Shown here in pieces: positions 1 through 64,000 of a stretch of DNA of 64,000 nt. The DNA is taken from NCBI GenBank assembly GCA_017512285.1, contig JAFWGU010000024.1, positions 1 through 64,000 of the forward strand, in the 5' to 3' direction. Both the position numbers and the translations under genes were made by a program. This stretch comes from Erysipelotrichaceae bacterium (lineage in GTDB: Bacteria > Bacillota_I > Bacilli_A > Erysipelotrichales > Erysipelotrichaceae). The notes under the pieces were generated by a model that did no database searches, had not been told where the DNA came from, and was given only the letters and a program-made list of their open reading frames with translations. Every line of letters starts with the position of its first letter. Positions within the stretch are counted from its first letter, which is position 1.

Positions 1-2
1 AG

Positions 3-110
3 ACTGCCATTGATGAATATATAGAGTATTACAACAACACAAGGATCAAAACCAAATTGAAAGGCCTGACCCCTTGCCAGGCAAGGAATCAAGCCTTATC
101 ATACAGTTAA
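3..110 (+). CDS. IS3-family transposase OrfB, C-terminal fragment (cut by window edge)
   Basis: The frame starting at base 3 is open from the window edge to TAA at 108-110 and encodes about 35 residues. They contain the pattern EYIEYYNNTRIKTKLKGLTP, which is the typical end of the IS3-family DDE integrase domain (YNxxRIxxKLKGLTPxQYR). The catalytic DDE residues lie outside the window, so activity cannot be judged. Frame and motif are directly visible; assignment to the IS150-like branch is inference from the C-terminal wording. Confidence 0.8.
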   Translation, partial: TAIDEYIEYYNNTRIKTKLKGLTPCQARNQALSYS

Positions 111-113
111 TAT

Positions 114-140
114 TCTGTCCCAATAATGGGGTTCACTTCA
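114..140 (+). repeat. Right terminal inverted repeat of the IS3-like element
   Basis: TCTGTCC at 114-120 and GTTCACTTCA at 131-140 match the common IS3-group end pattern (TCTGTCCAAC...GGGGTTCAGTTCA). The repeat begins four bases after the transposase stop codon, as is usual for these elements. Confidence 0.6.
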
Positions 141-154
141 CGGTTCAGTCTTTT

Positions 155-1651
155 TTATAGGTCATACAGTTTTGTGTATTTATCCTTCAGATAATCAATG
201 TAGTACTGCGGGTTGAAATCCTCGCCGGTGGCGATCCTTATCTGCTCTGATGGTGAATACAGACCGCCGTACTTATGAATGTGCTCCCTGAGCCAATCCT
301 TGATCTTAATGAACTCATCATTGCTCAGGCATTCATCAATGTCCAGATCCCTGCTCATGGCCTTGATGAACTGAGCGGCATAACCGCTGCCCAGGGCATA
401 GGTCGGGAAATAACCGAAGCTTCCGCCTGACCAGTGAACATCCTGCAGGATTCCTTCAGAAGCCTTTTGCGGCCTGATTCCCAGGTATTCCTCATACTTG
501 TCGTTCCAGACATTCTCCAGATCATTAACGTCAACCGAACCGTCAAAGATGCCTTTCTCTATCTCATAGCGGATCAGAATGTGCAGCGGATAGGTAAGCT
601 CATCGGCTTCCGTTCTGATGAGTGAGCATTCCGTGGCATTGGCTGCCCTGACGAAATCCTCCTGACTGATGCCTTCCAGCTGTTCAGGGAACAGTTCCTT
701 CATGTCGCGGAACAGGTTATCCCAGAAGGAATCCCTTCTGGCCAGATAGTTCTCCATCAGTCTCGACTGGGATTCATGCATGCCGCTGCTCATGTTGTCA
801 AAGACATAGGTCTTTGCAAGTTCATCAGACACCTGATAGTTATAGGTCGCATGTCCGGCCTCATGAACTACGGAATAGATGGAACTCATCAGATTGTTCT
901 CGTAGTAGTGGGTGGTGATGCGGTTATCGTACTTGCTGATGGAATTGGTAAACGGATGTTCGGTCTCAGACAGTAATCCGGCCTCCAGGTCAAAGTGCAT
1001 GTACTCCAGGATCCTGTACATCAGTTTCTTCTGCAGGTCCTTTGGATAGTGACGTCTGGTGAAGGAAGTATCGATCTTCTCCTTCAGACTGATCTGCCTG
1101 ATCAGAGGTACAAGTTCCCTCTTTATTAATGAGAAGAACTCATCATATTTCTCAATGGTCATTCCCGGTTCAAAGTCGGAAAGCAGGATGTCATAACCCT
1201 TCAGATCGCTGTGTCTGTATGTCAGCATCCTCTTGCTCATTTCTATTATCTTTAGCAGATAAGGTTCAAACAGCTTGTAGTCGTTGGCATTCTTGGCCTT
1301 TTCCCATGCCTGCTGGGATTCCATGGACAGCTGGCTGTATTCAACAAACAGTTCCTTGGGGATGTTGCGGATGGCATCAAGATCCTTCAGCTGCCAGCTG
1401 ATGATCCTTCTTCTGGTATCATCCAGGTCTTCTCTCTTACTAAGCTCTTCCATCAAGGCAATGAATTCAGGATCAGTCTGCAGGGAGAACTGTTCCCCAT
1501 CCATGTAGGCCATCCTCTCATTGCGGTATTCATCTCCCTTGGTAGGAGCTATCGTATCATTGTCAAAGTACACCATGCTCAGCACCAGATTGTAGGCTGA
1601 TATTCTGAACATGTGTTCTTCATATTTCTTCCATAATTCTTCTGTGGTCAT
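155..1651 (-). CDS. M32-family metallocarboxypeptidase (carboxypeptidase Taq type)
   Basis: This predicted cytosolic zinc carboxypeptidase removes C-terminal amino acids from peptides. The zinc motif HEAGH lies near residue 265, followed by the M32 signature HESQSRLMEN around residue 290 and the RTEADELTYPLH block, all typical of carboxypeptidase Taq. Its length of about 498 residues is normal for the family. An ATG at 1657 overlaps the upstream gene, but GAGGAG sits 8 bases before the ATG at 1651, which is the more likely start. It follows the pyrophosphatase with a two-base gap and is probably co-transcribed. Family assignment is firm; the physiological substrate is unknown. Confidence 0.93.
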   Translation of the reverse strand: MTTEELWKKYEEHMFRISAYNLVLSMVYFDNDTIAPTKGDEYRNERMAYMDGEQFSLQTDPEFIALMEELSKREDLDDTRRRIISWQLKDLDAIRNIPKELFVEYSQLSMESQQAWEKAKNANDYKLFEPYLLKIIEMSKRMLTYRHSDLKGYDILLSDFEPGMTIEKYDEFFSLIKRELVPLIRQISLKEKIDTSFTRRHYPKDLQKKLMYRILEYMHFDLEAGLLSETEHPFTNSISKYDNRITTHYYENNLMSSIYSVVHEAGHATYNYQVSDELAKTYVFDNMSSGMHESQSRLMENYLARRDSFWDNLFRDMKELFPEQLEGISQEDFVRAANATECSLIRTEADELTYPLHILIRYEIEKGIFDGSVDVNDLENVWNDKYEEYLGIRPQKASEGILQDVHWSGGSFGYFPTYALGSGYAAQFIKAMSRDLDIDECLSNDEFIKIKDWLREHIHKYGGLYSPSEQIRIATGEDFNPQYYIDYLKDKYTKLYDL

Positions 1652-1653
1652 TG

Positions 1654-3273
1654 TCATTTCTCCTCTACCGCTGCCGTCAGTCTCGGTATGATCTGCAGCT
1701 TGCGGCTCATTACCTTCGGAAGGAACAGGTAGCCGTCAACGTTGATGGCCATATCCTCAAAGGCGTATTCGGCAACCGCTCTCTCACTGCCCCTCATCAG
1801 GACATATGAACCGGTGCCGTCGATCAGTGAAAATACCATCATGCAGATGTTGCAGCCGTTGGCTGCGGCATACTGCTCCAGATGTCTGATCATGTTGTTC
1901 TTCAGCGGAATGATGGCCTCAAAGCTGACGATGTTGATCTGGCCCACTGCCACCTTCAGCTTTCTGATCTCAAAGAACTTGAGGTCGTGGTGGAAGATGT
2001 CCTCGACACTCTTGTTACTGAGGTTGGCTCCGGCGCTTAAGATCTTCGGCCCGAGTTTCTCTACATTCAATCCGGCGATCTTGCCCAGTTTGTGGGCAAT
2101 GTCGATGTCCTCCTGCGTACAGGTCACGGAATTGAAGTTTAGCGTGTCTGACAAGATAGCACAGCACAGCATCCCTGCCAGATCCTCGGGAATCGGTATG
2201 TTGTTTTCCTCAAAGATCTTGGTGATGATCGTTGAGCAGCTTCCCAGCTGTTCCGTACGGAAGAATACCGGTGAAGACGTCTTGATGCCGCCGATCCGGT
2301 GGTGGTCTATTATCTCCATGACATTGGCGTTTTCGGCACCGTCAATGCTCTGGGCAAATTCATTGTGGTCAACCATGATCAGATTGCGGTTGGTGTGCTG
2401 GAAGACATGGTAACGGGAAATCATGCCGATTACGTGATCCCTGGCGTCAATTACCGGGTAGGCACGGAACTTTGACTTGTTGATCTTCAGCTTGACGTCA
2501 TCAACGTAGTCGTCGTAGCGGAAGGTCGTGATGTTGGTGCTCATCAGTCTTTCAATCGGCATTGACCTGTCAATTTCCTTGCACACGTCATAAATGTCGT
2601 TATCGGTAATGATTACCGTACAGTTCTTCTTCCTGGCCAGTTCAATGATGTCGTCACCGCATTTCTCCCCGCAGATGATCATCATTCTGGCACCCTTGTT
2701 TATTACCTGCTTCTCTCTTGACGGGTTGTCGGAAGTTACGACTATTCTTCCTTCACAGTTAAGATGATGATAGCTGGCAACGTAGGTCTTGCCGTTGCTT
2801 GTATTGCCGGCATCGTGCAGTATCGTGCCGTCTATGGCCTTGGCTATGTAACTTAATGGAGTTTCGGAAAGCATTATGTGCTTGAGGTGGCGGTCTACGA
2901 CGGTCGGCTTGGTAAGGTCAGACATGCTGACGACGCCGATCAGATGACGGTCATCATCGGTTACGGCCACTACCTTCACGTCATTCTTGAGCATCAGCCT
3001 AAGAACGGTCTTCATGTCATCTTCCTTCCTGCAGATAACGACGTCGTCAAAGTCGATGTCTCTTACGCAGGTCTTGATGTCCGTTGCCAGAGGCGGAGCG
3101 AACTCGTTGAACATGTTAAGTATGTATTCAGTCTCCGGATTGACGGCTCCTGCCCTGACGGCAATGGCGTCATATCCCATCTGCTGTTTCAGATAGGCAT
3201 AGGCCATCGCTGAAATGATGGCATCAGAATCAGGATTCTTATGTCCGGTAACGTATATTGTATTTTTAGCCAT
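1654..3273 (-). CDS. Manganese-dependent (family II) inorganic pyrophosphatase with CBS and DRTGG-type insert
   Basis: This enzyme hydrolyses pyrophosphate and is likely controlled by adenine nucleotides bound to its CBS domains. Motifs in order are HKNPDSD near residue 10 (metal-binding DHH-fold motif), a first CBS region around 70-130, a DRTGG-like segment around 190-250, a second CBS region around 250-300, then IIDHHR near 330 and the substrate-binding DHHA2-type C-terminus. Its length of 539 residues matches the regulated CBS-PPase class rather than the short 310-residue form. The start at 3273 is chosen because AAGGAG lies 8 bases upstream; a longer TTG reading lacks a site. It is first in a two-gene unit with the M32 peptidase. 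Confidence 0.93.
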   Translation of the reverse strand: MAKNTIYVTGHKNPDSDAIISAMAYAYLKQQMGYDAIAVRAGAVNPETEYILNMFNEFAPPLATDIKTCVRDIDFDDVVICRKEDDMKTVLRLMLKNDVKVVAVTDDDRHLIGVVSMSDLTKPTVVDRHLKHIMLSETPLSYIAKAIDGTILHDAGNTSNGKTYVASYHHLNCEGRIVVTSDNPSREKQVINKGARMMIICGEKCGDDIIELARKKNCTVIITDNDIYDVCKEIDRSMPIERLMSTNITTFRYDDYVDDVKLKINKSKFRAYPVIDARDHVIGMISRYHVFQHTNRNLIMVDHNEFAQSIDGAENANVMEIIDHHRIGGIKTSSPVFFRTEQLGSCSTIITKIFEENNIPIPEDLAGMLCCAILSDTLNFNSVTCTQEDIDIAHKLGKIAGLNVEKLGPKILSAGANLSNKSVEDIFHHDLKFFEIRKLKVAVGQINIVSFEAIIPLKNNMIRHLEQYAAANGCNICMMVFSLIDGTGSYVLMRGSERAVAEYAFEDMAINVDGYLFLPKVMSRKLQIIPRLTAAVEEK

Positions 3274-3294
3274 AGTAAAACTCCTTACAATCAA

Positions 3295-3324
3295 ATTTTA
3301 ACTCATGGAACCTCAGTAAGACAA
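3295..3324 (-). promoter_or_regulatory. Candidate promoter for the pyrophosphatase operon
   Basis: On the minus strand TTGTCT (3319-3324) is separated by 18 bases from TAAAAT (3295-3300), about 20 bases upstream of the start codon at 3273. The boxes are imperfect, so this is a prediction. Confidence 0.4.
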
Positions 3325-3341
3325 CCGACAGTTTCAAATTA

Positions 3342-3371
3342 GTGACATTTGCCGCTATGCTGAACTATAAT
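3342..3371 (+). promoter_or_regulatory. Candidate sigma-A promoter for the HAD/helical-repeat operon
   Basis: GTGACA (3342-3347), an 18-base spacer and a perfect TATAAT (3366-3371) lie just upstream of the HAD gene at 3398, whose GAGGT ribosome site follows. Together with the minus-strand candidate this forms a divergent promoter region. Confidence 0.55.
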
Positions 3372-3397
3372 TGTAGTATATATGCGAGGTACAGCCT

Positions 3398-4228
3398 ATG
3401 TCAGATAAGATAGCCATCATGTACGATTTCGATGAGACCCTGTGCACCAGGAACATGCAGGAATATTCATTACTGCCGCATCTGAACCTGAACCCGGATG
3501 AATTCTGGGGCAGTGTCGTTAATCTGGCCAGAACAAGCAACATGGATCCGACCCTGGCCTACATGTATCTGATGATCGAAGAAGCCAAGAAGAGAAACTA
3601 TCCGATCAAGAGAGAGGAATTCCAGAAACTTGGCGCAGACATTGAGTACTACCCCGGTGTTGAGGATTATTTCCATAAGATCAATGAATACGGCAGAAGT
3701 CAGGGCATGCAGATCCAGCACTTCATCATATCCTCCGGCACCAAGGAAATCATCGAGGGCTGTTCCATCTATGATGAATTCACCAAGGTATTTGCCAGTG
3801 AATTCCACTACGATGAAAACGGCAACGCTGACTGGCCGGCATTAGCCATCAACTACACCGGCAAGACCCAGTTCCTCTTCAGGATCAACAAGAACGCCCT
3901 GGAGATCTATGACTCCAACAAGGTCAATACCAACATCGCTCCAAGTGAGAGGGACATCCCCTTTGATCACATGATCTATCTGGGAGATGGGATGACGGAT
4001 GTACCGTGCATGCGTCTGGTCAAGGCCAACGGCGGCTACTCCATCGGCGTATATTACAAGGAAAAGAAATCCACAGTCAGAAGACTGTTAAATGAAGACA
4101 GGGTAAACTTTGCCCTGCAGGCAGACTACCGTGACGGCAGCGAACTGATGAATGTCCTTCACGACATCATCGGCAAGATAGCCGCAGAAGACAGAGTAAG
4201 GAAATACACGAAGACAGAGATAGACTGA
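3398..4228 (+). CDS. HAD-family phosphatase (phosphoserine-phosphatase-like fold)
   Basis: This is a 276-residue cytosolic haloacid-dehalogenase hydrolase. The nucleophile motif is YDFDETL at residues 9-15 (Asp10, Asp12). Motif II lies in SSGTKEIIE and motif IV in LGDGMTDVPC, which supplies the Mg2+-binding aspartates. The region between motifs I and II is long and mostly helical, resembling phosphoserine-phosphatase-like caps. The substrate cannot be told from sequence. It has a divergent promoter with the pyrophosphatase gene and is followed two bases after its stop by a membrane protein gene, so the two are likely one operon. Confidence 0.85.
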   Translation: MSDKIAIMYDFDETLCTRNMQEYSLLPHLNLNPDEFWGSVVNLARTSNMDPTLAYMYLMIEEAKKRNYPIKREEFQKLGADIEYYPGVEDYFHKINEYGRSQGMQIQHFIISSGTKEIIEGCSIYDEFTKVFASEFHYDENGNADWPALAINYTGKTQFLFRINKNALEIYDSNKVNTNIAPSERDIPFDHMIYLGDGMTDVPCMRLVKANGGYSIGVYYKEKKSTVRRLLNEDRVNFALQADYRDGSELMNVLHDIIGKIAAEDRVRKYTKTEID

Positions 4229-4230
4229 CC

Positions 4231-5007
4231 ATGAGACCTGGTGACATGTTTTTAGCCATCATACTCATATTCTTCGGGATAATGATGAACAATCCTGATC
4301 TTTTGAGTATGGAAAACCTGATCAAGGCCGGCATAATCCTGGTCATCATTCTGATCGTCGCCAGTTTCTTCATCCGTGATCACCTGCCGATGCTCAAGCT
4401 GCGCAAGGCCGAAGCTGAATATGCGGAAGATGGCGATGAGGACAGGATGCTGGAAGCCATTCAGGAATTCAAGGCCACCAACAGGCTTCTTTCCGACAGC
4501 TACAAGGCTCATCTGATGGAAGCGCAGCTGCACATGTACAAGGCTGAGTTTACCAATGCCCTGGATGACCTGCTCTATTGCGACAGGAAGGACATGGATG
4601 ATTCAGCAAAGCTTCATCTGCTGGTGTTAAGAGCCAGGATACTGACCTTCATGGGCGTTATCGGCATTCACCGGGATCTCTTCACCCAGATAAAGGAGTC
4701 ACGCGGGACTCTGAGTCTTTCCGACCGTTTCGCCATCATTCTGTGCCGGGGCTATCTGAACATCCAGGATGAGAAATATGATGAAGCGGAGAAGAAAGTC
4801 ACAAAGCTTCAGGCCATGCTTGCCGAATTCATCATCAAGCCTCTGCAGCTTCAGAATGAGATCCGCTGGCTTGAGTCACTTCTGGAAATTGCCAGAAACA
4901 GGGATCAGCTGACATACGAAAGACAGCTCAACCTGCTGACGGGGATGAAATGCAAGCCATACCTGATCCAGAACTTCACCAAAACAAAAGAAACCATGAT
5001 GTCATAG
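4231..5007 (+). CDS. Membrane-anchored helical-repeat (TPR-like) protein of unknown function
   Basis: I do not recognise a named family. The 258-residue protein starts with two hydrophobic segments (about residues 5-20 and 30-48), followed by a charged, helix-rich region of about 210 residues resembling tetratricopeptide-type pairs, including LSDSYKAHLMEAQLHMYKAE and DEKYDEAEKKV. No catalytic motif is visible. It starts two bases after the HAD phosphatase stop and its own stop lies inside the terminator stem at 4987-5018, so it ends the operon. A scaffold role at the membrane is inference only. Confidence 0.75.
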   Translation: MRPGDMFLAIILIFFGIMMNNPDLLSMENLIKAGIILVIILIVASFFIRDHLPMLKLRKAEAEYAEDGDEDRMLEAIQEFKATNRLLSDSYKAHLMEAQLHMYKAEFTNALDDLLYCDRKDMDDSAKLHLLVLRARILTFMGVIGIHRDLFTQIKESRGTLSLSDRFAIILCRGYLNIQDEKYDEAEKKVTKLQAMLAEFIIKPLQLQNEIRWLESLLEIARNRDQLTYERQLNLLTGMKCKPYLIQNFTKTKETMMS

Positions 5008-5018
5008 TTTCTTTTTTT
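4987..5018 (+). terminator. Rho-independent terminator
   Basis: AAAGAAAC (4987-4994) pairs with GTTTCTTT (5007-5014), with an inner ATGA/TCAT stem and a following T run. It ends the 3398-5007 operon. Confidence 0.75.
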
Positions 5019-5552
5019 CTAGTAGTATATTCTTTCCTTGACCTGCTGACACAGTTCAGGAGAACCCAGAACCTCCACCAGTTTCAGACCGTAGTCGATT
5101 GAAGCCGCCATGGCTCTGGCCGTTATCAGCTTTCCATCAACGACTACATGCTGATGGTGATAATTGCCGCCGAAGTCCCCATTCTGCGGGGTGAAGCAGG
5201 TATAATCCCTGCCCTGTAATAATCCCATCCTGCCCAGAATGGTCGGGGCAGCGCAGATGGCGCCTACGTATCTGTCTTCCGCAAAGAACTTTCTGATGAG
5301 TCTTAAGACACGTTCATCCTTCTCCAGATTGACATGTCCCCTGCCACCCGGCAGCATCAGACAGTCATATTCATCTTCACTTGCATCATCAAGGGTAAGA
5401 TCGGCGATCACCCTTTCCCCGTGTGAACCGATGACAACCAGATCACCAAGTGAACACAGGTCAGTCTTTATTCCTGCTCTTCTCAGTATGGCGACAGGTG
5501 AGAGAGCCTCAACGTCCTCAAAGCCCTCCGCCAGCAAACACAATGCCTTCAT
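5019..5552 (-). CDS. DJ-1/PfpI family protein
   Basis: This is a 177-residue protein of the DJ-1/ThiJ/PfpI superfamily (class I glutamine amidotransferase-like fold). The nucleophile elbow with its conserved cysteine is visible in VGAICAAPTILGRMGL around residues 97-112, preceded by the LPGGRG block near residue 68 and an N-terminal glutamate in AEGFEDVEA. Members act as protein or small-molecule deglycases, glyoxalases or stress chaperones, so the exact activity is open. It begins one base after the stop of the upstream lipoprotein gene with no clear ribosome site of its own, suggesting translational coupling. Confidence 0.88.
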   Translation of the reverse strand: MKALCLLAEGFEDVEALSPVAILRRAGIKTDLCSLGDLVVIGSHGERVIADLTLDDASEDEYDCLMLPGGRGHVNLEKDERVLRLIRKFFAEDRYVGAICAAPTILGRMGLLQGRDYTCFTPQNGDFGGNYHHQHVVVDGKLITARAMAASIDYGLKLVEVLGSPELCQQVKERIYY

Positions 5553-5553
5553 C

Positions 5554-6039
5554 TTACTTGAACTTTACCTTTGAAGCGTAATCCAGGAACGGATCTTCAA
5601 ACTTCTTTCTGTCAGAGGCAAAACATACGAAGTTTACGATGAAGAACTTGGCATCCGTCTGGTAACAGCTAATCAGGTAGTAATATTCATCGCCTTCTAC
5701 CTTTGAAGTGTACGCGAATACTTCATAGTCGCTGTAACTCTTCCTCAGAATGACCTCATCCCCGTTAATGATCAGATCCGTAAAGTCCTTAAGGTCAATG
5801 TCACTGAATCCATAATCATCTGCCAGCTCCTGCTTGGTGATGCTGGAAACGTAAACGATCATGTCATTCTTGCTGATGGTGTATTCGAAATCACCATCAC
5901 CGAATTCCTCTTCCATGCCTTCAGGCAGCTGCAGTACGATCTCACCGTTGGTATATTCAGCCGTCTTAACTTCCTTTGAACAGCCGAACATGCCCAGGAC
6001 CATTAACAGTGCAGCAAGCGCAATAAGTAACTTTTTCAT
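5554..6039 (-). CDS. Predicted lipoprotein, function unknown
   Basis: This 161-residue protein has a lipoprotein signal: MKKLL, a hydrophobic stretch, then MFGC at about residues 17-20 with the lipidated cysteine. The mature part is small, acidic and strand-rich, with no motif I can name. GGAGG lies 9 bases before the ATG. It is probably anchored on the outer face of the membrane. It is followed almost without gap by the DJ-1 family gene, so the two may be co-expressed. Confidence 0.8.
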   Translation of the reverse strand: MKKLLIALAALLMVLGMFGCSKEVKTAEYTNGEIVLQLPEGMEEEFGDGDFEYTISKNDMIVYVSSITKQELADDYGFSDIDLKDFTDLIINGDEVILRKSYSDYEVFAYTSKVEGDEYYYLISCYQTDAKFFIVNFVCFASDRKKFEDPFLDYASKVKFK

Positions 6040-6114
6040 AATATCAGCCTCCGCTATATCAACATTTTACTATTTTTCCCTTTCCTTTTCCATAACAATC
6101 CCCCATTCAGATTC

Positions 6115-6143
6115 TTGCATTAAGAGGACATTCTTTGTATAAT
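6115..6143 (+). promoter_or_regulatory. Promoter of tRNA-Leu
   Basis: TTGCAT (6115-6120), a 17-base spacer and TATAAT (6138-6143) end 16 bases before the tRNA. Spacing and -10 are ideal. Confidence 0.7.
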
Positions 6144-6159
6144 TATTGAGCGTAAAGCA

Positions 6160-6242
6160 CCGGATGTGGTGGAATTGGCAGACACGTATGATTTAGGCTC
6201 ATATGCGCGAGCGTGCAGGTTCAAGTCCTGTCATCCGGACCA
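6160..6242 (+). tRNA. tRNA-Leu, anticodon TAG
   Basis: The acceptor arms CCGGATG (6160-6166) and CATCCGG (6232-6238) pair perfectly. The anticodon arm is TATGA / loop TTTAGGC / TCATA, giving anticodon TAG, which reads CTN leucine codons. A long class II variable arm (TGCGCGAGCG) and a normal T-arm with GGTTCAAGTCC follow. The CCA end is encoded (6240-6242). Confidence 0.95.
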
Positions 6243-6252
6243 GTTGAACATT

Positions 6253-6278
6253 AAAAGACGAAATTATCGTCTTTTTTT
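6253..6278 (+). terminator. Rho-independent terminator after tRNA-Leu
   Basis: AAAGACGA (6254-6261), loop AATTA and TCGTCTTT (6267-6274) run into a T tract. Confidence 0.8.
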
Positions 6279-6389
6279 GTTGTTGAAAACAGGAGATAAT
6301 GTAGATGTTAAGACTTTTTTACATGATGTTATGTTAATTCTGTTTAATGAAAACGGGCATCATATTATCATGTTGACGAGGTGAAGAAA

Positions 6390-6827
6390 ATGGTAATCGG
6401 AGAAAAAATAGCTGAATTAAGAAAGAAGTACAATTATACGCAGGAAAAGCTTGCAGAAAAGATCGGAGTCACAAGACAGACGATTTCTAACTGGGAAAGC
6501 AACATCACAAGCCCTGACCTGAATCAGGCCAGCCTATTGTGTAAGGAGATGAGAATCAATATCAATGATCTGCTGGACAATGAACTGGAACTGAAAGTCA
6601 GGGATAATTCCAGCAGCGTATTAAGCAAGCTGGTTGGCAGGAAGGTAATCCTGAACTTTGACTATGATAACTATTATGACATGGACATTGAATACCAGGG
6701 CAAGGTGACGGTTCTGTCCATTGATGATGAATTCATAAAGGTTGAGATCAACAAGGGAAAGCAGACCATCAGCAAGCTGATCGACATGAATCTGGTCAAC
6801 TCCATTAAGGTCATAGAGGAGAATTAA
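6390..6827 (+). CDS. XRE-family transcriptional regulator with C-terminal beta-rich domain
   Basis: The N-terminal helix-turn-helix (residues about 2-57) has the typical pattern NYTQEKLAEKIGVTRQTISN followed by WE. The C-terminal 60 residues start with LVGRKV and look like a small all-beta barrel (SH3/Sm-like). The same kind of segment, starting LVGRNV, recurs in the small membrane protein encoded directly downstream. GAGGTG lies 5 bases before the ATG at 6390; a GTG at 6381 is less likely because it would overlap this site. The two-base gap to the next gene points to an operon. A role in sensing through the shared domain is inference. Confidence 0.85.
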   Translation: MVIGEKIAELRKKYNYTQEKLAEKIGVTRQTISNWESNITSPDLNQASLLCKEMRININDLLDNELELKVRDNSSSVLSKLVGRKVILNFDYDNYYDMDIEYQGKVTVLSIDDEFIKVEINKGKQTISKLIDMNLVNSIKVIEEN

Positions 6828-6829
6828 TC

Positions 6830-7120
6830 ATGGAATACGTAATATTAGCTGCGATAATCATCGCATATGTTTCTTTGTCCGGTGAACTGAGTTCCATAAA
6901 GAGCAAACTGGAAAACAAGCCAAAGACAAAGGTCAACCTGAAGGAACTGGTGGGCAGAAACGTCAAGGTATATCTGGACGATGAATACGACCTGGAACTT
7001 GAAGGTGAACTGCTTTCATTTGACAGGAAATGGTTTGAATTAAGAGACAGCAGGAAGAAAAACGAGATCCATTACAAGAGAACGGACCGTATCAAGTCAA
7101 TCACACTGAAGAATGACTGA
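6830..7120 (+). CDS. Small membrane protein sharing a C-terminal domain with the adjacent regulator
   Basis: This 96-residue protein has one N-terminal membrane segment (about residues 3-18), a short basic linker, then a beta-rich domain from LVGRNVKVYLDDEYDLELEG to the end. The domain parallels the C-terminus of the XRE regulator two bases upstream: both begin LVGR, then have acidic beta strands and end in a VNSIKVI or IKSITL strand. I cannot name the family. The layout suggests a membrane-bound partner of the regulator, but this is inference. A bidirectional terminator follows. Confidence 0.75.
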   Translation: MEYVILAAIIIAYVSLSGELSSIKSKLENKPKTKVNLKELVGRNVKVYLDDEYDLELEGELLSFDRKWFELRDSRKKNEIHYKRTDRIKSITLKND

Positions 7121-7138
7121 CCGGTAAGTAACGATATC

Positions 7139-7168
7139 AAAAAAGAACATCACGCGATGTTCTTTTTT
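7139..7168. terminator. Bidirectional rho-independent terminator
   Basis: AAAAAAGAACATC, loop ACGC and GATGTTCTTTTTT form a 13-base-pair stem with A and T tracts on either side. It serves the converging XRE operon and HAD gene. Confidence 0.85.
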
Positions 7169-7823
7169 ACAGCATTTCAGTTAATTCCTTCAGAGTACTG
7201 ATCCTGGGGATGCTGGACATGTTTTCTCTCATCTCATCCTTGCAGATCCAGATGGCTTTCATACCGGCCTTCACAGCCCCATAAACGTCATTTGAGATCA
7301 TGTCTCCTATGTACAGACACTCTTCCGGCTTAAGTCCAAACTGTCTGCAGGCGTACTCGAATATGCCCGGATCAGGTTTCTTTATGCCGGCATCCTCGGA
7401 TACGACGATGTGCTCGAAGTAGTCCTCGATGTGGCAGTTTCTGATCTTCAGACGCTGTGAATAGGTAACACCATTGGTAACGATTCCCAGACGGTATTTC
7501 TTCTTCAGATAGTCCAGAGTACTAACGGCATCGTCATAGAGACAGGCATACTTGCCCTGGTTCTCGACCCACCACTGCCAGAAGTCCACTCCCGGGAAGG
7601 AAAAGCCATACTTGTTCTCAAGACTCCTGATGACATGTCTTGGTCCGGCATTGCCGTATTCATCAAAGTACATCATGTCCTGACGCAGTGCCTCAATGAA
7701 TACCTCATCCGTTATGTCCGGAAGATATTCCCTTATGAAGGCGCTGTAAGACAGGTAGGCATACCTGTACCTGTTTCCCAGCGTATAGTCAAAGTCAAAT
7801 AATACAGCCTTTATGTTATCCAT
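7167..7823 (-). CDS. HAD-family hydrolase (YjjG / nucleotidase-like)
   Basis: This is a 218-residue HAD phosphatase. Motif I is LFDFDYTLGN near residue 10, motif II is IVTNGVTYSQ, the motif III lysine lies in DAGIKKPDP, and motif IV is YIGDMISNDVYGA. The cap is a helical C1 insert as in YjjG-type nucleotidases and beta-phosphoglucomutase relatives. The ATG at 7823 is preceded by GGAGGTG and fits better than a longer TTG start. It is a single gene between two terminators. The substrate is not predictable. Confidence 0.88.
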   Translation of the reverse strand: MDNIKAVLFDFDYTLGNRYRYAYLSYSAFIREYLPDITDEVFIEALRQDMMYFDEYGNAGPRHVIRSLENKYGFSFPGVDFWQWWVENQGKYACLYDDAVSTLDYLKKKYRLGIVTNGVTYSQRLKIRNCHIEDYFEHIVVSEDAGIKKPDPGIFEYACRQFGLKPEECLYIGDMISNDVYGAVKAGMKAIWICKDEMRENMSSIPRISTLKELTEML

Positions 7824-7887
7824 GTGCACCTCCAATACTGATTATAACAAATCCCACCCTCATTGAAAAAGACAATGTGTTATCAGA

Positions 7888-7919
7888 AAAACAAAAAAAA
7901 AGCACGGTGTCCCGTGCCT
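7888..7919 (-). terminator. Terminator of the CotH/VTC/DUF4956 operon
   Basis: On the minus strand GGCACGG, loop GACA and CCGTGC are followed by nine T and more T-rich sequence. Confidence 0.85.
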
Positions 7920-7932
7920 GACTTCATTGATC

Positions 7933-8598
7933 CTATAAGCCGAATTCGCTGTTGTAGCTGACGAGATTGACGTTCTTGACGCCTTCGATCGCCTGCAGCT
8001 CATTCATCAGAGTGTCAGTGTTCTTGGCGTAATCGATCTCATAGGTCACTTCAACGATCTTCTGATCATTCATGGTCCTGCTCTTCAGCTTTCTGTTCTT
8101 TACGGAACCCAGTGCTGCCTGTACGGCTTCATCAGCCTGCTGTAAATACCTGACTACCAGCAGGTACTGCGTCTTTGCCTTTGAGCCGGTCAGATACATC
8201 AGATAGTAGGCAAGGCCCAGTAACAGTGAACCGACGATGGCGATGACATAAAGTCCTGCACCGCTCATGATGCCGGCAGTGATTGCCCAGAACATGAAGG
8301 CCGTGTCAACCGGTTCCTTGATGGCTGTTCTGAAACGGACGATACTCAAAGCACCGACCATGCCTAAGGACAGTGACAGGTTGGAATTGATGGTTCTGAT
8401 GATCATGGCTGTTACCATTGACAGTAACAGGATGCACAGGGTCATCGTTCTGTTATAGACGACGCCTGAGAATGTCTTTCTGTACACCAGTATGATGAAC
8501 AGTGATATCGCAAAGGCTACTAACAGAGAGGTAACGATCATTGTGATGGTGACCGGTCCGTTAAACTGTTCCGATAATAAGTTCTTGATCTCTTCCAT
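7933..8598 (-). CDS. DUF4956 integral membrane protein
   Basis: This 221-residue protein has an N-terminal segment of about four membrane helices (residues 15-135) and a cytoplasmic C-terminal domain of about 85 residues. The pattern LSLGMVGALSIVRFRTAIKEP is the hallmark of the DUF4956 family, which is commonly encoded next to VTC-domain proteins and CotH kinases, as here. Its biochemical role is unknown. A role as membrane partner of the polyphosphate-polymerase-like protein encoded 13 bases upstream is inference from gene order. GGAG lies 7 bases before the ATG. It is last in the operon, before the terminator. Confidence 0.88.
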   Translation of the reverse strand: MEEIKNLLSEQFNGPVTITMIVTSLLVAFAISLFIILVYRKTFSGVVYNRTMTLCILLLSMVTAMIIRTINSNLSLSLGMVGALSIVRFRTAIKEPVDTAFMFWAITAGIMSGAGLYVIAIVGSLLLGLAYYLMYLTGSKAKTQYLLVVRYLQQADEAVQAALGSVKNRKLKSRTMNDQKIVEVTYEIDYAKNTDTLMNELQAIEGVKNVNLVSYNSEFGL

Positions 8599-8611
8599 GT
8601 TTCATTCTCCT

Positions 8612-9298
8612 TTACTTCATGCTTCTGCAGATCGCAAATTTGCTGACGGCCTGTCTCAACAGCGGTACTGAGGACAGAACGTTCAGGATGTGCTGCGGTA
8701 TGAATTCATTGCACTTGACCTCCAGGACCTGCCTGCCCTCATCGAAGGTCTCAAATGTGGAACTGTCTGCATTAAACAGATCCATGTCATACCTGCCGCT
8801 TCTTAATTCACTGTCAAACGTTATTCTTACTTCAGAGACCGGATAGACAAATGCCAGTCTCTTGTATTCTACCAGTATGCTCGGCCGTAGGCTTCTGGCC
8901 ATGGCCTCTGCCAGAAATCTGTTCATGAAGGCATCGTTGGTCCTTATGGCCCCGTATCTGCCGTCAATGACTGCCCTGGCAATTTCATAATTCAGAGAGC
9001 TTGATTCCTTGTAGGTCATGTTCTCGTCCTTGTGCTTGCATTCAAGCTTGATGACATCCTTACTGCCGTTGTAGATCCTCATGCGGTACTTGCTGCGGTA
9101 CTCAATGCCGTCCAGCTTGTCGTAGTAGGCTGAGGAATTGATGTCATCGAAGTAGAGACTTCTGATCGAGTAGGAACATTCATCGCTGATGGAATGGCTG
9201 TCCAGTTCCATCAGAGCCCTTAGCTGCTGCTTAAGTAATTCTGCTGCCTGATCTGAAATGATGTATTTCAGTTCATATCTGTATTCAGTGTCTACCAT
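8612..9298 (-). CDS. VTC-domain protein (polyphosphate-polymerase-like)
   Basis: This 228-residue protein matches the VTC domain of eukaryotic vacuolar transporter chaperone polymerases and their bacterial relatives. Visible marks are YRYELKYII near the start, SIRSLYFDD, YRSKYRMRIY and KLECKHKDENMTYKES, all carrying the basic and acidic residues that line the polymerase tunnel in the family, plus a C-terminal VLEVKCNEFIPQ strand. In the family the domain makes polyphosphate from ATP or binds phosphate chains; activity here is not shown. The gene overlaps the CotH gene by 7 bases, so translation is coupled. Confidence 0.88.
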   Translation of the reverse strand: MVDTEYRYELKYIISDQAAELLKQQLRALMELDSHSISDECSYSIRSLYFDDINSSAYYDKLDGIEYRSKYRMRIYNGSKDVIKLECKHKDENMTYKESSSLNYEIARAVIDGRYGAIRTNDAFMNRFLAEAMARSLRPSILVEYKRLAFVYPVSEVRITFDSELRSGRYDMDLFNADSSTFETFDEGRQVLEVKCNEFIPQHILNVLSSVPLLRQAVSKFAICRSMK

Positions 9299-12183
9299 AG
9301 GTCACCGAACAGCTCCTTCATTCTGGCATCGCTTAATCCGAAGAAACTCTTTGTTGAAGACAACAGGTAGTTGGTTCTCCGGCTGGCGTAGCCTCTCAAA
9401 TCCTGAATGTTGCTTTCCCATTCGCTGACGGTCAGGCCCCATTCACTCTGGTTTCTCTGCATTTCCGGCAGCAGTTGGTCATGCAGCATGTTTATCGTAT
9501 TGACGACATTCTCTTCGTTGAAGATCTCCTTGACCAGTACGGACAGTCTGTCCAGCCACATTTCGCAGAACCGGTCATTTCTGAACACGGCGATCAGAAT
9601 GTCGTTTTCAAACGTCGCCCCGTCTCCGATCCCGGCCGGGTTGACCAGATAGTTGGTATAGTAATTCATCCTTGAATTATACCAGGCATAGTCGGAGTCG
9701 TATAATATCCACCGCCAGCGGCCGCCGTTGTAGTTCTCAGAATTCCAGAAACGGCAGTTGACGATGTCGTTGTTAGTCGTATAGGATACGGCGATCCAGT
9801 AATCGATGAAGTTATCGATGTCGATCATTTCGCATAAGGCATCGAAGTTCTCATCATAGGCCAGGTTATGGCTGTTGCAGAAGTTTCTCACCTGCTGATA
9901 GCCCCAGTAGCTTCCGGAAGTGACATCGTAGTCAATTCTGACGATGTTGATGCCCTCCTTGTCAATGTTGAAGTTCTCACTGATGAAGGCCGGATTGATC
10001 TTTTCCCTGATGTTGTACAGTCCCCAGTATTCCCCGTTGATGTAGAGAACGCAGATCTTGTAGGCCTGTACGTCAATGTTGGTTTTCTGGTCAACAAGTT
10101 CGGAGACCAGGATGTCTCTGATGTAGGCCAGATTCCAGTCATTGGAACCTGTTCTTAATACCAGTGATTCGTAGATGCTGTTGTCGCGTCTGTCAAACAG
10201 CGGGTATTCCAAATGGTTCTGCCCCCACTGGTCATTGAACCTCAGGGCATATGACTTCTTGGGATGTGATCTGGTGTTTCCGCCGAAGCAGGCCATTGAA
10301 CACGGGATCGAGAAGGAATTGTCTTCCTCAAACAGTTCCGCATAGGCCTGTTCCTCAAGACCGATGACACCGGCATTGTTATTGAGGTAACGGAAATCCG
10401 AGGCATCCAGCGATACGGACATTACCGGAACAGTATGATGCTCATTAACGACATAGGTAGCACATCCCAGCTTGCTGGTGATTGCCCCGTCTACATACGC
10501 CCTAGCCTTGACTACCGTGGTTGAACTGATCGTAAGCGGTCCTTCATAGACCGGGTCCCAGGTCGTCGGCATGGAGCCGTCCAGAGTATAGTGGATCGTT
10601 CCCGGAGCACTGATGCTCACGGTCAGAGAGTCCACATCATTATAAACACCTGCAGCCAGTGAGAACGCAGGTGTAGTGGTAACAGATCTGTATCCTGATT
10701 CATTGCCCAAGCCCGGGCTTGGTGAAGACATGTAGAAGAAGCCGTTGCTGCTTCCCCTGCCGTAGCTGTAGCCGTATGGAATGTCAGCGAAATTCATTGA
10801 GTCAACGATCTCGCTTCCCTTATAGAGATATAATGAATCAGCCTGGCCCAGCTTGAAGCCCATGTGCCGATAGGAATTGTTGGACAGGTTCTCATTGCCT
10901 GAGCACATTATCAGGTAATACTCACCGCTGGCCAGTTCTACTTCCGGCAGCTGGTACAGATTCTGAGCACCGTCGTTCTTGCCGATGTAGTAATCAGCCA
11001 GGTTGATGGTCTCGGATGAATTGTTCCTGAATTCGATCCAGTCATAGTACTGATTGCCGTTCTGCGGCAGGTAGCTGTCATTCTTGTTCATGACTTCATT
11101 TATTACCAGACCGTTGTAGGAGCTCATGAACTTCTCCTGGAATTCGGCAATGCCGTCAGGATCGTTCTGATAACCCGGTGATACGATGTTGCTGGAATAA
11201 TATGTGCCGTCATCATTTCTGACCATGGCCATGCCATTGGCCAGATTCGTGTAAGGAATGTCCTGGACGATGCGGCCGTTTCTGCTCAGGATGATGTTAC
11301 CGGTCTTACTGATGAAATTGAAGCCGATGTAGCGGCTGTCAGTGACCTTGCCGGTGTAGTAGTAGAATACTTCTCCCGGCATCAGCTGTTTTGTTTCCAG
11401 ATGGTAGCGGAACGGTACCTTGATGTCATCGCTGATGTTATAGTCTGCCATGTCTACGGCATGGTCGGATACGTTTTTAAATTCAATGAAGCCGTCAAAG
11501 GTTCCCTGTTCGCTGCGGAAGTTTCCTTCATTGCGTACCAGCAGTTCATTTACGACTATCTCAGGTTCCTCATCACCCATTAATGACTGATGATACTGTT
11601 CAAGTCCTTCCAGACTGTTGGAGAAGCCCGGAGTACCGTATTCAGATACGAACCACTTGCCGTCAGCGTCACGCATCATGGCATGGTTCTTTTCCATGGC
11701 TGTCGTCTCAACGGCATCAATTACCTTGCTTGATGAGTTGACCAGGATCACGTTTTCCCCGCCCTTTGAGCTGAGCTTGAATGGAGCATTCAAGCCCGGT
11801 TCCAGCTTGCCGGTCAGGGCAACTACCAGGTACTGACCCGGTTCGATGGACTGATTGCTGAAAGCCCACTTGATGGCATCGGTCCTGTCTGAAAGACCGT
11901 AGCCGTCCAGCTTGATGGTTCTGGAAGTTCCGTTATAAAGTTCTATGTAGTCGGTGCTCTCGTTTCTGTCATTGACATAGACACCGCTGTTATTGCTCAT
12001 GATCTCGGAAATGACCAGCTCATGGATGTTGTTTGTCCCGTCATCCGGCAAGTCACCGGAAGGAACGACCTGTCTTTCCGCTTTGGCCAGTAAGCTGACG
12101 ACGAAAAGGAGTACTACGAAGGCACTCACTGTAATGATGAATAGAATGTCAGGTTTCTTCCTGCTAGCTGTCGTCTTCTTCAT
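9292..12183 (-). CDS. Extracytoplasmic CotH-family kinase with three lamin-tail domains
   Basis: This is a 963-residue multidomain protein. A signal anchor lies at about residues 12-32. Three lamin-tail-like domains follow near 50-150, 205-310 and 350-455, each with an (I/V)NE or ISE strand and a later (D/G)(Y/F)IE or DWIE strand. A chitobiase/hexosaminidase C-terminal-type domain (HYTLDGSMPT) is at about 505-585, and the CotH kinase domain at 590-900 contains SHPKKSYALRF, GEYWGLYNIREKI and the putative metal-binding YDSDYAW. CotH proteins phosphorylate serines on spore-coat or surface proteins; no spore gene is near, so the substrate is open. It is first in the VTC/DUF4956 operon. Confidence 0.9.
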   Translation of the reverse strand: MKKTTASRKKPDILFIITVSAFVVLLFVVSLLAKAERQVVPSGDLPDDGTNNIHELVISEIMSNNSGVYVNDRNESTDYIELYNGTSRTIKLDGYGLSDRTDAIKWAFSNQSIEPGQYLVVALTGKLEPGLNAPFKLSSKGGENVILVNSSSKVIDAVETTAMEKNHAMMRDADGKWFVSEYGTPGFSNSLEGLEQYHQSLMGDEEPEIVVNELLVRNEGNFRSEQGTFDGFIEFKNVSDHAVDMADYNISDDIKVPFRYHLETKQLMPGEVFYYYTGKVTDSRYIGFNFISKTGNIILSRNGRIVQDIPYTNLANGMAMVRNDDGTYYSSNIVSPGYQNDPDGIAEFQEKFMSSYNGLVINEVMNKNDSYLPQNGNQYYDWIEFRNNSSETINLADYYIGKNDGAQNLYQLPEVELASGEYYLIMCSGNENLSNNSYRHMGFKLGQADSLYLYKGSEIVDSMNFADIPYGYSYGRGSSNGFFYMSSPSPGLGNESGYRSVTTTPAFSLAAGVYNDVDSLTVSISAPGTIHYTLDGSMPTTWDPVYEGPLTISSTTVVKARAYVDGAITSKLGCATYVVNEHHTVPVMSVSLDASDFRYLNNNAGVIGLEEQAYAELFEEDNSFSIPCSMACFGGNTRSHPKKSYALRFNDQWGQNHLEYPLFDRRDNSIYESLVLRTGSNDWNLAYIRDILVSELVDQKTNIDVQAYKICVLYINGEYWGLYNIREKINPAFISENFNIDKEGINIVRIDYDVTSGSYWGYQQVRNFCNSHNLAYDENFDALCEMIDIDNFIDYWIAVSYTTNNDIVNCRFWNSENYNGGRWRWILYDSDYAWYNSRMNYYTNYLVNPAGIGDGATFENDILIAVFRNDRFCEMWLDRLSVLVKEIFNEENVVNTINMLHDQLLPEMQRNQSEWGLTVSEWESNIQDLRGYASRRTNYLLSSTKSFFGLSDARMKELFGDLW

Positions 12184-12200
12184 AAATAATTACCAGTAAA

Positions 12201-12230
12201 ATGATACCACAATAGAATATACAAATCCAA
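12201..12230 (-). promoter_or_regulatory. Candidate promoter of the CotH/VTC/DUF4956 operon
   Basis: On the minus strand TTGGAT (12225-12230), an 18-base spacer and TATCAT (12201-12206) preceded by TGG (extended -10) lie just upstream of the CotH start. Confidence 0.5.
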
Positions 12231-12234
12231 ATCT

Positions 12235-15200
12235 TTATTCAGTCCTCAGGGCCGTTACCGGATCTCTTCTGGAGGCCATTCCGGACGGTATCAGACCGGC
12301 AATGACCGTTAGCACGATGCTGATGATGACCAGAATGATGCCCGTTTTCCATGGCAGATAGGCCGTCAGGGATGGAATGCCGGTTACCTTGCGGACGATG
12401 ATGTTGACCGGTATGCAGAGCAGTCTTGTCAGTTCAACACCGAACAGTCCGCTGAACAGACCGATGATGAAGGTCTCGGCATTGAATACGTTGGCAACGT
12501 TGCCCTTGGAGGCACCTAGTGAACGCAGTATGCCGATCTCCTTGGTTCTTTCCAGTACGGAAATGTAGGTTATGATCGCGATCATGATACTTGATACGAT
12601 CAGGGATACGGAAACAAACGCGATGAGCACGTAGCTGATGGCATTGATGATCGTTGACACGGAAGAAATGAGAATGCCGGTAATGTCGGTATAGACGATG
12701 CTGTTGCCATTTTTCTCTTCCGCCTTGTTGTAATCAGCGATCATGTCCTTGAAGGTCTCCTTGGAATCGAAGTCCTTCAGATAGAAGGCTATTCTGACCG
12801 GATTGTCCAGATCAGCGTAGCCCAGCTTGCGCAGATTGGTGTCAACGGAAATGTCATTCTGCTGAGAATTCATGTAAGTCATCATTACTCTGGAGAATTC
12901 TTCCTCGTCAAAATTGAACTGGAAGGCATTCTGCAGAGCATTGACGTCTATGGTTATCATGTTGCTCATGGCACTGGCCAGATAGCTGGACATGTTGCCC
13001 ATGGTTGAACTGATGGATTTCTGGATTATTGACTTCAGTAATCCCGTGGCCACATCGCTGATGAGCTTTTTGTTCTCCTCATCGTTCATCAAGGCGTTGA
13101 TCAGTTCTCCGATCTTATCGCCGGAGATCGGCGTACCGTCCTCAATGATGGTGGCGTACTTGTCAATGATCAGCTTGAGCGTCGGTCTGAGGACTTCCTT
13201 CATGTAGCCTCTTTCCACACCCAGATCATCTTCCAGCTGAGCGATCTGCTTCTGAGTTGATTCCTTGGCCAGCTGATTATCGATCATCTTATTGACGGTT
13301 TCCTCATCCAGGATCGTAAAGTCAGCCGTACCGTGCTCGGCGATATAATCCTCGATCATTTCCTGCATGTTGGTTCTGATGAAGGCCGTCAGTTCCTCAC
13401 CGACGTTTGCGGTGTCATTTATCAGAGAATCCATGGCCTGATTCATGAAGTAATTGAGATTACTGTTGATCTCAGAGGCGCTGACGTTGGTCCTGAAGGC
13501 CCTTGCCAGCATTGATTCATCAATGGTTACCATGTCATCAAAGTTCATCTTTTCCTGCTTGCTGTCGGAATTAACTTCGGTAAAGGTCTTGCCGGTGAAG
13601 ACGTCAACGGTCTTAGTGGCAAGCTGCTGCTTTACGATCGGTCTCTGGGAGACTTCCCGGACCAGATGCTCGATCAGGTCTTCAGTATAGGCTACTCCCG
13701 GAGAAAGAACCGTTGAATTGGTTCCCGGAGCTGGCGAGATGATGCCTGTTATCTTCAGCTCAATGCCGTTATCAACGACATTCCTAAGATACTCCTTATC
13801 GTCACTCATGTCCTTCCAGACGTTGAACTGGTCATCATACTGATAGTAATCCGCCGGAATGACGACCTTGAAGGTAAGCTTCAGAAGGTCATCAAGCGTA
13901 ATGCTTAACGGTTCATTTCTGATCTCGACCTTTTCCCCGTTCATCATCTTGGTAATGTAATCCTGCAGTTCCCTTGGATCTCTCAAGCCCAATGAATATG
14001 TCATGAAATCGGAAATGGTGCTCTCATCATAGACGACCAGAACGGCTTCATCGTAGCTTTCCGGCCATCTGCCCTTCAATATTTCATACTGTGATTCCAG
14101 GATCTCCCTGTTATCGATCATCCTCTGGAACATGTCCCTGTAGGTATATGAGGCAAAGGATGAATTCATGAAACTGGAGAATACCGTTGAAGGACTTAAC
14201 TGTATGACGTCCTTGCTGGTATCGGACTTGTATATTACCGGTGAAACACCGTAGCTGTACTGGATCGCCGTCATTAACGGATCGATCCTGTCGCTGTTAC
14301 TGACAATATATTTCTTGAACGCTTTCAGGTTGTTTGAACCGACCTGGTTGAACATGCCGGAAACGATCGGGGTCTCGTTGACCTTTCCTTCTTCCCTTGG
14401 AGCACTGGCGATCTCACCCATCATGTTCATCATGGATGTCGTCATGTCCACATCGGAATTCTCAATGGTCAGAGGATAGGAAGAAAGTGAATTCTTCTGT
14501 ACGTCATCTATGTACTTGTTAACGCCGTTGCTTAATGACATAATCATGGCAATGCCGATGATGCCGATGGAACCGGCAAATGATACCAGCAGGGTTCTGG
14601 TAAGCTTGGTCATTAAGTTATTCAGAGACAGACCAAATGCCGTCAGCAACCCCATTCTGGCCTTGCCGAAGTCATCGCTTCTGTCCGGCACTTCTTCCTT
14701 ATACGGATCGGTATCGGAGATTATCTCGCCATCTCTGATCCTGACGATCCTGCTGGCATACTGTTCGGCCAGATCAGGGTTATGGGTTACCATGATGACC
14801 AGACGGTCACTGGCAACATCCTTCAACAGTTCCATTATCTGCAATGAACTCTGAGTATCCAAAGCTCCCGTAGGCTCATCAGCCAGTAAGATCTCCGGAT
14901 TGTTTACTAAAGCTCTGGCAATGGCAACTCTCTGCATCTGGCCGCCTGAAAGCTGATTTGGCTTCTTGTATATCTGATCGCCCAGGCCGACCTTTTCCAG
15001 GGCTGCCCTGGCTCTTTCCGTTCTTTCCTTCTTGCTGATGCCGGCAATGGTCAGTGCCAGTTCGACGTTGGAAATGACATTCTGATGCGGGATCAGGTTA
15101 TATGACTGGAAGACGAAACCGACGCTGTGGTTGCGGTATCTGTCCCAGTCCCTGTCTTTGAAATTAACGGTTGAAACGCCATTGATGATCAGATCACCTG

Positions 15201-15375
15201 AGGTGTACTGGTCAAGACCGCCGATGATGTTCAGCATGGTCGTCTTGCCGCCGCCTGAAGGACCGAGAATGGCTACGAACTCATTCTTACGGAAGGAAAC
15301 GCTGACATTGTGCAGTGCCTTGACGACATTGTCACCGGTCTGGTAGTTTTTGCAGATGCTTCTTAACTCGATCAT
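12235..15375 (-). CDS. MacB-like ABC transporter: ATPase fused to FtsX-type permease with large extracellular domain
   Basis: This 1046-residue polypeptide joins a LolD/MacB-type ATPase (residues about 1-225) to a permease. The ATPase has Walker A GPSGGGKTT near 39, signature QLSGGQMQR near 140, Walker B ILLADEPTGALD near 158 and the switch histidine in VTHN. A first membrane helix near 255 is followed by about 630 extracytoplasmic residues rich in helices, then three helices (about 905-1030) with the FtsX pattern ISVLERTKEIGILRSLGAS. Such mechanotransmission transporters export peptides or work on the envelope. It overlaps the MarR gene by four bases (ATGA), so that regulator probably controls it. 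Confidence 0.92.
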   Translation of the reverse strand: MIELRSICKNYQTGDNVVKALHNVSVSFRKNEFVAILGPSGGGKTTMLNIIGGLDQYTSGDLIINGVSTVNFKDRDWDRYRNHSVGFVFQSYNLIPHQNVISNVELALTIAGISKKERTERARAALEKVGLGDQIYKKPNQLSGGQMQRVAIARALVNNPEILLADEPTGALDTQSSLQIMELLKDVASDRLVIMVTHNPDLAEQYASRIVRIRDGEIISDTDPYKEEVPDRSDDFGKARMGLLTAFGLSLNNLMTKLTRTLLVSFAGSIGIIGIAMIMSLSNGVNKYIDDVQKNSLSSYPLTIENSDVDMTTSMMNMMGEIASAPREEGKVNETPIVSGMFNQVGSNNLKAFKKYIVSNSDRIDPLMTAIQYSYGVSPVIYKSDTSKDVIQLSPSTVFSSFMNSSFASYTYRDMFQRMIDNREILESQYEILKGRWPESYDEAVLVVYDESTISDFMTYSLGLRDPRELQDYITKMMNGEKVEIRNEPLSITLDDLLKLTFKVVIPADYYQYDDQFNVWKDMSDDKEYLRNVVDNGIELKITGIISPAPGTNSTVLSPGVAYTEDLIEHLVREVSQRPIVKQQLATKTVDVFTGKTFTEVNSDSKQEKMNFDDMVTIDESMLARAFRTNVSASEINSNLNYFMNQAMDSLINDTANVGEELTAFIRTNMQEMIEDYIAEHGTADFTILDEETVNKMIDNQLAKESTQKQIAQLEDDLGVERGYMKEVLRPTLKLIIDKYATIIEDGTPISGDKIGELINALMNDEENKKLISDVATGLLKSIIQKSISSTMGNMSSYLASAMSNMITIDVNALQNAFQFNFDEEEFSRVMMTYMNSQQNDISVDTNLRKLGYADLDNPVRIAFYLKDFDSKETFKDMIADYNKAEEKNGNSIVYTDITGILISSVSTIINAISYVLIAFVSVSLIVSSIMIAIITYISVLERTKEIGILRSLGASKGNVANVFNAETFIIGLFSGLFGVELTRLLCIPVNIIVRKVTGIPSLTAYLPWKTGIILVIISIVLTVIAGLIPSGMASRRDPVTALRTE

Positions 15376-15800
15376 TCAGAAACCACCTCTTCCTTCATGC
15401 TCAAAAGCCTGTCAGTTATCCTTAACAGGTCCTCGATGTCCTCTTCTTCCATCCGTTTCATGACGGAGATCGTCTTTTCCACGGCATGGCCATATACTTC
15501 AGCCACGTGCTTTCTGCCCTTTTCGGTTATTGACATGACGTAGCTTCTGCGGTCGGAAAGATCAGAGCTTCTGATGACTTCATTCTTGGCCTGCAGATTG
15601 CGCAGGATCTTGGCCATGTGGGCACTGCTGGTTTCCGTTATCTTCATTAATTCGCCCGGTTTGAGATCGCCATGACGGGTAAGCGCAAACAAAACACACA
15701 GCTCACCCTTGCTCAGATTCATCAACTGCTTCTGATCGGGCAGGCTGCTTATCTTATATAGATTTAATAAAAGCTTTTCAGCTGACTTTGCATAATCCAT
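15372..15800 (-). CDS. MarR-family regulator of the adjacent ABC transporter
   Basis: This is a 142-residue winged-helix protein. The recognition region is TETSSAHMAKILRNLQAKNE, and the wing contains DLSDRRSYVMSITEKGR, the MarR DxRxxxxxLT pattern. It lies immediately downstream of a consensus promoter whose start region is covered by a 13-base palindrome (15809-15821), so autorepression is likely. The ABC transporter starts within its stop codon. The ligand is unknown; drug or peptide sensing would be usual for this arrangement. Confidence 0.9.
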   Translation of the reverse strand: MDYAKSAEKLLLNLYKISSLPDQKQLMNLSKGELCVLFALTRHGDLKPGELMKITETSSAHMAKILRNLQAKNEVIRSSDLSDRRSYVMSITEKGRKHVAEVYGHAVEKTISVMKRMEEEDIEDLLRITDRLLSMKEEVVSE

Positions 15801-15808
15801 AATAATAC

Positions 15809-15852
15809 CTAACTCAGTTAGACATTATATTATTACGGACTCTTACTGTCAA
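15809..15852 (-). promoter_or_regulatory. Consensus promoter with palindromic MarR operator
   Basis: On the minus strand TTGACA (15847-15852), exactly 17 bases and TATAAT (15824-15829) form a perfect sigma-A promoter. The palindrome CTAACTCAGTTAG (15809-15821, two six-base arms around one base) lies directly behind the -10, over the expected start of transcription. This is a natural position for repression by the MarR protein encoded from 15800. Confidence 0.8.
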
Positions 15853-15854
15853 TG

Positions 15855-15874
15855 AAAAAAGGCCTGATGGCCTT
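15855..15874 (-). terminator. Terminator of the acyltransferase/DUF6320-like operon
   Basis: On the minus strand AAGGCC, loop ATCA, GGCCTT, then T6. The stop codon of the gene ending at 15873 is part of the stem. Confidence 0.75.
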
Positions 15875-16442
15875 AATGTGTATGGAATCTTTTCTTTATT
15901 TCCAGAATGAATTCTTCGTGATAGAACAGGCTAAGACACAACAGTCCTGCCGCAACGGAGATCAGCACGATTACCGGCCATTCGGTTTCCGACCTGATTA
16001 TCAGGAAAATGGACAGGGCAATGGAGAAAATGATCAGCCAGATCATCGGCATCGTGTTATGGATCTGCGCCTTGACGTCAATGAACAGGAATACGACCGT
16101 TAACAGTAATGCTCCGAAGCAGACGATCGGTATGACAAACTTGTACCATCCTGCCTGAACCAGGCACAGATCGATCAGCCACAGTAATACCACGGCATGG
16201 AAGATGACCTTTACGGTCTGCGATATGGCATTGAACTCAAAGCGGTCCGGTGAGAAGAAGATGTTCCAGGCCGTAATGATCGACCATACGACTACCGCAC
16301 TCCAGAACTTGCCTCCGGTCAGATAGTTGGTGATCAGACATACCAGTGCAGCCGCAATGAAAACATATCTGGCGATGTTTCTCACCGTCTGATATATCCT
16401 TATCTGCCTGTCAATGTGCGGGTAGACTTCCTTAACGACCAT
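15873..16442 (-). CDS. Multi-pass membrane protein (DUF6320-like)
   Basis: This is a protein of about 189 residues with six predicted membrane helices, including SVVVW-type, VIFHAVVLLWLIDLCL and VIVLISVAAGLLCLSLF segments, and a basic C-terminus. It resembles the membrane domain of DUF6320 proteins, which I associate with acyltransferase-like neighbours, but no zinc-ribbon N-terminus is present, so the name is tentative. The ATG at 16442 has GGGAAG 8 bases upstream and is preferred to the GTG at 16451. It overlaps the condensation-domain-like gene by 11 bases, which implies a joint function. Confidence 0.65.
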   Translation of the reverse strand: MVVKEVYPHIDRQIRIYQTVRNIARYVFIAAALVCLITNYLTGGKFWSAVVVWSIITAWNIFFSPDRFEFNAISQTVKVIFHAVVLLWLIDLCLVQAGWYKFVIPIVCFGALLLTVVFLFIDVKAQIHNTMPMIWLIIFSIALSIFLIIRSETEWPVIVLISVAAGLLCLSLFYHEEFILEIKKRFHTH

Positions 16443-17925
16443 ATAGTGCACTTCCCGTTACTTCCACGTCAATGCCATCCTCCGTCAGCAGTTCATACAG
16501 CTTTTCCTCAAAGGTCGGATCAGCCGTGGACTTGGTAATGGAGAATACCATTCTGTCATTGTATGTGATCAGTCCGCAGTTTGCCCTGCAGACCGTGCTT
16601 GAGCCCAGTATGAAATCATACTTCTCCACATAATCATGCAGAGCTTCCGGAGTCTTCATGACTCCGAGATTGGACAGATAGTTTGAGAATATCTTATCTC
16701 CCAGAAAGCCGTAAACCATCTTGACGACCGGTCTTTTGATGACGATCGGTACGTACTTGACGGACTGAACCAGCTTGATGGTGGTTGACATCATCTTGCT
16801 CATTTCCTCTTTCGAAGATTTTTCCTCCATCTGCCTGGAGATGTCAGGAATCATGTCGTCAGCGTTGGTTCCTATCTTATCGGTAGTCATGTCGCAGCTG
16901 AAGTACATGGAATAGTTGCGCATTGTCCTTGAGCCGTTGAACTTGCGCATGTTGACCGGTATCTGCATTCTTATCTCACCGCTGTGAGCTTCAGTGGCAA
17001 ACTTCTGAGCCATGAACATCCTTGACAGTAAGAAGGCTGAGACCTTGGCGTTGTGAGCATGAGCTACCTCAACGACCTTCTTCCCGTCCATCTCAAAATG
17101 CAGGACCCGGGCCGGGATGACGTTGGCGATCCTGCCGCTCATCTGCAGGGCTTTTCTGCCCATGAAGCCCGAGGCCCCCTTATAGAGATCTGCCTTGGCA
17201 AATTCATTGCTCATCTCGCTTTCGTGAGGTGTTTCACTGATGTCCCAGACCGTGGCTTCACATGGTATGTCATGTCCCTGCAAGCGTAGGTATTCCCCTA
17301 CAAGAGTATTCAGGAATACGCTGCCGCCATAGCCGTCCGTCAGGACATGGAAGTATTCAATGCTGATCCTGTTCTGATAATAAAGAACGCGGAAGGACTG
17401 AATGCGCATGGATGAAATCGGCATCAACGGCATGACCTTCTCTTCTTCAATTGAGAAGCGTTTCTTTGTTGAATCCAGATAATGCCAGAAGACGCCGGCC
17501 TTGATTACCGTCGCAAAGCTCGGGAATCTCTTGATGGTGAAGGTAAGTGCCATCTGCAGTAACTGCGGAACGACTTCTTCCTTCATGTAGGCAGACAGTC
17601 TGAACATCGGCATCTGGCCGAAACGCATGGACAGCGGATAGATGATGGCCGCATTATCAAGCGGGAACCAGGTGCTTGCCGGGTGAGCATAAAAACCTCC
17701 CAGATTGGAAGGTTCTAGTCTGCTTAAGGCATCCTCAAAGGATACGCCGTTATCCAGGTAGTATTCGATCGCATCGTTGAAGTCACTCACCAGTATGTCG
17801 TGCTGCTTGCGTGACAGATTCAGATGCAGGTCGACATCCTTAAGAAATTCGCCGTATCTTTCGCGCTGATCTTCCGATAGCCTTTCAGCTATCGTTTCTC
17901 TGACTGCTGTCCTCTTCTTAGTCAA
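16432..17925 (-). CDS. Condensation/alcohol-acetyltransferase-like acyltransferase
   Basis: This 497-residue protein has the CoA- or carrier-dependent acyltransferase motif HxxxDG as HVLTDGYGG near residue 193, with preceding strands (RISIEYFHV) and a later MNMRKF-type segment, typical of the condensation-domain/alcohol acetyltransferase superfamily. No adenylation or carrier domain is present, so it is not a standard peptide synthetase module. The start is a TTG with AGAGGTC 8 bases upstream; the ROK kinase stop lies four bases before it. The partner membrane protein overlaps its 3' end. Acyl donor and acceptor are unknown; acylation of a lipid or envelope component is a reasonable guess. 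Confidence 0.78.
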   Translation of the reverse strand: MTKKRTAVRETIAERLSEDQRERYGEFLKDVDLHLNLSRKQHDILVSDFNDAIEYYLDNGVSFEDALSRLEPSNLGGFYAHPASTWFPLDNAAIIYPLSMRFGQMPMFRLSAYMKEEVVPQLLQMALTFTIKRFPSFATVIKAGVFWHYLDSTKKRFSIEEEKVMPLMPISSMRIQSFRVLYYQNRISIEYFHVLTDGYGGSVFLNTLVGEYLRLQGHDIPCEATVWDISETPHESEMSNEFAKADLYKGASGFMGRKALQMSGRIANVIPARVLHFEMDGKKVVEVAHAHNAKVSAFLLSRMFMAQKFATEAHSGEIRMQIPVNMRKFNGSRTMRNYSMYFSCDMTTDKIGTNADDMIPDISRQMEEKSSKEEMSKMMSTTIKLVQSVKYVPIVIKRPVVKMVYGFLGDKIFSNYLSNLGVMKTPEALHDYVEKYDFILGSSTVCRANCGLITYNDRMVFSITKSTADPTFEEKLYELLTEDGIDVEVTGSALYGR

Positions 17926-17928
17926 TTT

Positions 17929-18831
17929 CTAATGACCTCTGCTCCTTGGTATCATGGCTGCTCCAAGAATGCCCGGTTCCTCGAGCTCTGCTCTGAAGAA
18001 CTGCGTATCATGGAGAGCTTCATGGGTAATTTCCTTATATTTTTCAATCATTGGCTCCATGAAGTAATCTGCTGAAGCCATTAAGCCGCCGCCCAATACG
18101 AAGCAATCCGGGTCAACCGCTGCAGCCAGGGTGGCAAACAGCTGTGCCAGATCACCAATGGCCTGATCGGCGATCATCTTGGCCTTTTCATTGCCTTCAG
18201 TTGCCAGCTGGAATACATCACCGGCATGTCTGACGGCACCTTCGCCTAACAGTGCCTTTACCTTTCTGGTAATGGCCGTACCGCTGGCTTCGTTTTCAAC
18301 GGCACCCTTTGCCAGGTAGTTGATCTTCTCACGGTTTCTGTCGATGATGATGTTGGCAATTTCACCGGTAAAGCCATGCTTGCCAGAAACGCACTTGCCA
18401 TCGATTACCAGACCGCCGCCGATGCCTGTTGAAAGCGTTACGTAATATACGATTGGTAATCCCTTGCCGGCACCTAACAGTGCTTCGGCCAGACCGGCAA
18501 CGTTGGCATCGTTATCGATGTATGACGGGATGCCCAAAGCTTCCGTCATGGCCTGTGCAAACGGAAAATCCTTAAATCCCGGCAGGTTGGTATCAAGCAT
18601 CATTGAACCGGTAACCTGATTACATGGGCCCGGGACACCGGCGCCTACACCGGCACATTCCTGCCAGCCGGGCAGCTGCTTGATCAGATCGATCATGTTA
18701 TTGAAGACCTTTTCCCTGCCTTCCTTGGCATATGAAGGGCTCTTTAACTGCGCTAAAATCTCGCCGTCTTCGGTAACTACGGCGACACGGACGTTAGTTC
18801 CGCCTAAGTCAATACCAATGTACTTTTTCAT
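17929..18831 (-). CDS. ROK-family sugar kinase (glucokinase-like) without the cysteine zinc motif
   Basis: This is a 300-residue ATP-dependent hexose kinase. The phosphate-binding loop is GIDLGGTNVRVAVV at residues 5-18, the catalytic aspartate is in YIDNDANVAGLAEAL, and the adenosine loop is FVLGGGLMAS. The usual ROK zinc motif (CGCGxxGCxE with an upstream GH) is absent: the matching place reads GEIANIIIDRNREKINYLAK and then AVENEASGTAI, with no cysteines. AGGAG precedes the ATG. It is followed four bases later by the acyltransferase gene. The substrate is probably glucose or a related sugar; the loss of zinc ligands makes this less certain. Confidence 0.88.
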   Translation of the reverse strand: MKKYIGIDLGGTNVRVAVVTEDGEILAQLKSPSYAKEGREKVFNNMIDLIKQLPGWQECAGVGAGVPGPCNQVTGSMMLDTNLPGFKDFPFAQAMTEALGIPSYIDNDANVAGLAEALLGAGKGLPIVYYVTLSTGIGGGLVIDGKCVSGKHGFTGEIANIIIDRNREKINYLAKGAVENEASGTAITRKVKALLGEGAVRHAGDVFQLATEGNEKAKMIADQAIGDLAQLFATLAAAVDPDCFVLGGGLMASADYFMEPMIEKYKEITHEALHDTQFFRAELEEPGILGAAMIPRSRGH

Positions 18832-18865
18832 TTTCTATTATCTCCTGTATCCTTACCTATTTATT

Positions 18866-19201
18866 TTATAACAAATCCTCTGTTCTGTTAATTGAATCTT
18901 CCCTGCTGAAGCCATCCGGATAACGTTTTTTCAGTTTCTCGATGTTCATCGTCATTATCGTTTCCAGGTCATAGCCCAGAACCTGAGCCGTCTCAGCCAC
19001 ATACCAGCAGATGTCACCCAGTTCCTTAGCCAGTGCTTCCCTGTCCAGCGGATGGCCCTGAGCCAGATGCTTCTTGACGATGTCAATGGCTTCACCGGAT
19101 TCCCCGCATAAGCCCATTACGCCGTTTATCAGCACATCCCTTTCACTTAATTCGGGGTTGAGTGTCTTCATTGCCAGCTTCTGATATTCGTTGATCTTCA
19201 T
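18866..19201 (-). CDS. MazG-like nucleotide pyrophosphohydrolase
   Basis: This 111-residue all-alpha NTP pyrophosphohydrolase of the MazG/dUTPase-2 superfamily shows the metal-binding pattern GLCGESGEAIDIVKK (ExxE) and the second KELGDICWYVAETA (ExxD) helix. Single-domain forms of this size usually hydrolyse non-canonical or excess nucleoside triphosphates. GAGG precedes the ATG. It lies 34 bases upstream of the ROK gene and could be transcribed with it. Confidence 0.85.
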   Translation of the reverse strand: MKINEYQKLAMKTLNPELSERDVLINGVMGLCGESGEAIDIVKKHLAQGHPLDREALAKELGDICWYVAETAQVLGYDLETIMTMNIEKLKKRYPDGFSREDSINRTEDLL

Positions 19202-19243
19202 GATGTTCGTCCTCGCTTAAGGATATTATATCATCCAACTGTG

Positions 19244-19268
19244 AAAAAAAGGTTCCGAAGAACCTTTT
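19244..19268 (-). terminator. Terminator of the esterase gene
   Basis: On the minus strand AAAAGGTTC, loop TTCG, GAACCTTTT, then more T. The UUCG loop makes it very stable. Confidence 0.85.
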
Positions 19269-19269
19269 C

Positions 19270-20949
19270 CTATATCTTTTCGATCTTTCCTTCAGCCGTC
19301 CTTCTGAACTGCTTCATGAACTTCCAGGCTCTGCGGCAGGTAAACGGTCTGATCTCATGCTGGTGATTGCTGATGGAGCATAATTCAGTATAGATGTTGC
19401 CGTCTTCGCTTTCAAAGCGCCTGATGTTGGTAACGCTGTTTGGATAATCCGGATCATGCAGGATCTCGTCATGTTCGCCTTTGACACCATAGACAGGATC
19501 TTCCCACTGTGCCTTATTTTCAAAGGTGCAGTTGTAGGCTTTCTTAACCTTATTGATCTTAAACAGATTGACCATGCGGTTGACGCACTTCGGTTCCTGA
19601 CACGGCAGTTCAGCCAGAGGTGAATTCTCACCGCCGTTATAAAATACCGGTACCATGACGCTGTCATTGACTCTGAAGCTCTTGGAGAACTGAGTATTCT
19701 CGCCTACGTCTACCGTGGCATCCATCGGAGCGATGGCTGCGACGCGTTCAGGATATTCCTGATAGAAGTCCCAGGACTTGATACCGCCCATGGAGAATCC
19801 CGTTGCGTAGATCCTCTCAGAATCAATTGCGTATCTTTCGATCAGGCTGTCAACGATCTCGATGGTCTCGGTTGCGGTAACGTTCAGATGCATCTCAATG
19901 GCACATAACACGAAGCCATTCTCGCTGGCGATCTGCGGCCACTCGCCGATGGCTGCCGTAGCTACTGCGGTATCGCCTCCGCCATGGAAACACAGTACCA
20001 GCGGTGCGGGATTCGTTATGTCGTCAAGGTCCAGATTCTCATTGTAGAACAGGACATAACCTGCCTCATGGGTTTCGGTTCCTGCAGGATAGTGACGGTT
20101 GTCAGCTGAGGTATGAACAGCCATTCTTTCCGGTTTCATGACGATGCCTTCCTTGCGGAAGTTAACGCTCTTTCTGATCTTTCCGGCCCATCTCTTGTAA
20201 TCACCCAGATAGTCATCATACTGTCTGATGACATCCAGTTCATCGCAGACGGCAACACGGTTGTTGCTCAAGCGGAATGCTTCATTGATTTCAGCGCTGT
20301 TGCCGATCGATACGATGCTGATGTCCTCAACTTCAACCTCCGGGACAACGCTCAGATTCATTAATGTAACACCGGTCATGGTGATGTCGGCAAAGCCCAG
20401 ATCACCCATTGATGACTTGCCGCTGACTTCCTTCATGTAGTATCTGGCCAGATAGTCAGCTCCCCTGCCCTCACCATAGACGTAACAGGCAACCGGTGAA
20501 CCGAAGATGAAGTATTCAGGTACCGGATCCCAGTTTGGATTCTGTCTCATTCTTTCGGCAAACGGTCCTCTTAAGACCTTGTCATCGTACAGCATGCCGT
20601 GGGCAAAGCCTTCCTGCTTGATCTTGGTCTTGGAAATGACCTTTTCATACAGACCCGGTTCCTCCCTGTCCCACTCAGTCAATGGGTTGACGTAAACCAC
20701 TGAACCGCCGTTTTCCTGAGCAATCAGAGCCAGTTGCGTTCTTTCAGCATGTTCGGCAGCTTCTTCTTCCGTAAATCTGCCTTTGCCGAATACCAGCAAT
20801 AACGGTGCTGAATAACCGTAGTTGATTATGTCTGATTCCATCTTATCCAATGGCTGATATACAAGTACGTCGTGTCCGTCAATGACAATGGTGCTGACGT
20901 ATCCGCCATTGGCCATCTTTCTGGTTTCAATGTTTCTGATAGCTGTCAT
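19270..20949 (-). CDS. Two-part alpha/beta-hydrolase esterase (PHB-depolymerase/Fes-like)
   Basis: This is a 559-residue cytosolic protein with no signal peptide. Residues about 300-540 form an alpha/beta hydrolase: the oxyanion strand LVLCFHGGGD, nucleophile elbow ATGFSMGGIKSW and acidic region AIAPMDAT are clear. The N-terminal half (about 1-270) has a strand-rich opening (STIVIDGHDVLVYQP) and a second hydrolase-like region with GSPVACYVYGEGRGADYLARY, which may be a decayed or accessory esterase domain. GGGAG precedes the ATG, and a UUCG-loop terminator follows. The substrate could be an aryl or sugar ester; this is not determined. Confidence 0.8.
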   Translation of the reverse strand: MTAIRNIETRKMANGGYVSTIVIDGHDVLVYQPLDKMESDIINYGYSAPLLLVFGKGRFTEEEAAEHAERTQLALIAQENGGSVVYVNPLTEWDREEPGLYEKVISKTKIKQEGFAHGMLYDDKVLRGPFAERMRQNPNWDPVPEYFIFGSPVACYVYGEGRGADYLARYYMKEVSGKSSMGDLGFADITMTGVTLMNLSVVPEVEVEDISIVSIGNSAEINEAFRLSNNRVAVCDELDVIRQYDDYLGDYKRWAGKIRKSVNFRKEGIVMKPERMAVHTSADNRHYPAGTETHEAGYVLFYNENLDLDDITNPAPLVLCFHGGGDTAVATAAIGEWPQIASENGFVLCAIEMHLNVTATETIEIVDSLIERYAIDSERIYATGFSMGGIKSWDFYQEYPERVAAIAPMDATVDVGENTQFSKSFRVNDSVMVPVFYNGGENSPLAELPCQEPKCVNRMVNLFKINKVKKAYNCTFENKAQWEDPVYGVKGEHDEILHDPDYPNSVTNIRRFESEDGNIYTELCSISNHQHEIRPFTCRRAWKFMKQFRRTAEGKIEKI

Positions 20950-21026
20950 ATTGTTAATTCTCCCTTTTTCCCTATCATTCTAGCTGATAATCAGAGGCAT
21001 ATCTTTAAATTACAAATTCAGCAGTT

Positions 21027-21060
21027 ATAAAAAAGTAAAAATCTGCCGGGTGGCAGATTT
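21027..21060 (-). terminator. Rho-independent terminator
   Basis: On the minus strand AAATCTGCC, loop ACCC, GGCAGATTT, then TTACTTTTTT. It ends the 21061-21618 gene. Confidence 0.8.
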
Positions 21061-21618
21061 CTATGCTAACTTTTCGTTTATTTCCCTGCGTAAGCCAAAC
21101 AGCACGAACATCGTGATGATGGCGCATACCAGTAAGGCAAGACCGAATACCAGCAATATGGTTGCCATGGCCTCAATGCTCAGGACATCCTTCATGATGG
21201 CCATTATCTCTAAGGCAACATATGAAACGATGTTGATCCATTTCAGGATCCTGATGGTATCAGCGCGTGATGAACCATGATCTGCAGCGATCCTTTCGAT
21301 AACGCCGAAGAAGATGAACATGAATACGGCTTCGACAACACCAACGACGGTCTTTATTACCCAGATGTCAACGTCCGGTTTCGCAAATTCCAGAATCCAG
21401 AACACTGCCTTGACGACAGCCAGCACCAGGGATACGACCTTCAGATATGGCTTGTCACTGACATACTTTCCCAGACAGCCGATTGCCAGATAGAACAGGA
21501 TCCAGCCGATGAAGTCAGGAGTGACGTTCAGTGTATTCCCGTTCAGGGTAAGATTGATGTTTACAAGCGTAAACAGGAATCCGAATGCGATATAACTTAT
21601 GGCTTTCTTAATGTTCAT
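21061..21618 (-). CDS. Multi-pass membrane protein, function unknown
   Basis: This 185-residue protein has about five hydrophobic helices, for example residues 5-25, 33-50, 60-80, 85-105 and 145-170. The start MNIKKAISYIAFGFLFTLVNINLTLNG is a pattern I have seen in small uncharacterised Bacillota membrane proteins, but I cannot name a family. AGGAGG lies 8 bases before the ATG. It is a single gene with its own terminator. Confidence 0.75.
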   Translation of the reverse strand: MNIKKAISYIAFGFLFTLVNINLTLNGNTLNVTPDFIGWILFYLAIGCLGKYVSDKPYLKVVSLVLAVVKAVFWILEFAKPDVDIWVIKTVVGVVEAVFMFIFFGVIERIAADHGSSRADTIRILKWINIVSYVALEIMAIMKDVLSIEAMATILLVFGLALLVCAIITMFVLFGLRREINEKLA

Positions 21619-21687
21619 AAGACTATTACCTCCTAAAATAACAATACTATTCTACCACCAGTCAGTTTCATGGCAAGTGGTTATTGC

Positions 21688-23148
21688 TCAGGTGTTATTG
21701 CTGAAGTAGATGATCATGACAAGCATGGCTATGAGGATCATGAGGGTCAGAATGACCTTGGTGTGTCTTCTGCGTTCCTCACTGATCGTCGCGATGTATT
21801 CCCTGATGAAGGCGTTGATCCAGAAATAGCTCTTGGTCGGTGCCCCGATGCCCTCAGCAGCTATGCCCATGGAATTTGCCAGCATGCCGGCTCTGAACAC
21901 ATGGTAATTTGTCGTTGAGAAGGCAACCTTCGGAACACCATTCTCCTTGTTCATTAATTCATATGAATTGCGAAAATTCTCAAAGGTATTGGCTGATTCT
22001 CCTTCTACGATTATTCTTTCCTTCGGAATACCGATGCTTTCCAGGTAATTGCCAATGCATTCACCTTCGGAAACGATCTCATTACTTCCCTGGCCGCCGG
22101 AAGGAACGAAAATGATGTCACTGCCTGTTGCCTTCTTCTGCATCTCGGCAAACTGAACAGCCCGGTCAGCCCTGGATTTCAATAACGGGGTTGGCCTGCC
22201 GTCTTCCCCAACCTGACAGCCCAGAATCATGATGTAGTCCTTGTTGAATTCCGGAATGTGTCTGGCAGCCGTAATTCCCATTACGATGGTTCCTATTAAC
22301 AGGCACTCAAGATAGGTGATGACGGTTGAAACGGCACTGCCGAGGAATAATACGATGTAATAGTCCGGCCTGTTTAGATTGTGAATGTCGATTGGTCCGC
22401 TGTAGGTCCCCTGCAGTATGCCTTCAACGATTGACGGCAGTATTGTCAGGAAGATGAACATGAAGCCCAGGATTACGCCCAGCATGTTGCGCCAGTTTCT
22501 TCCCTCATTTCTCGTCAGCCTGATGTTGCTCAGGGTCACCCCGATTGATGTTATCAGCATTATCGGCAGTGACACGATGGAAAATGACGATGCAGAGTTG
22601 AGAAGGGTTTCAACGATGCCGATCAGCCCCCTGTTATTTAACAGGGCAAATATGTGTTCCAGCAACAGGAAGTCCAGGAAGATGATCATGCCCAGGTTAC
22701 TGACATTGCGGTACTGATACATGTTTTCCTTCACTCCTGCCTTATAATTTCTTGAAAGATCATCGATCAGGACAGCCAGAAACATGATGGCAGCCAGTGG
22801 AATGACAATGTCTCCCATGCAGTTGCCGAAGAAGTCTCCCTCGGTAATGATGCCCAGCAAATGAACATAGAACACCTTGGAATAGGATGTCACTTCATCG
22901 AAGATTCCCACAAGCGTCGTACCCCTGGCAACGGCTTCAAACCTTACAAACAGTTTAAGCCCATCCAGTCTTTTCTCGGTGATGCTGACGACACCTTCCC
23001 TGTCCACGACCAGATTTATCTCGTCGGCAGAGGCGTATTCCTTTCTGAGGTCAAATTCAGCCGTATAACTGCGGCCAAAAAAGGCAATGCACGCAAAACA
23101 CATTACCGCTAGAATCAATCCTGTCAGTATGTTGGTCTTCCTTAACAT
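21688..23148 (-). CDS. YdcF/DUF218-family membrane protein
   Basis: This 486-residue protein has an N-terminal signal-anchor helix (about 7-27), an extracytoplasmic stretch to about 100, five or so membrane helices (about 105-290), a DUF218 domain (about 295-440) and a final membrane helix. DUF218 motifs are IMILGCQVGEDGRPTP, VPSGGQGSNE, EGESANTFENFRNS and STNYHVFRA. Relatives include YdcF and SanA, linked to envelope integrity or vancomycin tolerance; their activity is not settled. It starts 12 bases after the preceding small gene's stop and probably closes the operon that begins with the mechanosensitive channel. Confidence 0.87.
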   Translation of the reverse strand: MLRKTNILTGLILAVMCFACIAFFGRSYTAEFDLRKEYASADEINLVVDREGVVSITEKRLDGLKLFVRFEAVARGTTLVGIFDEVTSYSKVFYVHLLGIITEGDFFGNCMGDIVIPLAAIMFLAVLIDDLSRNYKAGVKENMYQYRNVSNLGMIIFLDFLLLEHIFALLNNRGLIGIVETLLNSASSFSIVSLPIMLITSIGVTLSNIRLTRNEGRNWRNMLGVILGFMFIFLTILPSIVEGILQGTYSGPIDIHNLNRPDYYIVLFLGSAVSTVITYLECLLIGTIVMGITAARHIPEFNKDYIMILGCQVGEDGRPTPLLKSRADRAVQFAEMQKKATGSDIIFVPSGGQGSNEIVSEGECIGNYLESIGIPKERIIVEGESANTFENFRNSYELMNKENGVPKVAFSTTNYHVFRAGMLANSMGIAAEGIGAPTKSYFWINAFIREYIATISEERRRHTKVILTLMILIAMLVMIIYFSNNT

Positions 23149-23160
23149 TGCCTTAGTTCC

Positions 23161-23631
23161 TTACTGTATGTTTACTGAGCCGACAGCCTTCTTCAGTATG
23201 TCCTCAAACTCCGGGTTTTCAGCCCTGGCAAATACTGACAGGCTGTATACCGTATTTCTGTTTTTGAACAGCACCGAAGCTCCCTGCTGTCTGATACCGG
23301 CTACGTCGTATTCAAACCAGTAGCCTTCCCCATTTCTGCCATCGACATCCTCCGAGAAGAAGCCCTTGACAGAATAGTTATTGTTCCTGTACAGGTCAGC
23401 TGCCATGCTTTCATTCTTTCTGGCCATTGCCTTCATGTCCGCCATGGCAAGCAACAGACCGTTGTACTTCTGCCATAACAGGGTAACGATGATGTGAGCT
23501 TCCTTATCCCAGATGCCCCATAATTCTCCGTTTACACTGCCATAGGCCTGCTGCAGCTCTTCACTGCTCATTATTTCGTAACTGTCAGGAAATCTGACTG
23601 TTACTTCATTATTAACTACTTCACTTCTCAT
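23161..23631 (-). CDS. Small conserved protein of unknown function
   Basis: This is a 156-residue soluble protein without signal peptide, transmembrane helix or known motif. The mix of strands (VTVRFPDSYEIMSSEE, VKGFFSEDVDGRNGEGYWF) and one helix resembles small lipid-binding or PsbP/DUF1795-like folds, but this is a weak resemblance. No clear ribosome site is seen. It starts six bases after the channel gene's stop, so translational coupling is likely, and YdcF follows 12 bases later. Confidence 0.65.
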   Translation of the reverse strand: MRSEVVNNEVTVRFPDSYEIMSSEELQQAYGSVNGELWGIWDKEAHIIVTLLWQKYNGLLLAMADMKAMARKNESMAADLYRNNNYSVKGFFSEDVDGRNGEGYWFEYDVAGIRQQGASVLFKNRNTVYSLSVFARAENPEFEDILKKAVGSVNIQ

Positions 23632-23637
23632 TTTCTA

Positions 23638-26424
23638 CTATGTCAGCTTAAAGCCGTTTTCCTCAAATAATCTCTTAATTTCTCTGTTAACAACAGTTCT
23701 TACGTCGAACTTGTGTGATTCAAGACACTCCGTTCTGATTGACAGTCTCATTGTCCTGCCGCTCATGTCGTCAATGCCGCCGTAGTTAGGACCGTCAAGG
23801 ATGTACGGTGACAGTTCCTTGATCTTCGGCAGCTCACTTCTGAGCATTTCCTCAATGGCTGCGATGTCCTGATCGAACGGAACGTTGATGATGACGTCAC
23901 AGTATGAGTTCCTCTTGGTCTTGTTGACGATGTTGGTCAGGTTGCGGTTGTTGACTGACTTGATATCCTGAGTAACGCTCATTAATCTTGTCGTTCTGAT
24001 GCCGATCTCAATTACTCTGCCCTTGTAGCCGTTGATCTCAATGATGTCGCCAACCTGGAATTCATGCTCGAAGATGATGAATATACCGGCCAGGATATCA
24101 GTAACCAGGTCACGGGCACCAAGGCCTATGACAAGAGTCAGGATGCCGGCGCTGGCCAGTAATGACTGTGAGTCAAAGCCTAATAATGACAGACAGTAGA
24201 AGATCACGAAGATCGTTGCCAGATAGTTAACGAAGCTGCTTAACAGTCTCAGCATCGTTTCGCTCTTCGGAGTAACGAGCTTGATCGCTTCATTGAATAT
24301 ATTTCTCAATACGGCAACTGCCATGAAGTAGATGAACAGAACCATCAGGACTTCAGAATAGGCAAATACGTTCAGTCCTCTTTCCCACTTGCCGCTCATG
24401 ATGAATCCGAAGATGGAATCCTCCGTATACAGCACGTTCCTAAAGGCAATGGCACCCAGGGCAAACACAGCCAGAATGCTGACGACGATCTGAACGATCA
24501 TGGCTGTCTTTTCCTCAGCCGTCTTCTTCTCCCAGGTTACTCTTTCCCTTAACATTCTGGAAATGATGTTAAGAGTACGCTTCTGCTGACCGCCATACAC
24601 AGTGACATCAATGTATGGGTCATCTTCTTCTGCGATCTTGATCGGTTCCACATCATGTCTGTAGATGTAAATGAATATGGCTATTATGCCTATGGTGCTC
24701 AAAAGCACCGTGGTAAGAGTTATTGACAGTCTGCCTGTGAACAGCGTCTTGACGTTCTCACAGATGTAGATGATGCTGTCACCGCTCTGGAATGATTCAG
24801 AATAATATCTTTCACCGTCAAAGTTGATGTACCCGTAGTACTTGTTTCTGATCTGAGCATCCTCAATGCCGTTATCAACGGCCAGTTCTTCTTCATGGTC
24901 TCCCAGACTTGAGTAGGTTATGGTCTTGTCCGTATTGCTGATGATGAACACTTCGTTGTTCTCGCCGGCCATGTTGCTGCTGACGATGTACTTGACATCG
25001 GTATCCTTAAGAACCTGCTCCAGCTCCTCAACATTGTTGGCCGTCTGCAGGAAGCCATCGTATTCACCGTTGGCGTCATGCATGGTAACACCGACGAACT
25101 GATGATAGGTTCCGGTAAGCTCGTCCTCCTGAGCTTCCTGAATTACATAAGGTACGCCATGCTTCAGCATGCGGAAGGTATATGACTGATCCTCAGGCTC
25201 ATCAGAAATGACGAAGCCGAAAATCGGTGAATCGGAGAGGGTTTCTACGCCATCCCCGTTGAACAGCATGATGTATTCCAGATCGAATATTCTGGAGAGG
25301 TCCTTCAGGTTTTCCTTTGTTCTGAGTTCAGGATTATCTGACAGGATCTCAGCAACGATCTGGGCCTTGTTCAGGTTATTTATGTCACATACGTTTTTCA
25401 GCTGCTCGGAGCTGTAGCTTGCTTCGTCAATGCTGCTGGAAAGTTCTGCTATCTTACTGTTGGTTGATATTGAGTACATGGTGAGTGAGAACAGTGTCTG
25501 AACGTAATTTGCCGTCAGGCCAATGGCTGTCAGACCGATCACACCGAATATGATGAGCTTTCTTCTGGTCAGACCGATGAGCTCATGCTTCCTTTCACCC
25601 TTGAATCTGCCGAAATCCTGCTTTGCGAAATATCCGTAGGTAATGAGTACGGTAAACACAATACAGATGGCAATGTAGATGATGCCAACGGCAGCGTGGC
25701 TGTTCATGGTCATGTTACGTGCTGAAATGCCGCAGGCAATGGTTATGCCCAGATGCTCATTAACAACACTCGAGGTGTAATACTGTTCCTTGTTTATTCT
25801 TAACCACTTGGCATCCTTCTGAACAAGGTCCGTGAGTCTGATTCCCAGAGTAGTGATGCTCTGACCGATGAACTCAGGGTCCGGATAGTAAACTATCTTG
25901 CCGATGTTATTGGTTACTACAAAGAACAGATCCTTACTGTTGATGACCTTCTGCAGGATCCTGTTTTCGGTATAGATGTTATTAAGCACCTGATCAAGAT
26001 CAGCCGTATTCTTCTTGATGCATACCATCGTTCCGTTTTCAGCCGTACTTGTGTAATATCTGAAACCTACGTCCTTGATCTCCGGTGTATATCCTATCAT
26101 GATCTGGTCAACGACAAACAGGTCCATCAGTTCATCATCTACAGTGAAGTCCGGATCATGGTCTACCAGGTAGGCAACGGCATCAGCCTTGGCCTGCATG
26201 TTGCCGTCATACATTCTGGTCAGATCCTTGGTGTGCTGGTAGGAAACGTTAAAGGTTTCCGTAACCTTATCCAGTCTGCGGATCAGATTTGCCTTCTGAT
26301 TATATTCAGTAAAAGCTGTCTCCACCAGGAAAAGGAGCATGCCGGTTATGGCAAGCACGATCATTTCAAAAACCAGTACGTTACGCAGCTTAAGTATTCT
26401 CTTACTCTTCTTCGGTTCTGTCAC
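23638..26424 (-). CDS. MscS-family mechanosensitive channel with two extracytoplasmic sensor-like regions
   Basis: This is a large protein of about 928 residues. The C-terminal 240 residues carry the MscS channel: SLLASAGILTLVIGLGARDLVTD is the pore helix region, followed by IIFEHEFQVGDIIEINGYKGRV and the beta/alpha-beta vestibule. Upstream are two similar blocks, each a membrane helix, a roughly 200-residue outside region resembling sensor or Cache domains (about 25-240 and 300-560), and another helix. This is far longer than plain MscS (about 280 residues). The GTG at 26424 has GGGAGG 8 bases upstream; the ATG at 26442 has none. It is first in an operon with a small protein and a YdcF protein. 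Confidence 0.87.
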   Translation of the reverse strand: MTEPKKSKRILKLRNVLVFEMIVLAITGMLLFLVETAFTEYNQKANLIRRLDKVTETFNVSYQHTKDLTRMYDGNMQAKADAVAYLVDHDPDFTVDDELMDLFVVDQIMIGYTPEIKDVGFRYYTSTAENGTMVCIKKNTADLDQVLNNIYTENRILQKVINSKDLFFVVTNNIGKIVYYPDPEFIGQSITTLGIRLTDLVQKDAKWLRINKEQYYTSSVVNEHLGITIACGISARNMTMNSHAAVGIIYIAICIVFTVLITYGYFAKQDFGRFKGERKHELIGLTRRKLIIFGVIGLTAIGLTANYVQTLFSLTMYSISTNSKIAELSSSIDEASYSSEQLKNVCDINNLNKAQIVAEILSDNPELRTKENLKDLSRIFDLEYIMLFNGDGVETLSDSPIFGFVISDEPEDQSYTFRMLKHGVPYVIQEAQEDELTGTYHQFVGVTMHDANGEYDGFLQTANNVEELEQVLKDTDVKYIVSSNMAGENNEVFIISNTDKTITYSSLGDHEEELAVDNGIEDAQIRNKYYGYINFDGERYYSESFQSGDSIIYICENVKTLFTGRLSITLTTVLLSTIGIIAIFIYIYRHDVEPIKIAEEDDPYIDVTVYGGQQKRTLNIISRMLRERVTWEKKTAEEKTAMIVQIVVSILAVFALGAIAFRNVLYTEDSIFGFIMSGKWERGLNVFAYSEVLMVLFIYFMAVAVLRNIFNEAIKLVTPKSETMLRLLSSFVNYLATIFVIFYCLSLLGFDSQSLLASAGILTLVIGLGARDLVTDILAGIFIIFEHEFQVGDIIEINGYKGRVIEIGIRTTRLMSVTQDIKSVNNRNLTNIVNKTKRNSYCDVIINVPFDQDIAAIEEMLRSELPKIKELSPYILDGPNYGGIDDMSGRTMRLSIRTECLESHKFDVRTVVNREIKRLFEENGFKLT

Positions 26425-26553
26425 AGGATCAACCTCCCACATCTATTATTCTATCTGCTTTAACAAAGCACACGAAAACTCTCTTTTTTCCATTTTAACA
26501 CTTTATAGAGGTATTTTTATAGTATAATGAGTAATATTCGGAGGCAGAAAACA

Positions 26554-27636
26554 ATGTTATTGAATCCAAACAGTCTATCAACCAACATTCTTGTAACACT
26601 GCTTACTCTGGTAATGGTTTTCGCCTTGCCCTGGCTGGACAGAACGGTATGCAATAAGCTCGGACTGAGTCTTAATGACCGTCTGAGTACCAATCCCAAG
26701 GCAGACCGGCTGCTTCATCTGCGCAAGTGGTTATTGGTCATCATGTTCGGGGTATACCTTTTACTGGTACTGTATGTGACCTTCCTGTCCAGAAGCGCTG
26801 CTGAAGATTATAAGGTCAACGCCGAACTGTTTGAAGGTCTTAAGAGATCCATCAACATCGACTTCGGCATTCTCGGCTTCATTGCCTCCATATTCATGGA
26901 CGGTCCTGAACAGGCCTTGGCCCATGTCAGGATCCAGCACTTTGAAAACCTGGCTCAGGTATACATGAACATCTGCATGTTCATCCCGATGGGATATCTG
27001 CTGCCATACATATTTGACTGGTTCAGAAGAAGAGTAAAGCCACGCACCATCATAACCTGTTTCCTTGCTTCACTGGCCATTGAAAACGTCCAGTTACTGA
27101 CAAGGATGGGCTTCTACGATGTCGACGATCTGTTTGCCAATACGTTAGGCGGAATAATAGGTGTTTACCTTTACATGGCAGTAGCCTACATTCTGGCGCA
27201 CCCGGACTGGCGTGATCGATTCAGATTCTACCGTCTGTGGCGTAAGGACGCCGTAAAGAGTGCCATGTTCCCGTTTTTCAGGAAACTGCATCTGGTAAGG
27301 TCAACCATCTACGGTACCGACAGCGCTGCTGCTCTTGACTTCTATGTTACGAAGCTGGGAATGTACCCGCTCAATACTCTGTATGATGAGAAGACGAACA
27401 CGACCAGACACTTGCTGGAATACGGCAACAGTCAGCTGGAGCTGATCTGTACTCCCGGCCTGAAGATCAAGCCGCAGACGATAACCATCGCCTGCAACAA
27501 TTCCGAATATCTTAAGAAAAGACTTCTCAATAAGGGAATTGAGGTAAGCGAATATTCCGAAGACAGTTATACCGGCTTAAGAACCTACAGCATCAAGGGA
27601 CCGGACAACGTTACGATCACCATCATTGAAGAATAA
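26554..27636 (+). CDS. VanZ-like membrane protein fused to a glyoxalase/VOC domain
   Basis: This is a protein of about 360 residues. Residues 1-230 hold a VanZ-type membrane region with helices near 10-28, 60-80, 110-125, 140-160 and 205-225 and the family pattern NICMFIPMGYLLPY followed by ENVQLLTRMGFYDVDDLFANTLGGIIG. Residues about 255-360 form a vicinal-oxygen-chelate domain (HLVRSTIYGTDSAAALDFYV, later LLEYGNSQLELI). GGAGG lies 8 bases before the ATG at 26554, so the in-frame ATG at 26527 is not used. VanZ-like domains are linked to low-level teicoplanin tolerance; the fused VOC domain could bind a small ligand, which is inference. Confidence 0.85.
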   Translation: MLLNPNSLSTNILVTLLTLVMVFALPWLDRTVCNKLGLSLNDRLSTNPKADRLLHLRKWLLVIMFGVYLLLVLYVTFLSRSAAEDYKVNAELFEGLKRSINIDFGILGFIASIFMDGPEQALAHVRIQHFENLAQVYMNICMFIPMGYLLPYIFDWFRRRVKPRTIITCFLASLAIENVQLLTRMGFYDVDDLFANTLGGIIGVYLYMAVAYILAHPDWRDRFRFYRLWRKDAVKSAMFPFFRKLHLVRSTIYGTDSAAALDFYVTKLGMYPLNTLYDEKTNTTRHLLEYGNSQLELICTPGLKIKPQTITIACNNSEYLKKRLLNKGIEVSEYSEDSYTGLRTYSIKGPDNVTITIIEE

Positions 27637-27639
27637 AGA

Positions 27640-27672
27640 AAAACTCTTCTGAATTCAGAAGAGTTTTATTTT
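27640..27672. terminator. Strong, probably bidirectional terminator
   Basis: AAAACTCTTCTG (27640-27651), loop AATT and CAGAAGAGTTTT (27656-27667) give a 12-base-pair stem with a T-rich tail. Confidence 0.9.
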
Positions 27673-27687
27673 TCATTAATGAATGTC

Positions 27688-27903
27688 TCAGTCTTCTCTG
27701 ATCAGGTAGGCATCAACGATCTCACCGATGTATTCGGTATGATAGTCACCAACATCAGAGCCATTTCCATAGTAACGGTTTATGCCGGCTCAGGGATCCT
27801 GTCCAGATCCTGATCACTGGCATATATTATCCTGCATTCCAGGGTAAGCGGGAATTCCCTGATGCAGAGTGAATCATTACTGTTTCTGATCTGAGCTTCA
27901 TAG
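27688..27903 (-). pseudogene. Remnant of a flavin reductase (flavoredoxin-like) C-terminal part
   Basis: The minus strand between the terminator and the DUF2207 gene has no complete gene but reads as a decayed one. One frame gives FPLTLECRIIYASDQDLDRI then PEPA and a stop. The next frame continues NRYYGNGSDVGDYHTEYIGE then IVDAYLIRED and a stop at 27688. Joined, these match the C-terminal half of flavin-reductase-like proteins (PLxLECxVxYxxEQD...IPExI..RFYP...DYHTMYIGEIVDAY). A single missing base near 27785-27791 explains the frame change. There is no start codon, and the first half is gone, replaced by the end of the DUF2207 gene. Confidence 0.75.
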
Positions 27904-27904
27904 C

Positions 27905-29638
27905 TTACCAGCCGCTGCTGCCGCCACCGCCGGAGCCGCTTCCGGAATAGCCACCACCGGAGCCTCCGCCGCTGTCAGATGAACTTGACCATCCTGAGGA
28001 ATCAGTCCAGCCATCTGAAGACGAGTGGCTTTCGGCCCAGCCTGTAGAGTCTTCCTGGAAACTGTTCATGTTATTGTCCATGAAGTAGACGACATCAGTG
28101 CCTTCATACCAGCTTACCGGCGGAATCGCAATGTCCGCAAACCTGCTGATCCAGAAGTCGGTAATGCCTAAGGCATAGGCATAAGGCAGGATGTCATAGA
28201 AGTAATTCGGGTTTTCCTCAACAAGCATGATGATCCTGTCCTTTTCAGCTACTTCAATGAAGTCTTTGAATCCAAGGATCCTGCCGTACAGCTTATTGTT
28301 TTCTTCCGTTCTCTTCTTATATCTGCATGCAAGATAGAACTGATAAATGCCGAATACAATGCCAACACCTATGGCCGCCAGATGATACCAGCGGAAATAA
28401 CGTTCCAGATTGGAGATCAGTATGCTAACAGGTACGATGATTGCCAGATGCAGGGCAGACAGTACGCTGATGGTTATGTATATCCATCTCTTCTTTTCGT
28501 ACATTTTCATGCCATGCTTTCTGATGTAATCGCTTATGTCATTTATCGTCCTGTAGAATCTGTGTCTGAGCTTGTCTCTGGTGACGATCAGAGTACCGTC
28601 GTCCTGTTCCTCAGCGTATTTCTCCAGGCCTTCCAGGTACATGATTTCTTCCTTACTCAGACCTTCAGTGCTCTTGTCTGACAGCACGAACCTGTAGTTA
28701 TCCTCTTCAATGTCCTCTATCTTCAGATAGCCCTTGTCAGCCAGCAACAGCAACATTCCGTTTATTGACGTCTTGCCGGCATAGCCATACATGACATTGT
28801 ACATCTGCGGAGGCGTCAGTCCTTCCGGCGGATAGAATTCCACCGGTGTTACCACAACGTCCGGTTTGCCATGTCTGACATAGTTTCTTCGGTTAATGAA
28901 AGTCAGGACTATTGCCTGCACTGCAGCAAATACGCAGGTCAGAATGCTTCTGACCGGCCAGACCTTCTTGAAGTACCCTTCCTCAAACTCGCATCTGACC
29001 GTAAAGGCTTCTCCCGGCTTCAGAGTCTCAAAGTATTCAAGATATACGGTATTGTCTTCTCTCTTCTCCATGACGTCATGATAATCCGTTGATCCCGGAT
29101 AGCCATGAGTCACACCGAACCTGTTCATGTCAAAGTCCTTGGGGAAGTGAATGATGACCTGCAGATGTTCTATGTCATAGTCCCAGGAATCCCCGATGAT
29201 ATTGAAATAGAACTCATCGCCGCCCTTCCATTCATCATTGCCTATTTCGTATTTGTAACTCAGAATGTAGCGCTGGCTGCCTTCCACAAGAACGTCGGCA
29301 CTGCCCATTCTGACGTTGCAGGAGTCGTATTCAAAGGTGACTGAATTATCAACGTTTGTCTCAATGGAAGAAATGATCGCGTGGTTATGGCTGTAGCTGC
29401 CATCCTGTCTGTAGACGCTGTTATCCGTCGGAATGCTTCTGATGATGCCGTGATGAGGTGTCGCGAACTCGATGTCGATCGTTTCCGTGATCTCATAGAC
29501 ATTGTTCTCATTGACCATGATCTCAACTCTGACGTTTGTTGCCTTAAGGGTTTCATCAGCGCTTGTCTTAGTTAACACAAGACCGAACGAAAACACCAGA
29601 ACCGTCAGTGCCAGTACCAGTCTCATTATCTTCTTCAT
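27905..29638 (-). CDS. DUF2207 membrane protein with glycine/serine-rich tail
   Basis: This is a protein of about 577 residues. A signal peptide (about 1-28) is followed by the DUF2207 outside domain (about 30-230, with PHHGIIRSIPTDN and GGDEFYFNIIGDSWDYDI), a membrane helix near 238-255, a cytoplasmic region, two more helices near 395-440 and a low-complexity C-terminus of Ser and Gly ending GGGGSSGW. The start at 29638 has AGGAG 9 bases upstream; ATGs at 29647 and 29644 lie too close to that site. DUF2207 proteins are common in Bacillota and of unknown function. A flavin-reductase remnant directly follows the stop. Confidence 0.87.
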   Translation of the reverse strand: MKKIMRLVLALTVLVFSFGLVLTKTSADETLKATNVRVEIMVNENNVYEITETIDIEFATPHHGIIRSIPTDNSVYRQDGSYSHNHAIISSIETNVDNSVTFEYDSCNVRMGSADVLVEGSQRYILSYKYEIGNDEWKGGDEFYFNIIGDSWDYDIEHLQVIIHFPKDFDMNRFGVTHGYPGSTDYHDVMEKREDNTVYLEYFETLKPGEAFTVRCEFEEGYFKKVWPVRSILTCVFAAVQAIVLTFINRRNYVRHGKPDVVVTPVEFYPPEGLTPPQMYNVMYGYAGKTSINGMLLLLADKGYLKIEDIEEDNYRFVLSDKSTEGLSKEEIMYLEGLEKYAEEQDDGTLIVTRDKLRHRFYRTINDISDYIRKHGMKMYEKKRWIYITISVLSALHLAIIVPVSILISNLERYFRWYHLAAIGVGIVFGIYQFYLACRYKKRTEENNKLYGRILGFKDFIEVAEKDRIIMLVEENPNYFYDILPYAYALGITDFWISRFADIAIPPVSWYEGTDVVYFMDNNMNSFQEDSTGWAESHSSSDGWTDSSGWSSSSDSGGGSGGGYSGSGSGGGGSSGW

Positions 29639-29682
29639 CCGCATCATCTCCTGTTCCGATTACCATTATCATACCACATATT

Positions 29683-29708
29683 GAAAGAAGAGACTTCTCA
29701 GTCTCTTC
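29683..29708 (-). terminator. Rho-independent terminator
   Basis: On the minus strand GAAGAGACT, loop GAGA, AGTCTCTTC, then TTTC. It ends the 29707-30684 gene. Confidence 0.75.
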
Positions 29709-30684
29709 ACTTATTACCTTTGTTCAGAAACAGACCCGCTGCTATCCAGGCTATGGCCTTAAGAGCATACAGCATCGGCTGTATTAACCCTACCCTTTTC
29801 ACGTACCCGTCAACGGCCATCATCTCATCAGCCGTGAACAGCGTACTTCCGGAGAACGGATCAGCCGCTTCATATACGATGGCCCCTATTCTGCCAATGC
29901 CTGTCAAAGCATCTGGGTTTTCAGGATACTCAGTCTCTTCCTTTTTCCCGGTGTACTGGCTGCTAATTATTTCACTGTAGCCTGGCCCATGTTGATCATA
30001 CGGGTATTCAGCCGGATAGATCCTGTCAGGAACATTCAGTCTGAACTCAAACTGCGTTGAGAACAGAAACAGAACGAATACCAGCGGAACGGCTATGATG
30101 GCTGTTACAAGATGAAACCTGACATTTCTGATTGCCAGGCCAACGGCGCACATGCCGCCGATAACGGAAAGAAGACTTGTTTCCAGTAATAACAGACTGA
30201 ATCCATCCGGTGGATAGAATGCTACCTTCAGTACATTATGGGCAATTATCACCGTTATCATGAACACGGTAAACATGATGATCACAATTGCCGTCGTCTT
30301 CAGTACCTGCTTTTTTGGATCATCCTTTCCGGCCACATACAGACCGTATCCCATCAGGGCTACTGCGAACAGTGTATAAGTGATCCCGCAAGAGATGATC
30401 CTTCTGTCAATTGCCTTCAGTGAATTTCTGGCAAAGAGGCTGATCTCCGTCATTACGGACTGCCTGCCGACTTCGGGAGTCATGCCGAAACCGACTGACC
30501 CGTAGAATCCGTCGTCGTATGAAAGTGTAAGTATCACCTCATCAGTCCCGTTGTAATTAATAACCTTCTGATATTCCTCAGACAGTCCCCTTACGGCCAC
30601 GACGCTGTTGAAGATCATCACTGCCAGAAAGAGGATTCCGGCGGTCAGTGATATCATGCCCAGTATCTTTTCCCTGTTTTTCAT
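29707..30684 (-). CDS. Multi-pass membrane protein, function unknown
   Basis: This 325-residue protein has about six hydrophobic helices (near residues 8-30, 100-120, 130-150, 160-182, 190-212 and 300-320) and two outside loops, around 35-95 and 215-300. The first loop has a strand pattern (NGTDEVILTLSYDDGFYGS). No family is recognised. GAGG lies 6 bases before the ATG. It starts 12 bases after the MATE-ATPase gene's stop, so the two may share a transcript. Confidence 0.7.
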   Translation of the reverse strand: MKNREKILGMISLTAGILFLAVMIFNSVVAVRGLSEEYQKVINYNGTDEVILTLSYDDGFYGSVGFGMTPEVGRQSVMTEISLFARNSLKAIDRRIISCGITYTLFAVALMGYGLYVAGKDDPKKQVLKTTAIVIIMFTVFMITVIIAHNVLKVAFYPPDGFSLLLLETSLLSVIGGMCAVGLAIRNVRFHLVTAIIAVPLVFVLFLFSTQFEFRLNVPDRIYPAEYPYDQHGPGYSEIISSQYTGKKEETEYPENPDALTGIGRIGAIVYEAADPFSGSTLFTADEMMAVDGYVKRVGLIQPMLYALKAIAWIAAGLFLNKGNK

Positions 30685-30696
30685 GTGTTTCCTCTT

Positions 30697-32463
30697 TTAT
30701 ATTCTGATCGTAAGGCAGTTAATGCCAAACAGATAGTTGTAATTGATGTCCTTGAAGATGCTGTAGACCATTCTGATTCCCATGTTCTTGGTTATGTCAT
30801 CATTCTCCGTGATCATTCTTCTTTCTTCCGGGTTGAATGGTATGCAGTCATCCTTTATGCGCAGGATGATGCTGTCATCCTTATGAACGACTCTTACGTT
30901 AATCGAATGTTTATTATTGTCCTTGGTGAAGCCGTGTTCAACGATGTTGCCAGCCATCTCTTCCAGAGCAAGAGCTGAGAAGTATGAACGTCTCTTGTCA
31001 ATTCCTCTGCTCTGACAGAAATCCATGATCCTTTTCGACAGATTAATGACTTCTTCCATGTTCATTACGGTAATGTCGATCCTCTCATCCTCGGCAGCAC
31101 CGAAATCAGCCGGAATTACCATCAGCTGTTCCATGTTGCGTGGGCAGTGCCTGTTCTTCACCCAGGCGTGACCGATGATGAACAGTGTCGTCACGATGCC
31201 GTTAAGTACATTGGCAATGTAGACACCGTTGACCTTCAGCCATCCGGTCAGTAAGATTGAGAACCCTGCAACGCAGATGATACCGTCAAGCAGCGACAGT
31301 ATGTTGACAAACAGCTGCTTGCCGCTGGCCTGCCCATAACTGGTGAAGTGCTGGCAGATGATGCTGAACGGCATGCACAGTGGCAGTATTCTTAATCCGG
31401 ATACCATCATCCCGTATACCGGTGCCCCTGTGTCATGGAAGAACAGTCCGGCAAGCGGTCTTGCCAGCAAGATGATCACGGCATCAATGGCACACATCAG
31501 CGGGATGAAGTATCTGAACATTACTCTCATGATGTCACAGAGACTCTGTCTGTCCTCTTCGCCGATACTGACGCTCATCTGCAGCCTTGATACGGTCATC
31601 ATGCCGCCCGGTATTGCCCAGAATACGCTGAGCAGGTTATTGGCAGCCGTGAAGGCTGACAGTCCTGCACTTCCGGTATGGATGTCAAGAAGCTTATTGA
31701 CGATAAGTCCCCTGCCCGTCATGTAAAGTAATCCGGCTGCGCCCGGGAAACCTACGGCGATGATCCTGAACACTTCCTTCCAGTCGATCTTCATCAGCTT
31801 GAATCTGAATTCAGACTTTCCTGACAGAAAGTACGATGACTCTACCGCCAGAAAGACCCACATGCCAATGACGCTTGACAGGGCCAGTCCCAGTTCTTCC
31901 CAGTCCAGCCTGCATACAAACAGGTAACAGAGAATGAGATTGGTGATAATGTATGCGATGCTGGCGTACATCGTACGCTTGCTCTTGTTCTGCATGGTAA
32001 GAAACGCCGGCAGCTGGTTGCCAAGTATTGTCGGGATCACCGATGCCGACATTACCAATAAGAAGCGATTGAACGTCGGTCGTAAGGCTTCATTCTGGGT
32101 AAAGAAACCGGTCATGCCGGTCGCCCCCATGAATGCGAGCACTGCCGTAAACAGAAGGCCTATGATCATCGCTACCATCGTATTGAGGGCAAAGACATCC
32201 CGGATCTTATCGATTTCATTCTGGCCTAATAACTTGCCGCAGATGATGGCTACGCCTCCTGCCAGCATGGTGCTGATTGCTCCCAACAACATGTCAGCCG
32301 GTCCGAAAAGACCTACTGCGCTCATTACTTCAATGTCGCAGTAGTTACTGGCAAAGTAGCTGGATACAATGTCATTAACTGATCCGACCACAGCCAAAAG
32401 AACCTGTATCGGCAACAGTCTGAACATGAGCTTTCTGATCATCTGCAAATTATCCTGTTTCAT
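30697..32463 (-). CDS. MATE-family transporter fused to an RsbW/SpoIIAB-like ATPase domain
   Basis: This is a 588-residue fusion. Residues about 1-445 form a MATE antiporter with twelve helices and typical loops (VSSYFASNYCDIEVMSAVGL, MLAGGVAIICGKLLGQNE). Residues about 455-588 form a GHKL ATPase of the anti-sigma-factor kinase type: N-box ALEEMAGNIVEHG, G1-like LRIKDDCIPFNPEE and G2-like NMGIRMVYSI. RsbW and SpoIIAB phosphorylate a serine on STAS partners. A STAS-domain protein with the matching serine is encoded 14 kb away (46431-47519). Transport substrate and partner are unknown. A ribosome site (AAGGAAT) precedes the ATG. Confidence 0.9.
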   Translation of the reverse strand: MKQDNLQMIRKLMFRLLPIQVLLAVVGSVNDIVSSYFASNYCDIEVMSAVGLFGPADMLLGAISTMLAGGVAIICGKLLGQNEIDKIRDVFALNTMVAMIIGLLFTAVLAFMGATGMTGFFTQNEALRPTFNRFLLVMSASVIPTILGNQLPAFLTMQNKSKRTMYASIAYIITNLILCYLFVCRLDWEELGLALSSVIGMWVFLAVESSYFLSGKSEFRFKLMKIDWKEVFRIIAVGFPGAAGLLYMTGRGLIVNKLLDIHTGSAGLSAFTAANNLLSVFWAIPGGMMTVSRLQMSVSIGEEDRQSLCDIMRVMFRYFIPLMCAIDAVIILLARPLAGLFFHDTGAPVYGMMVSGLRILPLCMPFSIICQHFTSYGQASGKQLFVNILSLLDGIICVAGFSILLTGWLKVNGVYIANVLNGIVTTLFIIGHAWVKNRHCPRNMEQLMVIPADFGAAEDERIDITVMNMEEVINLSKRIMDFCQSRGIDKRRSYFSALALEEMAGNIVEHGFTKDNNKHSINVRVVHKDDSIILRIKDDCIPFNPEERRMITENDDITKNMGIRMVYSIFKDINYNYLFGINCLTIRI

Positions 32464-32518
32464 TTTCGTATTCCTTATTTATAATTATAACATTTCTCCA
32501 GCACTTCTGGCTACATAC

Positions 32519-32543
32519 AGAAAAAGAACCGCCGTGCGGTTCC
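32519..32543 (-). terminator. Rho-independent terminator
   Basis: On the minus strand GAACCGC, loop ACG, GCGGTTC, then T5. It ends the lipoprotein gene. Confidence 0.8.
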
Positions 32544-32550
32544 TGTTTTC

Positions 32551-33030
32551 TTACTGTGCAGCCAGCTTCTTACAGAATTCGACGAATTCAAGGACTCTTC
32601 CGCCCGTCTCAAAGCTGAATTCCTGAACCTCGCCGCCATCCTTCTTCCAGTAGAGATACAGCCATGGACCGGGATCACCGCTTTCCAGATGCTCTTCCCT
32701 CTTCTTAACCTTTCCGTTATTGAGCAGTTCAAAGAATTCCTTCCACTGTTCTTCGGTGAGTTCAACCTTGCCGGATACGGTTATGTCATCTTCCGTCAAC
32801 GGCCAGTGATCACCTTTTCTGGCCTCATGGTAGAACATGCAGGTGCCATCCTCAACATAGAAGCGGTATCTCTGATAGTCCGGGGGATTTGTTGATGATG
32901 AATACGTGTAGTAAAACTCCGTTATGTCATCGATCTTTATGTCCCTGCCGACGGTCTTTTCCCCGCTGCAGCCGGAAACCGGAACGATCATAAGCAGGGA
33001 TAAGAGTGCTTTCATTATCTTTTTCATCAT
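32551..33030 (-). CDS. Predicted lipoprotein, function unknown
   Basis: This is a protein of about 159 residues with a lipoprotein signal: a basic start, a hydrophobic core and PVSGC at about residue 20. The mature part has strands and an acidic helix (TEEQWKEFFELLNNGKV) and resembles small DUF-type surface lipoproteins, but no named family is clear. AGAGG lies 5 bases before the ATG at 33030; a second ATG directly follows and could serve. It is a single gene with its own terminator. Confidence 0.78.
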   Translation of the reverse strand: MMKKIMKALLSLLMIVPVSGCSGEKTVGRDIKIDDITEFYYTYSSSTNPPDYQRYRFYVEDGTCMFYHEARKGDHWPLTEDDITVSGKVELTEEQWKEFFELLNNGKVKKREEHLESGDPGPWLYLYWKKDGGEVQEFSFETGGRVLEFVEFCKKLAAQ

Positions 33031-33076
33031 GTTCACCTCTGCAACTTCAGTTTACCACGTTGTTTTTCCCCGTCAA

Positions 33077-33102
33077 CAAATAACAGGGAGTTACCTCCCT
33101 GT
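33077..33102 (-). terminator. Terminator of the GntR/ABC/GNAT operon
   Basis: On the minus strand ACAGGGAG, loop GTAA, CTCCCTGT, followed by TATTTG. The T tract is short. Confidence 0.6.
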
Positions 33103-33104
33103 TT

Positions 33105-33551
33105 TCATTTGTGAACGTACATTCTGGTCAGATGATCAGAATCCTCTTCCTTAGCCATGCAGTGAAACTGCCAGCCGTATCTTTCATAGAAACCGGTGTG
33201 TTCAGTCGCCAGATAGACCGGAGAAATCCCCTTTTCCCTGAGATCCTCCACCGCCATGTTCAGCAGTTTTCCGGCAATGCCTTTTTTGCGGCATTTTTCT
33301 TCAACATATACCGCACATATGTTTGGCGCAAGATCCTTTCTTTCATGAAAGTCGTTTTCTATTGCTCCCAGACCTCCGACAATGTTACCGTCCTCAAGGC
33401 ACAGATACCATCCCAGTTCAGTTCTGCCTTCAAGATAGTCTTCCATGCACTGCAGATAGGCCTGCGTCGGCACATGCCATTTTTCATGGAACCATTCAGC
33501 AGCCTGCTGTTTTATTTCCGGAACCTGTCTCAGCGTAACATATTTAATCAT
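33105..33551 (-). CDS. GNAT-family N-acetyltransferase
   Basis: This is a 148-residue acetyl-CoA-dependent acetyltransferase. The cofactor-binding motif is clear as VEEKCRKKGIAGKLLN (RxxGxA/G with preceding VxxxxR). The later GFYERYGW block is the usual motif B end, and GGLGAIEND lies in the central strand. The substrate cannot be told. It starts two bases downstream of the ABC permease stop and is the last gene of the GntR-controlled operon, which is slightly unusual for an ABC-2 unit. Confidence 0.88.
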   Translation of the reverse strand: MIKYVTLRQVPEIKQQAAEWFHEKWHVPTQAYLQCMEDYLEGRTELGWYLCLEDGNIVGGLGAIENDFHERKDLAPNICAVYVEEKCRKKGIAGKLLNMAVEDLREKGISPVYLATEHTGFYERYGWQFHCMAKEEDSDHLTRMYVHK

Positions 33552-33552
33552 T

Positions 33553-34218
33553 CTAGAATTCCTTCTTCTCCATCATTCTTACCGTAAGGACATACATGAC
33601 ATAGATTATTGCCAGTAATACTGCAGTAATGATCACCAGTAACAGCGCCGGATTTCTGACGGCAAGGTCAATGACTGCCCTTACCAGACCTGTTGCTTCT
33701 GAAATCGAGTGTGAATTGAAGTAATTCTTAAACATCAGCAGGATCACGGCAATGACGCCATATCCTCCGAAGATAACCATCCTGCTTTTCTCAATGCCGA
33801 ACTTCAGCTGGAAATAAACCAGTACGGCACAGACCATGGACATGCCAAGGAATGATCCGATAACACCTGAGATCATGCCATCCATTTCAACCGGCTTGCC
33901 GGTTAAAAATGACGTAATGAACATGATGATCAGTCCCACAACCGTTCCTGCAAGTTCCATGCCGAAGCAGAACGCATATTTCTCCGTTACGTAGGTCTTA
34001 CAGTCTATTGGCAGTGAGAAAAGAAACGGATATCCATTGTCGAATTCATCATAGCTTATCGTTCCCATGGCCGTTATCATCATTAACATTGACACATAGG
34101 TAACTATGAAACTGCCATCAAATGAAAAACCTAAAGCCACGCTTACAACCAGAAAGATCAGCAATGTCTGTTTGCGCTGCAGTGTCAGCCGCATGTCCTT
34201 GACTAATAATCCCTTCAT
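33553..34218 (-). CDS. ABC-2 type transporter permease
   Basis: This 221-residue protein has about six membrane helices (near 18-35, 40-58, 80-105, 118-138, 148-166 and 185-210) and the start MKGLLVKDMRL, common to ABC-2 permeases that pair with CcmA-like ATPases. The pattern GTISYDEFDNGYPFLFSLPI is typical of the family found next to YtrA-type GntR regulators. GGGAGG lies 6 bases before the ATG. It lies 5 bases behind the ATPase gene, so the two form one transporter. Confidence 0.88.
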   Translation of the reverse strand: MKGLLVKDMRLTLQRKQTLLIFLVVSVALGFSFDGSFIVTYVSMLMMITAMGTISYDEFDNGYPFLFSLPIDCKTYVTEKYAFCFGMELAGTVVGLIIMFITSFLTGKPVEMDGMISGVIGSFLGMSMVCAVLVYFQLKFGIEKSRMVIFGGYGVIAVILLMFKNYFNSHSISEATGLVRAVIDLAVRNPALLLVIITAVLLAIIYVMYVLTVRMMEKKEF

Positions 34219-34223
34219 CTTTC

Positions 34224-35066
34224 CTACCTCCCCGTCAGCATCAGAATGAGATCATCGATGCTGCCGTTTTCCACGACTATTTCCGGATAGTTTTCCATGT
34301 AGAACTGTTTCTGATCAGTCAGACAGCGGTAACCGTAGTTTTCCTTCTTTTCCTTCAGGACATAGCTTCTGTCCATCTTTCCGTAAGTCTCTTCATCAAC
34401 CTTGAGAATGGCGTAGCTGGAAAGGATCCTGTCGGTATCCTCGTGCAGTATGATCTTTCCCTCATGGATAAGATAGATGTCATCACAGAGGTTTTCCAGA
34501 TCTGAGGAGATGTGTGAGGAGATCAGTATTGAACAGTCCTCGTTTTCCTTCAGATATTCCCTCAGAATATCCAGAATGTCATTTCTGGCCTCGACGTCCA
34601 GACCGCTGGTCGGTTCATCCATTATCAGCAGCTTCGCCCTGTGGCTGATGGCGCTTAATACCCTTACTTTGGCCTTCATGCCTGTTGAAAACTCTCTGAT
34701 AACCTTGCCTAACGGCACGTCAAATCTGATGCACAGATGACGGAAATATTCCTCGTCAAAGTCATCATACATGTTCTTCAGAATGGCAATCACGTCATTA
34801 ACGGTCAGATAACCGCTGAAGCCGGACTCTGCCAGGGCTACTCCGATGTTTTGCTTATCACTTGCCTTCATGTCGGCAGTGTTCTTTCCCATTACGACTA
34901 CCTTACCTGAATCAGGCTTGATCAGTCCCAGTATGGACTTGATGGTCGTGCTCTTGCCGGCACCGTTTTTGCCGACCAGACCGCAGACCTGACCGTCAGG
35001 TATCTCAAGGGAAACATTTAGTTCAAAATCCCGGTATCTCTTTACCAGATTTTCAATCGTAATCAT
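34224..35066 (-). CDS. ABC transporter ATP-binding protein
   Basis: This is a 280-residue ATPase with Walker A GLVGKNGAGKSTTIKS near residue 33, a signature-like EFSTGMKAKVRV near 125, Walker B LLIMDEPTSGLD near 145 and switch ISSHISSDL. The signature reads STGMK rather than SGGQ, as is normal in the YtrB/CcmA branch. It works with the adjoining ABC-2 permease in export, probably of an antimicrobial or envelope-active compound given the GntR neighbour. It overlaps the regulator gene by four bases. Confidence 0.92.
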   Translation of the reverse strand: MITIENLVKRYRDFELNVSLEIPDGQVCGLVGKNGAGKSTTIKSILGLIKPDSGKVVVMGKNTADMKASDKQNIGVALAESGFSGYLTVNDVIAILKNMYDDFDEEYFRHLCIRFDVPLGKVIREFSTGMKAKVRVLSAISHRAKLLIMDEPTSGLDVEARNDILDILREYLKENEDCSILISSHISSDLENLCDDIYLIHEGKIILHEDTDRILSSYAILKVDEETYGKMDRSYVLKEKKENYGYRCLTDQKQFYMENYPEIVVENGSIDDLILMLTGR

Positions 35067-35440
35067 AACAATTCCTCCATTAAGATGCCGATGATCTCCC
35101 TGATTTCATCCTTGCTTAATCCGGCAGAGATGCCCTGCTGGATGGCGTTGGCGAGATCATCCTCCACTGCCTTTCTTCTGGCTTCATAGGCCAGCTGCAG
35201 GTCAGCAGCGTTGACAAACGTTCCCTTGCCATGAACCGTGGTGACAAAGCCTTCAGCCTCAAGCATGTCATAGGCCTTCTTTACCGTCAGGGCACTTATT
35301 TTCAGTTCAGCAGCTAAGGCTCTTACTGACGGCAGGATCTGCCCTTCCGGCAAATTGCCGGCAATGATCTCATTTTTGATCTGAGATATCACCTGTTCAT
35401 AGATTGGAACCATTGAGTTGTTGTTTATAATGATGCGCAT
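35063..35440 (-). CDS. YtrA-type GntR-family regulator
   Basis: This is a regulator of about 125 residues. The winged helix-turn-helix covers residues about 8-75, with VPIYEQVISQIKNEIIAGNL, LPSVRALAAELKISALTVKK and the wing TTVHGKGTFV. The C-terminus is a short helical dimerisation tail with no ligand-binding domain, as in YtrA. The ATG at 35440 has GAGG upstream and gives the normal family start (MRIIINNNSMVPIYEQ). Its promoter is filled with ACTGT/ACAGT half-sites, so it likely represses itself and the ABC genes. Confidence 0.92.
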   Translation of the reverse strand: MRIIINNNSMVPIYEQVISQIKNEIIAGNLPEGQILPSVRALAAELKISALTVKKAYDMLEAEGFVTTVHGKGTFVNAADLQLAYEARRKAVEDDLANAIQQGISAGLSKDEIREIIGILMEELL

Positions 35441-35457
35441 ATTTATCAGCCTCATAA

Positions 35458-35500
35458 ACAGTGTATAACAGTATATAACTGTTGTCAACTGTTATACAGT
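35458..35500 (-). promoter_or_regulatory. Promoter and multi-site operator of the GntR/ABC operon
   Basis: On the minus strand TTGACA (35483-35488), exactly 17 bases and TACACT (35460-35465) form a promoter. Overlying it are five ACAGT/ACTGT half-sites, starting at 35458, 35468, 35478, 35488 and 35496. The first four are exactly 10 bases apart, about one helical turn, and they switch orientation in the middle (35468-35482 reads ACAGT, five bases, ACTGT). Confidence 0.75.
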
Positions 35501-35506
35501 GTTTAT

Positions 35507-35535
35507 TTGAATATTTTGCGGAAATGTCTTACAAT
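35507..35535 (+). promoter_or_regulatory. Promoter of tRNA-Pro
   Basis: TTGAAT (35507-35512), a 17-base spacer and TACAAT (35530-35535) end nine bases before the tRNA. It is divergent from the GntR promoter. Confidence 0.65.
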
Positions 35536-35544
35536 GGTCATGAC

Positions 35545-35621
35545 CGGAATATAGCGCAGCTTGGTAGCGCGCTTGAATGGGGTTCAAGAGGTCTCGGGTT
35601 CAAATCCCGATATTCCGACCA
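35545..35621 (+). tRNA. tRNA-Pro, anticodon GGG
   Basis: The acceptor arms CGGAATA (35545-35551) and TATTCCG (35611-35617) pair. The anticodon arm CTTGA / loop ATGGGGT / TCAAG gives anticodon GGG. The T-arm has CGGGTTCAAATCCCG. The CCA end is encoded. Confidence 0.95.
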
Positions 35622-35628
35622 TGAAGAC

Positions 35629-35657
35629 AAACGGCACAGATAACTGTGCCGTTTTTT
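35629..35657 (+). terminator. Terminator after tRNA-Pro
   Basis: ACGGCACAG (35631-35639), loop ATAA and CTGTGCCGT (35644-35652), followed by T. Confidence 0.85.
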
Positions 35658-35661
35658 CATC

Positions 35662-35685
35662 AAAAAGGAACTGTTCCCAGTTCCT
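35662..35685 (-). terminator. Terminator of the GH13 operon
   Basis: On the minus strand AGGAACTG, loop GGAA, CAGTTCCT, then TTTTG. It lies back to back with the tRNA terminator. Confidence 0.8.
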
Positions 35686-35690
35686 GTATA

Positions 35691-36008
35691 TTAACTGAAC
35701 ATTCCCCCGTTGTACTTCCTCTGCGTTTTGACAAGCATTATCATGGAGATTACGAAACCGCCAGCCAGAATCCCCAGCGGCACCAGAAGCACGTCCGTAA
35801 GCAGGTCACCAAGTGCGCTCAAGGCCATCGTCGCACACAGCATGAACAGACCTCTGGCAATTTCCCTGCCATAGGCTGCTCGGTCAGCTTCACTGACATT
35901 ATTCTGATGATACTGCATTATGTATTTTGTATTGCCCCTGTTTATGGCATTGGCATAGATGCCGATGATCAGGGCAACTGTTCCTGTTATGATCGCGTAT
36001 AATTTCAT
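35691..36008 (-). CDS. Small membrane protein, function unknown
   Basis: This 105-residue protein has three predicted helices: residues 3-22, about 48-70 and 75-95. No motif is recognised. It starts ten bases after the kinase-like gene's stop, ends at the operon terminator and belongs to the unit that begins with the GH13 glucosidase. Hydrophobic pattern and operon position support a real gene. Confidence 0.7.
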   Translation of the reverse strand: MKLYAIITGTVALIIGIYANAINRGNTKYIMQYHQNNVSEADRAAYGREIARGLFMLCATMALSALGDLLTDVLLVPLGILAGGFVISMIMLVKTQRKYNGGMFS

Positions 36009-36018
36009 TTTTATTCTC

Positions 36019-36522
36019 CTAAGTTAACCAGTATCTGCTACCCCAGTTTTCAAAGTTCCATTCTTCCATATATTCGTTGCATTCGTAGTCTATGTACCAG
36101 ATCTTACCGTCACTGACGACGAAATTGGTTGGATAATAATCAATGTTCAGACCGTTTTTCCTGGCCAGTTCCGCCATTTCCCTGATCTGCGGCAGATATT
36201 TATCAACCGAATCTCCTCTTTCAAGGATCTCTGAGACCGTTTCACCTTCAATGTACTGTTTGACGATGATCTCCTCATCGCGGTCAACATCCACCATTTC
36301 AGGCATCGGGATGCCGATCTTTCTGAGCCTTTCGTAATCCCGGCATTCCGCTTCGATCTTGTCGCCAAAGGCGTAATAGTCACACGGTTCATGATGTATC
36401 TTCTTTACGACAAAGTACATGCCATCACATTCAGCCAGATAGGAGTATCCACCCTTGCCGTGGCCAAGCAGCCTGATGATCACGTATGACCTGTCATTAA
36501 CGGTTACTGTATCATTCATCAC
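36019..36522 (-). CDS. Small protein-kinase-like / phosphotransferase-fold protein
   Basis: This 167-residue protein has hallmarks of the protein-kinase or aminoglycoside-phosphotransferase fold in a compact form. These are a glycine-rich loop LGHGKGGYSYLAE near residue 20, a lysine in YFVVKKI near 40, a catalytic-loop-like NIDYYPTNFVV near 128 (Asp and Asn in place) and a metal-binding IDYECNEY near 145. It is far shorter than ordinary kinases, with a reduced C-lobe. The target is unknown. It overlaps the preceding membrane protein gene by four bases (ATGA), so they are translated together. Confidence 0.78.
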   Translation of the reverse strand: MMNDTVTVNDRSYVIIRLLGHGKGGYSYLAECDGMYFVVKKIHHEPCDYYAFGDKIEAECRDYERLRKIGIPMPEMVDVDRDEEIIVKQYIEGETVSEILERGDSVDKYLPQIREMAELARKNGLNIDYYPTNFVVSDGKIWYIDYECNEYMEEWNFENWGSRYWLT

Positions 36523-36986
36523 TTATCCGTACTGATTCCGTTTCTCTTAAGCACGAACTTAAGAATGATTGGAGAAAGAATGAAGCTCAGCACAAAGGCA
36601 ACCGGCAAGCAGATAAGCTCAGCCTTCATGAGCATCGGTCCCAGTGTTATCCTGGCCCCATGTGCCACTGCCGTCCTGTAGGCAATGTAGACCATCAGGA
36701 AGGTCATTATCGGCGAATAGATCAGACTGGTGATCAGGGCATCCAGCAGTTTGGCTCTGAAGCCTTCATGATCAAGTCCCAGTTTTCTGATCGTAACCTC
36801 AACGATGCTGCGGACCGGAATAGCCAGTCCCAGGATCAGCGCCAGCAGAAAACTGATGACAAAGTTAAGAAGAAAGTCTATGAGTGTGAAGTGGCCGGAA
36901 GTGATGAGACCTACTGCAGTGAGAACAAAACTCATGCACAGCCCCATGAAGACGCTCATCTCCTGCCCGACTTTTTTCATGTTCAT
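36519..36986 (-). CDS. Four-helix membrane protein (DUF2798-like)
   Basis: This is a protein of about 155 residues with four hydrophobic helices, near residues 10-28, 33-55, 85-108 and 120-145. The layout (helix, loop, helix with FLLNFVISFLLALILGLAIP, repeated) resembles DUF2798-type proteins, which are built of two similar halves. The ATG at 36986 lies 7 bases after the glucosidase stop, with AGGTG about 12 bases upstream; an ATG two codons later is possible. The function is unknown. It is part of the glucosidase operon. Confidence 0.7.
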   Translation of the reverse strand: MNMKKVGQEMSVFMGLCMSFVLTAVGLITSGHFTLIDFLLNFVISFLLALILGLAIPVRSIVEVTIRKLGLDHEGFRAKLLDALITSLIYSPIMTFLMVYIAYRTAVAHGARITLGPMLMKAELICLPVAFVLSFILSPIILKFVLKRNGISTDK

Positions 36987-36993
36987 CTGATCG

Positions 36994-38682
36994 TTACACC
37001 TGCTTTTCTTCAAATATCAGAGCCTGATAAGGCTTCAGAACTACCCCGGATCCCTTCCATTCTAGACCAGGATAGTTATCCAGCAGTATGTCAGCGTCCC
37101 TTACCCATACAGGGAGTTCATATTTTACGGTGGACTTGCTGAAATTGCCGACTACAAACAGTCTTCTGCGGTTGTACTGACGGCTGTAGGCGATGACCTT
37201 CCTGTTGGCATGGTCATATTCAACCGTCTCGCCATATATGGCTGCCTCATCAGTCCTCTTGATCTTCAGCAGCTGCTGGTAGTACCTGTATATTGATTTT
37301 TCACTGCTCAGATCAGCATCGACGTTTATCTCCTTATGATTCGGATTCACCTTCTGCCAGGTTTCATGGCCTTCATTGAAACCGCCGTTTACACTGTCAT
37401 CCCAGGCGATTGGTACTCTGTTATGATCTCTGGCCCCGTACTTGATGAAACTGAAGGCCAGCTTCTTAGGCATGCCGTAACCGGTCATCAGGTCATAAAC
37501 GAAATGGCTTACCGGATCCTTGAGTTCATCCATGCTGTCAAACTGACAGTTGGTTAGACCTACTTCCTGACCCATGTAGATGAACGGAATACCAAAGCCC
37601 ATGTAGGTCACCGTTGCAAGCAGTGTAGCCGCTTCATAGCGGTAGTGTCTGGTATCGATTGAGAAACGGCTCACGCTTCTTGGCGTGTCATGATTTTCCA
37701 GTACCAGGGTATTCCAGCCGCAGCCATAAGTGGAGGACTGAGGTTCAAACAGTCCCTTCTTGAACTGCAGCAGATCAAACGGCTTCCAGAAGAACTTCTT
37801 GCCGTCAATGTTATCGGCATCGAGGTGATTGAAGTCAAAGATGGTATCCAGTTCCTTATTGCTCTTCCTGACGTAAGCCAGAGCGGCTTCTCTGGATGGG
37901 TGGTATGATTCCCCGACCGTATAGCTGTCATAATGGGAAAGAGCCTTTTCATTGAGTTCCTTCAGAAACTCGTGCATGCGCGGTCCGTCAATGAAGAATC
38001 TGCCGCCTCTCTGGAAGGCCTTCCTGTCAAAGTCATCAGCGAACGGATAGACCTTGGATATCATGTTGAAGACGTCAAAACGGAAGCCATCAACGCCCTT
38101 ATCCATCCAGTAATTCAGTATTTCCACGAATTCCCTTCTTACTTCCGGATTCTCCCAGTTGAGGTCAGCCTGTTCCTTACAGAACAGGTGCAGATAGAAC
38201 TCGTCAGTTTCCCCTATCCTCTCCCAGGCGGTGCCGGTGAATGAAGAGATCCAGTTTGTCGGCGGTAAAAGCTTGTCCTTTTCCCATCTGCCCTTGCGGA
38301 TGATGTAATAGTCCCTGTATGGGGATTCCGGGTTGGCAATGGCTTCTTTGAACCATGGATGTTCAGTGGATGAGTGATTCATTACCATGTCCATGATGAA
38401 CTTGAGATCTCTCTTATGGCATTCATCAACAAGACGCTCAAAGTCCTGCATCGTGCCGAACTTCTCATCTATGACCTTATAGTCAGCGATGTCATAGCCA
38501 TAGTCATAGTCGGGAGATTTGTAAAGCGGTGAAAACCAGATCGCCGTCACTCCCAGATCCTTAATGTAGTCAAGCTTGGATATGATGCCTTCAATGTCTC
38601 CCCAGCCGTCATTATTGCTGTCACGGAAGCTGAAAGGATAGACCTGATAGACCACGGCGTTCTTAAACCATTCTGTCTTCAT
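36994..38682 (-). CDS. GH13 alpha-glucosidase (oligo-1,6-glucosidase type)
   Basis: This is a 562-residue cytosolic glycoside hydrolase that releases glucose from short alpha-glucosides such as isomaltose or trehalose phosphate relatives. GH13 motifs are DMVMNHSS (region I), GFRFDVFN with the nucleophile Asp near 200 (region II), YTVGESY with the acid Glu near 255 (region III) and ENHDTPR (region IV). The N-terminus VVYQVYPFSFRDSNNDGWGD carries the calcium-loop-like pattern of the GH13_31 group. The length is normal. There is no signal peptide. It is first in a four-gene unit ending at 35662-35685. Confidence 0.92.
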   Translation of the reverse strand: MKTEWFKNAVVYQVYPFSFRDSNNDGWGDIEGIISKLDYIKDLGVTAIWFSPLYKSPDYDYGYDIADYKVIDEKFGTMQDFERLVDECHKRDLKFIMDMVMNHSSTEHPWFKEAIANPESPYRDYYIIRKGRWEKDKLLPPTNWISSFTGTAWERIGETDEFYLHLFCKEQADLNWENPEVRREFVEILNYWMDKGVDGFRFDVFNMISKVYPFADDFDRKAFQRGGRFFIDGPRMHEFLKELNEKALSHYDSYTVGESYHPSREAALAYVRKSNKELDTIFDFNHLDADNIDGKKFFWKPFDLLQFKKGLFEPQSSTYGCGWNTLVLENHDTPRSVSRFSIDTRHYRYEAATLLATVTYMGFGIPFIYMGQEVGLTNCQFDSMDELKDPVSHFVYDLMTGYGMPKKLAFSFIKYGARDHNRVPIAWDDSVNGGFNEGHETWQKVNPNHKEINVDADLSSEKSIYRYYQQLLKIKRTDEAAIYGETVEYDHANRKVIAYSRQYNRRRLFVVGNFSKSTVKYELPVWVRDADILLDNYPGLEWKGSGVVLKPYQALIFEEKQV

Positions 38683-38731
38683 ATAACTTACCTCAGATTA
38701 TTTATATATGTATTTCCTTATCCATTATAAC

Positions 38732-38772
38732 AAAAAAACAGACAGGAACATCTGTTTTCAGACATCCCTGTC
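38732..38772 (-). terminator. Terminator of the lipase gene
   Basis: On the minus strand GACAGG...TCTG, loop AAAA, CAGA...CCTGTC (14-base stem with two mismatches), then TG and T7. Confidence 0.8.
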
Positions 38773-38799
38773 AATTTTCATGTTAACTGTAAGAACTTA

Positions 38800-39570
38800 T
38801 TACCAGTCAATGATCGGTGACTGATAGAACTTTCTGGTGTCGAGATCAAGGATCAGTCTTGCTCCACCGTACTTTGTTCCCGTTGCGTCGTAGCTGCCCC
38901 AGACATCCTCACGCTTGTAGCTTTCCTTGTGAGCGGTGATCGGCTTCAGATAATAGCCGCCGTTTTCACGGTTCAGACCAAACAGCGCTCTGATCGGTGT
39001 GACAAACAGATTGCCTGACAGTAACGGCACGATGTCGGATACGTCACCAAGACGTTTTACCGTTCCTTCACGGAAGCCGGCTGCCAGTAACGGTGAACCG
39101 AATGTTACGGTGTTGAGAACGTTGTACTTAGCCTTGATCGTTGCGTCGGCTGCTACCTGCTGAGCTATCATGCCGCCTAATGAGTGTCCGGCCAGTACCA
39201 GATTGGCTCCCTTTGGGATGTTCTGCAGAATGACATTGACGACATTATAGTAATATGCATTCCCCAGATTGAATCCGGCAAACAGGTCGGTCAGAGCTTC
39301 CGTTGACTGATTGAATACCCATTCGGTTCCTGACAGGGTAACCAGATAGATCTCCTTGCTGGAGAAGGTCTTCTTCAGTGTACCTTTGGTGATGGTGATC
39401 GGTCCCTTTGTGCCCTGGTTATAACCGTCGCTAACGTAGTTGGCAAGCTGAGCAGCGTTGGTAAAGGTTGCGGTGTTACCTGCTGCGTGAACTTCTGCCG
39501 TTGCTGCGAAGGACGAGAAAACCAACAGGACTGACAACAGAACTGTAAAAAGTCTTACTCTCTTCTTCAT
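38800..39570 (-). CDS. Secreted class 3-type lipase
   Basis: This protein of about 256 residues has a Sec signal peptide (MKKRVRLF..., cleavage probably after AEVHAA) and a lipase fold. The nucleophile elbow is LVLAGHSLGGMIAQQ near residue 130 and a catalytic aspartate is likely in GDVSDIVPLLSG. The upstream VTLSGTEWVFNQS looks like the oxyanion or lid region. The ATG at 39570 fits the signal peptide. GGAG is 15 bases upstream, and an ATG at 39588 is the alternative. Exported triglyceride or phospholipid hydrolysis is likely; the exact substrate is unknown. It is a single gene. Confidence 0.87.
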   Translation of the reverse strand: MKKRVRLFTVLLSVLLVFSSFAATAEVHAAGNTATFTNAAQLANYVSDGYNQGTKGPITITKGTLKKTFSSKEIYLVTLSGTEWVFNQSTEALTDLFAGFNLGNAYYYNVVNVILQNIPKGANLVLAGHSLGGMIAQQVAADATIKAKYNVLNTVTFGSPLLAAGFREGTVKRLGDVSDIVPLLSGNLFVTPIRALFGLNRENGGYYLKPITAHKESYKREDVWGSYDATGTKYGGARLILDLDTRKFYQSPIIDW

Positions 39571-39715
39571 TATTATACTATTCTCCATGCCCCTGGCCTT
39601 TTCAGAGGCTATCTTCAATTAGATTATAACACGGCTGTAAGCTGCTGACTTAACAACCTGCCGCATTTTCCGAACATTATCTCAGGCAACCGGGGAAAAA
39701 ACCGCAGGACTTATG

Positions 39716-39724
39716 TGCTAGAAT
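39716..39724 (+). promoter_or_regulatory. Extended -10 promoter element upstream of the PHP gene
   Basis: TGC followed by TAGAAT (39719-39724) lies 26 bases before the start codon at 39750. No clear -35 is seen, as is usual for extended -10 promoters. Confidence 0.4.
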
Positions 39725-39749
39725 TATGGTTGAAGGCAGGAAACGGATA

Positions 39750-40613
39750 ATGCGAACAGATTACCACATTCATTCTGAATTCTCTGATGACTCCAAAGAA
39801 CTAATGGAAACGCAGATTGAAAGAGCGATCGAACTCGGACTGGACGAGATCTGTTTTACTGACCATGTTGACTACGGTATCAAGAAGGACTGGGATGAAG
39901 GCAATATTGAGTGGATCGTCACCAATGAAAAGGGTTTTGATCCAAACAGCAGAAATCCTCTGGCCAACGTCAACTATCCCGAATACTTCAGCAAGCTATC
40001 CAGAATGCAGGAAACCTACAAGGGAAAGATACGCATTAAGAAAGGTCTTGAGTTCGGCATTCAGTCATCTACTGTCAGTAAGTTTGAAAGCCTGTTTGAA
40101 AGATATGAAAATGAACTGGACTTTGTCCTTCTGTCCATGCATCAGGTAGACAACCTGACCTTATGGGATCAGAGCTATCAGAGCGGCAAAAGCCAGCAGG
40201 AATACAATGAAGGATATTACAATGAGATTCTCAAGGTTATCAGAACCTTTAAGAACTACAGCGTTCTGGCTCATCTTGACTTAATTGCCAGATACGACGA
40301 TAACGGCGTTTATCCTTTTGAAAAAGTACGGGACATCATAACGGAAATACTTAAGACAGCCATAGCCGACGGCAAGGGAATCGAGATCAATACTTCCTCA
40401 TGGCATTATGAATTAAATGACACCCAGCCATCCAGGAAAATCCTGAAACTGTATAAAGAACTTGGCGGCAGGATCATAGCCATAGGTTCAGATGCCCACT
40501 ACGATCGCTATCTGGGCGATCACATCGATGAAGCCATGAAGATACTTAAGGAGATCGGCTTTGAGGAATTCTGCACCTTTGAAAGAATGAAGCCGGTATT
40601 CCACAGACTATAA
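39750..40613 (+). CDS. PHP-domain phosphoesterase (histidinol-phosphatase-like)
   Basis: This 287-residue metal-dependent phosphoesterase has a PHP fold. Metal-binding motifs in order are DYHIHSEFSDDS at residue 4, CFTDHVDY near 40, an LEFGIQ glutamate near 100, LSMHQVD near 130, SVLAHLDLIARY near 173 and AIGSDAHYD near 245. This spacing and length fit histidinol phosphatase HisJ/HisK, but no histidine-biosynthesis gene is near, so the substrate is uncertain. AGG lies about 10 bases before the ATG at 39750; the upstream ATG at 39726 lacks a site. The nitroreductase gene follows after 17 bases. Confidence 0.85.
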   Translation: MRTDYHIHSEFSDDSKELMETQIERAIELGLDEICFTDHVDYGIKKDWDEGNIEWIVTNEKGFDPNSRNPLANVNYPEYFSKLSRMQETYKGKIRIKKGLEFGIQSSTVSKFESLFERYENELDFVLLSMHQVDNLTLWDQSYQSGKSQQEYNEGYYNEILKVIRTFKNYSVLAHLDLIARYDDNGVYPFEKVRDIITEILKTAIADGKGIEINTSSWHYELNDTQPSRKILKLYKELGGRIIAIGSDAHYDRYLGDHIDEAMKILKEIGFEEFCTFERMKPVFHRL

Positions 40614-40630
40614 ACGGGAGAGAGAATAAG

Positions 40631-41296
40631 ATGAACGACATAATTGAACTAATGAAGCAGCGTCACAGCGTAAGACAGTATACGGATAAGAGAATACCTG
40701 AAGACATCAGAAAGCTTCTTGATGAATACACTGAGGAAATGAACAGACAGGGCAACCTGCACATGCAGATCATCTACGATGAACCTGAATGTTTCAGCAG
40801 CCGGCTTGCTCACTATGGCAGGTTCAGCGGCTGTAGTAACTACATTGCCGTAATAGGCAGGAACGCTGAAGACCTGGAGGAAAGATGCGGTTTCTATGGC
40901 GAAATGGTCGTGCTCAGGGCTCAGGAACTGGGACTGAATACCTGCTGGGCCAAGATGACCCACGGCAAGAGCAAGGCCGTCATCAACCCGGATGAAACCG
41001 AGGTCATCGTCATAGCACTGGGCTATGGCAAAACTCAGGGTGTCCCCAGTAAAAACAAGTCAGCTTCAGCCGTCAGTAATGTCAGGGAAGATTCTCCTGC
41101 CTGGTTCAAGAGAGGCGTAGAAGCAGCCTTACTGGCACCGACAGCCGTCAATCAGCAGAAGTTCAGGATCACGCTGGATGGTAACAAGGTTAGTGCCAAG
41201 CCGGGAATCCTGGGCTCATGTCTGAAGATAGATCTGGGCATTGTAAAGTGCCACTTTGAACTGGCAGCCGGCCGGGAAAACTTTGACTGGAATTAA
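40631..41296 (+). CDS. TM1586-type nitroreductase
   Basis: This 221-residue protein resembles the TM1586 nitroreductase group, in which two half-domains bind FMN. The first half has MKQRHSVRQYTDKRIPED, the second VEAALLAPTAVNQQKFRITL, the flavin-binding pattern. The centre has ELGLNTCWAKM. These proteins reduce nitro or quinone compounds, or are poorly characterised oxidoreductases. GGGAG precedes the ATG. It ends at the shared terminator 41296-41324 and is probably transcribed with the PHP gene. Confidence 0.85.
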   Translation: MNDIIELMKQRHSVRQYTDKRIPEDIRKLLDEYTEEMNRQGNLHMQIIYDEPECFSSRLAHYGRFSGCSNYIAVIGRNAEDLEERCGFYGEMVVLRAQELGLNTCWAKMTHGKSKAVINPDETEVIVIALGYGKTQGVPSKNKSASAVSNVREDSPAWFKRGVEAALLAPTAVNQQKFRITLDGNKVSAKPGILGSCLKIDLGIVKCHFELAAGRENFDWN

Positions 41297-41324
41297 AACA
41301 GACTGATCACTCAGTCTGTTTTTT
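41296..41324. terminator. Bidirectional terminator
   Basis: ACAGACTGA, loop TCAC and TCAGTCTGT with A and T tracts on either side. It lies between the converging nitroreductase and GH13 genes. Confidence 0.85.
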
Positions 41325-42808
41325 CATTTCTTAATTAATACAGCTGTCTGCGGCGGCAGCTTGCCTTTGAATTCCCTTGACCTGAACACCACCCTGCCCT
41401 CAAATTCATAAGCTTTCCTGGACAGGTTAACGATCAGAACATGCCTGCCTCTGGTGAAATACAGTACTCTGTCCTTTTCCGTTATCTCCACATGCGGATC
41501 AGTCAGATCTCTGGTCTTTCTTCTTAACTCCGTCAGCCTGCAGATGAAATGATAGATGGAATTTTCATCCTTCATGCAGCTGTCAACTGACATGTCATTC
41601 TCCCTGCAGAACGGCAGATAAGGCTCGGCATCACCTGTAAAGCCGTGATTAGGTTCCTCATCATTCCAGATCATCGGCAGCCTTGTGCCGGTACGCTGAT
41701 ATCCCCCATCCTTTGAAGGAATGTGGACCGTCTTCATGCCAATCTCATCACCATACAGAACAAAAGGTATGCCCGGCAACGTGAACAGCATCATGTAGAA
41801 TATTCTTAACTGTTCATCATTAAGGTAATTGGCAATTCTCCAGCTATCATGATTGCCGCTGATCAGAGCCAGATATCCATTCTGTTTTTCTGCCTCATTG
41901 AATCTTTCCCTCATGTCCTTCAGAGTGAAACCCAGATCGTTATTGCCGTTAATCACTGACTTTCCGCGGGTATTCTCATCACTTCTGAACAGCCGGTGAT
42001 AGAAGTTGTCCCAGTGATCCAGTACGAAGTCAGCGTCAAAACCGGCTTCAAGCGAACGCTGAGGGTTCGACCACTCGCTTACGAAGAAGGCTTCCGGATA
42101 TTCCTTCCTGATCCTTCTGAACATCCATTTCCATACCTCAATGGTAGCTGACTTGTCTTCATCGTTCTTAACCAAAGAATCAGCCATGTCAACTCTGAAG
42201 CCGTCCGCTCCCTTGGACAGCCAGAATCTCATGACTTCAAGCATGTAGTTACGGGCAGCCAGGGTTCTCTTATCCTTGTAGGACATCTGCCACTCAGGAT
42301 GGTCAATATCCTTAAAACCATAGTTGAAAGCCGGCTGATGAGCAAAGAAATTAACCATGTAGCAGCCGTGGCGGTCAAACATGCCGGCTAAAAGATTACT
42401 GCCCTTATCCCATGGGTTGTCATTCCAGATGAACAGATCGCTTTTCTCATTCTTATCTGCGCGGGCGCTCTTCAGAAAATCCTTATTATTCAGGGCTGAA
42501 TGACCGGCAACAAGGTCAATGATGATCCTGATTCCTCGCTCATGTGCTTCTTTTATGAGCTCGTCAAAATCCTGGAGCGTACCAAAACGGGGATCAACAT
42601 CAAAGAAATCTTCAACGTCATAACCGCCATCCTTAAACGGTGAACGGTAAAAGGGATTGAGCCAGACGGCATTGAATCCCATGTCTTTTATGTAGTCAAG
42701 CTTGCTTATTATGCCCCTGAGATCTCCGGTACCGTCATTGTTGCTGTCAAGAAAGGAAGTCGGATAGATCTCATACGCCATCATGTTTCTGAATGATCTT
42801 CTGCTCAT
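41324..42808 (-). CDS. GH13 alpha-amylase-family enzyme
   Basis: This is a 494-residue cytosolic GH13 hydrolase. Region I is IDLVAGHSALNN, in which the usual DxxxNH has become DLVAGH. Region II is GFRVDMADS with the nucleophile Asp near 203, region III is FVSEWSNP with the acid Glu near 245, and region IV is SGNHDSWR with the third acid near 320. The start AYEIYPTSFLDSNNDGTGD is shared with the other GH13 gene at 36994-38682. The altered region I and short length suggest a distinct subfamily and substrate. There is no signal peptide. Action on maltodextrin-like sugars is likely. Confidence 0.88.
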   Translation of the reverse strand: MSRRSFRNMMAYEIYPTSFLDSNNDGTGDLRGIISKLDYIKDMGFNAVWLNPFYRSPFKDGGYDVEDFFDVDPRFGTLQDFDELIKEAHERGIRIIIDLVAGHSALNNKDFLKSARADKNEKSDLFIWNDNPWDKGSNLLAGMFDRHGCYMVNFFAHQPAFNYGFKDIDHPEWQMSYKDKRTLAARNYMLEVMRFWLSKGADGFRVDMADSLVKNDEDKSATIEVWKWMFRRIRKEYPEAFFVSEWSNPQRSLEAGFDADFVLDHWDNFYHRLFRSDENTRGKSVINGNNDLGFTLKDMRERFNEAEKQNGYLALISGNHDSWRIANYLNDEQLRIFYMMLFTLPGIPFVLYGDEIGMKTVHIPSKDGGYQRTGTRLPMIWNDEEPNHGFTGDAEPYLPFCRENDMSVDSCMKDENSIYHFICRLTELRRKTRDLTDPHVEITEKDRVLYFTRGRHVLIVNLSRKAYEFEGRVVFRSREFKGKLPPQTAVLIKK

Positions 42809-42841
42809 GGTAACACCTCTGAGTTAATTATAAACCAATGG

Positions 42842-42862
42842 AAAACCGGCATGAACCGGTTT
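42842..42862 (-). terminator. Weak candidate terminator
   Basis: On the minus strand AAACCGG, loop TTCATG, CCGGTTT, with a short T stretch. Confidence 0.4.
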
Positions 42863-43355
42863 ATTTGTTGATGAATTCAACGGTAAAGTTCTTGCCGTCA
42901 TTGAATACCAGAGGTATTCTGTCTTCCTTTACGGTACCGATACCCACGGTGGCGCTCTTGCCGTCAGCACTGGCCTCACCGATCTTCAGCACGGCTCTGG
43001 TTTCACCTATGGTTATCTCCAGTTCATGAGCCGTATCATAACGTACCTCAACGCTGCCGTTAGGAGGCAGGTTGCCGGAAAGAAATCTGTAGGTGCCTTC
43101 CTGCGGACCCTCTGGCAGTCCTGCCAGCTGGGCTAAGGTGGCATTGAAGTTTATCTTGATACTGCTGCCGTCCCCATTGAACTCCATTGTTCCGTATTCC
43201 GATTCAAAGAGCCCCTCATGAGGATTGGGGGCAGGATACGGCGGTTCATAAGGCTGATTGCCGCCATCGCCGTTATGAGTGCCGATGTACCATATTATTC
43301 CGCCTGCTACTATTAAAACCGCCATTATCCATGGAAGAATCTTCCTTATTCTCAT
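42861..43355 (-). CDS. Membrane-anchored extracytoplasmic protein, function unknown
   Basis: This is a protein of about 164 residues with one N-terminal membrane helix (about 6-22), a Pro/Asn-rich linker (EPPYPAPNPHEG), then a beta-rich domain (ESEYGTMEFNGDGSSIKINF). The domain looks like the small beta-barrel surface proteins of Bacillota that carry YGTMEFNGDG-type repeats. No catalytic motif is seen. AAGGAGG lies 8 bases before the ATG at 43355. It lies upstream of the GH13 gene but the ends are not overlapping. Confidence 0.75.
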   Translation of the reverse strand: MRIRKILPWIMAVLIVAGGIIWYIGTHNGDGGNQPYEPPYPAPNPHEGLFESEYGTMEFNGDGSSIKINFNATLAQLAGLPEGPQEGTYRFLSGNLPPNGSVEVRYDTAHELEITIGETRAVLKIGEASADGKSATVGIGTVKEDRIPLVFNDGKNFTVEFINK

Positions 43356-43463
43356 ATTCGTCTCCTCCTTCACTAAAGAGTACTGCTTATAATCTGATTA
43401 TACCTTATATGAGGCCGTGAATAAATACAAAGGCATTATGCGGATTCAAGTCACCTGTTCATG

Positions 43464-43472
43464 TGGTAGAAT
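43464..43472 (+). promoter_or_regulatory. Extended -10 promoter element
   Basis: TGG followed by TAGAAT (43467-43472), 28 bases before the start of the 43500 gene. Confidence 0.4.
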
Positions 43473-43499
43473 GATATAAACAGAAAAGAGTTTTAGCAT

Positions 43500-43985
43500 A
43501 TGGTTTTGGCAATTGAATCACTTATACTGTGTCTGGCATTTACGGCAATGGTCTACATCATGAGCCGCAAGCCGATAAACACCTTATATAACTACCCGCC
43601 AAGAATTCAGGAACGGGTAAGAAGTCTGGAGGAATACCGGGACAAGGTGCCTACTCAGAAAAACAAGATCACTGCCAAGCTTGGTGCACTGGTCCTGTTT
43701 ACGGTCATAATGGCGCTGTTGTTGCGCTATGCTAATAAGTGCACGACGTTCAGAGATGCCTTCATCAACGGCTTCATATTATGGACAGTCGTAAATCTCT
43801 ATGACGCCATCGTTCTGGACATCATCTGGTTCTGCCACGATCCGTATTTCGTCTTCAAGGGTACGGAGGACATGGTGGATGACTATCATGACTACATGTT
43901 CCACATCAGGGGTTTCTTCATCGGTGAAGCTCTTGCCCTTGTCGTCTGCCTTCTGGCAGCGCTGCTGGTTCATTTTGTACTGTAA
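43500..43985 (+). CDS. Four-helix membrane protein, function unknown
   Basis: This 161-residue protein has four predicted helices, near residues 2-18, 58-75, 88-108 and 138-158. The conserved-looking stretches PPRIQERVRSLEEY and IVLDIIWFCHDPYFVFKGTEDM suggest a known but unnamed Bacillota family. GyrI-like protein starts 11 bases after its stop, so they may be co-transcribed. The function is unknown. Confidence 0.75.
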   Translation: MVLAIESLILCLAFTAMVYIMSRKPINTLYNYPPRIQERVRSLEEYRDKVPTQKNKITAKLGALVLFTVIMALLLRYANKCTTFRDAFINGFILWTVVNLYDAIVLDIIWFCHDPYFVFKGTEDMVDDYHDYMFHIRGFFIGEALALVVCLLAALLVHFVL

Positions 43986-43996
43986 GGAGAATAAAC

Positions 43997-44638
43997 ATGG
44001 CATTTGATTTCAAGAAGGAATACAAGGAGTTCTATCTCCCAGCTGCCACTCCCGGGATAATCGAAATACCCAGGATGAATTACCTGGCTGTCAGGGGTAT
44101 TGGCAATCCAAACGATGAGGACAGCGAATACAAGCAGTCCATAGCGCTTCTGTATGGAATAGCCTACACGATCAAGATGAGCAGGAAGGGTTCTCATCAG
44201 ATTGAAGGCTACTTTGACTATTCTGTTCCGCCTCTGGAAGGCTTCTGGTGGCAGGAAGGAGTCTCAGGCATAGATTACAGTCATAAGGAAGACTTCAACT
44301 TCATATCCGTGATCAGACTGCCTGACTTCGTTAAGAAGGAAGACTTTGATTGGGCAATCGAGGAAGCGACCAGAAAGAAGAAGACGGATTTTTCCAAGGT
44401 GGAATTCTGGACATACGATGAAGGACTGTGCGTGCAATGTATGCATCTGGGAAGCTATGACGATGAACCGGCAACCGTAAAGGCCATGCAGCAGCATGCT
44501 GAAGCCCTGGGTTATGAAGAGGACTTTGAATCCGGTCGCATGCATCATGAAATCTATCTCTCTGATCCAAGGAGAACGGATCCCGCAAAACTTAAGACGG
44601 TGGTCCGCCATCCAATCAGAAAGAGAGAAGAACAGTGA
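43997..44638 (+). CDS. GyrI-like small-molecule-binding domain protein
   Basis: This 213-residue protein matches the GyrI-like domain: the start FYLPAATPGIIEIPRMNYLAVRG, the central FISVIRLPDFV strand and the C-terminal RMHHEIYLSDPRRTDPAKLKTVVRHPI are all typical. These domains bind drugs or other small aromatic compounds and occur alone or in regulators; there is no DNA-binding domain here. GGAG lies 7 bases before the ATG. A drug-sequestering role is possible but not shown. Confidence 0.88.
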   Translation: MAFDFKKEYKEFYLPAATPGIIEIPRMNYLAVRGIGNPNDEDSEYKQSIALLYGIAYTIKMSRKGSHQIEGYFDYSVPPLEGFWWQEGVSGIDYSHKEDFNFISVIRLPDFVKKEDFDWAIEEATRKKKTDFSKVEFWTYDEGLCVQCMHLGSYDDEPATVKAMQQHAEALGYEEDFESGRMHHEIYLSDPRRTDPAKLKTVVRHPIRKREEQ

Positions 44639-44650
44639 GCAGAAACAGTC

Positions 44651-44659
44651 TGGTAGAAT
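44651..44659 (+). promoter_or_regulatory. Extended -10 promoter element
   Basis: TGG followed by TAGAAT (44654-44659), 42 bases before the small gene at 44701. Confidence 0.4.
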
Positions 44660-44700
44660 CATATTATGTCAGGCAGAAATGATCTGCCGGGAGGTTTACA

Positions 44701-44910
44701 ATGATATTCAGTTGGGTAGACGGTTTTGAATTAAGTGTAAAAGTAGAAGATGGAACAGTCGTCATTTCCGGCAATAAGGAAGGACTTTTGTCACTGGCCA
44801 ATCATCTCGCCACGCTGGCTGATCAGGAAGGAAATGATCACTTTCATCTGGATGAACATAATTCCCTTGAGGAAGGATCAGCTGAGCTGATCATAGAGAA
44901 GGTGGACTAA
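44701..44910 (+). CDS. Small acidic protein, Imm32-like
   Basis: This 69-residue acidic protein has the order strand, strand, helix, strand. The pattern NKEGLLSLANHLATLADQ followed by DHFHLDEHNSLEEGSAELII is very like the Imm32 immunity-protein family. No toxin gene is visible nearby; an orphan immunity gene or a different use of the fold is possible. GGGAGG lies 6 bases before the ATG. Its stop TAA shares its last base with the next start (TAATG), so the next gene is translationally coupled. Confidence 0.7.
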   Translation: MIFSWVDGFELSVKVEDGTVVISGNKEGLLSLANHLATLADQEGNDHFHLDEHNSLEEGSAELIIEKVD

Positions 44911-45329
44911 TGGATAAGAGCATAGAAGCATATTTCGTTGAAACATTTATCAGAAAGAACCGCAGGGACAGGATCATGCTTGAACTGACAAATCCCAGGA
45001 AACGTTACGACGGTCTGGACAGATTCTGCCATCAGGCAGCCGATCTGCTTGATCCCGAAAAGGTAGTCATGAAGGCCAATAATCTGGAAAATCTGCCGGG
45101 ATTCGTCATGTTCATGAAGACCCATGATGAAACCTGTACGATCCTTTCACCAAACGGAAACGTTGACGGACAGAAATTGCCGTTCATGGAAGCCGTGAGG
45201 CAGGCAATACTATGTCAGGACGCTGCGATAATCGTCGGTAACGGTTTTGCGGTAGTATTCACGGAACCGATGAAAGGCGGACATGATAAATATCTGTTAA
45301 CTGAAACAAAGAAAAAAGGGACCTGGTAA
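44910..45329 (+). CDS. Unknown 139-residue protein coupled to the Imm32-like gene
   Basis: The family is not recognised. The 139-residue protein is soluble and mixed alpha/beta. It begins with a helix (SIEAYFVETFIRKNRRDRIMLELT), has strands around PGFVMFMKTHDETCTIL and a C-terminal core AIIVGNGFAVVFTEPM. No metal or catalytic motif is clear. It shares one base with the stop of the Imm32-like gene and ends in a terminator loop, so the two form a complete small operon. Confidence 0.7.
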   Translation: MDKSIEAYFVETFIRKNRRDRIMLELTNPRKRYDGLDRFCHQAADLLDPEKVVMKANNLENLPGFVMFMKTHDETCTILSPNGNVDGQKLPFMEAVRQAILCQDAAIIVGNGFAVVFTEPMKGGHDKYLLTETKKKGTW

Positions 45330-45340
45330 AGTCCCTTTTG
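45314..45340. terminator. Bidirectional terminator
   Basis: AAAAGGGAC, eight-base loop and GTCCCTTTT lie between converging genes. Confidence 0.7.
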
Positions 45341-45346
45341 TCATTC

Positions 45347-45892
45347 TTACAGGATTGCCTGAACGGCAGCCTTTACTTCGTCCATGTCAACCGTTGGTTC
45401 GAATCTGGCAACTACATTCCCTTCACGGTCAACCAGGAACTTGGTGAAGTTCCAGCCGATGTATGTCTTGTCACCGAACTGCTTGTTGTTGATCTTGGCG
45501 AACTTGTCCAGAGCAGCGTTCTTGATGCCCTTGCCGAAGCCGACGAATGGCTTGACGCTTGCCAGGTATACAAACAGAGGATCAGCTGTTTCACCGTTAA
45601 CATCGATCTTGGCGAACTGCGGGAATTCGGTTCCGAACTTCATCGTGCAGAACTGATGAATCTCCTCATCTGTGCCAGGAGCCTGATTGGCGAACTGGTT
45701 GCATGGGAAGTCCAGGATCTCAAAGCCCTGATCTCTGAATTCTCTGTACATGGCTTCCAGCGGGTCATAATGTGGGGTGAATCCGCAGCCTGTTGCGGTG
45801 TTGACGATCAGAAGGACCTTGCCTTCATAGTCTCTTAAGCTCTTTTCATTTCCTGATTTTTCCTTAACCTTGAAATCGTATACTGTTGGCAT
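45347..45892 (-). CDS. Glutathione peroxidase (cysteine type; probably thioredoxin-dependent)
   Basis: This 181-residue peroxidase reduces hydrogen peroxide and organic peroxides. The catalytic cysteine is in NTATGCGFTPHY near residue 36, the glutamine in FPCNQFANQ (with a possible resolving cysteine) and the tryptophan in IGWNFTKFLVD. It is the cysteine form, not the selenocysteine form, since the codon is a normal TGC. Bacterial members usually use thioredoxin. The upstream OhrR-like regulator starts one base before its gene ends, so control by peroxide is likely. Confidence 0.92.
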   Translation of the reverse strand: MPTVYDFKVKEKSGNEKSLRDYEGKVLLIVNTATGCGFTPHYDPLEAMYREFRDQGFEILDFPCNQFANQAPGTDEEIHQFCTMKFGTEFPQFAKIDVNGETADPLFVYLASVKPFVGFGKGIKNAALDKFAKINNKQFGDKTYIGWNFTKFLVDREGNVVARFEPTVDMDEVKAAVQAIL

Positions 45893-45893
45893 G

Positions 45894-46343
45894 TTATTTA
45901 TTCCTTTCCTTACTATTTTCCATTAATTCATACAATAACTGATATAACTGTGCAGCTTTTTCTGCCGGTAGGTCAATGCAGCGGGCAACCGTTTCCGGAA
46001 CCCTGCTGGCTTTATCCTGCAGTTCTCTGCCCTTTTCGGTGAGACTGACGATGACGATGCGGTCATCCTTTTCGCTTCTTTTCTTTTCGAGATAACCTTC
46101 ATTCTGGAGTTTCTTCAGTAACGGTGATACCGTTCCGTTATCCAGCATGAGTCTCTCACAGATCTCCCCTACCGTAATACCGTCCGTTTCCCAGAGGACA
46201 AGCATCAGGATGTACTGCGTATAGGTCAGTCCCAGTTCCTTTAGAGCCGGTGTATAAAGACTGATCACGCTTCTGCTTGCGGCATACAGCGGGAAACACA
46301 GCTGATTGGCCAGTTTCATGTATTCCATGTTCTTTTTCTCCAT
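45894..46343 (-). CDS. OhrR-like MarR-family peroxide sensor
   Basis: This is a 149-residue winged-helix repressor. The N-terminal LCFPLYAASRSVISLY block carries a cysteine near residue 16 in the place of the redox-active cysteine of OhrR, and the helix-turn-helix is VGEICERLMLDNGTVSPLLK with the wing RSEKDDRIVIVSLTEKG. OhrR proteins lose DNA binding when the cysteine is oxidised by organic peroxide. The gene is followed one base later by glutathione peroxidase, a fitting target. AAAGGAG lies 7 bases before the ATG. An AT-rich palindrome covers its promoter. Confidence 0.9.
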   Translation of the reverse strand: MEKKNMEYMKLANQLCFPLYAASRSVISLYTPALKELGLTYTQYILMLVLWETDGITVGEICERLMLDNGTVSPLLKKLQNEGYLEKKRSEKDDRIVIVSLTEKGRELQDKASRVPETVARCIDLPAEKAAQLYQLLYELMENSKERNK

Positions 46344-46371
46344 TTAGCTTCTCCTTTCTGTTTTATGCAAT

Positions 46372-46402
46372 TATATTTTATCAAATATATTTTTATTGTC
46401 AA
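46372..46402 (-). promoter_or_regulatory. Promoter and candidate OhrR operator of the peroxidase operon
   Basis: On the minus strand TTGACA (46397-46402), 16 bases and TAAAAT (46375-46380) preceded by TGA form a promoter. The palindrome TATATTT, four bases, AAATATA (46372-46389) covers the -10, as expected for a repressor site. It is AT-rich like known OhrR boxes but not identical. Confidence 0.65.
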
Positions 46403-46403
46403 T

Positions 46404-46432
46404 AAAAAAGAACATGTAATTAAACATGTTCT
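46404..46432 (-). terminator. Terminator of the STAS-HAD gene
   Basis: On the minus strand AGAACATGT, loop TTAATT, ACATGTTCT, then T6. Confidence 0.85.
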
Positions 46433-47519
46433 AGATAAGTTCAAAGTGTTTGAGGGCATTGTAGATGCCGTCATCGTCAACCGAGGTGGTAACGTATTCG
46501 GCTGCGGCCTTGAGAGCATCCTTGCCGTTGCCCATTGATACGCCGACACCGGCAAACTTGATCATCGCAATGTCGTTTTCACCATCGCCGAAGGCCATTA
46601 CCTGTGAACGCTTCAGTCCCTCCTTCTCAAGGAACTTCATTATGCCGGCCGCCTTGCCGCCGGTCTTGGCAATGATGTCAATGCCTGTATCGTTCCAGCT
46701 GGTAATGCTGCACTGGTCAAGCAGGTCCTCAAGTTTCTTTCTGACTTCGCTGTTTACGAAGGCCAGACACTGATAGATCTTTTCGCCCTTGTATTCACCG
46801 ATGTCCGGAATGGTACCGTGAGTAGCGGCCTGCGTCTGTATGACGACATCGTCAACGTAGTTGATGTAGCGCTTATGCTCGCCAATCAGTACGAACGGCA
46901 GTCTTCCTGCCTGGAAGATTGAAACAAGGATCTCAACTTCACCCGGGTCAATTTCATTACCGGCAAACATTTCCTGATTCTCATCGAAGCAGATGTTGCC
47001 GTTAAGCGTCAGATAACCGTCAAAGCCGATGTCCATTACCGGCAGCTTGCTCATCTCCGTCAGGTCTCTGCCGGTAGCGATGACGCACTTGATGCCGTTG
47101 GCCTGAGCTGCATGAATGGCATCAATGGCGCTCTGAGGAACCTTGCCCGTAGTATGGGACAGCAGCGTTCCGTCGATGTCAAAGAAGATCGCCCTGATGT
47201 CGGAAGCGTCGACTCCTGCCTGAACAATGTCCAGCATGTCGGTAAATCCCGTCATGTCCAGTACTTCCATTATGGTTTCATTGACGCCGGTAAGAGTCAG
47301 TGTACCGTGATTGCCCAGAGTCTTCTTGGCAGAGAGGATGACTCTCAAGCCGGTAGATGAGATGTATTCAGTATCAGTCAGATCAAGAACGATGTTCTGA
47401 GATCTTCCGCACGCCTCTTCCATGGCCTCGGAAAAATCCCCAGCTGTCTGAGTGTCTATTCTTCCTTTTGGAGCAACGGAACATATTCCATCTTCAAGTT
47501 CCAGGATCTCAATATCCAT
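46431..47519 (-). CDS. STAS (anti-anti-sigma-like) domain fused to a Cof-type HAD phosphatase
   Basis: This 362-residue fusion has two clear parts. Residues 1-105 are a STAS domain of the RsbV/SpoIIAA type: GRIDTQTAGDF, then VLDLTDTEYISSTGLRVIL, where Ser55 before Thr-Gly matches the serine phosphorylated by RsbW-type kinases. Residues about 109-360 are a Cof/YbiV-like HAD hydrolase: FFDIDGTLL with Asp114 and Asp116, VIATGRDLTEM, a C2 cap, and GDGENDIAMIKFAG. The HAD substrate is probably a sugar phosphate or phospho-metabolite. The fusion may let phosphorylation control the phosphatase. A candidate kinase domain sits on the MATE protein at 30697-32463. Confidence 0.9.
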   Translation of the reverse strand: MDIEILELEDGICSVAPKGRIDTQTAGDFSEAMEEACGRSQNIVLDLTDTEYISSTGLRVILSAKKTLGNHGTLTLTGVNETIMEVLDMTGFTDMLDIVQAGVDASDIRAIFFDIDGTLLSHTTGKVPQSAIDAIHAAQANGIKCVIATGRDLTEMSKLPVMDIGFDGYLTLNGNICFDENQEMFAGNEIDPGEVEILVSIFQAGRLPFVLIGEHKRYINYVDDVVIQTQAATHGTIPDIGEYKGEKIYQCLAFVNSEVRKKLEDLLDQCSITSWNDTGIDIIAKTGGKAAGIMKFLEKEGLKRSQVMAFGDGENDIAMIKFAGVGVSMGNGKDALKAAAEYVTTSVDDDGIYNALKHFELI

Positions 47520-47587
47520 AACGCACTTCCTTCCCCATTATTTCTAACGTACTTTCCAATAGTAATTTTAACATATTAGTGCCCCAA

Positions 47588-47616
47588 AGAAAAAGGGAAG
47601 TCGATCAACTTCCCCT
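47588..47616 (-). terminator. Terminator of the nitroreductase gene
   Basis: On the minus strand GGGAAGT, loop TGATCG, ACTTCCC, then TTTTTCTTT. Confidence 0.75.
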
Positions 47617-47621
47617 GCTTT

Positions 47622-48137
47622 CTACAGAATAGTTACGTTCTTTTCGTAATCAAACGTGTGCTGATCCTTGGTGGTGTCAGGATAACCAACGGCGATGGCT
47701 ACCTGATAGCCATATCCTTCAGGGAATCCCAGCTTTTCAGCGTATTCAGCCTTCTTTTCACCATTGAGGACCTTCTTCATGCAGCCGAGAATTACACTAC
47801 CAAGTCCCATTGCGGCAGCGGCCAGATGAATGTTTTCCACGGCAATGCCTGCGTCCACGGCACTCCAGCCAAAGGCTTCATCACCGGAAATGTAAATGGT
47901 GATCGGAGCGCTGTAGTAGAAATTGCCGGCGGCATCAGGATTCAGATCTTTCTGGATCTCTGCCTGTACCGGATCATCCTTACCTACTACGGTAAAGTGA
48001 AGTTCCTGTCTGTTGGCAGCGGTAGGAGCCTTCAGGCCTGCTTCAACGAGTTCTCTGACAGTCTCGCACGGTAACGGCTCTGCCGTATACTTGCGGATGG
48101 AACTGCGGGTATTGATTATTTCCATGCAATCTTTCAT
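47622..48137 (-). CDS. Nitroreductase-family flavoprotein
   Basis: This 171-residue FMN-dependent oxidoreductase has the family start IINTRSSIRKYTAEPL with flavin-phosphate contacts and KAPTAANRQELHF around residue 36, then the central AVDAGIAVENIHLAAAAMGLGS helix and the GYGYQVAIAVGYPD strand. It is shorter than the TM1586-type protein at 40631-41296 and not closely alike. It reduces nitro compounds or quinones; the real substrate is unknown. AGAGGA precedes the ATG. It is a single gene with terminator. Confidence 0.9.
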   Translation of the reverse strand: MKDCMEIINTRSSIRKYTAEPLPCETVRELVEAGLKAPTAANRQELHFTVVGKDDPVQAEIQKDLNPDAAGNFYYSAPITIYISGDEAFGWSAVDAGIAVENIHLAAAAMGLGSVILGCMKKVLNGEKKAEYAEKLGFPEGYGYQVAIAVGYPDTTKDQHTFDYEKNVTIL

Positions 48138-48207
48138 ATCATATTCCTCTTTTCTCTGAATTAATTATAAATCAGTTTGATTAAACATTCGTTTCCGGTG
48201 ACCGCGA

Positions 48208-49644
48208 TCATCTTTTCTTTGGAACCTTGATCCCGGAAGAAATGATGGCATTCTGCGGACATACCAGTACACACAGATGACAGCCTACGCACTTCTTGGG
48301 ATCAAGCACCGGTCTGTCCTCAACGATGGAAATGGCCTGGTGACCGCCATCCATGCAGGATATGTAGCATCGCTGACAGCCTACGCACTTATCGCGCAGA
48401 AACTTCGGATAAATGATATAGGAGCGGTCAAGACTGTCCGTCGGAATGATCTTATCCGTCGTGATCTTCTCCATGTCGGTGATGTGGGGGATGTTATTCT
48501 TCTTCAGACACAGGGCAACCCCATCCTTAATGTCATCAATGATCCGGTAACCGTACAGCATTACCGCCGTTGTTACCTGTATGGTATCAGCACCCAGAAC
48601 GATGAATTCCAAAGCATCTCTCCAGGTCTCAATGCCGCCCATGGCACTGATGTGCTTGTCCTGCAGATTTCTGTCCTTTGCCAGTTCGGTTATGAATCTT
48701 AAGGCTATCGGCTTTACGGCCTTGCCTGAGTAACCGCCGATCGAAGCGTATATTACTTCCTCATCCCTGTCTATGGAGACTTCAATGAGGCTCTTGATGG
48801 TATTGATGGCTGCCACGCCATCTGCGCCTCCCCTTATGGCCGCATCAGCACTCTCGGTGATATCGGTGACATTGGGAGTCAGCTTGGCAATGAACGGCAG
48901 ACGGGTGTGCTGCTTTACAATGCGGCAGTAATGCTCGACCAGTTCGGGTATCTGCCCTACGTCGCTGCCGGTCTCCCCTTCCGTCATGTTGGGGCAGGAG
49001 AAGTTAAGTTCCAGAGCATCGGCGCCGCTGTCATTCAGCACGTCAGCCAGATATGCCCATTCCTCGTCATTGCGTCCCATGATGGATACCAGTAAGAACT
49101 TGTCAGGATAGTTATCCTTCAGTCTTCTGAATATCTCCAGGTTTTCAACCAGGGCATGGTCAGAAAGCTGTTCGATGTTCTTGAAGCCGATGATCCTCTG
49201 ATTGTCTCCCTTGATGGCTGAGAAACGCGGAGAAGCCTCATTGATGTCCATCAGGCATATGGTCTTGAAGGCAGCGCCGCCCCAGCCGGCCTCAAAGGCT
49301 CTGGCACACATGTCATAGGTTGAGGAAATGACGGATGAAGACAGCAAGAAAGGATTCTCCAGCGGCAGGCCGCAGAATTCAGATCTGAGACATTCATAGT
49401 CTATCTCATACTTCTTCTCAGGCTTTTTAATGCCTGTGACGATGTCCCTGATGTTTACCTTTACCGGGCACGCGTCACGGCACCTCTCGTCACAGTAATT
49501 ACAGGCAACGTCATCATCCAGATAATTGGCTACGACTTCCTCATTGTCAAAGTAAAGACTTCTTAAGATCCTTGCCGGGTCCATTACCCCACAGGCCCTG
49601 GTGCACTTGGCGTCATTACATAACAGACAGTTGTTGTTAATCAT
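48208..49644 (-). CDS. PreA-like dihydropyrimidine/dihydroorotate dehydrogenase with extra N-terminal Fe-S domain
   Basis: This is a protein of about 478 residues. Residues 1-65 have eight cysteines in CLLCNDAKCTRACG and CNYCDERCRDACPVKVNI, like the Fe-S N-terminus of PreT/GltD proteins. Residues about 75-390 form an FMN barrel with NFSCPNMTEGETGSDVG (catalytic loop) and AAINTIKS. The C-terminal 90 residues hold two [4Fe-4S] ferredoxin motifs (CVGCQRCYISCMDGG and CVGCHLCVLVCPQ). The ATG at 49644 has GAGGG 7 bases upstream. No PreT partner with FAD/NAD domain lies beside it. Reduction of uracil/thymine or a related substrate is likely. Confidence 0.85.
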   Translation of the reverse strand: MINNNCLLCNDAKCTRACGVMDPARILRSLYFDNEEVVANYLDDDVACNYCDERCRDACPVKVNIRDIVTGIKKPEKKYEIDYECLRSEFCGLPLENPFLLSSSVISSTYDMCARAFEAGWGGAAFKTICLMDINEASPRFSAIKGDNQRIIGFKNIEQLSDHALVENLEIFRRLKDNYPDKFLLVSIMGRNDEEWAYLADVLNDSGADALELNFSCPNMTEGETGSDVGQIPELVEHYCRIVKQHTRLPFIAKLTPNVTDITESADAAIRGGADGVAAINTIKSLIEVSIDRDEEVIYASIGGYSGKAVKPIALRFITELAKDRNLQDKHISAMGGIETWRDALEFIVLGADTIQVTTAVMLYGYRIIDDIKDGVALCLKKNNIPHITDMEKITTDKIIPTDSLDRSYIIYPKFLRDKCVGCQRCYISCMDGGHQAISIVEDRPVLDPKKCVGCHLCVLVCPQNAIISSGIKVPKKR

Positions 49645-49661
49645 GGTTTTTCCCTCTGAGA

Positions 49662-49880
49662 TCAATAGATGGTCTTTATTTCTTCCTTTATTCCATATGT
49701 CTCCCTGAACTCCTCCAGATCGGCAGGAGTTCTCAGTAACATTATCTCTTCAAATTTCTCGGTTTCCTTATTGATGAATCCGGCAACTCTTTCGCCGATG
49801 CAGATGCTTGCCCTGATCGCCGGCTTTCTGATCTCCGGATCATATTTCTTTCTTGTCACTTTCCTGAAAAACATGTGCAT
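49662..49880 (-). CDS. Small conserved protein, function unknown
   Basis: This is a protein of about 72 residues with a basic start (FRKVTRKKYDPEIRKPAIRAS), a middle ICIGERVAGFINKE and an acidic helix at the end. It is a recognisable small conserved Bacillota protein, but its role is not known to me. Starts at 49880 and 49874 are both possible; GGAAAAGAG lies just upstream. The start overlaps the stop of the DUF3795-type gene and it ends 17 bases before PreA, so it may be co-transcribed with both. Confidence 0.7.
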   Translation of the reverse strand: MHMFFRKVTRKKYDPEIRKPAIRASICIGERVAGFINKETEKFEEIMLLRTPADLEEFRETYGIKEEIKTIY

Positions 49881-50317
49881 CACTCTTTTCCAGTAACATA
49901 GGCAATCAGCTCGGGATCGCTTCCATTGGCACCATAGCTGCTTACCAGAATGAAACTGCCGTCACTGATCACGCCAAGGAATCTGTCCCCGTATTCCATC
50001 TGCGTTCCCAGATAGACGTTGCGGTCATCCAGAAATTTTGCCGTTTCTCCGTTTGGCAGTTCATATGCCATGTTTACCATGAAACCGGTCAGTTCAAAAA
50101 GAACCGTGGCTTCCGGCAGGCCGTTATTACGCAGAAAAACATTAATCTCTCTTAACAGATCAGCCTTATACCCGCCATAACTTTCCCTGCCGTTTTTCTT
50201 TATGTATTCAGCCGCTGTGCAGATTCCGCCAAAGGGACTGCCGCAGGTTGCCGCACACCCCTTACAGCTGGCTTTGAAGCTGCATCCGCTGCAGTCAGCA
50301 CCGCATAATGTACTCAT
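49880..50317 (-). CDS. DUF3795-like cysteine-rich protein
   Basis: This is a protein of about 145 residues. The N-terminus has a tight cysteine cluster CGADCSGCSFKASCKGCAAT and a later CGSPFGGIC, typical of DUF3795-type proteins, followed by an alpha/beta domain with no further motif. The cysteines probably bind a metal. The ATG at 50317 has AAAGGGG 10 bases upstream and gives the normal family start; the ATG at 50371 is not supported. It is transcribed toward the small protein and PreA genes, divergent from the ABC exporter. Confidence 0.8.
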   Translation of the reverse strand: MSTLCGADCSGCSFKASCKGCAATCGSPFGGICTAAEYIKKNGRESYGGYKADLLREINVFLRNNGLPEATVLFELTGFMVNMAYELPNGETAKFLDDRNVYLGTQMEYGDRFLGVISDGSFILVSSYGANGSDPELIAYVTGKE

Positions 50318-50440
50318 ATTGTTCTTATCCCCTTTGATGAATATTATACAAAATTGTTGCTTAGTTGACATTATTTACAGGCAATATATCTATGACTTTT
50401 CCCATTCTGGTATATTATGTATATACAGGTGGGATAAATC

Positions 50441-52174
50441 ATGAAGATATTATGGAAGCTCAGCAAGGAAGCCATTCGCTACAGGACATTGTACATTCTG
50501 GCCATTCTGGCCACTCTTTCACTTACCGTCGTCAATCTGGCAGCGCCCAGAGTTCTTTCATCGATGACGGCCATCGTCAAGACACAGGTCACTGACGAGG
50601 GACTGGTAAGGATCAGAAATCTGGCTCTCATACTTGTCTTACTATATCTGTTAAGAATCGTATTCCGTTTCATGAGCAGCTATCTGTCCCACAAGGCCGC
50701 CTGGTATCTGGTCGGTGACTTGCGTACCAAGGTATACGACAAGCTGGCTCACATGCATCTGGGTTACTTCCATGACAAGCAGACAGGCGATCTGATGAGC
50801 AGAGTCGTCAACGACACCAGGGACTTTGAATTACTTTATGCACATATGATTCCGGAGACCATTACCAATCTGGTAACCTTTGCCGGAGTGTTAATAACCT
50901 TACTGTCGATAAATCCCAAGCTGGCATTAATAACCTGTGCCCCGATCCCGCTGATCATCTTTGCCAGTTTCACCTTCGGCAGGAAGGTCAGTCCCTTCTT
51001 CCGTATTTCCCAGCAGAAGATGGGGGAACTCAATGGCAAACTGCAGGACAATCTGTCCGGCACTCACGAGATCCAGTCATTCGGGCGTGAGGATTATGAG
51101 GTCGGACGGGTAAATGAAAAGAACTTTGAACATGTAAGAGCCATGTTACAGGCTCTGAAGGTATCAGCCGTATTCCATCCGTCCGTTGAATTCATTTCAT
51201 CGATTGGTACGGTACTGGTCGTAGGCTTCGGCGGCTATCTGGCTTATGCGGAGGGATTACAGGTGGAAGACATCGTTGCCTTCCTGTTATATCTGAGTCT
51301 CTTCTATCAGCCGGTTACCGGACTGGCCAATCTGGTTGAAAACATGCAGCAGTCTTTAGCCGGGGCGGAAAGAGTAATAACCATTCTGGATGCGCCAAGT
51401 GAAATAGTCGACAAACCGGGCTCCATGGACTTACAGAATGTTAAGGGAGAAATAACCTTTGATCATGTAAGCTTCTCCTACATTGACGGCATACCGGTAC
51501 TGAACGACGTCTCATTCACCTGCAAGCCGGGAGAGATGCTGGCGCTGGTTGGACCTACCGGCGTAGGCAAGACGACCATTACGGAACTGCTGTCAAGATT
51601 CTATGAACCTGATTCAGGACGGATACTTATCGACGGTCAGGACATTCAGAACATAACGCTGAAAAGTCTGAGACAGAACATCTCAACGGTTCTGCAGGAT
51701 ACCTTCCTGTTCAACGGTACCATAGCCGAGAACATCAGCTATGCCCGACCTGATGCCTCAATGGAGGAAATAAGGCAGGCGGCTAAGGCTGCCAACATCG
51801 ATCAGGAGATCGAGGCAATGCCTCAGGGCTACGATACCGTTACCGGTGAAAGAGGCGTAAAGCTCTCCGGCGGTCAGAAACAGCGCATAGCCATTGCCAG
51901 GGCGATCATACGCCGCTCACCGATCATCGTGCTCGATGAGGCAACGGCAGCCGTAGACGTTGAAACGGAAAAACAGATCAGAAATGCCATCAACTCCCTG
52001 GCCGGCAAGAGAACGATCGTTGCCATTGCCCACCGGTTAAGTACCATCAGATCTGCCGAACAGATCCTGGTTATTGAGGAAGGCACCGTGGTTGAAAGAG
52101 GCACTCATGAGGAACTCGTCAGGCTGAATGGCCAGTACGCCCACATGAATGCCGTACAGAAGGAAAACGAATAA
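50441..52174 (+). CDS. ABC exporter (half-transporter, MsbA/BmrA type)
   Basis: This 577-residue protein has six membrane helices in residues about 15-300 and a nucleotide-binding domain from about 335. The latter has Walker A LVGPTGVGKTTITELL near 368, Q-loop LQDTFLFNG, signature KLSGGQKQRIAIARAI near 475, Walker B PIIVLDEATAAVDVETE and the H-loop AHRLSTIRSA. It works as a homodimer or with a partner not seen here, and exports drugs or lipids. AGGTGGG precedes the ATG. TTGACA at 50365-50370 and an extended -10 TGGTATATT (50408-50416) lie upstream. It ends at a strong terminator. Confidence 0.93.
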   Translation: MKILWKLSKEAIRYRTLYILAILATLSLTVVNLAAPRVLSSMTAIVKTQVTDEGLVRIRNLALILVLLYLLRIVFRFMSSYLSHKAAWYLVGDLRTKVYDKLAHMHLGYFHDKQTGDLMSRVVNDTRDFELLYAHMIPETITNLVTFAGVLITLLSINPKLALITCAPIPLIIFASFTFGRKVSPFFRISQQKMGELNGKLQDNLSGTHEIQSFGREDYEVGRVNEKNFEHVRAMLQALKVSAVFHPSVEFISSIGTVLVVGFGGYLAYAEGLQVEDIVAFLLYLSLFYQPVTGLANLVENMQQSLAGAERVITILDAPSEIVDKPGSMDLQNVKGEITFDHVSFSYIDGIPVLNDVSFTCKPGEMLALVGPTGVGKTTITELLSRFYEPDSGRILIDGQDIQNITLKSLRQNISTVLQDTFLFNGTIAENISYARPDASMEEIRQAAKAANIDQEIEAMPQGYDTVTGERGVKLSGGQKQRIAIARAIIRRSPIIVLDEATAAVDVETEKQIRNAINSLAGKRTIVAIAHRLSTIRSAEQILVIEEGTVVERGTHEELVRLNGQYAHMNAVQKENE

Positions 52175-52196
52175 AGGCACTGTTCAGTGCCTTTTC
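52174..52196 (+). terminator. Rho-independent terminator
   Basis: AAAGGCACT, loop GTTC, AGTGCCTTT, then TC. It lies between converging genes, so it may also serve the minus strand. Confidence 0.75.
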
Positions 52197-52197
52197 A

Positions 52198-52890
52198 TTA
52201 CATCATTTCATTTACTGTTTCCAGGATCCTTCCGGTTTTGTCTGCATCCAGCATTACCGGAATTCTTTCTTTGTCTTCGATTACCGTTACCATTTCCCTG
52301 TTCATCGCTTCATCCTGCAGGAAGTCAAATCCCTGCCCGATGATCTCATCACTGACATTCCCGGTCAGAAGTTTACAGTACACAGCCGCGATCAGGAAGT
52401 CACCGTATGGACCGGCATGCTCCCCATCCCGGAAGTACAGTTCAATGTCCAGGTACTTCTGCTGGACTTTCTGCCATATTCTGCCTACCGGTGCCAGCAA
52501 GGCATCATGTTTCTTAGCCAGTTCAGTACAGGTATCGATCATCTTCTGCTGATTTTCCGGGAATCTCTTTTCAGCCCAGGTCATGTAAACGACCGGCATG
52601 ACTCCATACTTTTTACATAACTCAATCAGCATGCCGCCGTATTCCATGGTTGATTCCTTTTCCGGATACGGATGAGCAGCCTGCTGGAGTACGCAGTAAT
52701 CATAACCCCCATACATCAGGTTGAATCTTACCGCAAAGTATTCCTTACGATGCCACTGATAGTCCCTGCCGCCATATGCCAGCATTACCACTTCCGGCTT
52801 TTCTCCCGTAGTCTTCTCCACGAATCCGGCAAACAGCTCAGGCATGTCATTGAAGAAGGTATGACTGTTACCGACGAATAGTACTTTCAT
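52198..52890 (-). CDS. SGNH/GDSL-fold hydrolase (DUF4886-like)
   Basis: This 230-residue cytosolic protein has block I LFVGNSHTFFNDMP with the nucleophile serine near residue 9, block III-like YCVLQQAAHPY and block V FRDGEHAGPYGDFLIA with the Asp-x-x-His pair near 155. This is the pattern of SGNH esterases of the DUF4886 group. The ester or acetyl substrate is unknown. GAGGG precedes the ATG. It is a single gene, divergent from the VanX-like gene. Confidence 0.85.
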   Translation of the reverse strand: MKVLFVGNSHTFFNDMPELFAGFVEKTTGEKPEVVMLAYGGRDYQWHRKEYFAVRFNLMYGGYDYCVLQQAAHPYPEKESTMEYGGMLIELCKKYGVMPVVYMTWAEKRFPENQQKMIDTCTELAKKHDALLAPVGRIWQKVQQKYLDIELYFRDGEHAGPYGDFLIAAVYCKLLTGNVSDEIIGQGFDFLQDEAMNREMVTVIEDKERIPVMLDADKTGRILETVNEMM

Positions 52891-52987
52891 GATGATCCCT
52901 CATTTCCTATTACCATCTTACCACATGGCAGATAATCTATGGCGCAGGAGACCCGCAATTTAGTATAATGAAGAAAAGGTAAGAAGC

Positions 52988-53638
52988 ATGAATAAAACAG
53001 ATACGATTTACGATTCATCAGGATTTGTCTTACTGGCTGAATACGTTCCCCACGTCATTCAGGAGATCCGCTATCACTCAACCTACAACTTCATCGGTGA
53101 GCGCATAGACGGCTATGAGGAACCGATCGCCATTCTGACTCTGGAAGCTGCCAGAGCTCTCAAGGCCGCCAGCAATGAACTCTTCGCCCTTGGCTATCAG
53201 CTCAAGGTCTTTGACGCCTACCGCCCGGCCAGAGCCGTAAGACACTTCATTCTCTGGAGCATTGAGGATCAGGACATGCGCATGAAGCGTTTCTTCTATC
53301 CTGATCTGGACAAGCAGGAACTTTTCTCCAGAGGCTACATCGCCAGACAATCCTCACACAGCCGCGGCAGTGCCATTGACCTGACCCTGCTGGACATGAA
53401 TACCGGCAAGGAAGTCGACATGGGTTCACCATTTGACTTCTTCAGTGAACTGTCCCATCCGGACTGTCAGAGCATCACCCGGCAGCAGTATGACAACAGA
53501 ATGTTATTGAGGGACACGATGGTGAGAAACGGCTTTGAGCCGTATGAGTGCGAGTGGTGGCATTTCGTCTTAGCCGATGAACCGTATCCGGATACCTACT
53601 TCGACTTTCCCAATAACAGTAAATCATTAAGAAAATGA
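52988..53638 (+). CDS. D-Ala-D-Ala dipeptidase (VanX/DdpX family, peptidase M15D)
   Basis: This 216-residue zinc dipeptidase has the metal site SSHSRGSAIDLTL at about residues 121-133 (His and Asp), the catalytic Glu and third ligand in EWWHF near 191 and VFDAYRPARAV in the substrate region (Arg). This is the normal VanX/DdpX set. It cleaves D-alanyl-D-alanine, probably for cell-wall turnover or nutrition. There is no signal peptide, so it acts in the cytosol. No vanH or vanA/B ligase gene is near, so this is not a resistance cluster. Confidence 0.9.
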   Translation: MNKTDTIYDSSGFVLLAEYVPHVIQEIRYHSTYNFIGERIDGYEEPIAILTLEAARALKAASNELFALGYQLKVFDAYRPARAVRHFILWSIEDQDMRMKRFFYPDLDKQELFSRGYIARQSSHSRGSAIDLTLLDMNTGKEVDMGSPFDFFSELSHPDCQSITRQQYDNRMLLRDTMVRNGFEPYECEWWHFVLADEPYPDTYFDFPNNSKSLRK

Positions 53639-53668
53639 AAAAGGATCACCGACGTGATCCTTTGTTTT
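53638..53668. terminator. Bidirectional terminator
   Basis: AAAGGATCAC (53640-53649), loop CGAC and GTGATCCTTT (53654-53663) lie between converging genes. Confidence 0.8.
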
Positions 53669-53670
53669 CT

Positions 53671-54336
53671 TTACTGACCTGTTGAGTCATGGTATCTCTT
53701 CATGATTGTATACAGCTGATTTGTCATGGCATCCAGAAGGTCTTCATAGGATTTGCTGACCAGCCACTGACCATTCTCATTGAAGACCCTGACAGGATAA
53801 TTACCGGAATCATAAGTCTTTCCGGCTCTTCTGCACGCCGTCATGGATTCTTCATAGACCTGCTGATCAGCCCTGGCCAGGTATTCATTAATAAGTTCTG
53901 AGTCTTCCTTGTTCAATGTACCCCAAATGTAACCATAGATTATTTCTGAAACGAACTCCTCACTGTAGCCATCATTTCTCATCAGTCTCTGCACTTCAGT
54001 TCGCTTCTGTAAGCTTGCCTCCTGACTGTTAAGATATAATTCCATGTATCTGCCAATGTCGTAGCCGCTGAAGCGTACGACAACATCCTTGACGTTTTCC
54101 CTGTCGGTATCACTTTCAGCGATGATCTCGTAGGAAACCTTGTACAGCATCCTGTTGATCACTTCAAGTCTTTCATCGCTGAGCTGTAATACTGCAGAAA
54201 GAGAAGACGGATCTTCCTTTATGCCGTCAAGAAATTCCATGGCTGCATCGGTTGCCGTCTTGGGTTCTTCTGATGAACAGCCGACAAGATTCATGACAAT
54301 CAGAACAGCCAGTAACAGAACTGCCGTTCTCTTCAT
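53671..54336 (-). CDS. Predicted lipoprotein, partner of the desulfurase-like gene
   Basis: This 221-residue lipoprotein has a signal MKRTAVLLLAVLIVMNLVGC with the lipidated cysteine at 20. The mature part is mostly helical (SEEPKTATDAAMEFLDGI, later TACRRAGKTYD). Residues about 35-160 look like DUF5105/DUF4352-type surface proteins of Bacillota, but this is a loose match. AGGTGG lies 7 bases before the ATG and the start lies 12 bases after the lipoprotein-type class V aminotransferase gene, so the two are surely one operon. Confidence 0.78.
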   Translation of the reverse strand: MKRTAVLLLAVLIVMNLVGCSSEEPKTATDAAMEFLDGIKEDPSSLSAVLQLSDERLEVINRMLYKVSYEIIAESDTDRENVKDVVVRFSGYDIGRYMELYLNSQEASLQKRTEVQRLMRNDGYSEEFVSEIIYGYIWGTLNKEDSELINEYLARADQQVYEESMTACRRAGKTYDSGNYPVRVFNENGQWLVSKSYEDLLDAMTNQLYTIMKRYHDSTGQ

Positions 54337-54348
54337 TCAGACCACCTG

Positions 54349-55833
54349 TTAATATTCAGGGACGGCTTCCGGATCAGACATCAGAAGTGAATTGTTCTTG
54401 GTTGCCTCAACCGTCTTGGCCAGGATCTCAATGAACTTGTCCACTTCTTCTTCGGTATTGTAGATGCCGAAGCTGACACGGATCATGCCAGGAGTATTCT
54501 TGTCAATGCAGTTTTCAAATGCGGCAGCTTCCTCATCGGAAATGCCCATCATTCTCCAGACGTACGGATGTGCGCAGAAGGCACCGCGGCGGGTAGCCAC
54601 ACCTGTGTTTTCACCCAGTTCTCTGGCCAGGATGTATGAGTTGATGTCAGCGAAGTTGAATGTTACGACACCGACTCTGTCTTCAGTATGCTCATAGTCA
54701 CCGTAGATGATGATGTTGTCAATTGTCTTGAGTCCGTCGATCATTCTGCGGATGAGTTTCTGTTCATGTTCGGAAATGGCATCGAAGCCGACTTCTTCCA
54801 GAATATCGATGGCCTTGGCCATGCCTACTACACCGGCATAGTTCGGTGAACCTGCCTCGTAGACTTCCGGAGCGTTCTTGTACTTGACTTCAGAGTCTCT
54901 GACGATCTTGACGATGCCGCCGCCATAGAATTCAGGCATGTGGGCGCTTAAGTCTTCCCATGGTCCGATTACGGCGCCGCCGCCATAAGGTGAATACATC
55001 TTATGAGCTGAGAATACCAGGAAGTCGATCGTTTCTTCAGGTGTCTCACCCTTCATTGAGAACTTGCGGTGAGCAACGATCTGAGCTCCGTCAACGATGA
55101 TCTTGGCGCCATGGGCATGAGCCATCCTGGCGATCCTGTGAACATCGGTAACATAACCGGTTACGTTTGAAGCGGCTGTTACGGAAACGTACTTGACCTT
55201 GCCTTCGTTTTCTGTCAGCAGTCTTTCGATGTCATCGTAAATGATTCTGCCCTGCTCATCTACTTCAGCGTAGATGACCTTGCAGCGCTCACGCCATGAC
55301 AGGTCATTGGCATGATGTTCCATTCTGGTGCACAGGATCAGGTCGTCTTCACTTTCAACCAGAGCGCTGGCCAGCTTGTTGAGGCCGTCAGTCGTGCTGT
55401 TGGCATAGAATACGGTATGGTAATCAGGATCGGCTCCAACGAAATTCAGAACCTTGTCACGTACTTCATTGTATATGTCGGTTGAATGGTTGGACTTCTG
55501 AGAGAAGCCACGGCCAATTGAACCGTACATCTTCATTTCATTGTCGACATATTCCATTACAGGCACCAGCGGCGGTGTGGTTGCGGCATTGTCAAAGTTG
55601 ATAAGCGGCTGAGTAGTGCCGTCACTGAGCTGTACCGGTTCGTCAACACCGACTACGTACTGTCTGATGTTATCAATGGTATAAACTATCTTTTCAGGTT
55701 CCTTGTCACCCTCATCTTCTGATGGTGTTGGCTCCGGCTTGTCAGGATCAACAGGCTTCTGACATCCGGTGACCAGAGACAGGAACATGAATACTGCCAG
55801 TAAGGTGCATAATAACTTGCTTGTTCTCTTCAT
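54349..55833 (-). CDS. Cysteine-desulfurase-like class V aminotransferase with lipoprotein signal
   Basis: This 494-residue protein begins with a full lipoprotein signal (basic start, LLCTLLAVFMFLSLVTGC with the lipidated cysteine at 24) and a Pro/Glu/Asp-rich linker (about 25-50), then a complete SufS/CsdA-type fold. The fold has INFDNAATTPPLV, NSTTDGLNKLA (PLP phosphate), MEHHAND, VDGAQIVAHR, the PLP-lysine motif FSAHKMYSPYG near 280 and ATRRGAFCAHPY with the desulfurase-type catalytic cysteine near 420. All key residues are present. The enzyme would sit outside the membrane, which is very unusual for a PLP enzyme. GAGG precedes the ATG. Confidence 0.88.
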   Translation of the reverse strand: MKRTSKLLCTLLAVFMFLSLVTGCQKPVDPDKPEPTPSEDEGDKEPEKIVYTIDNIRQYVVGVDEPVQLSDGTTQPLINFDNAATTPPLVPVMEYVDNEMKMYGSIGRGFSQKSNHSTDIYNEVRDKVLNFVGADPDYHTVFYANSTTDGLNKLASALVESEDDLILCTRMEHHANDLSWRERCKVIYAEVDEQGRIIYDDIERLLTENEGKVKYVSVTAASNVTGYVTDVHRIARMAHAHGAKIIVDGAQIVAHRKFSMKGETPEETIDFLVFSAHKMYSPYGGGAVIGPWEDLSAHMPEFYGGGIVKIVRDSEVKYKNAPEVYEAGSPNYAGVVGMAKAIDILEEVGFDAISEHEQKLIRRMIDGLKTIDNIIIYGDYEHTEDRVGVVTFNFADINSYILARELGENTGVATRRGAFCAHPYVWRMMGISDEEAAAFENCIDKNTPGMIRVSFGIYNTEEEVDKFIEILAKTVEATKNNSLLMSDPEAVPEY

Positions 55834-55936
55834 CGTTTCGTACCTCTATGAGAATTATTGCTGGAAACTAAATATTTCCCCTAAAATTTATTTTATCATA
55901 ATGAATGTTTTCATTTGAATATGTTTCAGATGAAAA

Positions 55937-56761
55937 TCACTTCATGCCGTTCTTGAACATGGTCATCATCTCATTGGTGAGACTGTGATTTGTTGGCTGA
56001 AGGACGATGTCTTCCCTTCTGACCCATTCGGCATACTTCAGTTCGGAAGGATCCATCTTAATGGTGTCATCCCCCTCAACGTCGCAATAGTAGCCGATCA
56101 GAATGTCCTGGGCAATGCCCCAGGGCTGAGACTTGTAGTAGGTAATGTTAGTAACCTGCAGTCCTGTTTCCTCCATTACCTCTCTTCTGACGGTTTCTTC
56201 CATGGTTTCTCCGATCTCCGTGAACCCGGCTACCAGGGCATTATGCCCATAGCCATGAGCATACTTTGTCAGTAACAGCCTGTCCCCATTTCTGACTCCG
56301 ACGATCACGGCCGGATTGATCCTGGGGTAGATCACGTTGCCGCACTCAGGACATCTTAATGCCCTTTCCTTAAGATCGTATTCCGTTTTGTGACCGCAGC
56401 GTCCGCAATACCTGTTATCACCGTACCAGCATTCCAGGTGGTAGGCTGTAAACACAGCCAGTACCTTGTAGTTGTCCGCAACGTTTTCTCTGAGAAAACC
56501 GTTTATCTTCTGAAACTGATATCCTTCAGGGCAATCCTCACTGTCACACATGAAGTAATCATCTTCGTCAATGGAAAACAGATACTGAAATTCACAGCCT
56601 TGCGGATATTCCCTTACCTTCGGAAACCTGATGTCCTTTTCTGCCGTATTCAGCACGCAAAGAACAGCCCCATCCCTGACGCTCAGTACAACGCTGTCAA
56701 GGGAAGGCTGTCTGTTTTCATAATGGTTATTGAATACATGAGGAGCTATGTCCTGAATCAT
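55937..56761 (-). CDS. nudC: NAD(+)/NADH diphosphatase NudC (Nudix)
   Basis: This 274-residue protein hydrolyses NAD(H) to NMN(H) and AMP and can remove NAD caps from RNA in the family. Domains in order are an N-terminal NudC domain (1-115), a zinc ribbon (CGRCGHKT near 123, CPECG near 139) and a Nudix domain with FTEIGETMEETVRREVMEET near 177. The NADH signature is SQPWGIAQDILI rather than the usual SQPWPFPxSLM, so specificity may differ. It overlaps the esterase gene upstream by four bases. Confidence 0.9.
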   Translation of the reverse strand: MIQDIAPHVFNNHYENRQPSLDSVVLSVRDGAVLCVLNTAEKDIRFPKVREYPQGCEFQYLFSIDEDDYFMCDSEDCPEGYQFQKINGFLRENVADNYKVLAVFTAYHLECWYGDNRYCGRCGHKTEYDLKERALRCPECGNVIYPRINPAVIVGVRNGDRLLLTKYAHGYGHNALVAGFTEIGETMEETVRREVMEETGLQVTNITYYKSQPWGIAQDILIGYYCDVEGDDTIKMDPSELKYAEWVRREDIVLQPTNHSLTNEMMTMFKNGMK

Positions 56762-57654
56762 TTATGATCCTCCTGCTGAATGAGACGTCTGAAGAAGTCA
56801 CATTCATCCCTGTTGCACCGGGCAGCTTCAGGCAGTTTCATGTTGCAGTGGAAGACGTGTCCCAGAACATGATCCCTGTCGCCATAGTAACGGTATTCCG
56901 ATCTGACGTTCAGCTTTCTCAGGGCTTCATATAAGGGCTTGGCCTGTTCCTTAAGGAAATCTCCCTCTGCCGTCATGACAAATGCCGGCGGGAAACCGGG
57001 CTGAAGGTGATCCATGACGCTGATCATCATTAGTTCCTCAGCAGTTCCCTTATTCGGCAGAAAATCCTTCATTAATCTGGCTGTCAGATCATTCTTCTTG
57101 CTTATTTCTATCTTATATACGCCGCAGTTAAGAGCCACACCCTTAGGCAATAGATCCCTGGTGATTTCTGCCCCAACGGTTGAAGCCAGTCTTTCATCCA
57201 GGCACTGGCAGCAGAACAGTCCCAGCATGTGGGCGCCGGCGCTGTCGCCGACCGCAAAGACGTTATCGGTATCCAGGCCGTACTTCTCACCGTTGGCCTG
57301 AACCCATCTGAACACGTTTGCCATATCCACCATTGAAGACGGATACTTGTATTTTGGCGCCAGTCTGTAGGTAAAGTTGACTACCGCAAAACCATGCTGA
57401 GCCAAAGACATGCAGTAGTACTGATAAAGTTCCTTGTCACCATATACCCAGCCTCCGCCGTGAACGCTGACAATGACCGGCAGTTTGCTTTCGACGCCTC
57501 TTGGTCTGTAGACGTCCAGGACGTTCCATTCAGCATCATTGCCATACTGAATGTCATCAAAGCGCTGAATGTCCTTCGGCGTGGTAAGCCCTGCATCTCT
57601 CTTCTTATCGCTACGGGCAAACATGTAGCGGATGGCCATGCTTAACATTGACAT
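56758..57654 (-). CDS. HSL-type alpha/beta-hydrolase (esterase)
   Basis: This 298-residue cytosolic esterase has the oxyanion motif VSVHGGGWVYGDK near residue 60 (HGGG), the nucleophile elbow FAVGDSAGAHML near 138, an acid in FVMTAEGDFLKEQ near 230 and the catalytic histidine in GDRDHVLGHVFH near 260. It is a hormone-sensitive-lipase-type carboxylesterase. The substrate is unknown. GAGG precedes the ATG at 57654. It overlaps NudC by four bases and lies three bases behind the nucleotidyltransferase-like gene, so it sits in the middle of a tight operon. Confidence 0.9.
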   Translation of the reverse strand: MSMLSMAIRYMFARSDKKRDAGLTTPKDIQRFDDIQYGNDAEWNVLDVYRPRGVESKLPVIVSVHGGGWVYGDKELYQYYCMSLAQHGFAVVNFTYRLAPKYKYPSSMVDMANVFRWVQANGEKYGLDTDNVFAVGDSAGAHMLGLFCCQCLDERLASTVGAEITRDLLPKGVALNCGVYKIEISKKNDLTARLMKDFLPNKGTAEELMMISVMDHLQPGFPPAFVMTAEGDFLKEQAKPLYEALRKLNVRSEYRYYGDRDHVLGHVFHCNMKLPEAARCNRDECDFFRRLIQQEDHK

Positions 57655-57657
57655 AAG

Positions 57658-58044
57658 CTATACCTCATTTTCCTTCATGTATTCTTCAATTAATCTGATG
57701 TCTCTTTGGTCCTTTTCCCTGCCGAGACCTCTCTTCATTTCCAGCAAGCCCTTAAGGGATATCACCTGATACCCCTCAATTTCAACCGGTTCATCACAGA
57801 TCCAGCCTTCAAACACTTCGATCAGTTCCCCGTATCTGAAGCTTCTTCTGCCGTCAGGGCTTGTCTTATGCAGATGTCCGTTTCTTTCCAGAAGATCGGC
57901 CATCTCCTTACTGCAGCCCATGTCTATGTCATGAGTCTGTTCCCTTAGGCCGTATATGACCATGGCTGCTCCGGTTATGATCCAGTACTGCGCAGGATCA
58001 TAGGGAAACTGCCTTAACTGTTCCAGTATTTCATTTCTGTTCAT
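57658..58044 (-). CDS. Nucleotidyltransferase-fold protein
   Basis: This 128-residue protein has the minimal nucleotidyltransferase pattern WIITGAAMVIYGLREQTHDIDMGCS (residues about 21-45), in which the glycine motif is followed by the DID metal site, and later strands LIEVFEGWICDEPVEIEGYQV. It resembles small AbiEii/MNT-type proteins. A third acid may lie in VFEGW or VEIEG. The gene overlaps the 58031-58690 gene by 14 bases. A role in RNA or protein nucleotidylation is possible; whether it is a toxin or a housekeeping protein is open. Confidence 0.75.
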   Translation of the reverse strand: MNRNEILEQLRQFPYDPAQYWIITGAAMVIYGLREQTHDIDMGCSKEMADLLERNGHLHKTSPDGRRSFRYGELIEVFEGWICDEPVEIEGYQVISLKGLLEMKRGLGREKDQRDIRLIEEYMKENEV

Positions 58045-58690
58045 AGCCGAAGAATTCCCTTAATCCTTCCTTCTCAAGCAATATCTCAGCCGTAAAGCCA
58101 TAGTGCCGGGCAGCTGCCAGGCTGACGACATTATCCAGAAATTCTTCATAGGGCAATTCAAACCATTCCTCCGGTATTTCCCTGCGGATGGTACCGCCGT
58201 CATTATGACCGCCTCCCCACCACCAGGCCTCATCCAGTTCGGCTTCATAGGTGCCGTCATCCATCTTATTGAAAGCGTACCATGAGCACCATTCTCTCAT
58301 GCCTTCAGGAGTATGAGGTCCCTCATTGTGCGGGGCATCATGATTCAGAGGAGAATAGTCCGGATCTTTCTTTTCGGCACTGCGTCTGTAGACGCTGAAG
58401 CGTTCATCTGTTTCCTCAGGCCTGCGTTCCAGTTCCAACGGACCGTTGCGGTATATCTTTCTCTTTCTGCCCTGCACACGGTATTCTTCCTTAATGAGAT
58501 CTGAGAATGCCTTGATCTTCTTCTTGCCGGATATTTCCTTATCAAGCTTAAGAGCCTTCAGTTCCTTTTCAATGTCCCATGGACAGCCCCAGCCCGGGTA
58601 ATACTGTATGCTTCCGTCGCTCAACTCATAATATGTTCCAATATCCTTGTCATCGTATCTGACACTGTAATTGTTAACTATTCTTGCCAT
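58031..58690 (-). CDS. Conserved protein of unknown function, tryptophan/glycine/histidine-rich centre
   Basis: The family is not recognised. The protein of about 219 residues has an N-terminal strand-rich region (IVNNYSVRYDDKDIG), a basic middle (YRVQGRKRKIYRNG) and a striking core AELDEAWWWGGGHNDGGTIR around residue 152-171, followed by an acidic helical end. The WWWGGGHNDGG motif suggests a binding site. The ATG at 58690 has GGGGGA 8 bases upstream; an ATG at 58705 is less likely. It is the first gene of the operon that runs through the nucleotidyltransferase, esterase and NudC. Confidence 0.75.
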   Translation of the reverse strand: MARIVNNYSVRYDDKDIGTYYELSDGSIQYYPGWGCPWDIEKELKALKLDKEISGKKKIKAFSDLIKEEYRVQGRKRKIYRNGPLELERRPEETDERFSVYRRSAEKKDPDYSPLNHDAPHNEGPHTPEGMREWCSWYAFNKMDDGTYEAELDEAWWWGGGHNDGGTIRREIPEEWFELPYEEFLDNVVSLAAARHYGFTAEILLEKEGLREFFGYEQK

Positions 58691-58716
58691 TCTCAAATCC
58701 CCCAAAACAATGCTTT

Positions 58717-59226
58717 CTATTTGATTCTGCCTAATAATCTCAGTTTGAACTCTCTGATCTTGCTGGCATGTCTGCTGGTAAAGATGATGCCGATGATGAT
58801 CATGCCCATCGCTATGCCTAATCCGAAGCTACCGATGAATTCATATGGCTGCTTATCGCCCAGTTCCAGGAATATTGTCGCCAGATATGCCGTTATTCCA
58901 ACCAGACCGGCAATGAACATCAGGTGCATTCTCCTTAATAATCTTGTCTTTTCCTCATTGCTGTAATCAGCTACCTGTAATACTGTTTCCTTTAATTCTT
59001 CGTTCATGTGCTCACTTTTCCTTTCTCCACTAAGAATTTCGCGGAGGTCTGCATCGTAAAGATCTGCCAGTTCGATCAGAACATCCAGGTCTGGCATGTT
59101 GTAGCCTGTCTCCCAGCGTGAAACAGTTCTCCTTGCCACTCCAACCTTCTCAGCCAGCTGTTCCTGAGTAAGTCCCTTATCCTTTCTGAGTTCCTGCAGA
59201 AATTCTCCGATTTTGATAAGATTCAT
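58717..59226 (-). CDS. XRE-family regulator with two membrane helices
   Basis: This 169-residue protein has an N-terminal helix-turn-helix (residues 5-60, KGLTQEQLAEKVGVARRTVS and WETGYNMPD) and two membrane helices (about 100-120 and 130-152) with a short basic tail. Membrane-bound XRE regulators of this plan are common in Bacillota and thought to link envelope or drug signals to transcription. GGAGG lies 10 bases before the ATG. A perfect palindrome lies about 90 bases upstream (59316-59336). It precedes the unknown gene at 58690. Confidence 0.88.
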   Translation of the reverse strand: MNLIKIGEFLQELRKDKGLTQEQLAEKVGVARRTVSRWETGYNMPDLDVLIELADLYDADLREILSGERKSEHMNEELKETVLQVADYSNEEKTRLLRRMHLMFIAGLVGITAYLATIFLELGDKQPYEFIGSFGLGIAMGMIIIGIIFTSRHASKIREFKLRLLGRIK

Positions 59227-59315
59227 GGTTCAATGACCTCCTTTTCGGCTTCAGCATACCGCTGCCGATGATTCTTTAACAGGACACAAAGTGAGCAAAT
59301 GCCCTGTTCAGACAA

Positions 59316-59336
59316 ATGAGACAGACCGTGTCTCAT
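59316..59336. repeat. Perfect 8-base inverted repeat
   Basis: ATGAGACA, spacer GACCG, TGTCTCAT (59316-59336). It lies between the stop of the 59349 gene and the XRE gene. No T tract follows strongly, so it may be a regulator site rather than a terminator. Confidence 0.6.
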
Positions 59337-59348
59337 AAATTAATAATA

Positions 59349-59543
59349 CTATTTATCCAGCAAACCGTATTCCCGGTACTTTTCCAGCATGAACCGGTAA
59401 AACATCCGGTTGCCGAAGTACTGCTTATAGGTTGCGGTCTTTTCCTTCCCCTGTTCCTTAAGCTCTTTAAGTCTTGTTTCTTCATATTCAGCCTGTCTGA
59501 CCATGTCAGCAAGCATTCTTTCAAAAGCTTCCAAGCGTTCCAT
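59349..59543 (-). CDS. Small coiled-coil protein
   Basis: This 64-residue protein is almost entirely helical and charged (MERLEAFERMLADMVRQAEY..., KLKELKEQGKEK) with an aromatic end (FYRFMLEKYREYGLLDK). A leucine-rich heptad is visible over the first 30 residues. GAGGTG lies 5 bases before the ATG, which supports a real gene. I recognise no named family. It lies between two XRE regulators. Confidence 0.7.
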   Translation of the reverse strand: MERLEAFERMLADMVRQAEYEETRLKELKEQGKEKTATYKQYFGNRMFYRFMLEKYREYGLLDK

Positions 59544-59611
59544 ATTATCACCTCAGGAGTTCTACTGATATAATTTTACATTGTTTTAGCGACAATATGA
59601 ATTCAAACAAT

Positions 59612-59652
59612 AAAAAAGCAGCTTTCCGGCAGAACTTCATGAGGAAGCTGCC
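59612..59652 (-). terminator. Candidate terminator of the XRE gene 59704-60234
   Basis: On the minus strand GCAGCTTCC and GGAAAGCTGC pair with one bulge around a 17-base loop, then T6. Confidence 0.5.
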
Positions 59653-59703
59653 TTAAAGCTGCAATTGCTTTCATAAAAGGATTTGAAAACTGACTCTCCT
59701 TAT

Positions 59704-60234
59704 TCAGTCTTCTATTGTTCTGAACAGGTTCTGTTTGCACTTTACACTGTATTGCAGAGTATAGGAAGCAGTTCCGGCATTCATTGCATCCTGTATCTTG
59801 GTAATCTCTCTGGTTACGTCTTCAAGATTTCTGTACCAGGCCAGGAACGTCCTCTCCTCACCCCATACTGACTGGTTATTTCCGTCAGAAGCGAACAATG
59901 CATATTTGGGGCTGTTCTTGCCTCCCTTAAACTGCGGGGAACGCATCACTTTTGACACGTTCATGATCACGCCTTCATGCGGTGAAATGATCCTTATCGT
60001 ATCTGATGGTTTACTGTCCCTGGGTTCAGTCGTGGTTTTTTCTTCTGCCAGCAAGCTGTCTAATGAAACATTGAGCTTTCCTGACAGAACCAAAAGCTTG
60101 TCTACTTCAGGATATCCTTCTCCAAGCTCCCACTTTGAGACGGCTTGTCTGCTCACACCCAGCATCTCTGCCAGTTCTTCCTGTGAAAGCTGATTCTTCT
60201 TTCGAATCGCCTGCAGGTTTTCTCCAAAACTCAT
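59704..60234 (-). CDS. XRE-family regulator with C-terminal effector-like domain
   Basis: This is a 176-residue regulator. The helix-turn-helix is at residues about 8-58 (QLSQEELAEMLGVSRQAVSK then WELGEGYPEVDKLL). The C-terminal part (about 75-176) starts with RIISPHEGVIMNVSKVMRSP, continues with YALFASDGNN and WYRNLEDVTREITKIQDAMN, and resembles the ligand or partner domain of PH-like XRE proteins, but no family is certain. GGAGG lies 7 bases before the ATG. Two 21-base direct repeats lie 56 bases upstream and may be its own operator. Confidence 0.87.
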   Translation of the reverse strand: MSFGENLQAIRKKNQLSQEELAEMLGVSRQAVSKWELGEGYPEVDKLLVLSGKLNVSLDSLLAEEKTTTEPRDSKPSDTIRIISPHEGVIMNVSKVMRSPQFKGGKNSPKYALFASDGNNQSVWGEERTFLAWYRNLEDVTREITKIQDAMNAGTASYTLQYSVKCKQNLFRTIED

Positions 60235-60289
60235 GTTAACATCCTCCTTTTAAGGGAAGTATAAATCCGAAACCGCACAGTTTCTACCA

Positions 60290-60331
60290 ACCTCAGTTTG
60301 CATTTTCGCAACCTGAAGTTGCATTTTGCCT
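60290..60331. repeat. Two tandem 21-base direct repeats upstream of the XRE gene
   Basis: Copy 1 (60290-60310) and copy 2 (60311-60331) both read ACCT, then (C/G)A(G/A), then TTGCATTTT and GC. They are exactly two helical turns apart. GCAAC...GTTGC also forms an inverted repeat across the junction. Confidence 0.65.
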
Positions 60332-60339
60332 GAAAAAGG

Positions 60340-61482
60340 CTAATCAACGGCCCGGCCGTTGATGAATACCTTCTTAATGGCAGTGCTGCTTACCATCGGA
60401 TCACCATCGGTAATTACGATGTCAGCGTCCTTGCCGGTTTCTATTGAACCTACCCGGTCAGAAATTCCTATCTGCTTAGCCGGGTTAATGGTAATGGCTT
60501 TCAATGCCTCAAACGGATCCATGCCGGCCTTGACAGCCAGACCGGCACATAATGGCAGGTATTCCTGTGGAATTACCGGTGAATCGGTAACGATGGATAC
60601 CTGACAGCCCTTTGCGGCAAGAATGCCCGGGGTCGTCCAGGACTTGTTCTGCAGTTCGAACTTGCTGGCATGAGTCAGGCTTGGTCCTACGGCTAATGGA
60701 TATGAGTATTCAGCCAGCTTATCAGCGATGAGATGCCCTTCGGTAACGTGTTCGATCGTCAGATCAACGTCAAATTCCTTAGCCAGTCTGATGGCGGTAA
60801 GGATGTCATTGGCCTGATGAGCATGTATCTTCAGGGGGATCTCTTTCTTAAGTACCGGAATCATGGCTTCGCACTTGAAGTCAAATGCCGGCTGCTTGAA
60901 GATGTCATCTCCGGCCTTTTCCTTCTTATTCAGATATTCCCTGGCCTTGAACAGCATGTTTCTGATCACTGATGCCGTGGACATTCTGGCTGCGTTGCCC
61001 TTTTCACGGTAACAGCGCTTCGGGTTTTCACCCAATGCACACTTCATGGCAACCGGTGTCTTGATGATCATGTCATCAACGCAGTTACCAACGGTCTTTA
61101 CGGCGATCCAGGTACCGCCAATGGCGTTGGCGCTGCCCTGACCGGTAGCTACGCTGGTTACACCGCCTCTGGCTGCGCTTCTTACGGTCGGATCCAATGG
61201 ATTGAAGCTGTCCTCGGAACGCAAGTGCGGGGTGCAGATGTCGCCAGGTTCATTGTAGTCGGCACCTTCAAAGCCGATGCCATAGCCATCAAGACCCAGG
61301 TGACAGTGGGCTTCAACAAAGCCCGGATATACGTTTAAACCGGTGGCATCGATCACCTCTTCACCTTCATTAACGGTCAGATCTTTGCCTATTTCAGCAA
61401 TCTTTCCGTCAGTTATGCGGATGTCGGCAACGTAAGCCTCCCGGTTTACTGCATCATTAACTGATCCATTCCTAATTATCAT
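60340..61482 (-). CDS. Amidohydrolase (imidazolonepropionase-related)
   Basis: This is a 380-residue metal-dependent amidohydrolase. The first metal pair is in GFVEAHCHLGLDGYG near residue 57 and the C-terminal composite sheet closes with GSIETGKDADIVITDGDP and VFINGRAV. Other ligands are probably in KIHAHQAND near 218, IEHVTEGH near 241 and VTDSPVIPQ near 305. It lacks the lysine-type bridging residue of dihydroorotase in an obvious place. The substrate is unknown; cyclic amides or imides are likely. AGGAGG precedes the ATG. It is probably a single gene. Confidence 0.87.
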   Translation of the reverse strand: MIIRNGSVNDAVNREAYVADIRITDGKIAEIGKDLTVNEGEEVIDATGLNVYPGFVEAHCHLGLDGYGIGFEGADYNEPGDICTPHLRSEDSFNPLDPTVRSAARGGVTSVATGQGSANAIGGTWIAVKTVGNCVDDMIIKTPVAMKCALGENPKRCYREKGNAARMSTASVIRNMLFKAREYLNKKEKAGDDIFKQPAFDFKCEAMIPVLKKEIPLKIHAHQANDILTAIRLAKEFDVDLTIEHVTEGHLIADKLAEYSYPLAVGPSLTHASKFELQNKSWTTPGILAAKGCQVSIVTDSPVIPQEYLPLCAGLAVKAGMDPFEALKAITINPAKQIGISDRVGSIETGKDADIVITDGDPMVSSTAIKKVFINGRAVD

Positions 61483-61566
61483 GTGATTATCCTCCTGTTT
61501 TCTTCAGAAATATTAACTGAAGTATATCACCATGAAGGGATCAGTTCATTAAAAATGAATGAATCG

Positions 61567-62523
61567 TTATCCCAGATGTCTGTCTGCGAAGGAGAAGAAG
61601 GTCTTCCAGTACAGCTCCGGATCCTTGGAACTGCTGCGGGCATGAGTCGCACCATCAACAGCCAGCAGTTTCTTTTCCCCCGTAGTGGCGTTGTAGTTCT
61701 TCTGCGCCATCTCATATGGCACGAAGGTATCTTCCGTACCGTGGATCACCAGTAACGGCCTGCTGTTTTTCTGCAACGCCCTGGTGCAGTTGACATTAAA
61801 GTAGGAGAAGCCCAGCTTCATCCTGGTCACCACGTCCCCTGCCAGTAAGACGAATGTCGGATAATGCGTCGTCGTATGGCACTGATAGACGTACTCTTCC
61901 ATAAGTGAGGTATAGCCGCAGTCCTCAACGGCACCTACGACATTGTCAGGCAGCTTTTCGCCCAGTGTTAACATTACGGTTGAAGCACCCATGGATATGC
62001 CGTAGAGCAGGATCCTGGCCTCAGGATCACGCTCAACCAGGTACTGTATCCAGTGTACCATGTCATCCTTCTCATACCAGCCCATTGAGGTGTAGTGGCC
62101 CTGTGATTCGCCATGTCCTCTTGGTTCAACGGCCAGCACATTGTAGCCGTGTTCATGAAGTTTGTGGATTATCGGGCCCATGACGGTCAGATTTGAGGAA
62201 TATCCGTAATGGAATATCACATATGAATGTGAGTCGCTCGGATAAAAACGGCTGTGCAGGGTCAGGGTGTCCTGAACGATGTAGGCGTTCTGATAGTTTT
62301 CCGGGTCATCGGAATATCTGCCTGGATCCTGGCATCTGATGCCGGGAGTATACTCTGGCAGGTCTTCCTCGCCTCTGTTCTTCTTCAGGGTCTTGTTGCC
62401 TTTGGTCTTTATTCTGTCCGTATTAAGCGCAGCATCGATGAACATGTTTCCCAGTACCAGGAAACCGGCCACTGATGCCGTTACGGCACCGGCCGCAAAG
62501 GTAATGATGGTCTTCTTTTTCAT
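61567..62523 (-). CDS. Membrane-anchored alpha/beta hydrolase (YqkD-like)
   Basis: This is a 318-residue protein. A signal anchor (about 5-27) puts the domain outside the cell. The hydrolase has YVIFHYGYSSNLTVM (oxyanion), AVEPRGHGES, the nucleophile elbow LLYGISMGASTVML near 180, an acid in VIHGTEDTFVPYE near 270 and the catalytic histidine in AVDGATHARSS near 297. This is the pattern of YqkD/BAAT-like serine hydrolases; the substrate is unknown. A weak terminator follows the adjacent purine gene, so it is a single gene. Confidence 0.88.
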   Translation of the reverse strand: MKKKTIITFAAGAVTASVAGFLVLGNMFIDAALNTDRIKTKGNKTLKKNRGEEDLPEYTPGIRCQDPGRYSDDPENYQNAYIVQDTLTLHSRFYPSDSHSYVIFHYGYSSNLTVMGPIIHKLHEHGYNVLAVEPRGHGESQGHYTSMGWYEKDDMVHWIQYLVERDPEARILLYGISMGASTVMLTLGEKLPDNVVGAVEDCGYTSLMEEYVYQCHTTTHYPTFVLLAGDVVTRMKLGFSYFNVNCTRALQKNSRPLLVIHGTEDTFVPYEMAQKNYNATTGEKKLLAVDGATHARSSSKDPELYWKTFFSFADRHLG

Positions 62524-62611
62524 ATTGTCATCTCTATTCTATCTACCTTAATTATACATTTGTTTGGCAATACTATTAAGACAGTAACAGTGCATATTTT
62601 CACAAAGTAAA

Positions 62612-62634
62612 AGGACCCGGTATATTCAGGTCCT
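62612..62634 (-). terminator. Terminator of the purine gene
   Basis: On the minus strand AGGACC, loop, GGTCCT, followed by TTTAC. Confidence 0.55.
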
Positions 62635-62638
62635 GTGT

Positions 62639-63823
62639 TTAGTGATGGAACAGCCTCATGTGCGTCACGCACATTACCATGCCGTACTTGTTACATGTCT
62701 CAATGACGTTGTCGTCACGGATCGAACCGCCCGGCTGAACGACATATCTTACACCTGAGCGATGAGCTCTCTCAATGTTGTCGCCAAACGGGAAGAAGGC
62801 ATCGGAGCCCAGAGTGACACCGTCGATCTCGGAGAGATACTCTCTCATCTCCTCAGTACTGAAAGGTTCAGGTCTGGAAGTAAAGTACTTCTGCCAGATG
62901 CCCTCTGCCGTTACGTCTTCCTCATTCTTATTGATGTATCCGTCAATGACGTTATCTCTGTCCGGTCTTGAGATGTCCTTTCTGAAAGGCAGATTCAGTA
63001 CCTTGTCTGACTGTCTTAAGAACCAGGTATCAGCCTTACTGCCGGCAAGACGGGTACAGTGGATCCTGGACTGCTGCCCGGCTCCTACCCCGATTGCCTG
63101 CCCGTCATAACTGAAAACAACGGAATTGGACTGAGTGTACTTCAGAGTAATCAGAGCTACGATCATGTCTCTGGCGGCCTCTTCGGTAAGATCCTTGTTA
63201 TCGGTGACGATCTCATTGAGCAGTTCCCTGCTGATCTTATAGTCGTTGTGGTTCTGCTGGAAGGTAATGCCGAATACCTGCTTGTTTTCCACAGGTGCGC
63301 ATTCATATTCCGGATCGATCTTAATGATGTTGTAATTGCCCTTCTTTTTGGCCTTCAGAATGGCCAGGGCATCCTCATCGTAGTCCGGAGCGATGATGCC
63401 ATCGGATACTTCCCGGCGGATCAGTAAGGCGGTAGTAACATCGCACTTATCGGATAAGGCTATGAAGTCGCCGTATGAACTCATGCGGTCCGTACCTCTG
63501 GCTCTGGCAAAGGCACAGGCCAGTGGTGAATCATCCAGACACTCAATGTCATCGACGAAGCAGGCCTTCTTCAGTCTGTCATCAAGTTTCAGTCCCAAGG
63601 CGGCGCTGGTTGGCGAAACGTGCTTGAAGCTGGCTGCGCACGGCAAACCCGTGGCTTCCCTAAGCTCCCTGACCAGCTGCCAGGAATTCAGGGCATCAAG
63701 AAAGTTGATGTAGCCCGGCCTGCCGTTCAGTACTTCCAGAGGCAGATCACTGCCGTCTGCCATGTATATCCTGGCCGGCTTCTGATTGGGATTACAGCCG
63801 TATTTCAATTGGATCTCGTTCAT
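62639..63823 (-). CDS. purH: AICAR formyltransferase, PurH without the cyclohydrolase domain
   Basis: This 394-residue enzyme transfers the formyl group from 10-formyl-THF to AICAR, the ninth step of purine synthesis. It starts with LKYGCNPNQKPA, has the catalytic region CAASFKHVSPTSAALG near 64-80 (Lys-His pair) and ends with SDAFFPFGDNIERAHRSGVRY, VVQPGGSIRDD and VTHMRLFHH. All are normal for the formyltransferase half of PurH. The IMP-cyclohydrolase MGS-type N-terminal domain (about 190 residues) is absent. The gene in front (63825-64000) supplies that step as a separate enzyme. AGGAGG lies 6 bases before the ATG. Confidence 0.92.
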   Translation of the reverse strand: MNEIQLKYGCNPNQKPARIYMADGSDLPLEVLNGRPGYINFLDALNSWQLVRELREATGLPCAASFKHVSPTSAALGLKLDDRLKKACFVDDIECLDDSPLACAFARARGTDRMSSYGDFIALSDKCDVTTALLIRREVSDGIIAPDYDEDALAILKAKKKGNYNIIKIDPEYECAPVENKQVFGITFQQNHNDYKISRELLNEIVTDNKDLTEEAARDMIVALITLKYTQSNSVVFSYDGQAIGVGAGQQSRIHCTRLAGSKADTWFLRQSDKVLNLPFRKDISRPDRDNVIDGYINKNEEDVTAEGIWQKYFTSRPEPFSTEEMREYLSEIDGVTLGSDAFFPFGDNIERAHRSGVRYVVQPGGSIRDDNVIETCNKYGMVMCVTHMRLFHH

Positions 63824-63824
63824 G

Positions 63825-64000
63825 TTAATCCTCCTGATTTCTGTTGAATATAACTTCTCTGTCAGCGAATCTGATATACAGACTTACCTTGTTACTGGGA
63901 TCAAGGCTCTTCCAGAGTCTTTCCGCAAACTCCTTAAACGGCAGATCAAGCATGATTTCAAAAGGTTCGCCTTCAAATGCCGGTAACGGGTTGCCGTCAC
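63825..64000 (-). CDS. IMP cyclohydrolase (PurO-type), C-terminal end, cut by window edge
   Basis: The open frame ends at TAA (63825-63827), one base before the purH start. It reads DGNPLPAFEGEPFEIMLDLP, then FAERLWKSLDPSNKVSLYIR and FADREVIFNRNQED. DGNPLPxFxGEP and LNxxNKVSL are typical of the archaeal-type (PurO-like) IMP cyclohydrolase C-terminus. The rest of the gene lies outside. Family call is from a short stretch but fits the missing domain of the adjacent PurH. Confidence 0.75.
   Translation of the reverse strand, partial: DGNPLPAFEGEPFEIMLDLPFKEFAERLWKSLDPSNKVSLYIRFADREVIFNRNQED

Follow-up and report, generated by a model that had tools for sequence, protein, structure and literature searches.

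A Putative Exported SufS-Like PLP Enzyme With a Lipoprotein Signal in Gut Bacillota

Introduction

Cysteine desulfurases are the textbook intracellular source of sulfur for Fe-S clusters and tRNA thiolation. The principle of an exported PLP enzyme is not new, since the broad-spectrum racemase BsrV is translocated to the periplasm (PMC7890096) and PvdN of Pseudomonas is an exported (periplasmic) class V PLP enzyme (PMC7497351). In the literature searched, from which subscription journals were mostly excluded, we found neither an exported SufS-like branch nor its joining to dockerin-like modules, and no paper combining the terms "cysteine desulfurase" and "dockerin" or naming an "extracellular cysteine desulfurase". 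Here, we describe a gene for a SufS-like enzyme with a predicted lipoprotein signal, located in a window of 64,000 nucleotides (the whole stretch of DNA that was analyzed), and compare it with its exported and cytosolic relatives.

Results and Discussion

The Gene and Its Relatives

The enzyme is encoded by a minus-strand open reading frame of 494 codons with an ATG start (54349-55833; Table 1), and the GC3 of this gene resembles that of the neighboring genes. Two other desulfurase-type proteins are encoded in the same genome, so the exported desulfurase-like copy is an addition.

Table 1. Features of the enzyme gene and its surroundings, in window coordinates.
Feature	Position	Strand	Basis or remark
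Ribosome-binding site GAGGT	55842..55846	(-)	8 nt before ATG
Predicted Sec/SPase II lipoprotein signal, residues 1-24, lipobox LVTGC, Cys24	55762..55833	(-)	Sequence and rule with controls
Pro/Asp/Glu-rich linker, residues 25-51	55681..55761	(-)	Sequence; AF2 pLDDT about 53-77
Catalytic domain, residues 52-476, SufS-like class V PLP fold	54406..55680	(-)	PF00266, PDB sequence match, AF2, Foldseek
K278, PLP Schiff-base lysine	55000..55002	(-)	Invariant
C420, catalytic (persulfide) cysteine	54574..54576	(-)	Aligns with the B. subtilis SufS active-site Cys; invariant in 105 sequences
C442, exported-clade-specific cysteine, loop after C420	54508..54510	(-)	62/64 exported, 0/39 cytosolic
C184, cysteine invariant in the exported clade	55282..55284	(-)	64/64 exported, 5/39 cytosolic
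Downstream lipoprotein, 221 aa, not a conserved partner	53671..54336	(-)	No Pfam family found; adjoins the enzyme in 2 strains only

A scan of genome contigs identified 80 loci with relatives, mostly from uncultured Bacillota, many of which derive from rumen or other ruminant-gut samples according to their record titles. There is one copy per genome in each of the 34 genomes tested. The family is rare in the window's own class (2/395 genomes); within the class to which a Clostridia carrier belongs, 48/391 sampled genomes have a family member, and each of the 28 that were read is a cytosolic form. The tree gives the main exported clade (64 rows) an SH-aLRT of 90 (100 for 63 of the 64 rows) and places it within a set of cytosolic relatives; close to it branches another exported group, which consists of L079 and L089 only. 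As read from these sequences, export was gained once or twice, or lost once.

A Desulfurase-Type Catalytic Domain

The first-pass annotation had described the protein as an intact class V aminotransferase of the SufS/CsdA type, and this description is borne out. The match to PF00266 (281 bits, E = 1.4e-83, over the gathering score) spans residues 78-467 and the entire model (positions 1-371 of 371), and both the PLP lysine (SAHKMY) and the catalytic cysteine (RRGAFCAHPY) align with those of Bacillus subtilis SufS. The AF2 model has a mean pLDDT of 88.9 and a Foldseek E-value of about 1e-33 to SufS-type structures, and the nearest solved structures, by sequence as well as by predicted fold, are SufS/selenocysteine lyase of B. 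subtilis and Escherichia coli. The score against the SufS family model TIGR01979 is 296 bits, below its cut-off of 475.1. The SufS residue set, comprising the PLP lysine, the catalytic cysteine, and the substrate arginine (R452), is aligned and invariant, as are H173, D248, Q251, H277, and R415, across both exported and cytosolic members. Judged from its sequences, the family is under purifying selection (dN/dS of about 0.01-0.2), which, along with the invariance of the catalytic residues, argues for a functional enzyme whose active site is of the desulfurase type.

Based on these features, the protein is probably a SufS-like extracellular cysteine (or selenocysteine) desulfurase giving alanine and sulfide; we infer this reaction, as well as the acceptor and biological use considered below. 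There are no suf genes beside the enzyme gene, and Tyr400 aligns where B. subtilis SufS has its SufU-docking histidine, a residue that exchanges with a SufU zinc ligand. The missing histidine, together with the lack of a conserved partner, suggests that Fe-S assembly is not supplied by this enzyme.

Alternatively, the protein could be an exported enzyme with this PLP fold that acts on some other extracellular amino acid or small molecule, with C420 kept for another reason. Its distance from characterized SufS proteins (27-32% identity) would fit such a role, as would the residues around C420 (RRGAFCAHPYVW) and the clade-specific C442 loop, both of which differ from SufS, and PvdN shows that exported enzymes with this type of PLP fold can have other chemistry. 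However, the full desulfurase residue set is invariant, including the catalytic cysteine and the substrate arginine, and cytosolic relatives adjoin DsrE-like genes: in 10 of 28 more distant cytosolic relatives (L133, L135, L145, L148, L150, and others), a DsrE-like gene (PF13686, DsrE/DsrF/DrsH-like) lies directly downstream. DsrE-like proteins are persulfide carriers, and these neighbors support a sulfane-sulfur role of the wider family. We rank desulfuration of cysteine or selenocysteine first, and a different substrate, which we consider unlikely, second.

Modes of Anchoring

The main exported clade is comprised of 47 lipoproteins, nine proteins with a signal and neither a lipobox nor an added domain, five with dockerin-like repeats, and three with Ig-like or other N-terminal regions. 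Dockerin_1 (Pfam) is over its cut-off in L046, L054, and L067 and just under it in L061, and the repeats of L070 are dockerin-like by eye, with a negative Dockerin_1 profile. Similarly, Big_2 is over its cut-off in L072 and L073, and the long N-terminal region of L063, labeled Ig, has no Pfam match. Since all of these forms occur within one clade, the mode of anchoring has switched repeatedly, whereas export has persisted. The link to dockerin-like and Ig-like domains would also fit a catalytically retired PLP fold that serves as a surface binding or structural protein, but this is very improbable given that every catalytic and PLP-contact residue checked is invariant across the exported members.

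Neighboring Genes and Candidate Sulfur Acceptors

The gap to the next lipoprotein gene is 12 bases (54336 to 54349), as had been noted before, and the two genes share a strand and both encode predicted lipoproteins, features which led the first-pass annotation to propose that they form one dedicated extracellular unit. This proposal, for which a gene-neighborhood comparison had been suggested, does not hold up, and we give it very little credence: the lipoprotein adjoins the enzyme only here and in one other strain, which has a 95%-identical copy, and no neighbor is conserved across the exported clade. As a conserved operon partner, the neighboring lipoprotein was thus rejected, its association being at the level of strains.

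No conserved acceptor protein for the exported enzyme was found in the exported clade. A DsrE-like acceptor was rejected for this genome, in which no DrsE_2 was found. A single rhodanese-domain protein was found in this genome (G000:C19; L154:1477-1896, minus strand). It is a predicted lipoprotein with the active loop CRSGNRS and is thus a possible candidate acceptor on the enzyme's side of the membrane. A lipoprotein-type rhodanese occurs in 6/7 carrier genomes of the bacterial family, although six of these carriers belong to one genus; the co-occurrence of rhodanese and enzyme is thus weakly suggestive and confounded by kinship.

Other genes near these loci were observed in the course of the comparison. 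In rumen MAGs, a lipoprotein signal is present on a prephenate dehydratase (PF00800, 1e-54; L052:1298-2272, plus strand; also in L051, L058, and L074). Its gene closely precedes, on the same strand, those of a DUF218 lipoprotein and the exported desulfurase-like enzyme, and the dehydratase is apparently another normally cytosolic enzyme that is exported. A phosphorylase-superfamily protein (PF01048), MTA/SAH nucleosidase-like and with a lipoprotein signal (LAGC), is encoded near an exported desulfurase-like gene at L050:2968-3756 (minus strand). The window itself encodes a VanX-like D-Ala-D-Ala dipeptidase at 52988-53638 on the plus strand (NF033115, 212.7 bits against a cut-off of 320), and no van cluster was recognized among its neighbors.

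Export Signal and Route

The N-terminus of the 494-aa protein (MKRTSKLLCTLLAVFMFLSLVTGC, followed by the acidic, Pro-rich linker) has the features of a bacterial lipoprotein handled by Sec and SPase II: a charged n-region, a hydrophobic core, and a lipobox cysteine within about 35 residues. The lipoprotein signal recognized earlier is thereby upheld, from the sequence itself, from a rule that is a simple hydrophobicity and lipobox test (rather than SignalP), and from shuffle controls. A hydrophobic export signal is present in 67/67 exported-side loci and in 0/40 cytosolic relatives, counts in which the exported side includes near-identical loci and the sides were assigned after viewing the N-termini; the independent supports for export are therefore the tree and the shifts in composition. 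No Met start in the 40 cytosolic relatives yields any signal, and the strict lipobox rule is positive in 47/67 exported-side loci, compared with 0.2% of shuffled N-termini.

The compositional shifts are found in the core domains, where the mean pI is 4.9 in exported members, compared with 6.3 in near and 7.0 in far cytosolic ones. Besides positions 184, 420, and 442, exported members have 1.7 cysteines, compared with about 4 in cytosolic relatives (p = 3e-11, uncorrected for kinship). This low count of variable cysteines matches the cysteine exclusion described for exported Gram-positive proteins by Daniels et al. (2010), as cited in PMC6606811. Against this trend of loss, the exported clade has kept C184 and C442. 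These do not form a strict pair, since some cytosolic relatives also have C184, as does L075, which is without C442; their role may be that of a disulfide or of a resolving cysteine. A sister strain (L008, genome G006, and L071) is without 48 nt, in frame, of the loop after C420 and thereby loses C442, which may reflect strain variation or an assembly artifact.

A mis-chosen start had been raised with the initial reading as the point on which it could fall; dozens of relatives carry export signals of their own, some with dockerin-like or Ig-like modules, and the objection therefore fails. In cytosolic relatives the start does lie near the catalytic domain, as expected if the start were misannotated or the gene were a fusion, with a cytosolic enzyme and a spurious signal, but this is scarcely credible in light of the signals in all 67 exported-side loci, the various modules behind them, the acidic shift, the cysteine depletion, the single clade, and the presence of only two possible start codons upstream of the catalytic core, of which the ATG at 55833 has a ribosome-binding site.

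With regard to the route, the signal of the 494-aa protein has no twin arginine (RR), and the search for TatC was negative in this genome and in 29 others of the 33 carrier genomes, some of which are incomplete; it was found in only 3/33. Tat export of the enzyme was therefore rejected for this genome. Because TatC was not found, the protein must, as predicted from sequence, pass Sec unfolded and gain PLP outside, in support of the earlier proposal that export precedes folding. Most exported members must likewise use Sec and take up PLP outside, with the proviso that in incomplete genomes the absence of TatC is not proof.

Proposed Mechanism and Significance

In the proposed mechanism, the enzyme would be exported unfolded via Sec, lipidated at Cys24, and would then fold and acquire PLP outside, at its predicted location on the cell surface. 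There, it would act on free L-cysteine, removing its sulfur, or on selenocysteine, removing its selenium, to yield alanine and a persulfide on Cys420. The persulfide could be discharged as sulfide by outside thiols or handed to an exported acceptor, possibly the lipoprotein rhodanese, and the benefit to the cell may be assimilable sulfide or alanine released at its surface.

A broader picture, which we offer tentatively and hold with less confidence than the desulfurase assignment itself, is that gut Bacillota, mostly of ruminants, use an exported desulfurase to strip sulfur or selenium, outside the cell, from the cysteine that feed-protein digestion releases. A lipid, a cellulosome-type dockerin, or other surface modules would anchor this enzyme, a lipoprotein rhodanese might be the acceptor, and C442 and C184 would form a disulfide or serve as a resolving cysteine in the release of sulfide. 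An exported branch in gut bacteria suggests a so far undescribed sulfur chemistry at the cell surface, and a branch of this size, tied in some genomes to modules of the dockerin type, would mean a further, unsuspected step in the turnover of sulfide, cysteine, and selenium in the rumen. It would also provide a clean model for the folding and cofactor acquisition of a PLP enzyme outside a Gram-positive cell, seemingly without the Tat system.

Comparison With Known Systems

The closest described relatives are the group II cysteine desulfurases-selenocysteine lyases SufS and CsdB of B. subtilis and E. coli, which share the fold (TM of about 0.9 of the target) and the set of PLP lysine, catalytic cysteine, His, Asp, Gln, and Arg residues. 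Whereas SufS is cytosolic, the enzyme described here has a lipoprotein signal for export and lies outside a suf operon; it further differs from SufS in the residues around the catalytic cysteine and in having a longer loop after it, which carries C442. PvdN, too, is exported and belongs to the fold type I PLP enzymes, but the similarity to it is weak (NF051467, 22.6 bits against a cut-off of 650), and PvdN, which is Tat-exported and has a pyoverdine substrate, is not a lipoprotein. BsrV is also an exported PLP enzyme, but it belongs to a Gram-negative host and, as a racemase, is unrelated to SufS. Finally, dockerin-like repeats occur in five relatives (three of them over the Pfam cut-off) as they do in the dockerin-bearing enzymes of cellulosomes, but the catalytic module to which they are joined here is a desulfurase-like PLP enzyme.
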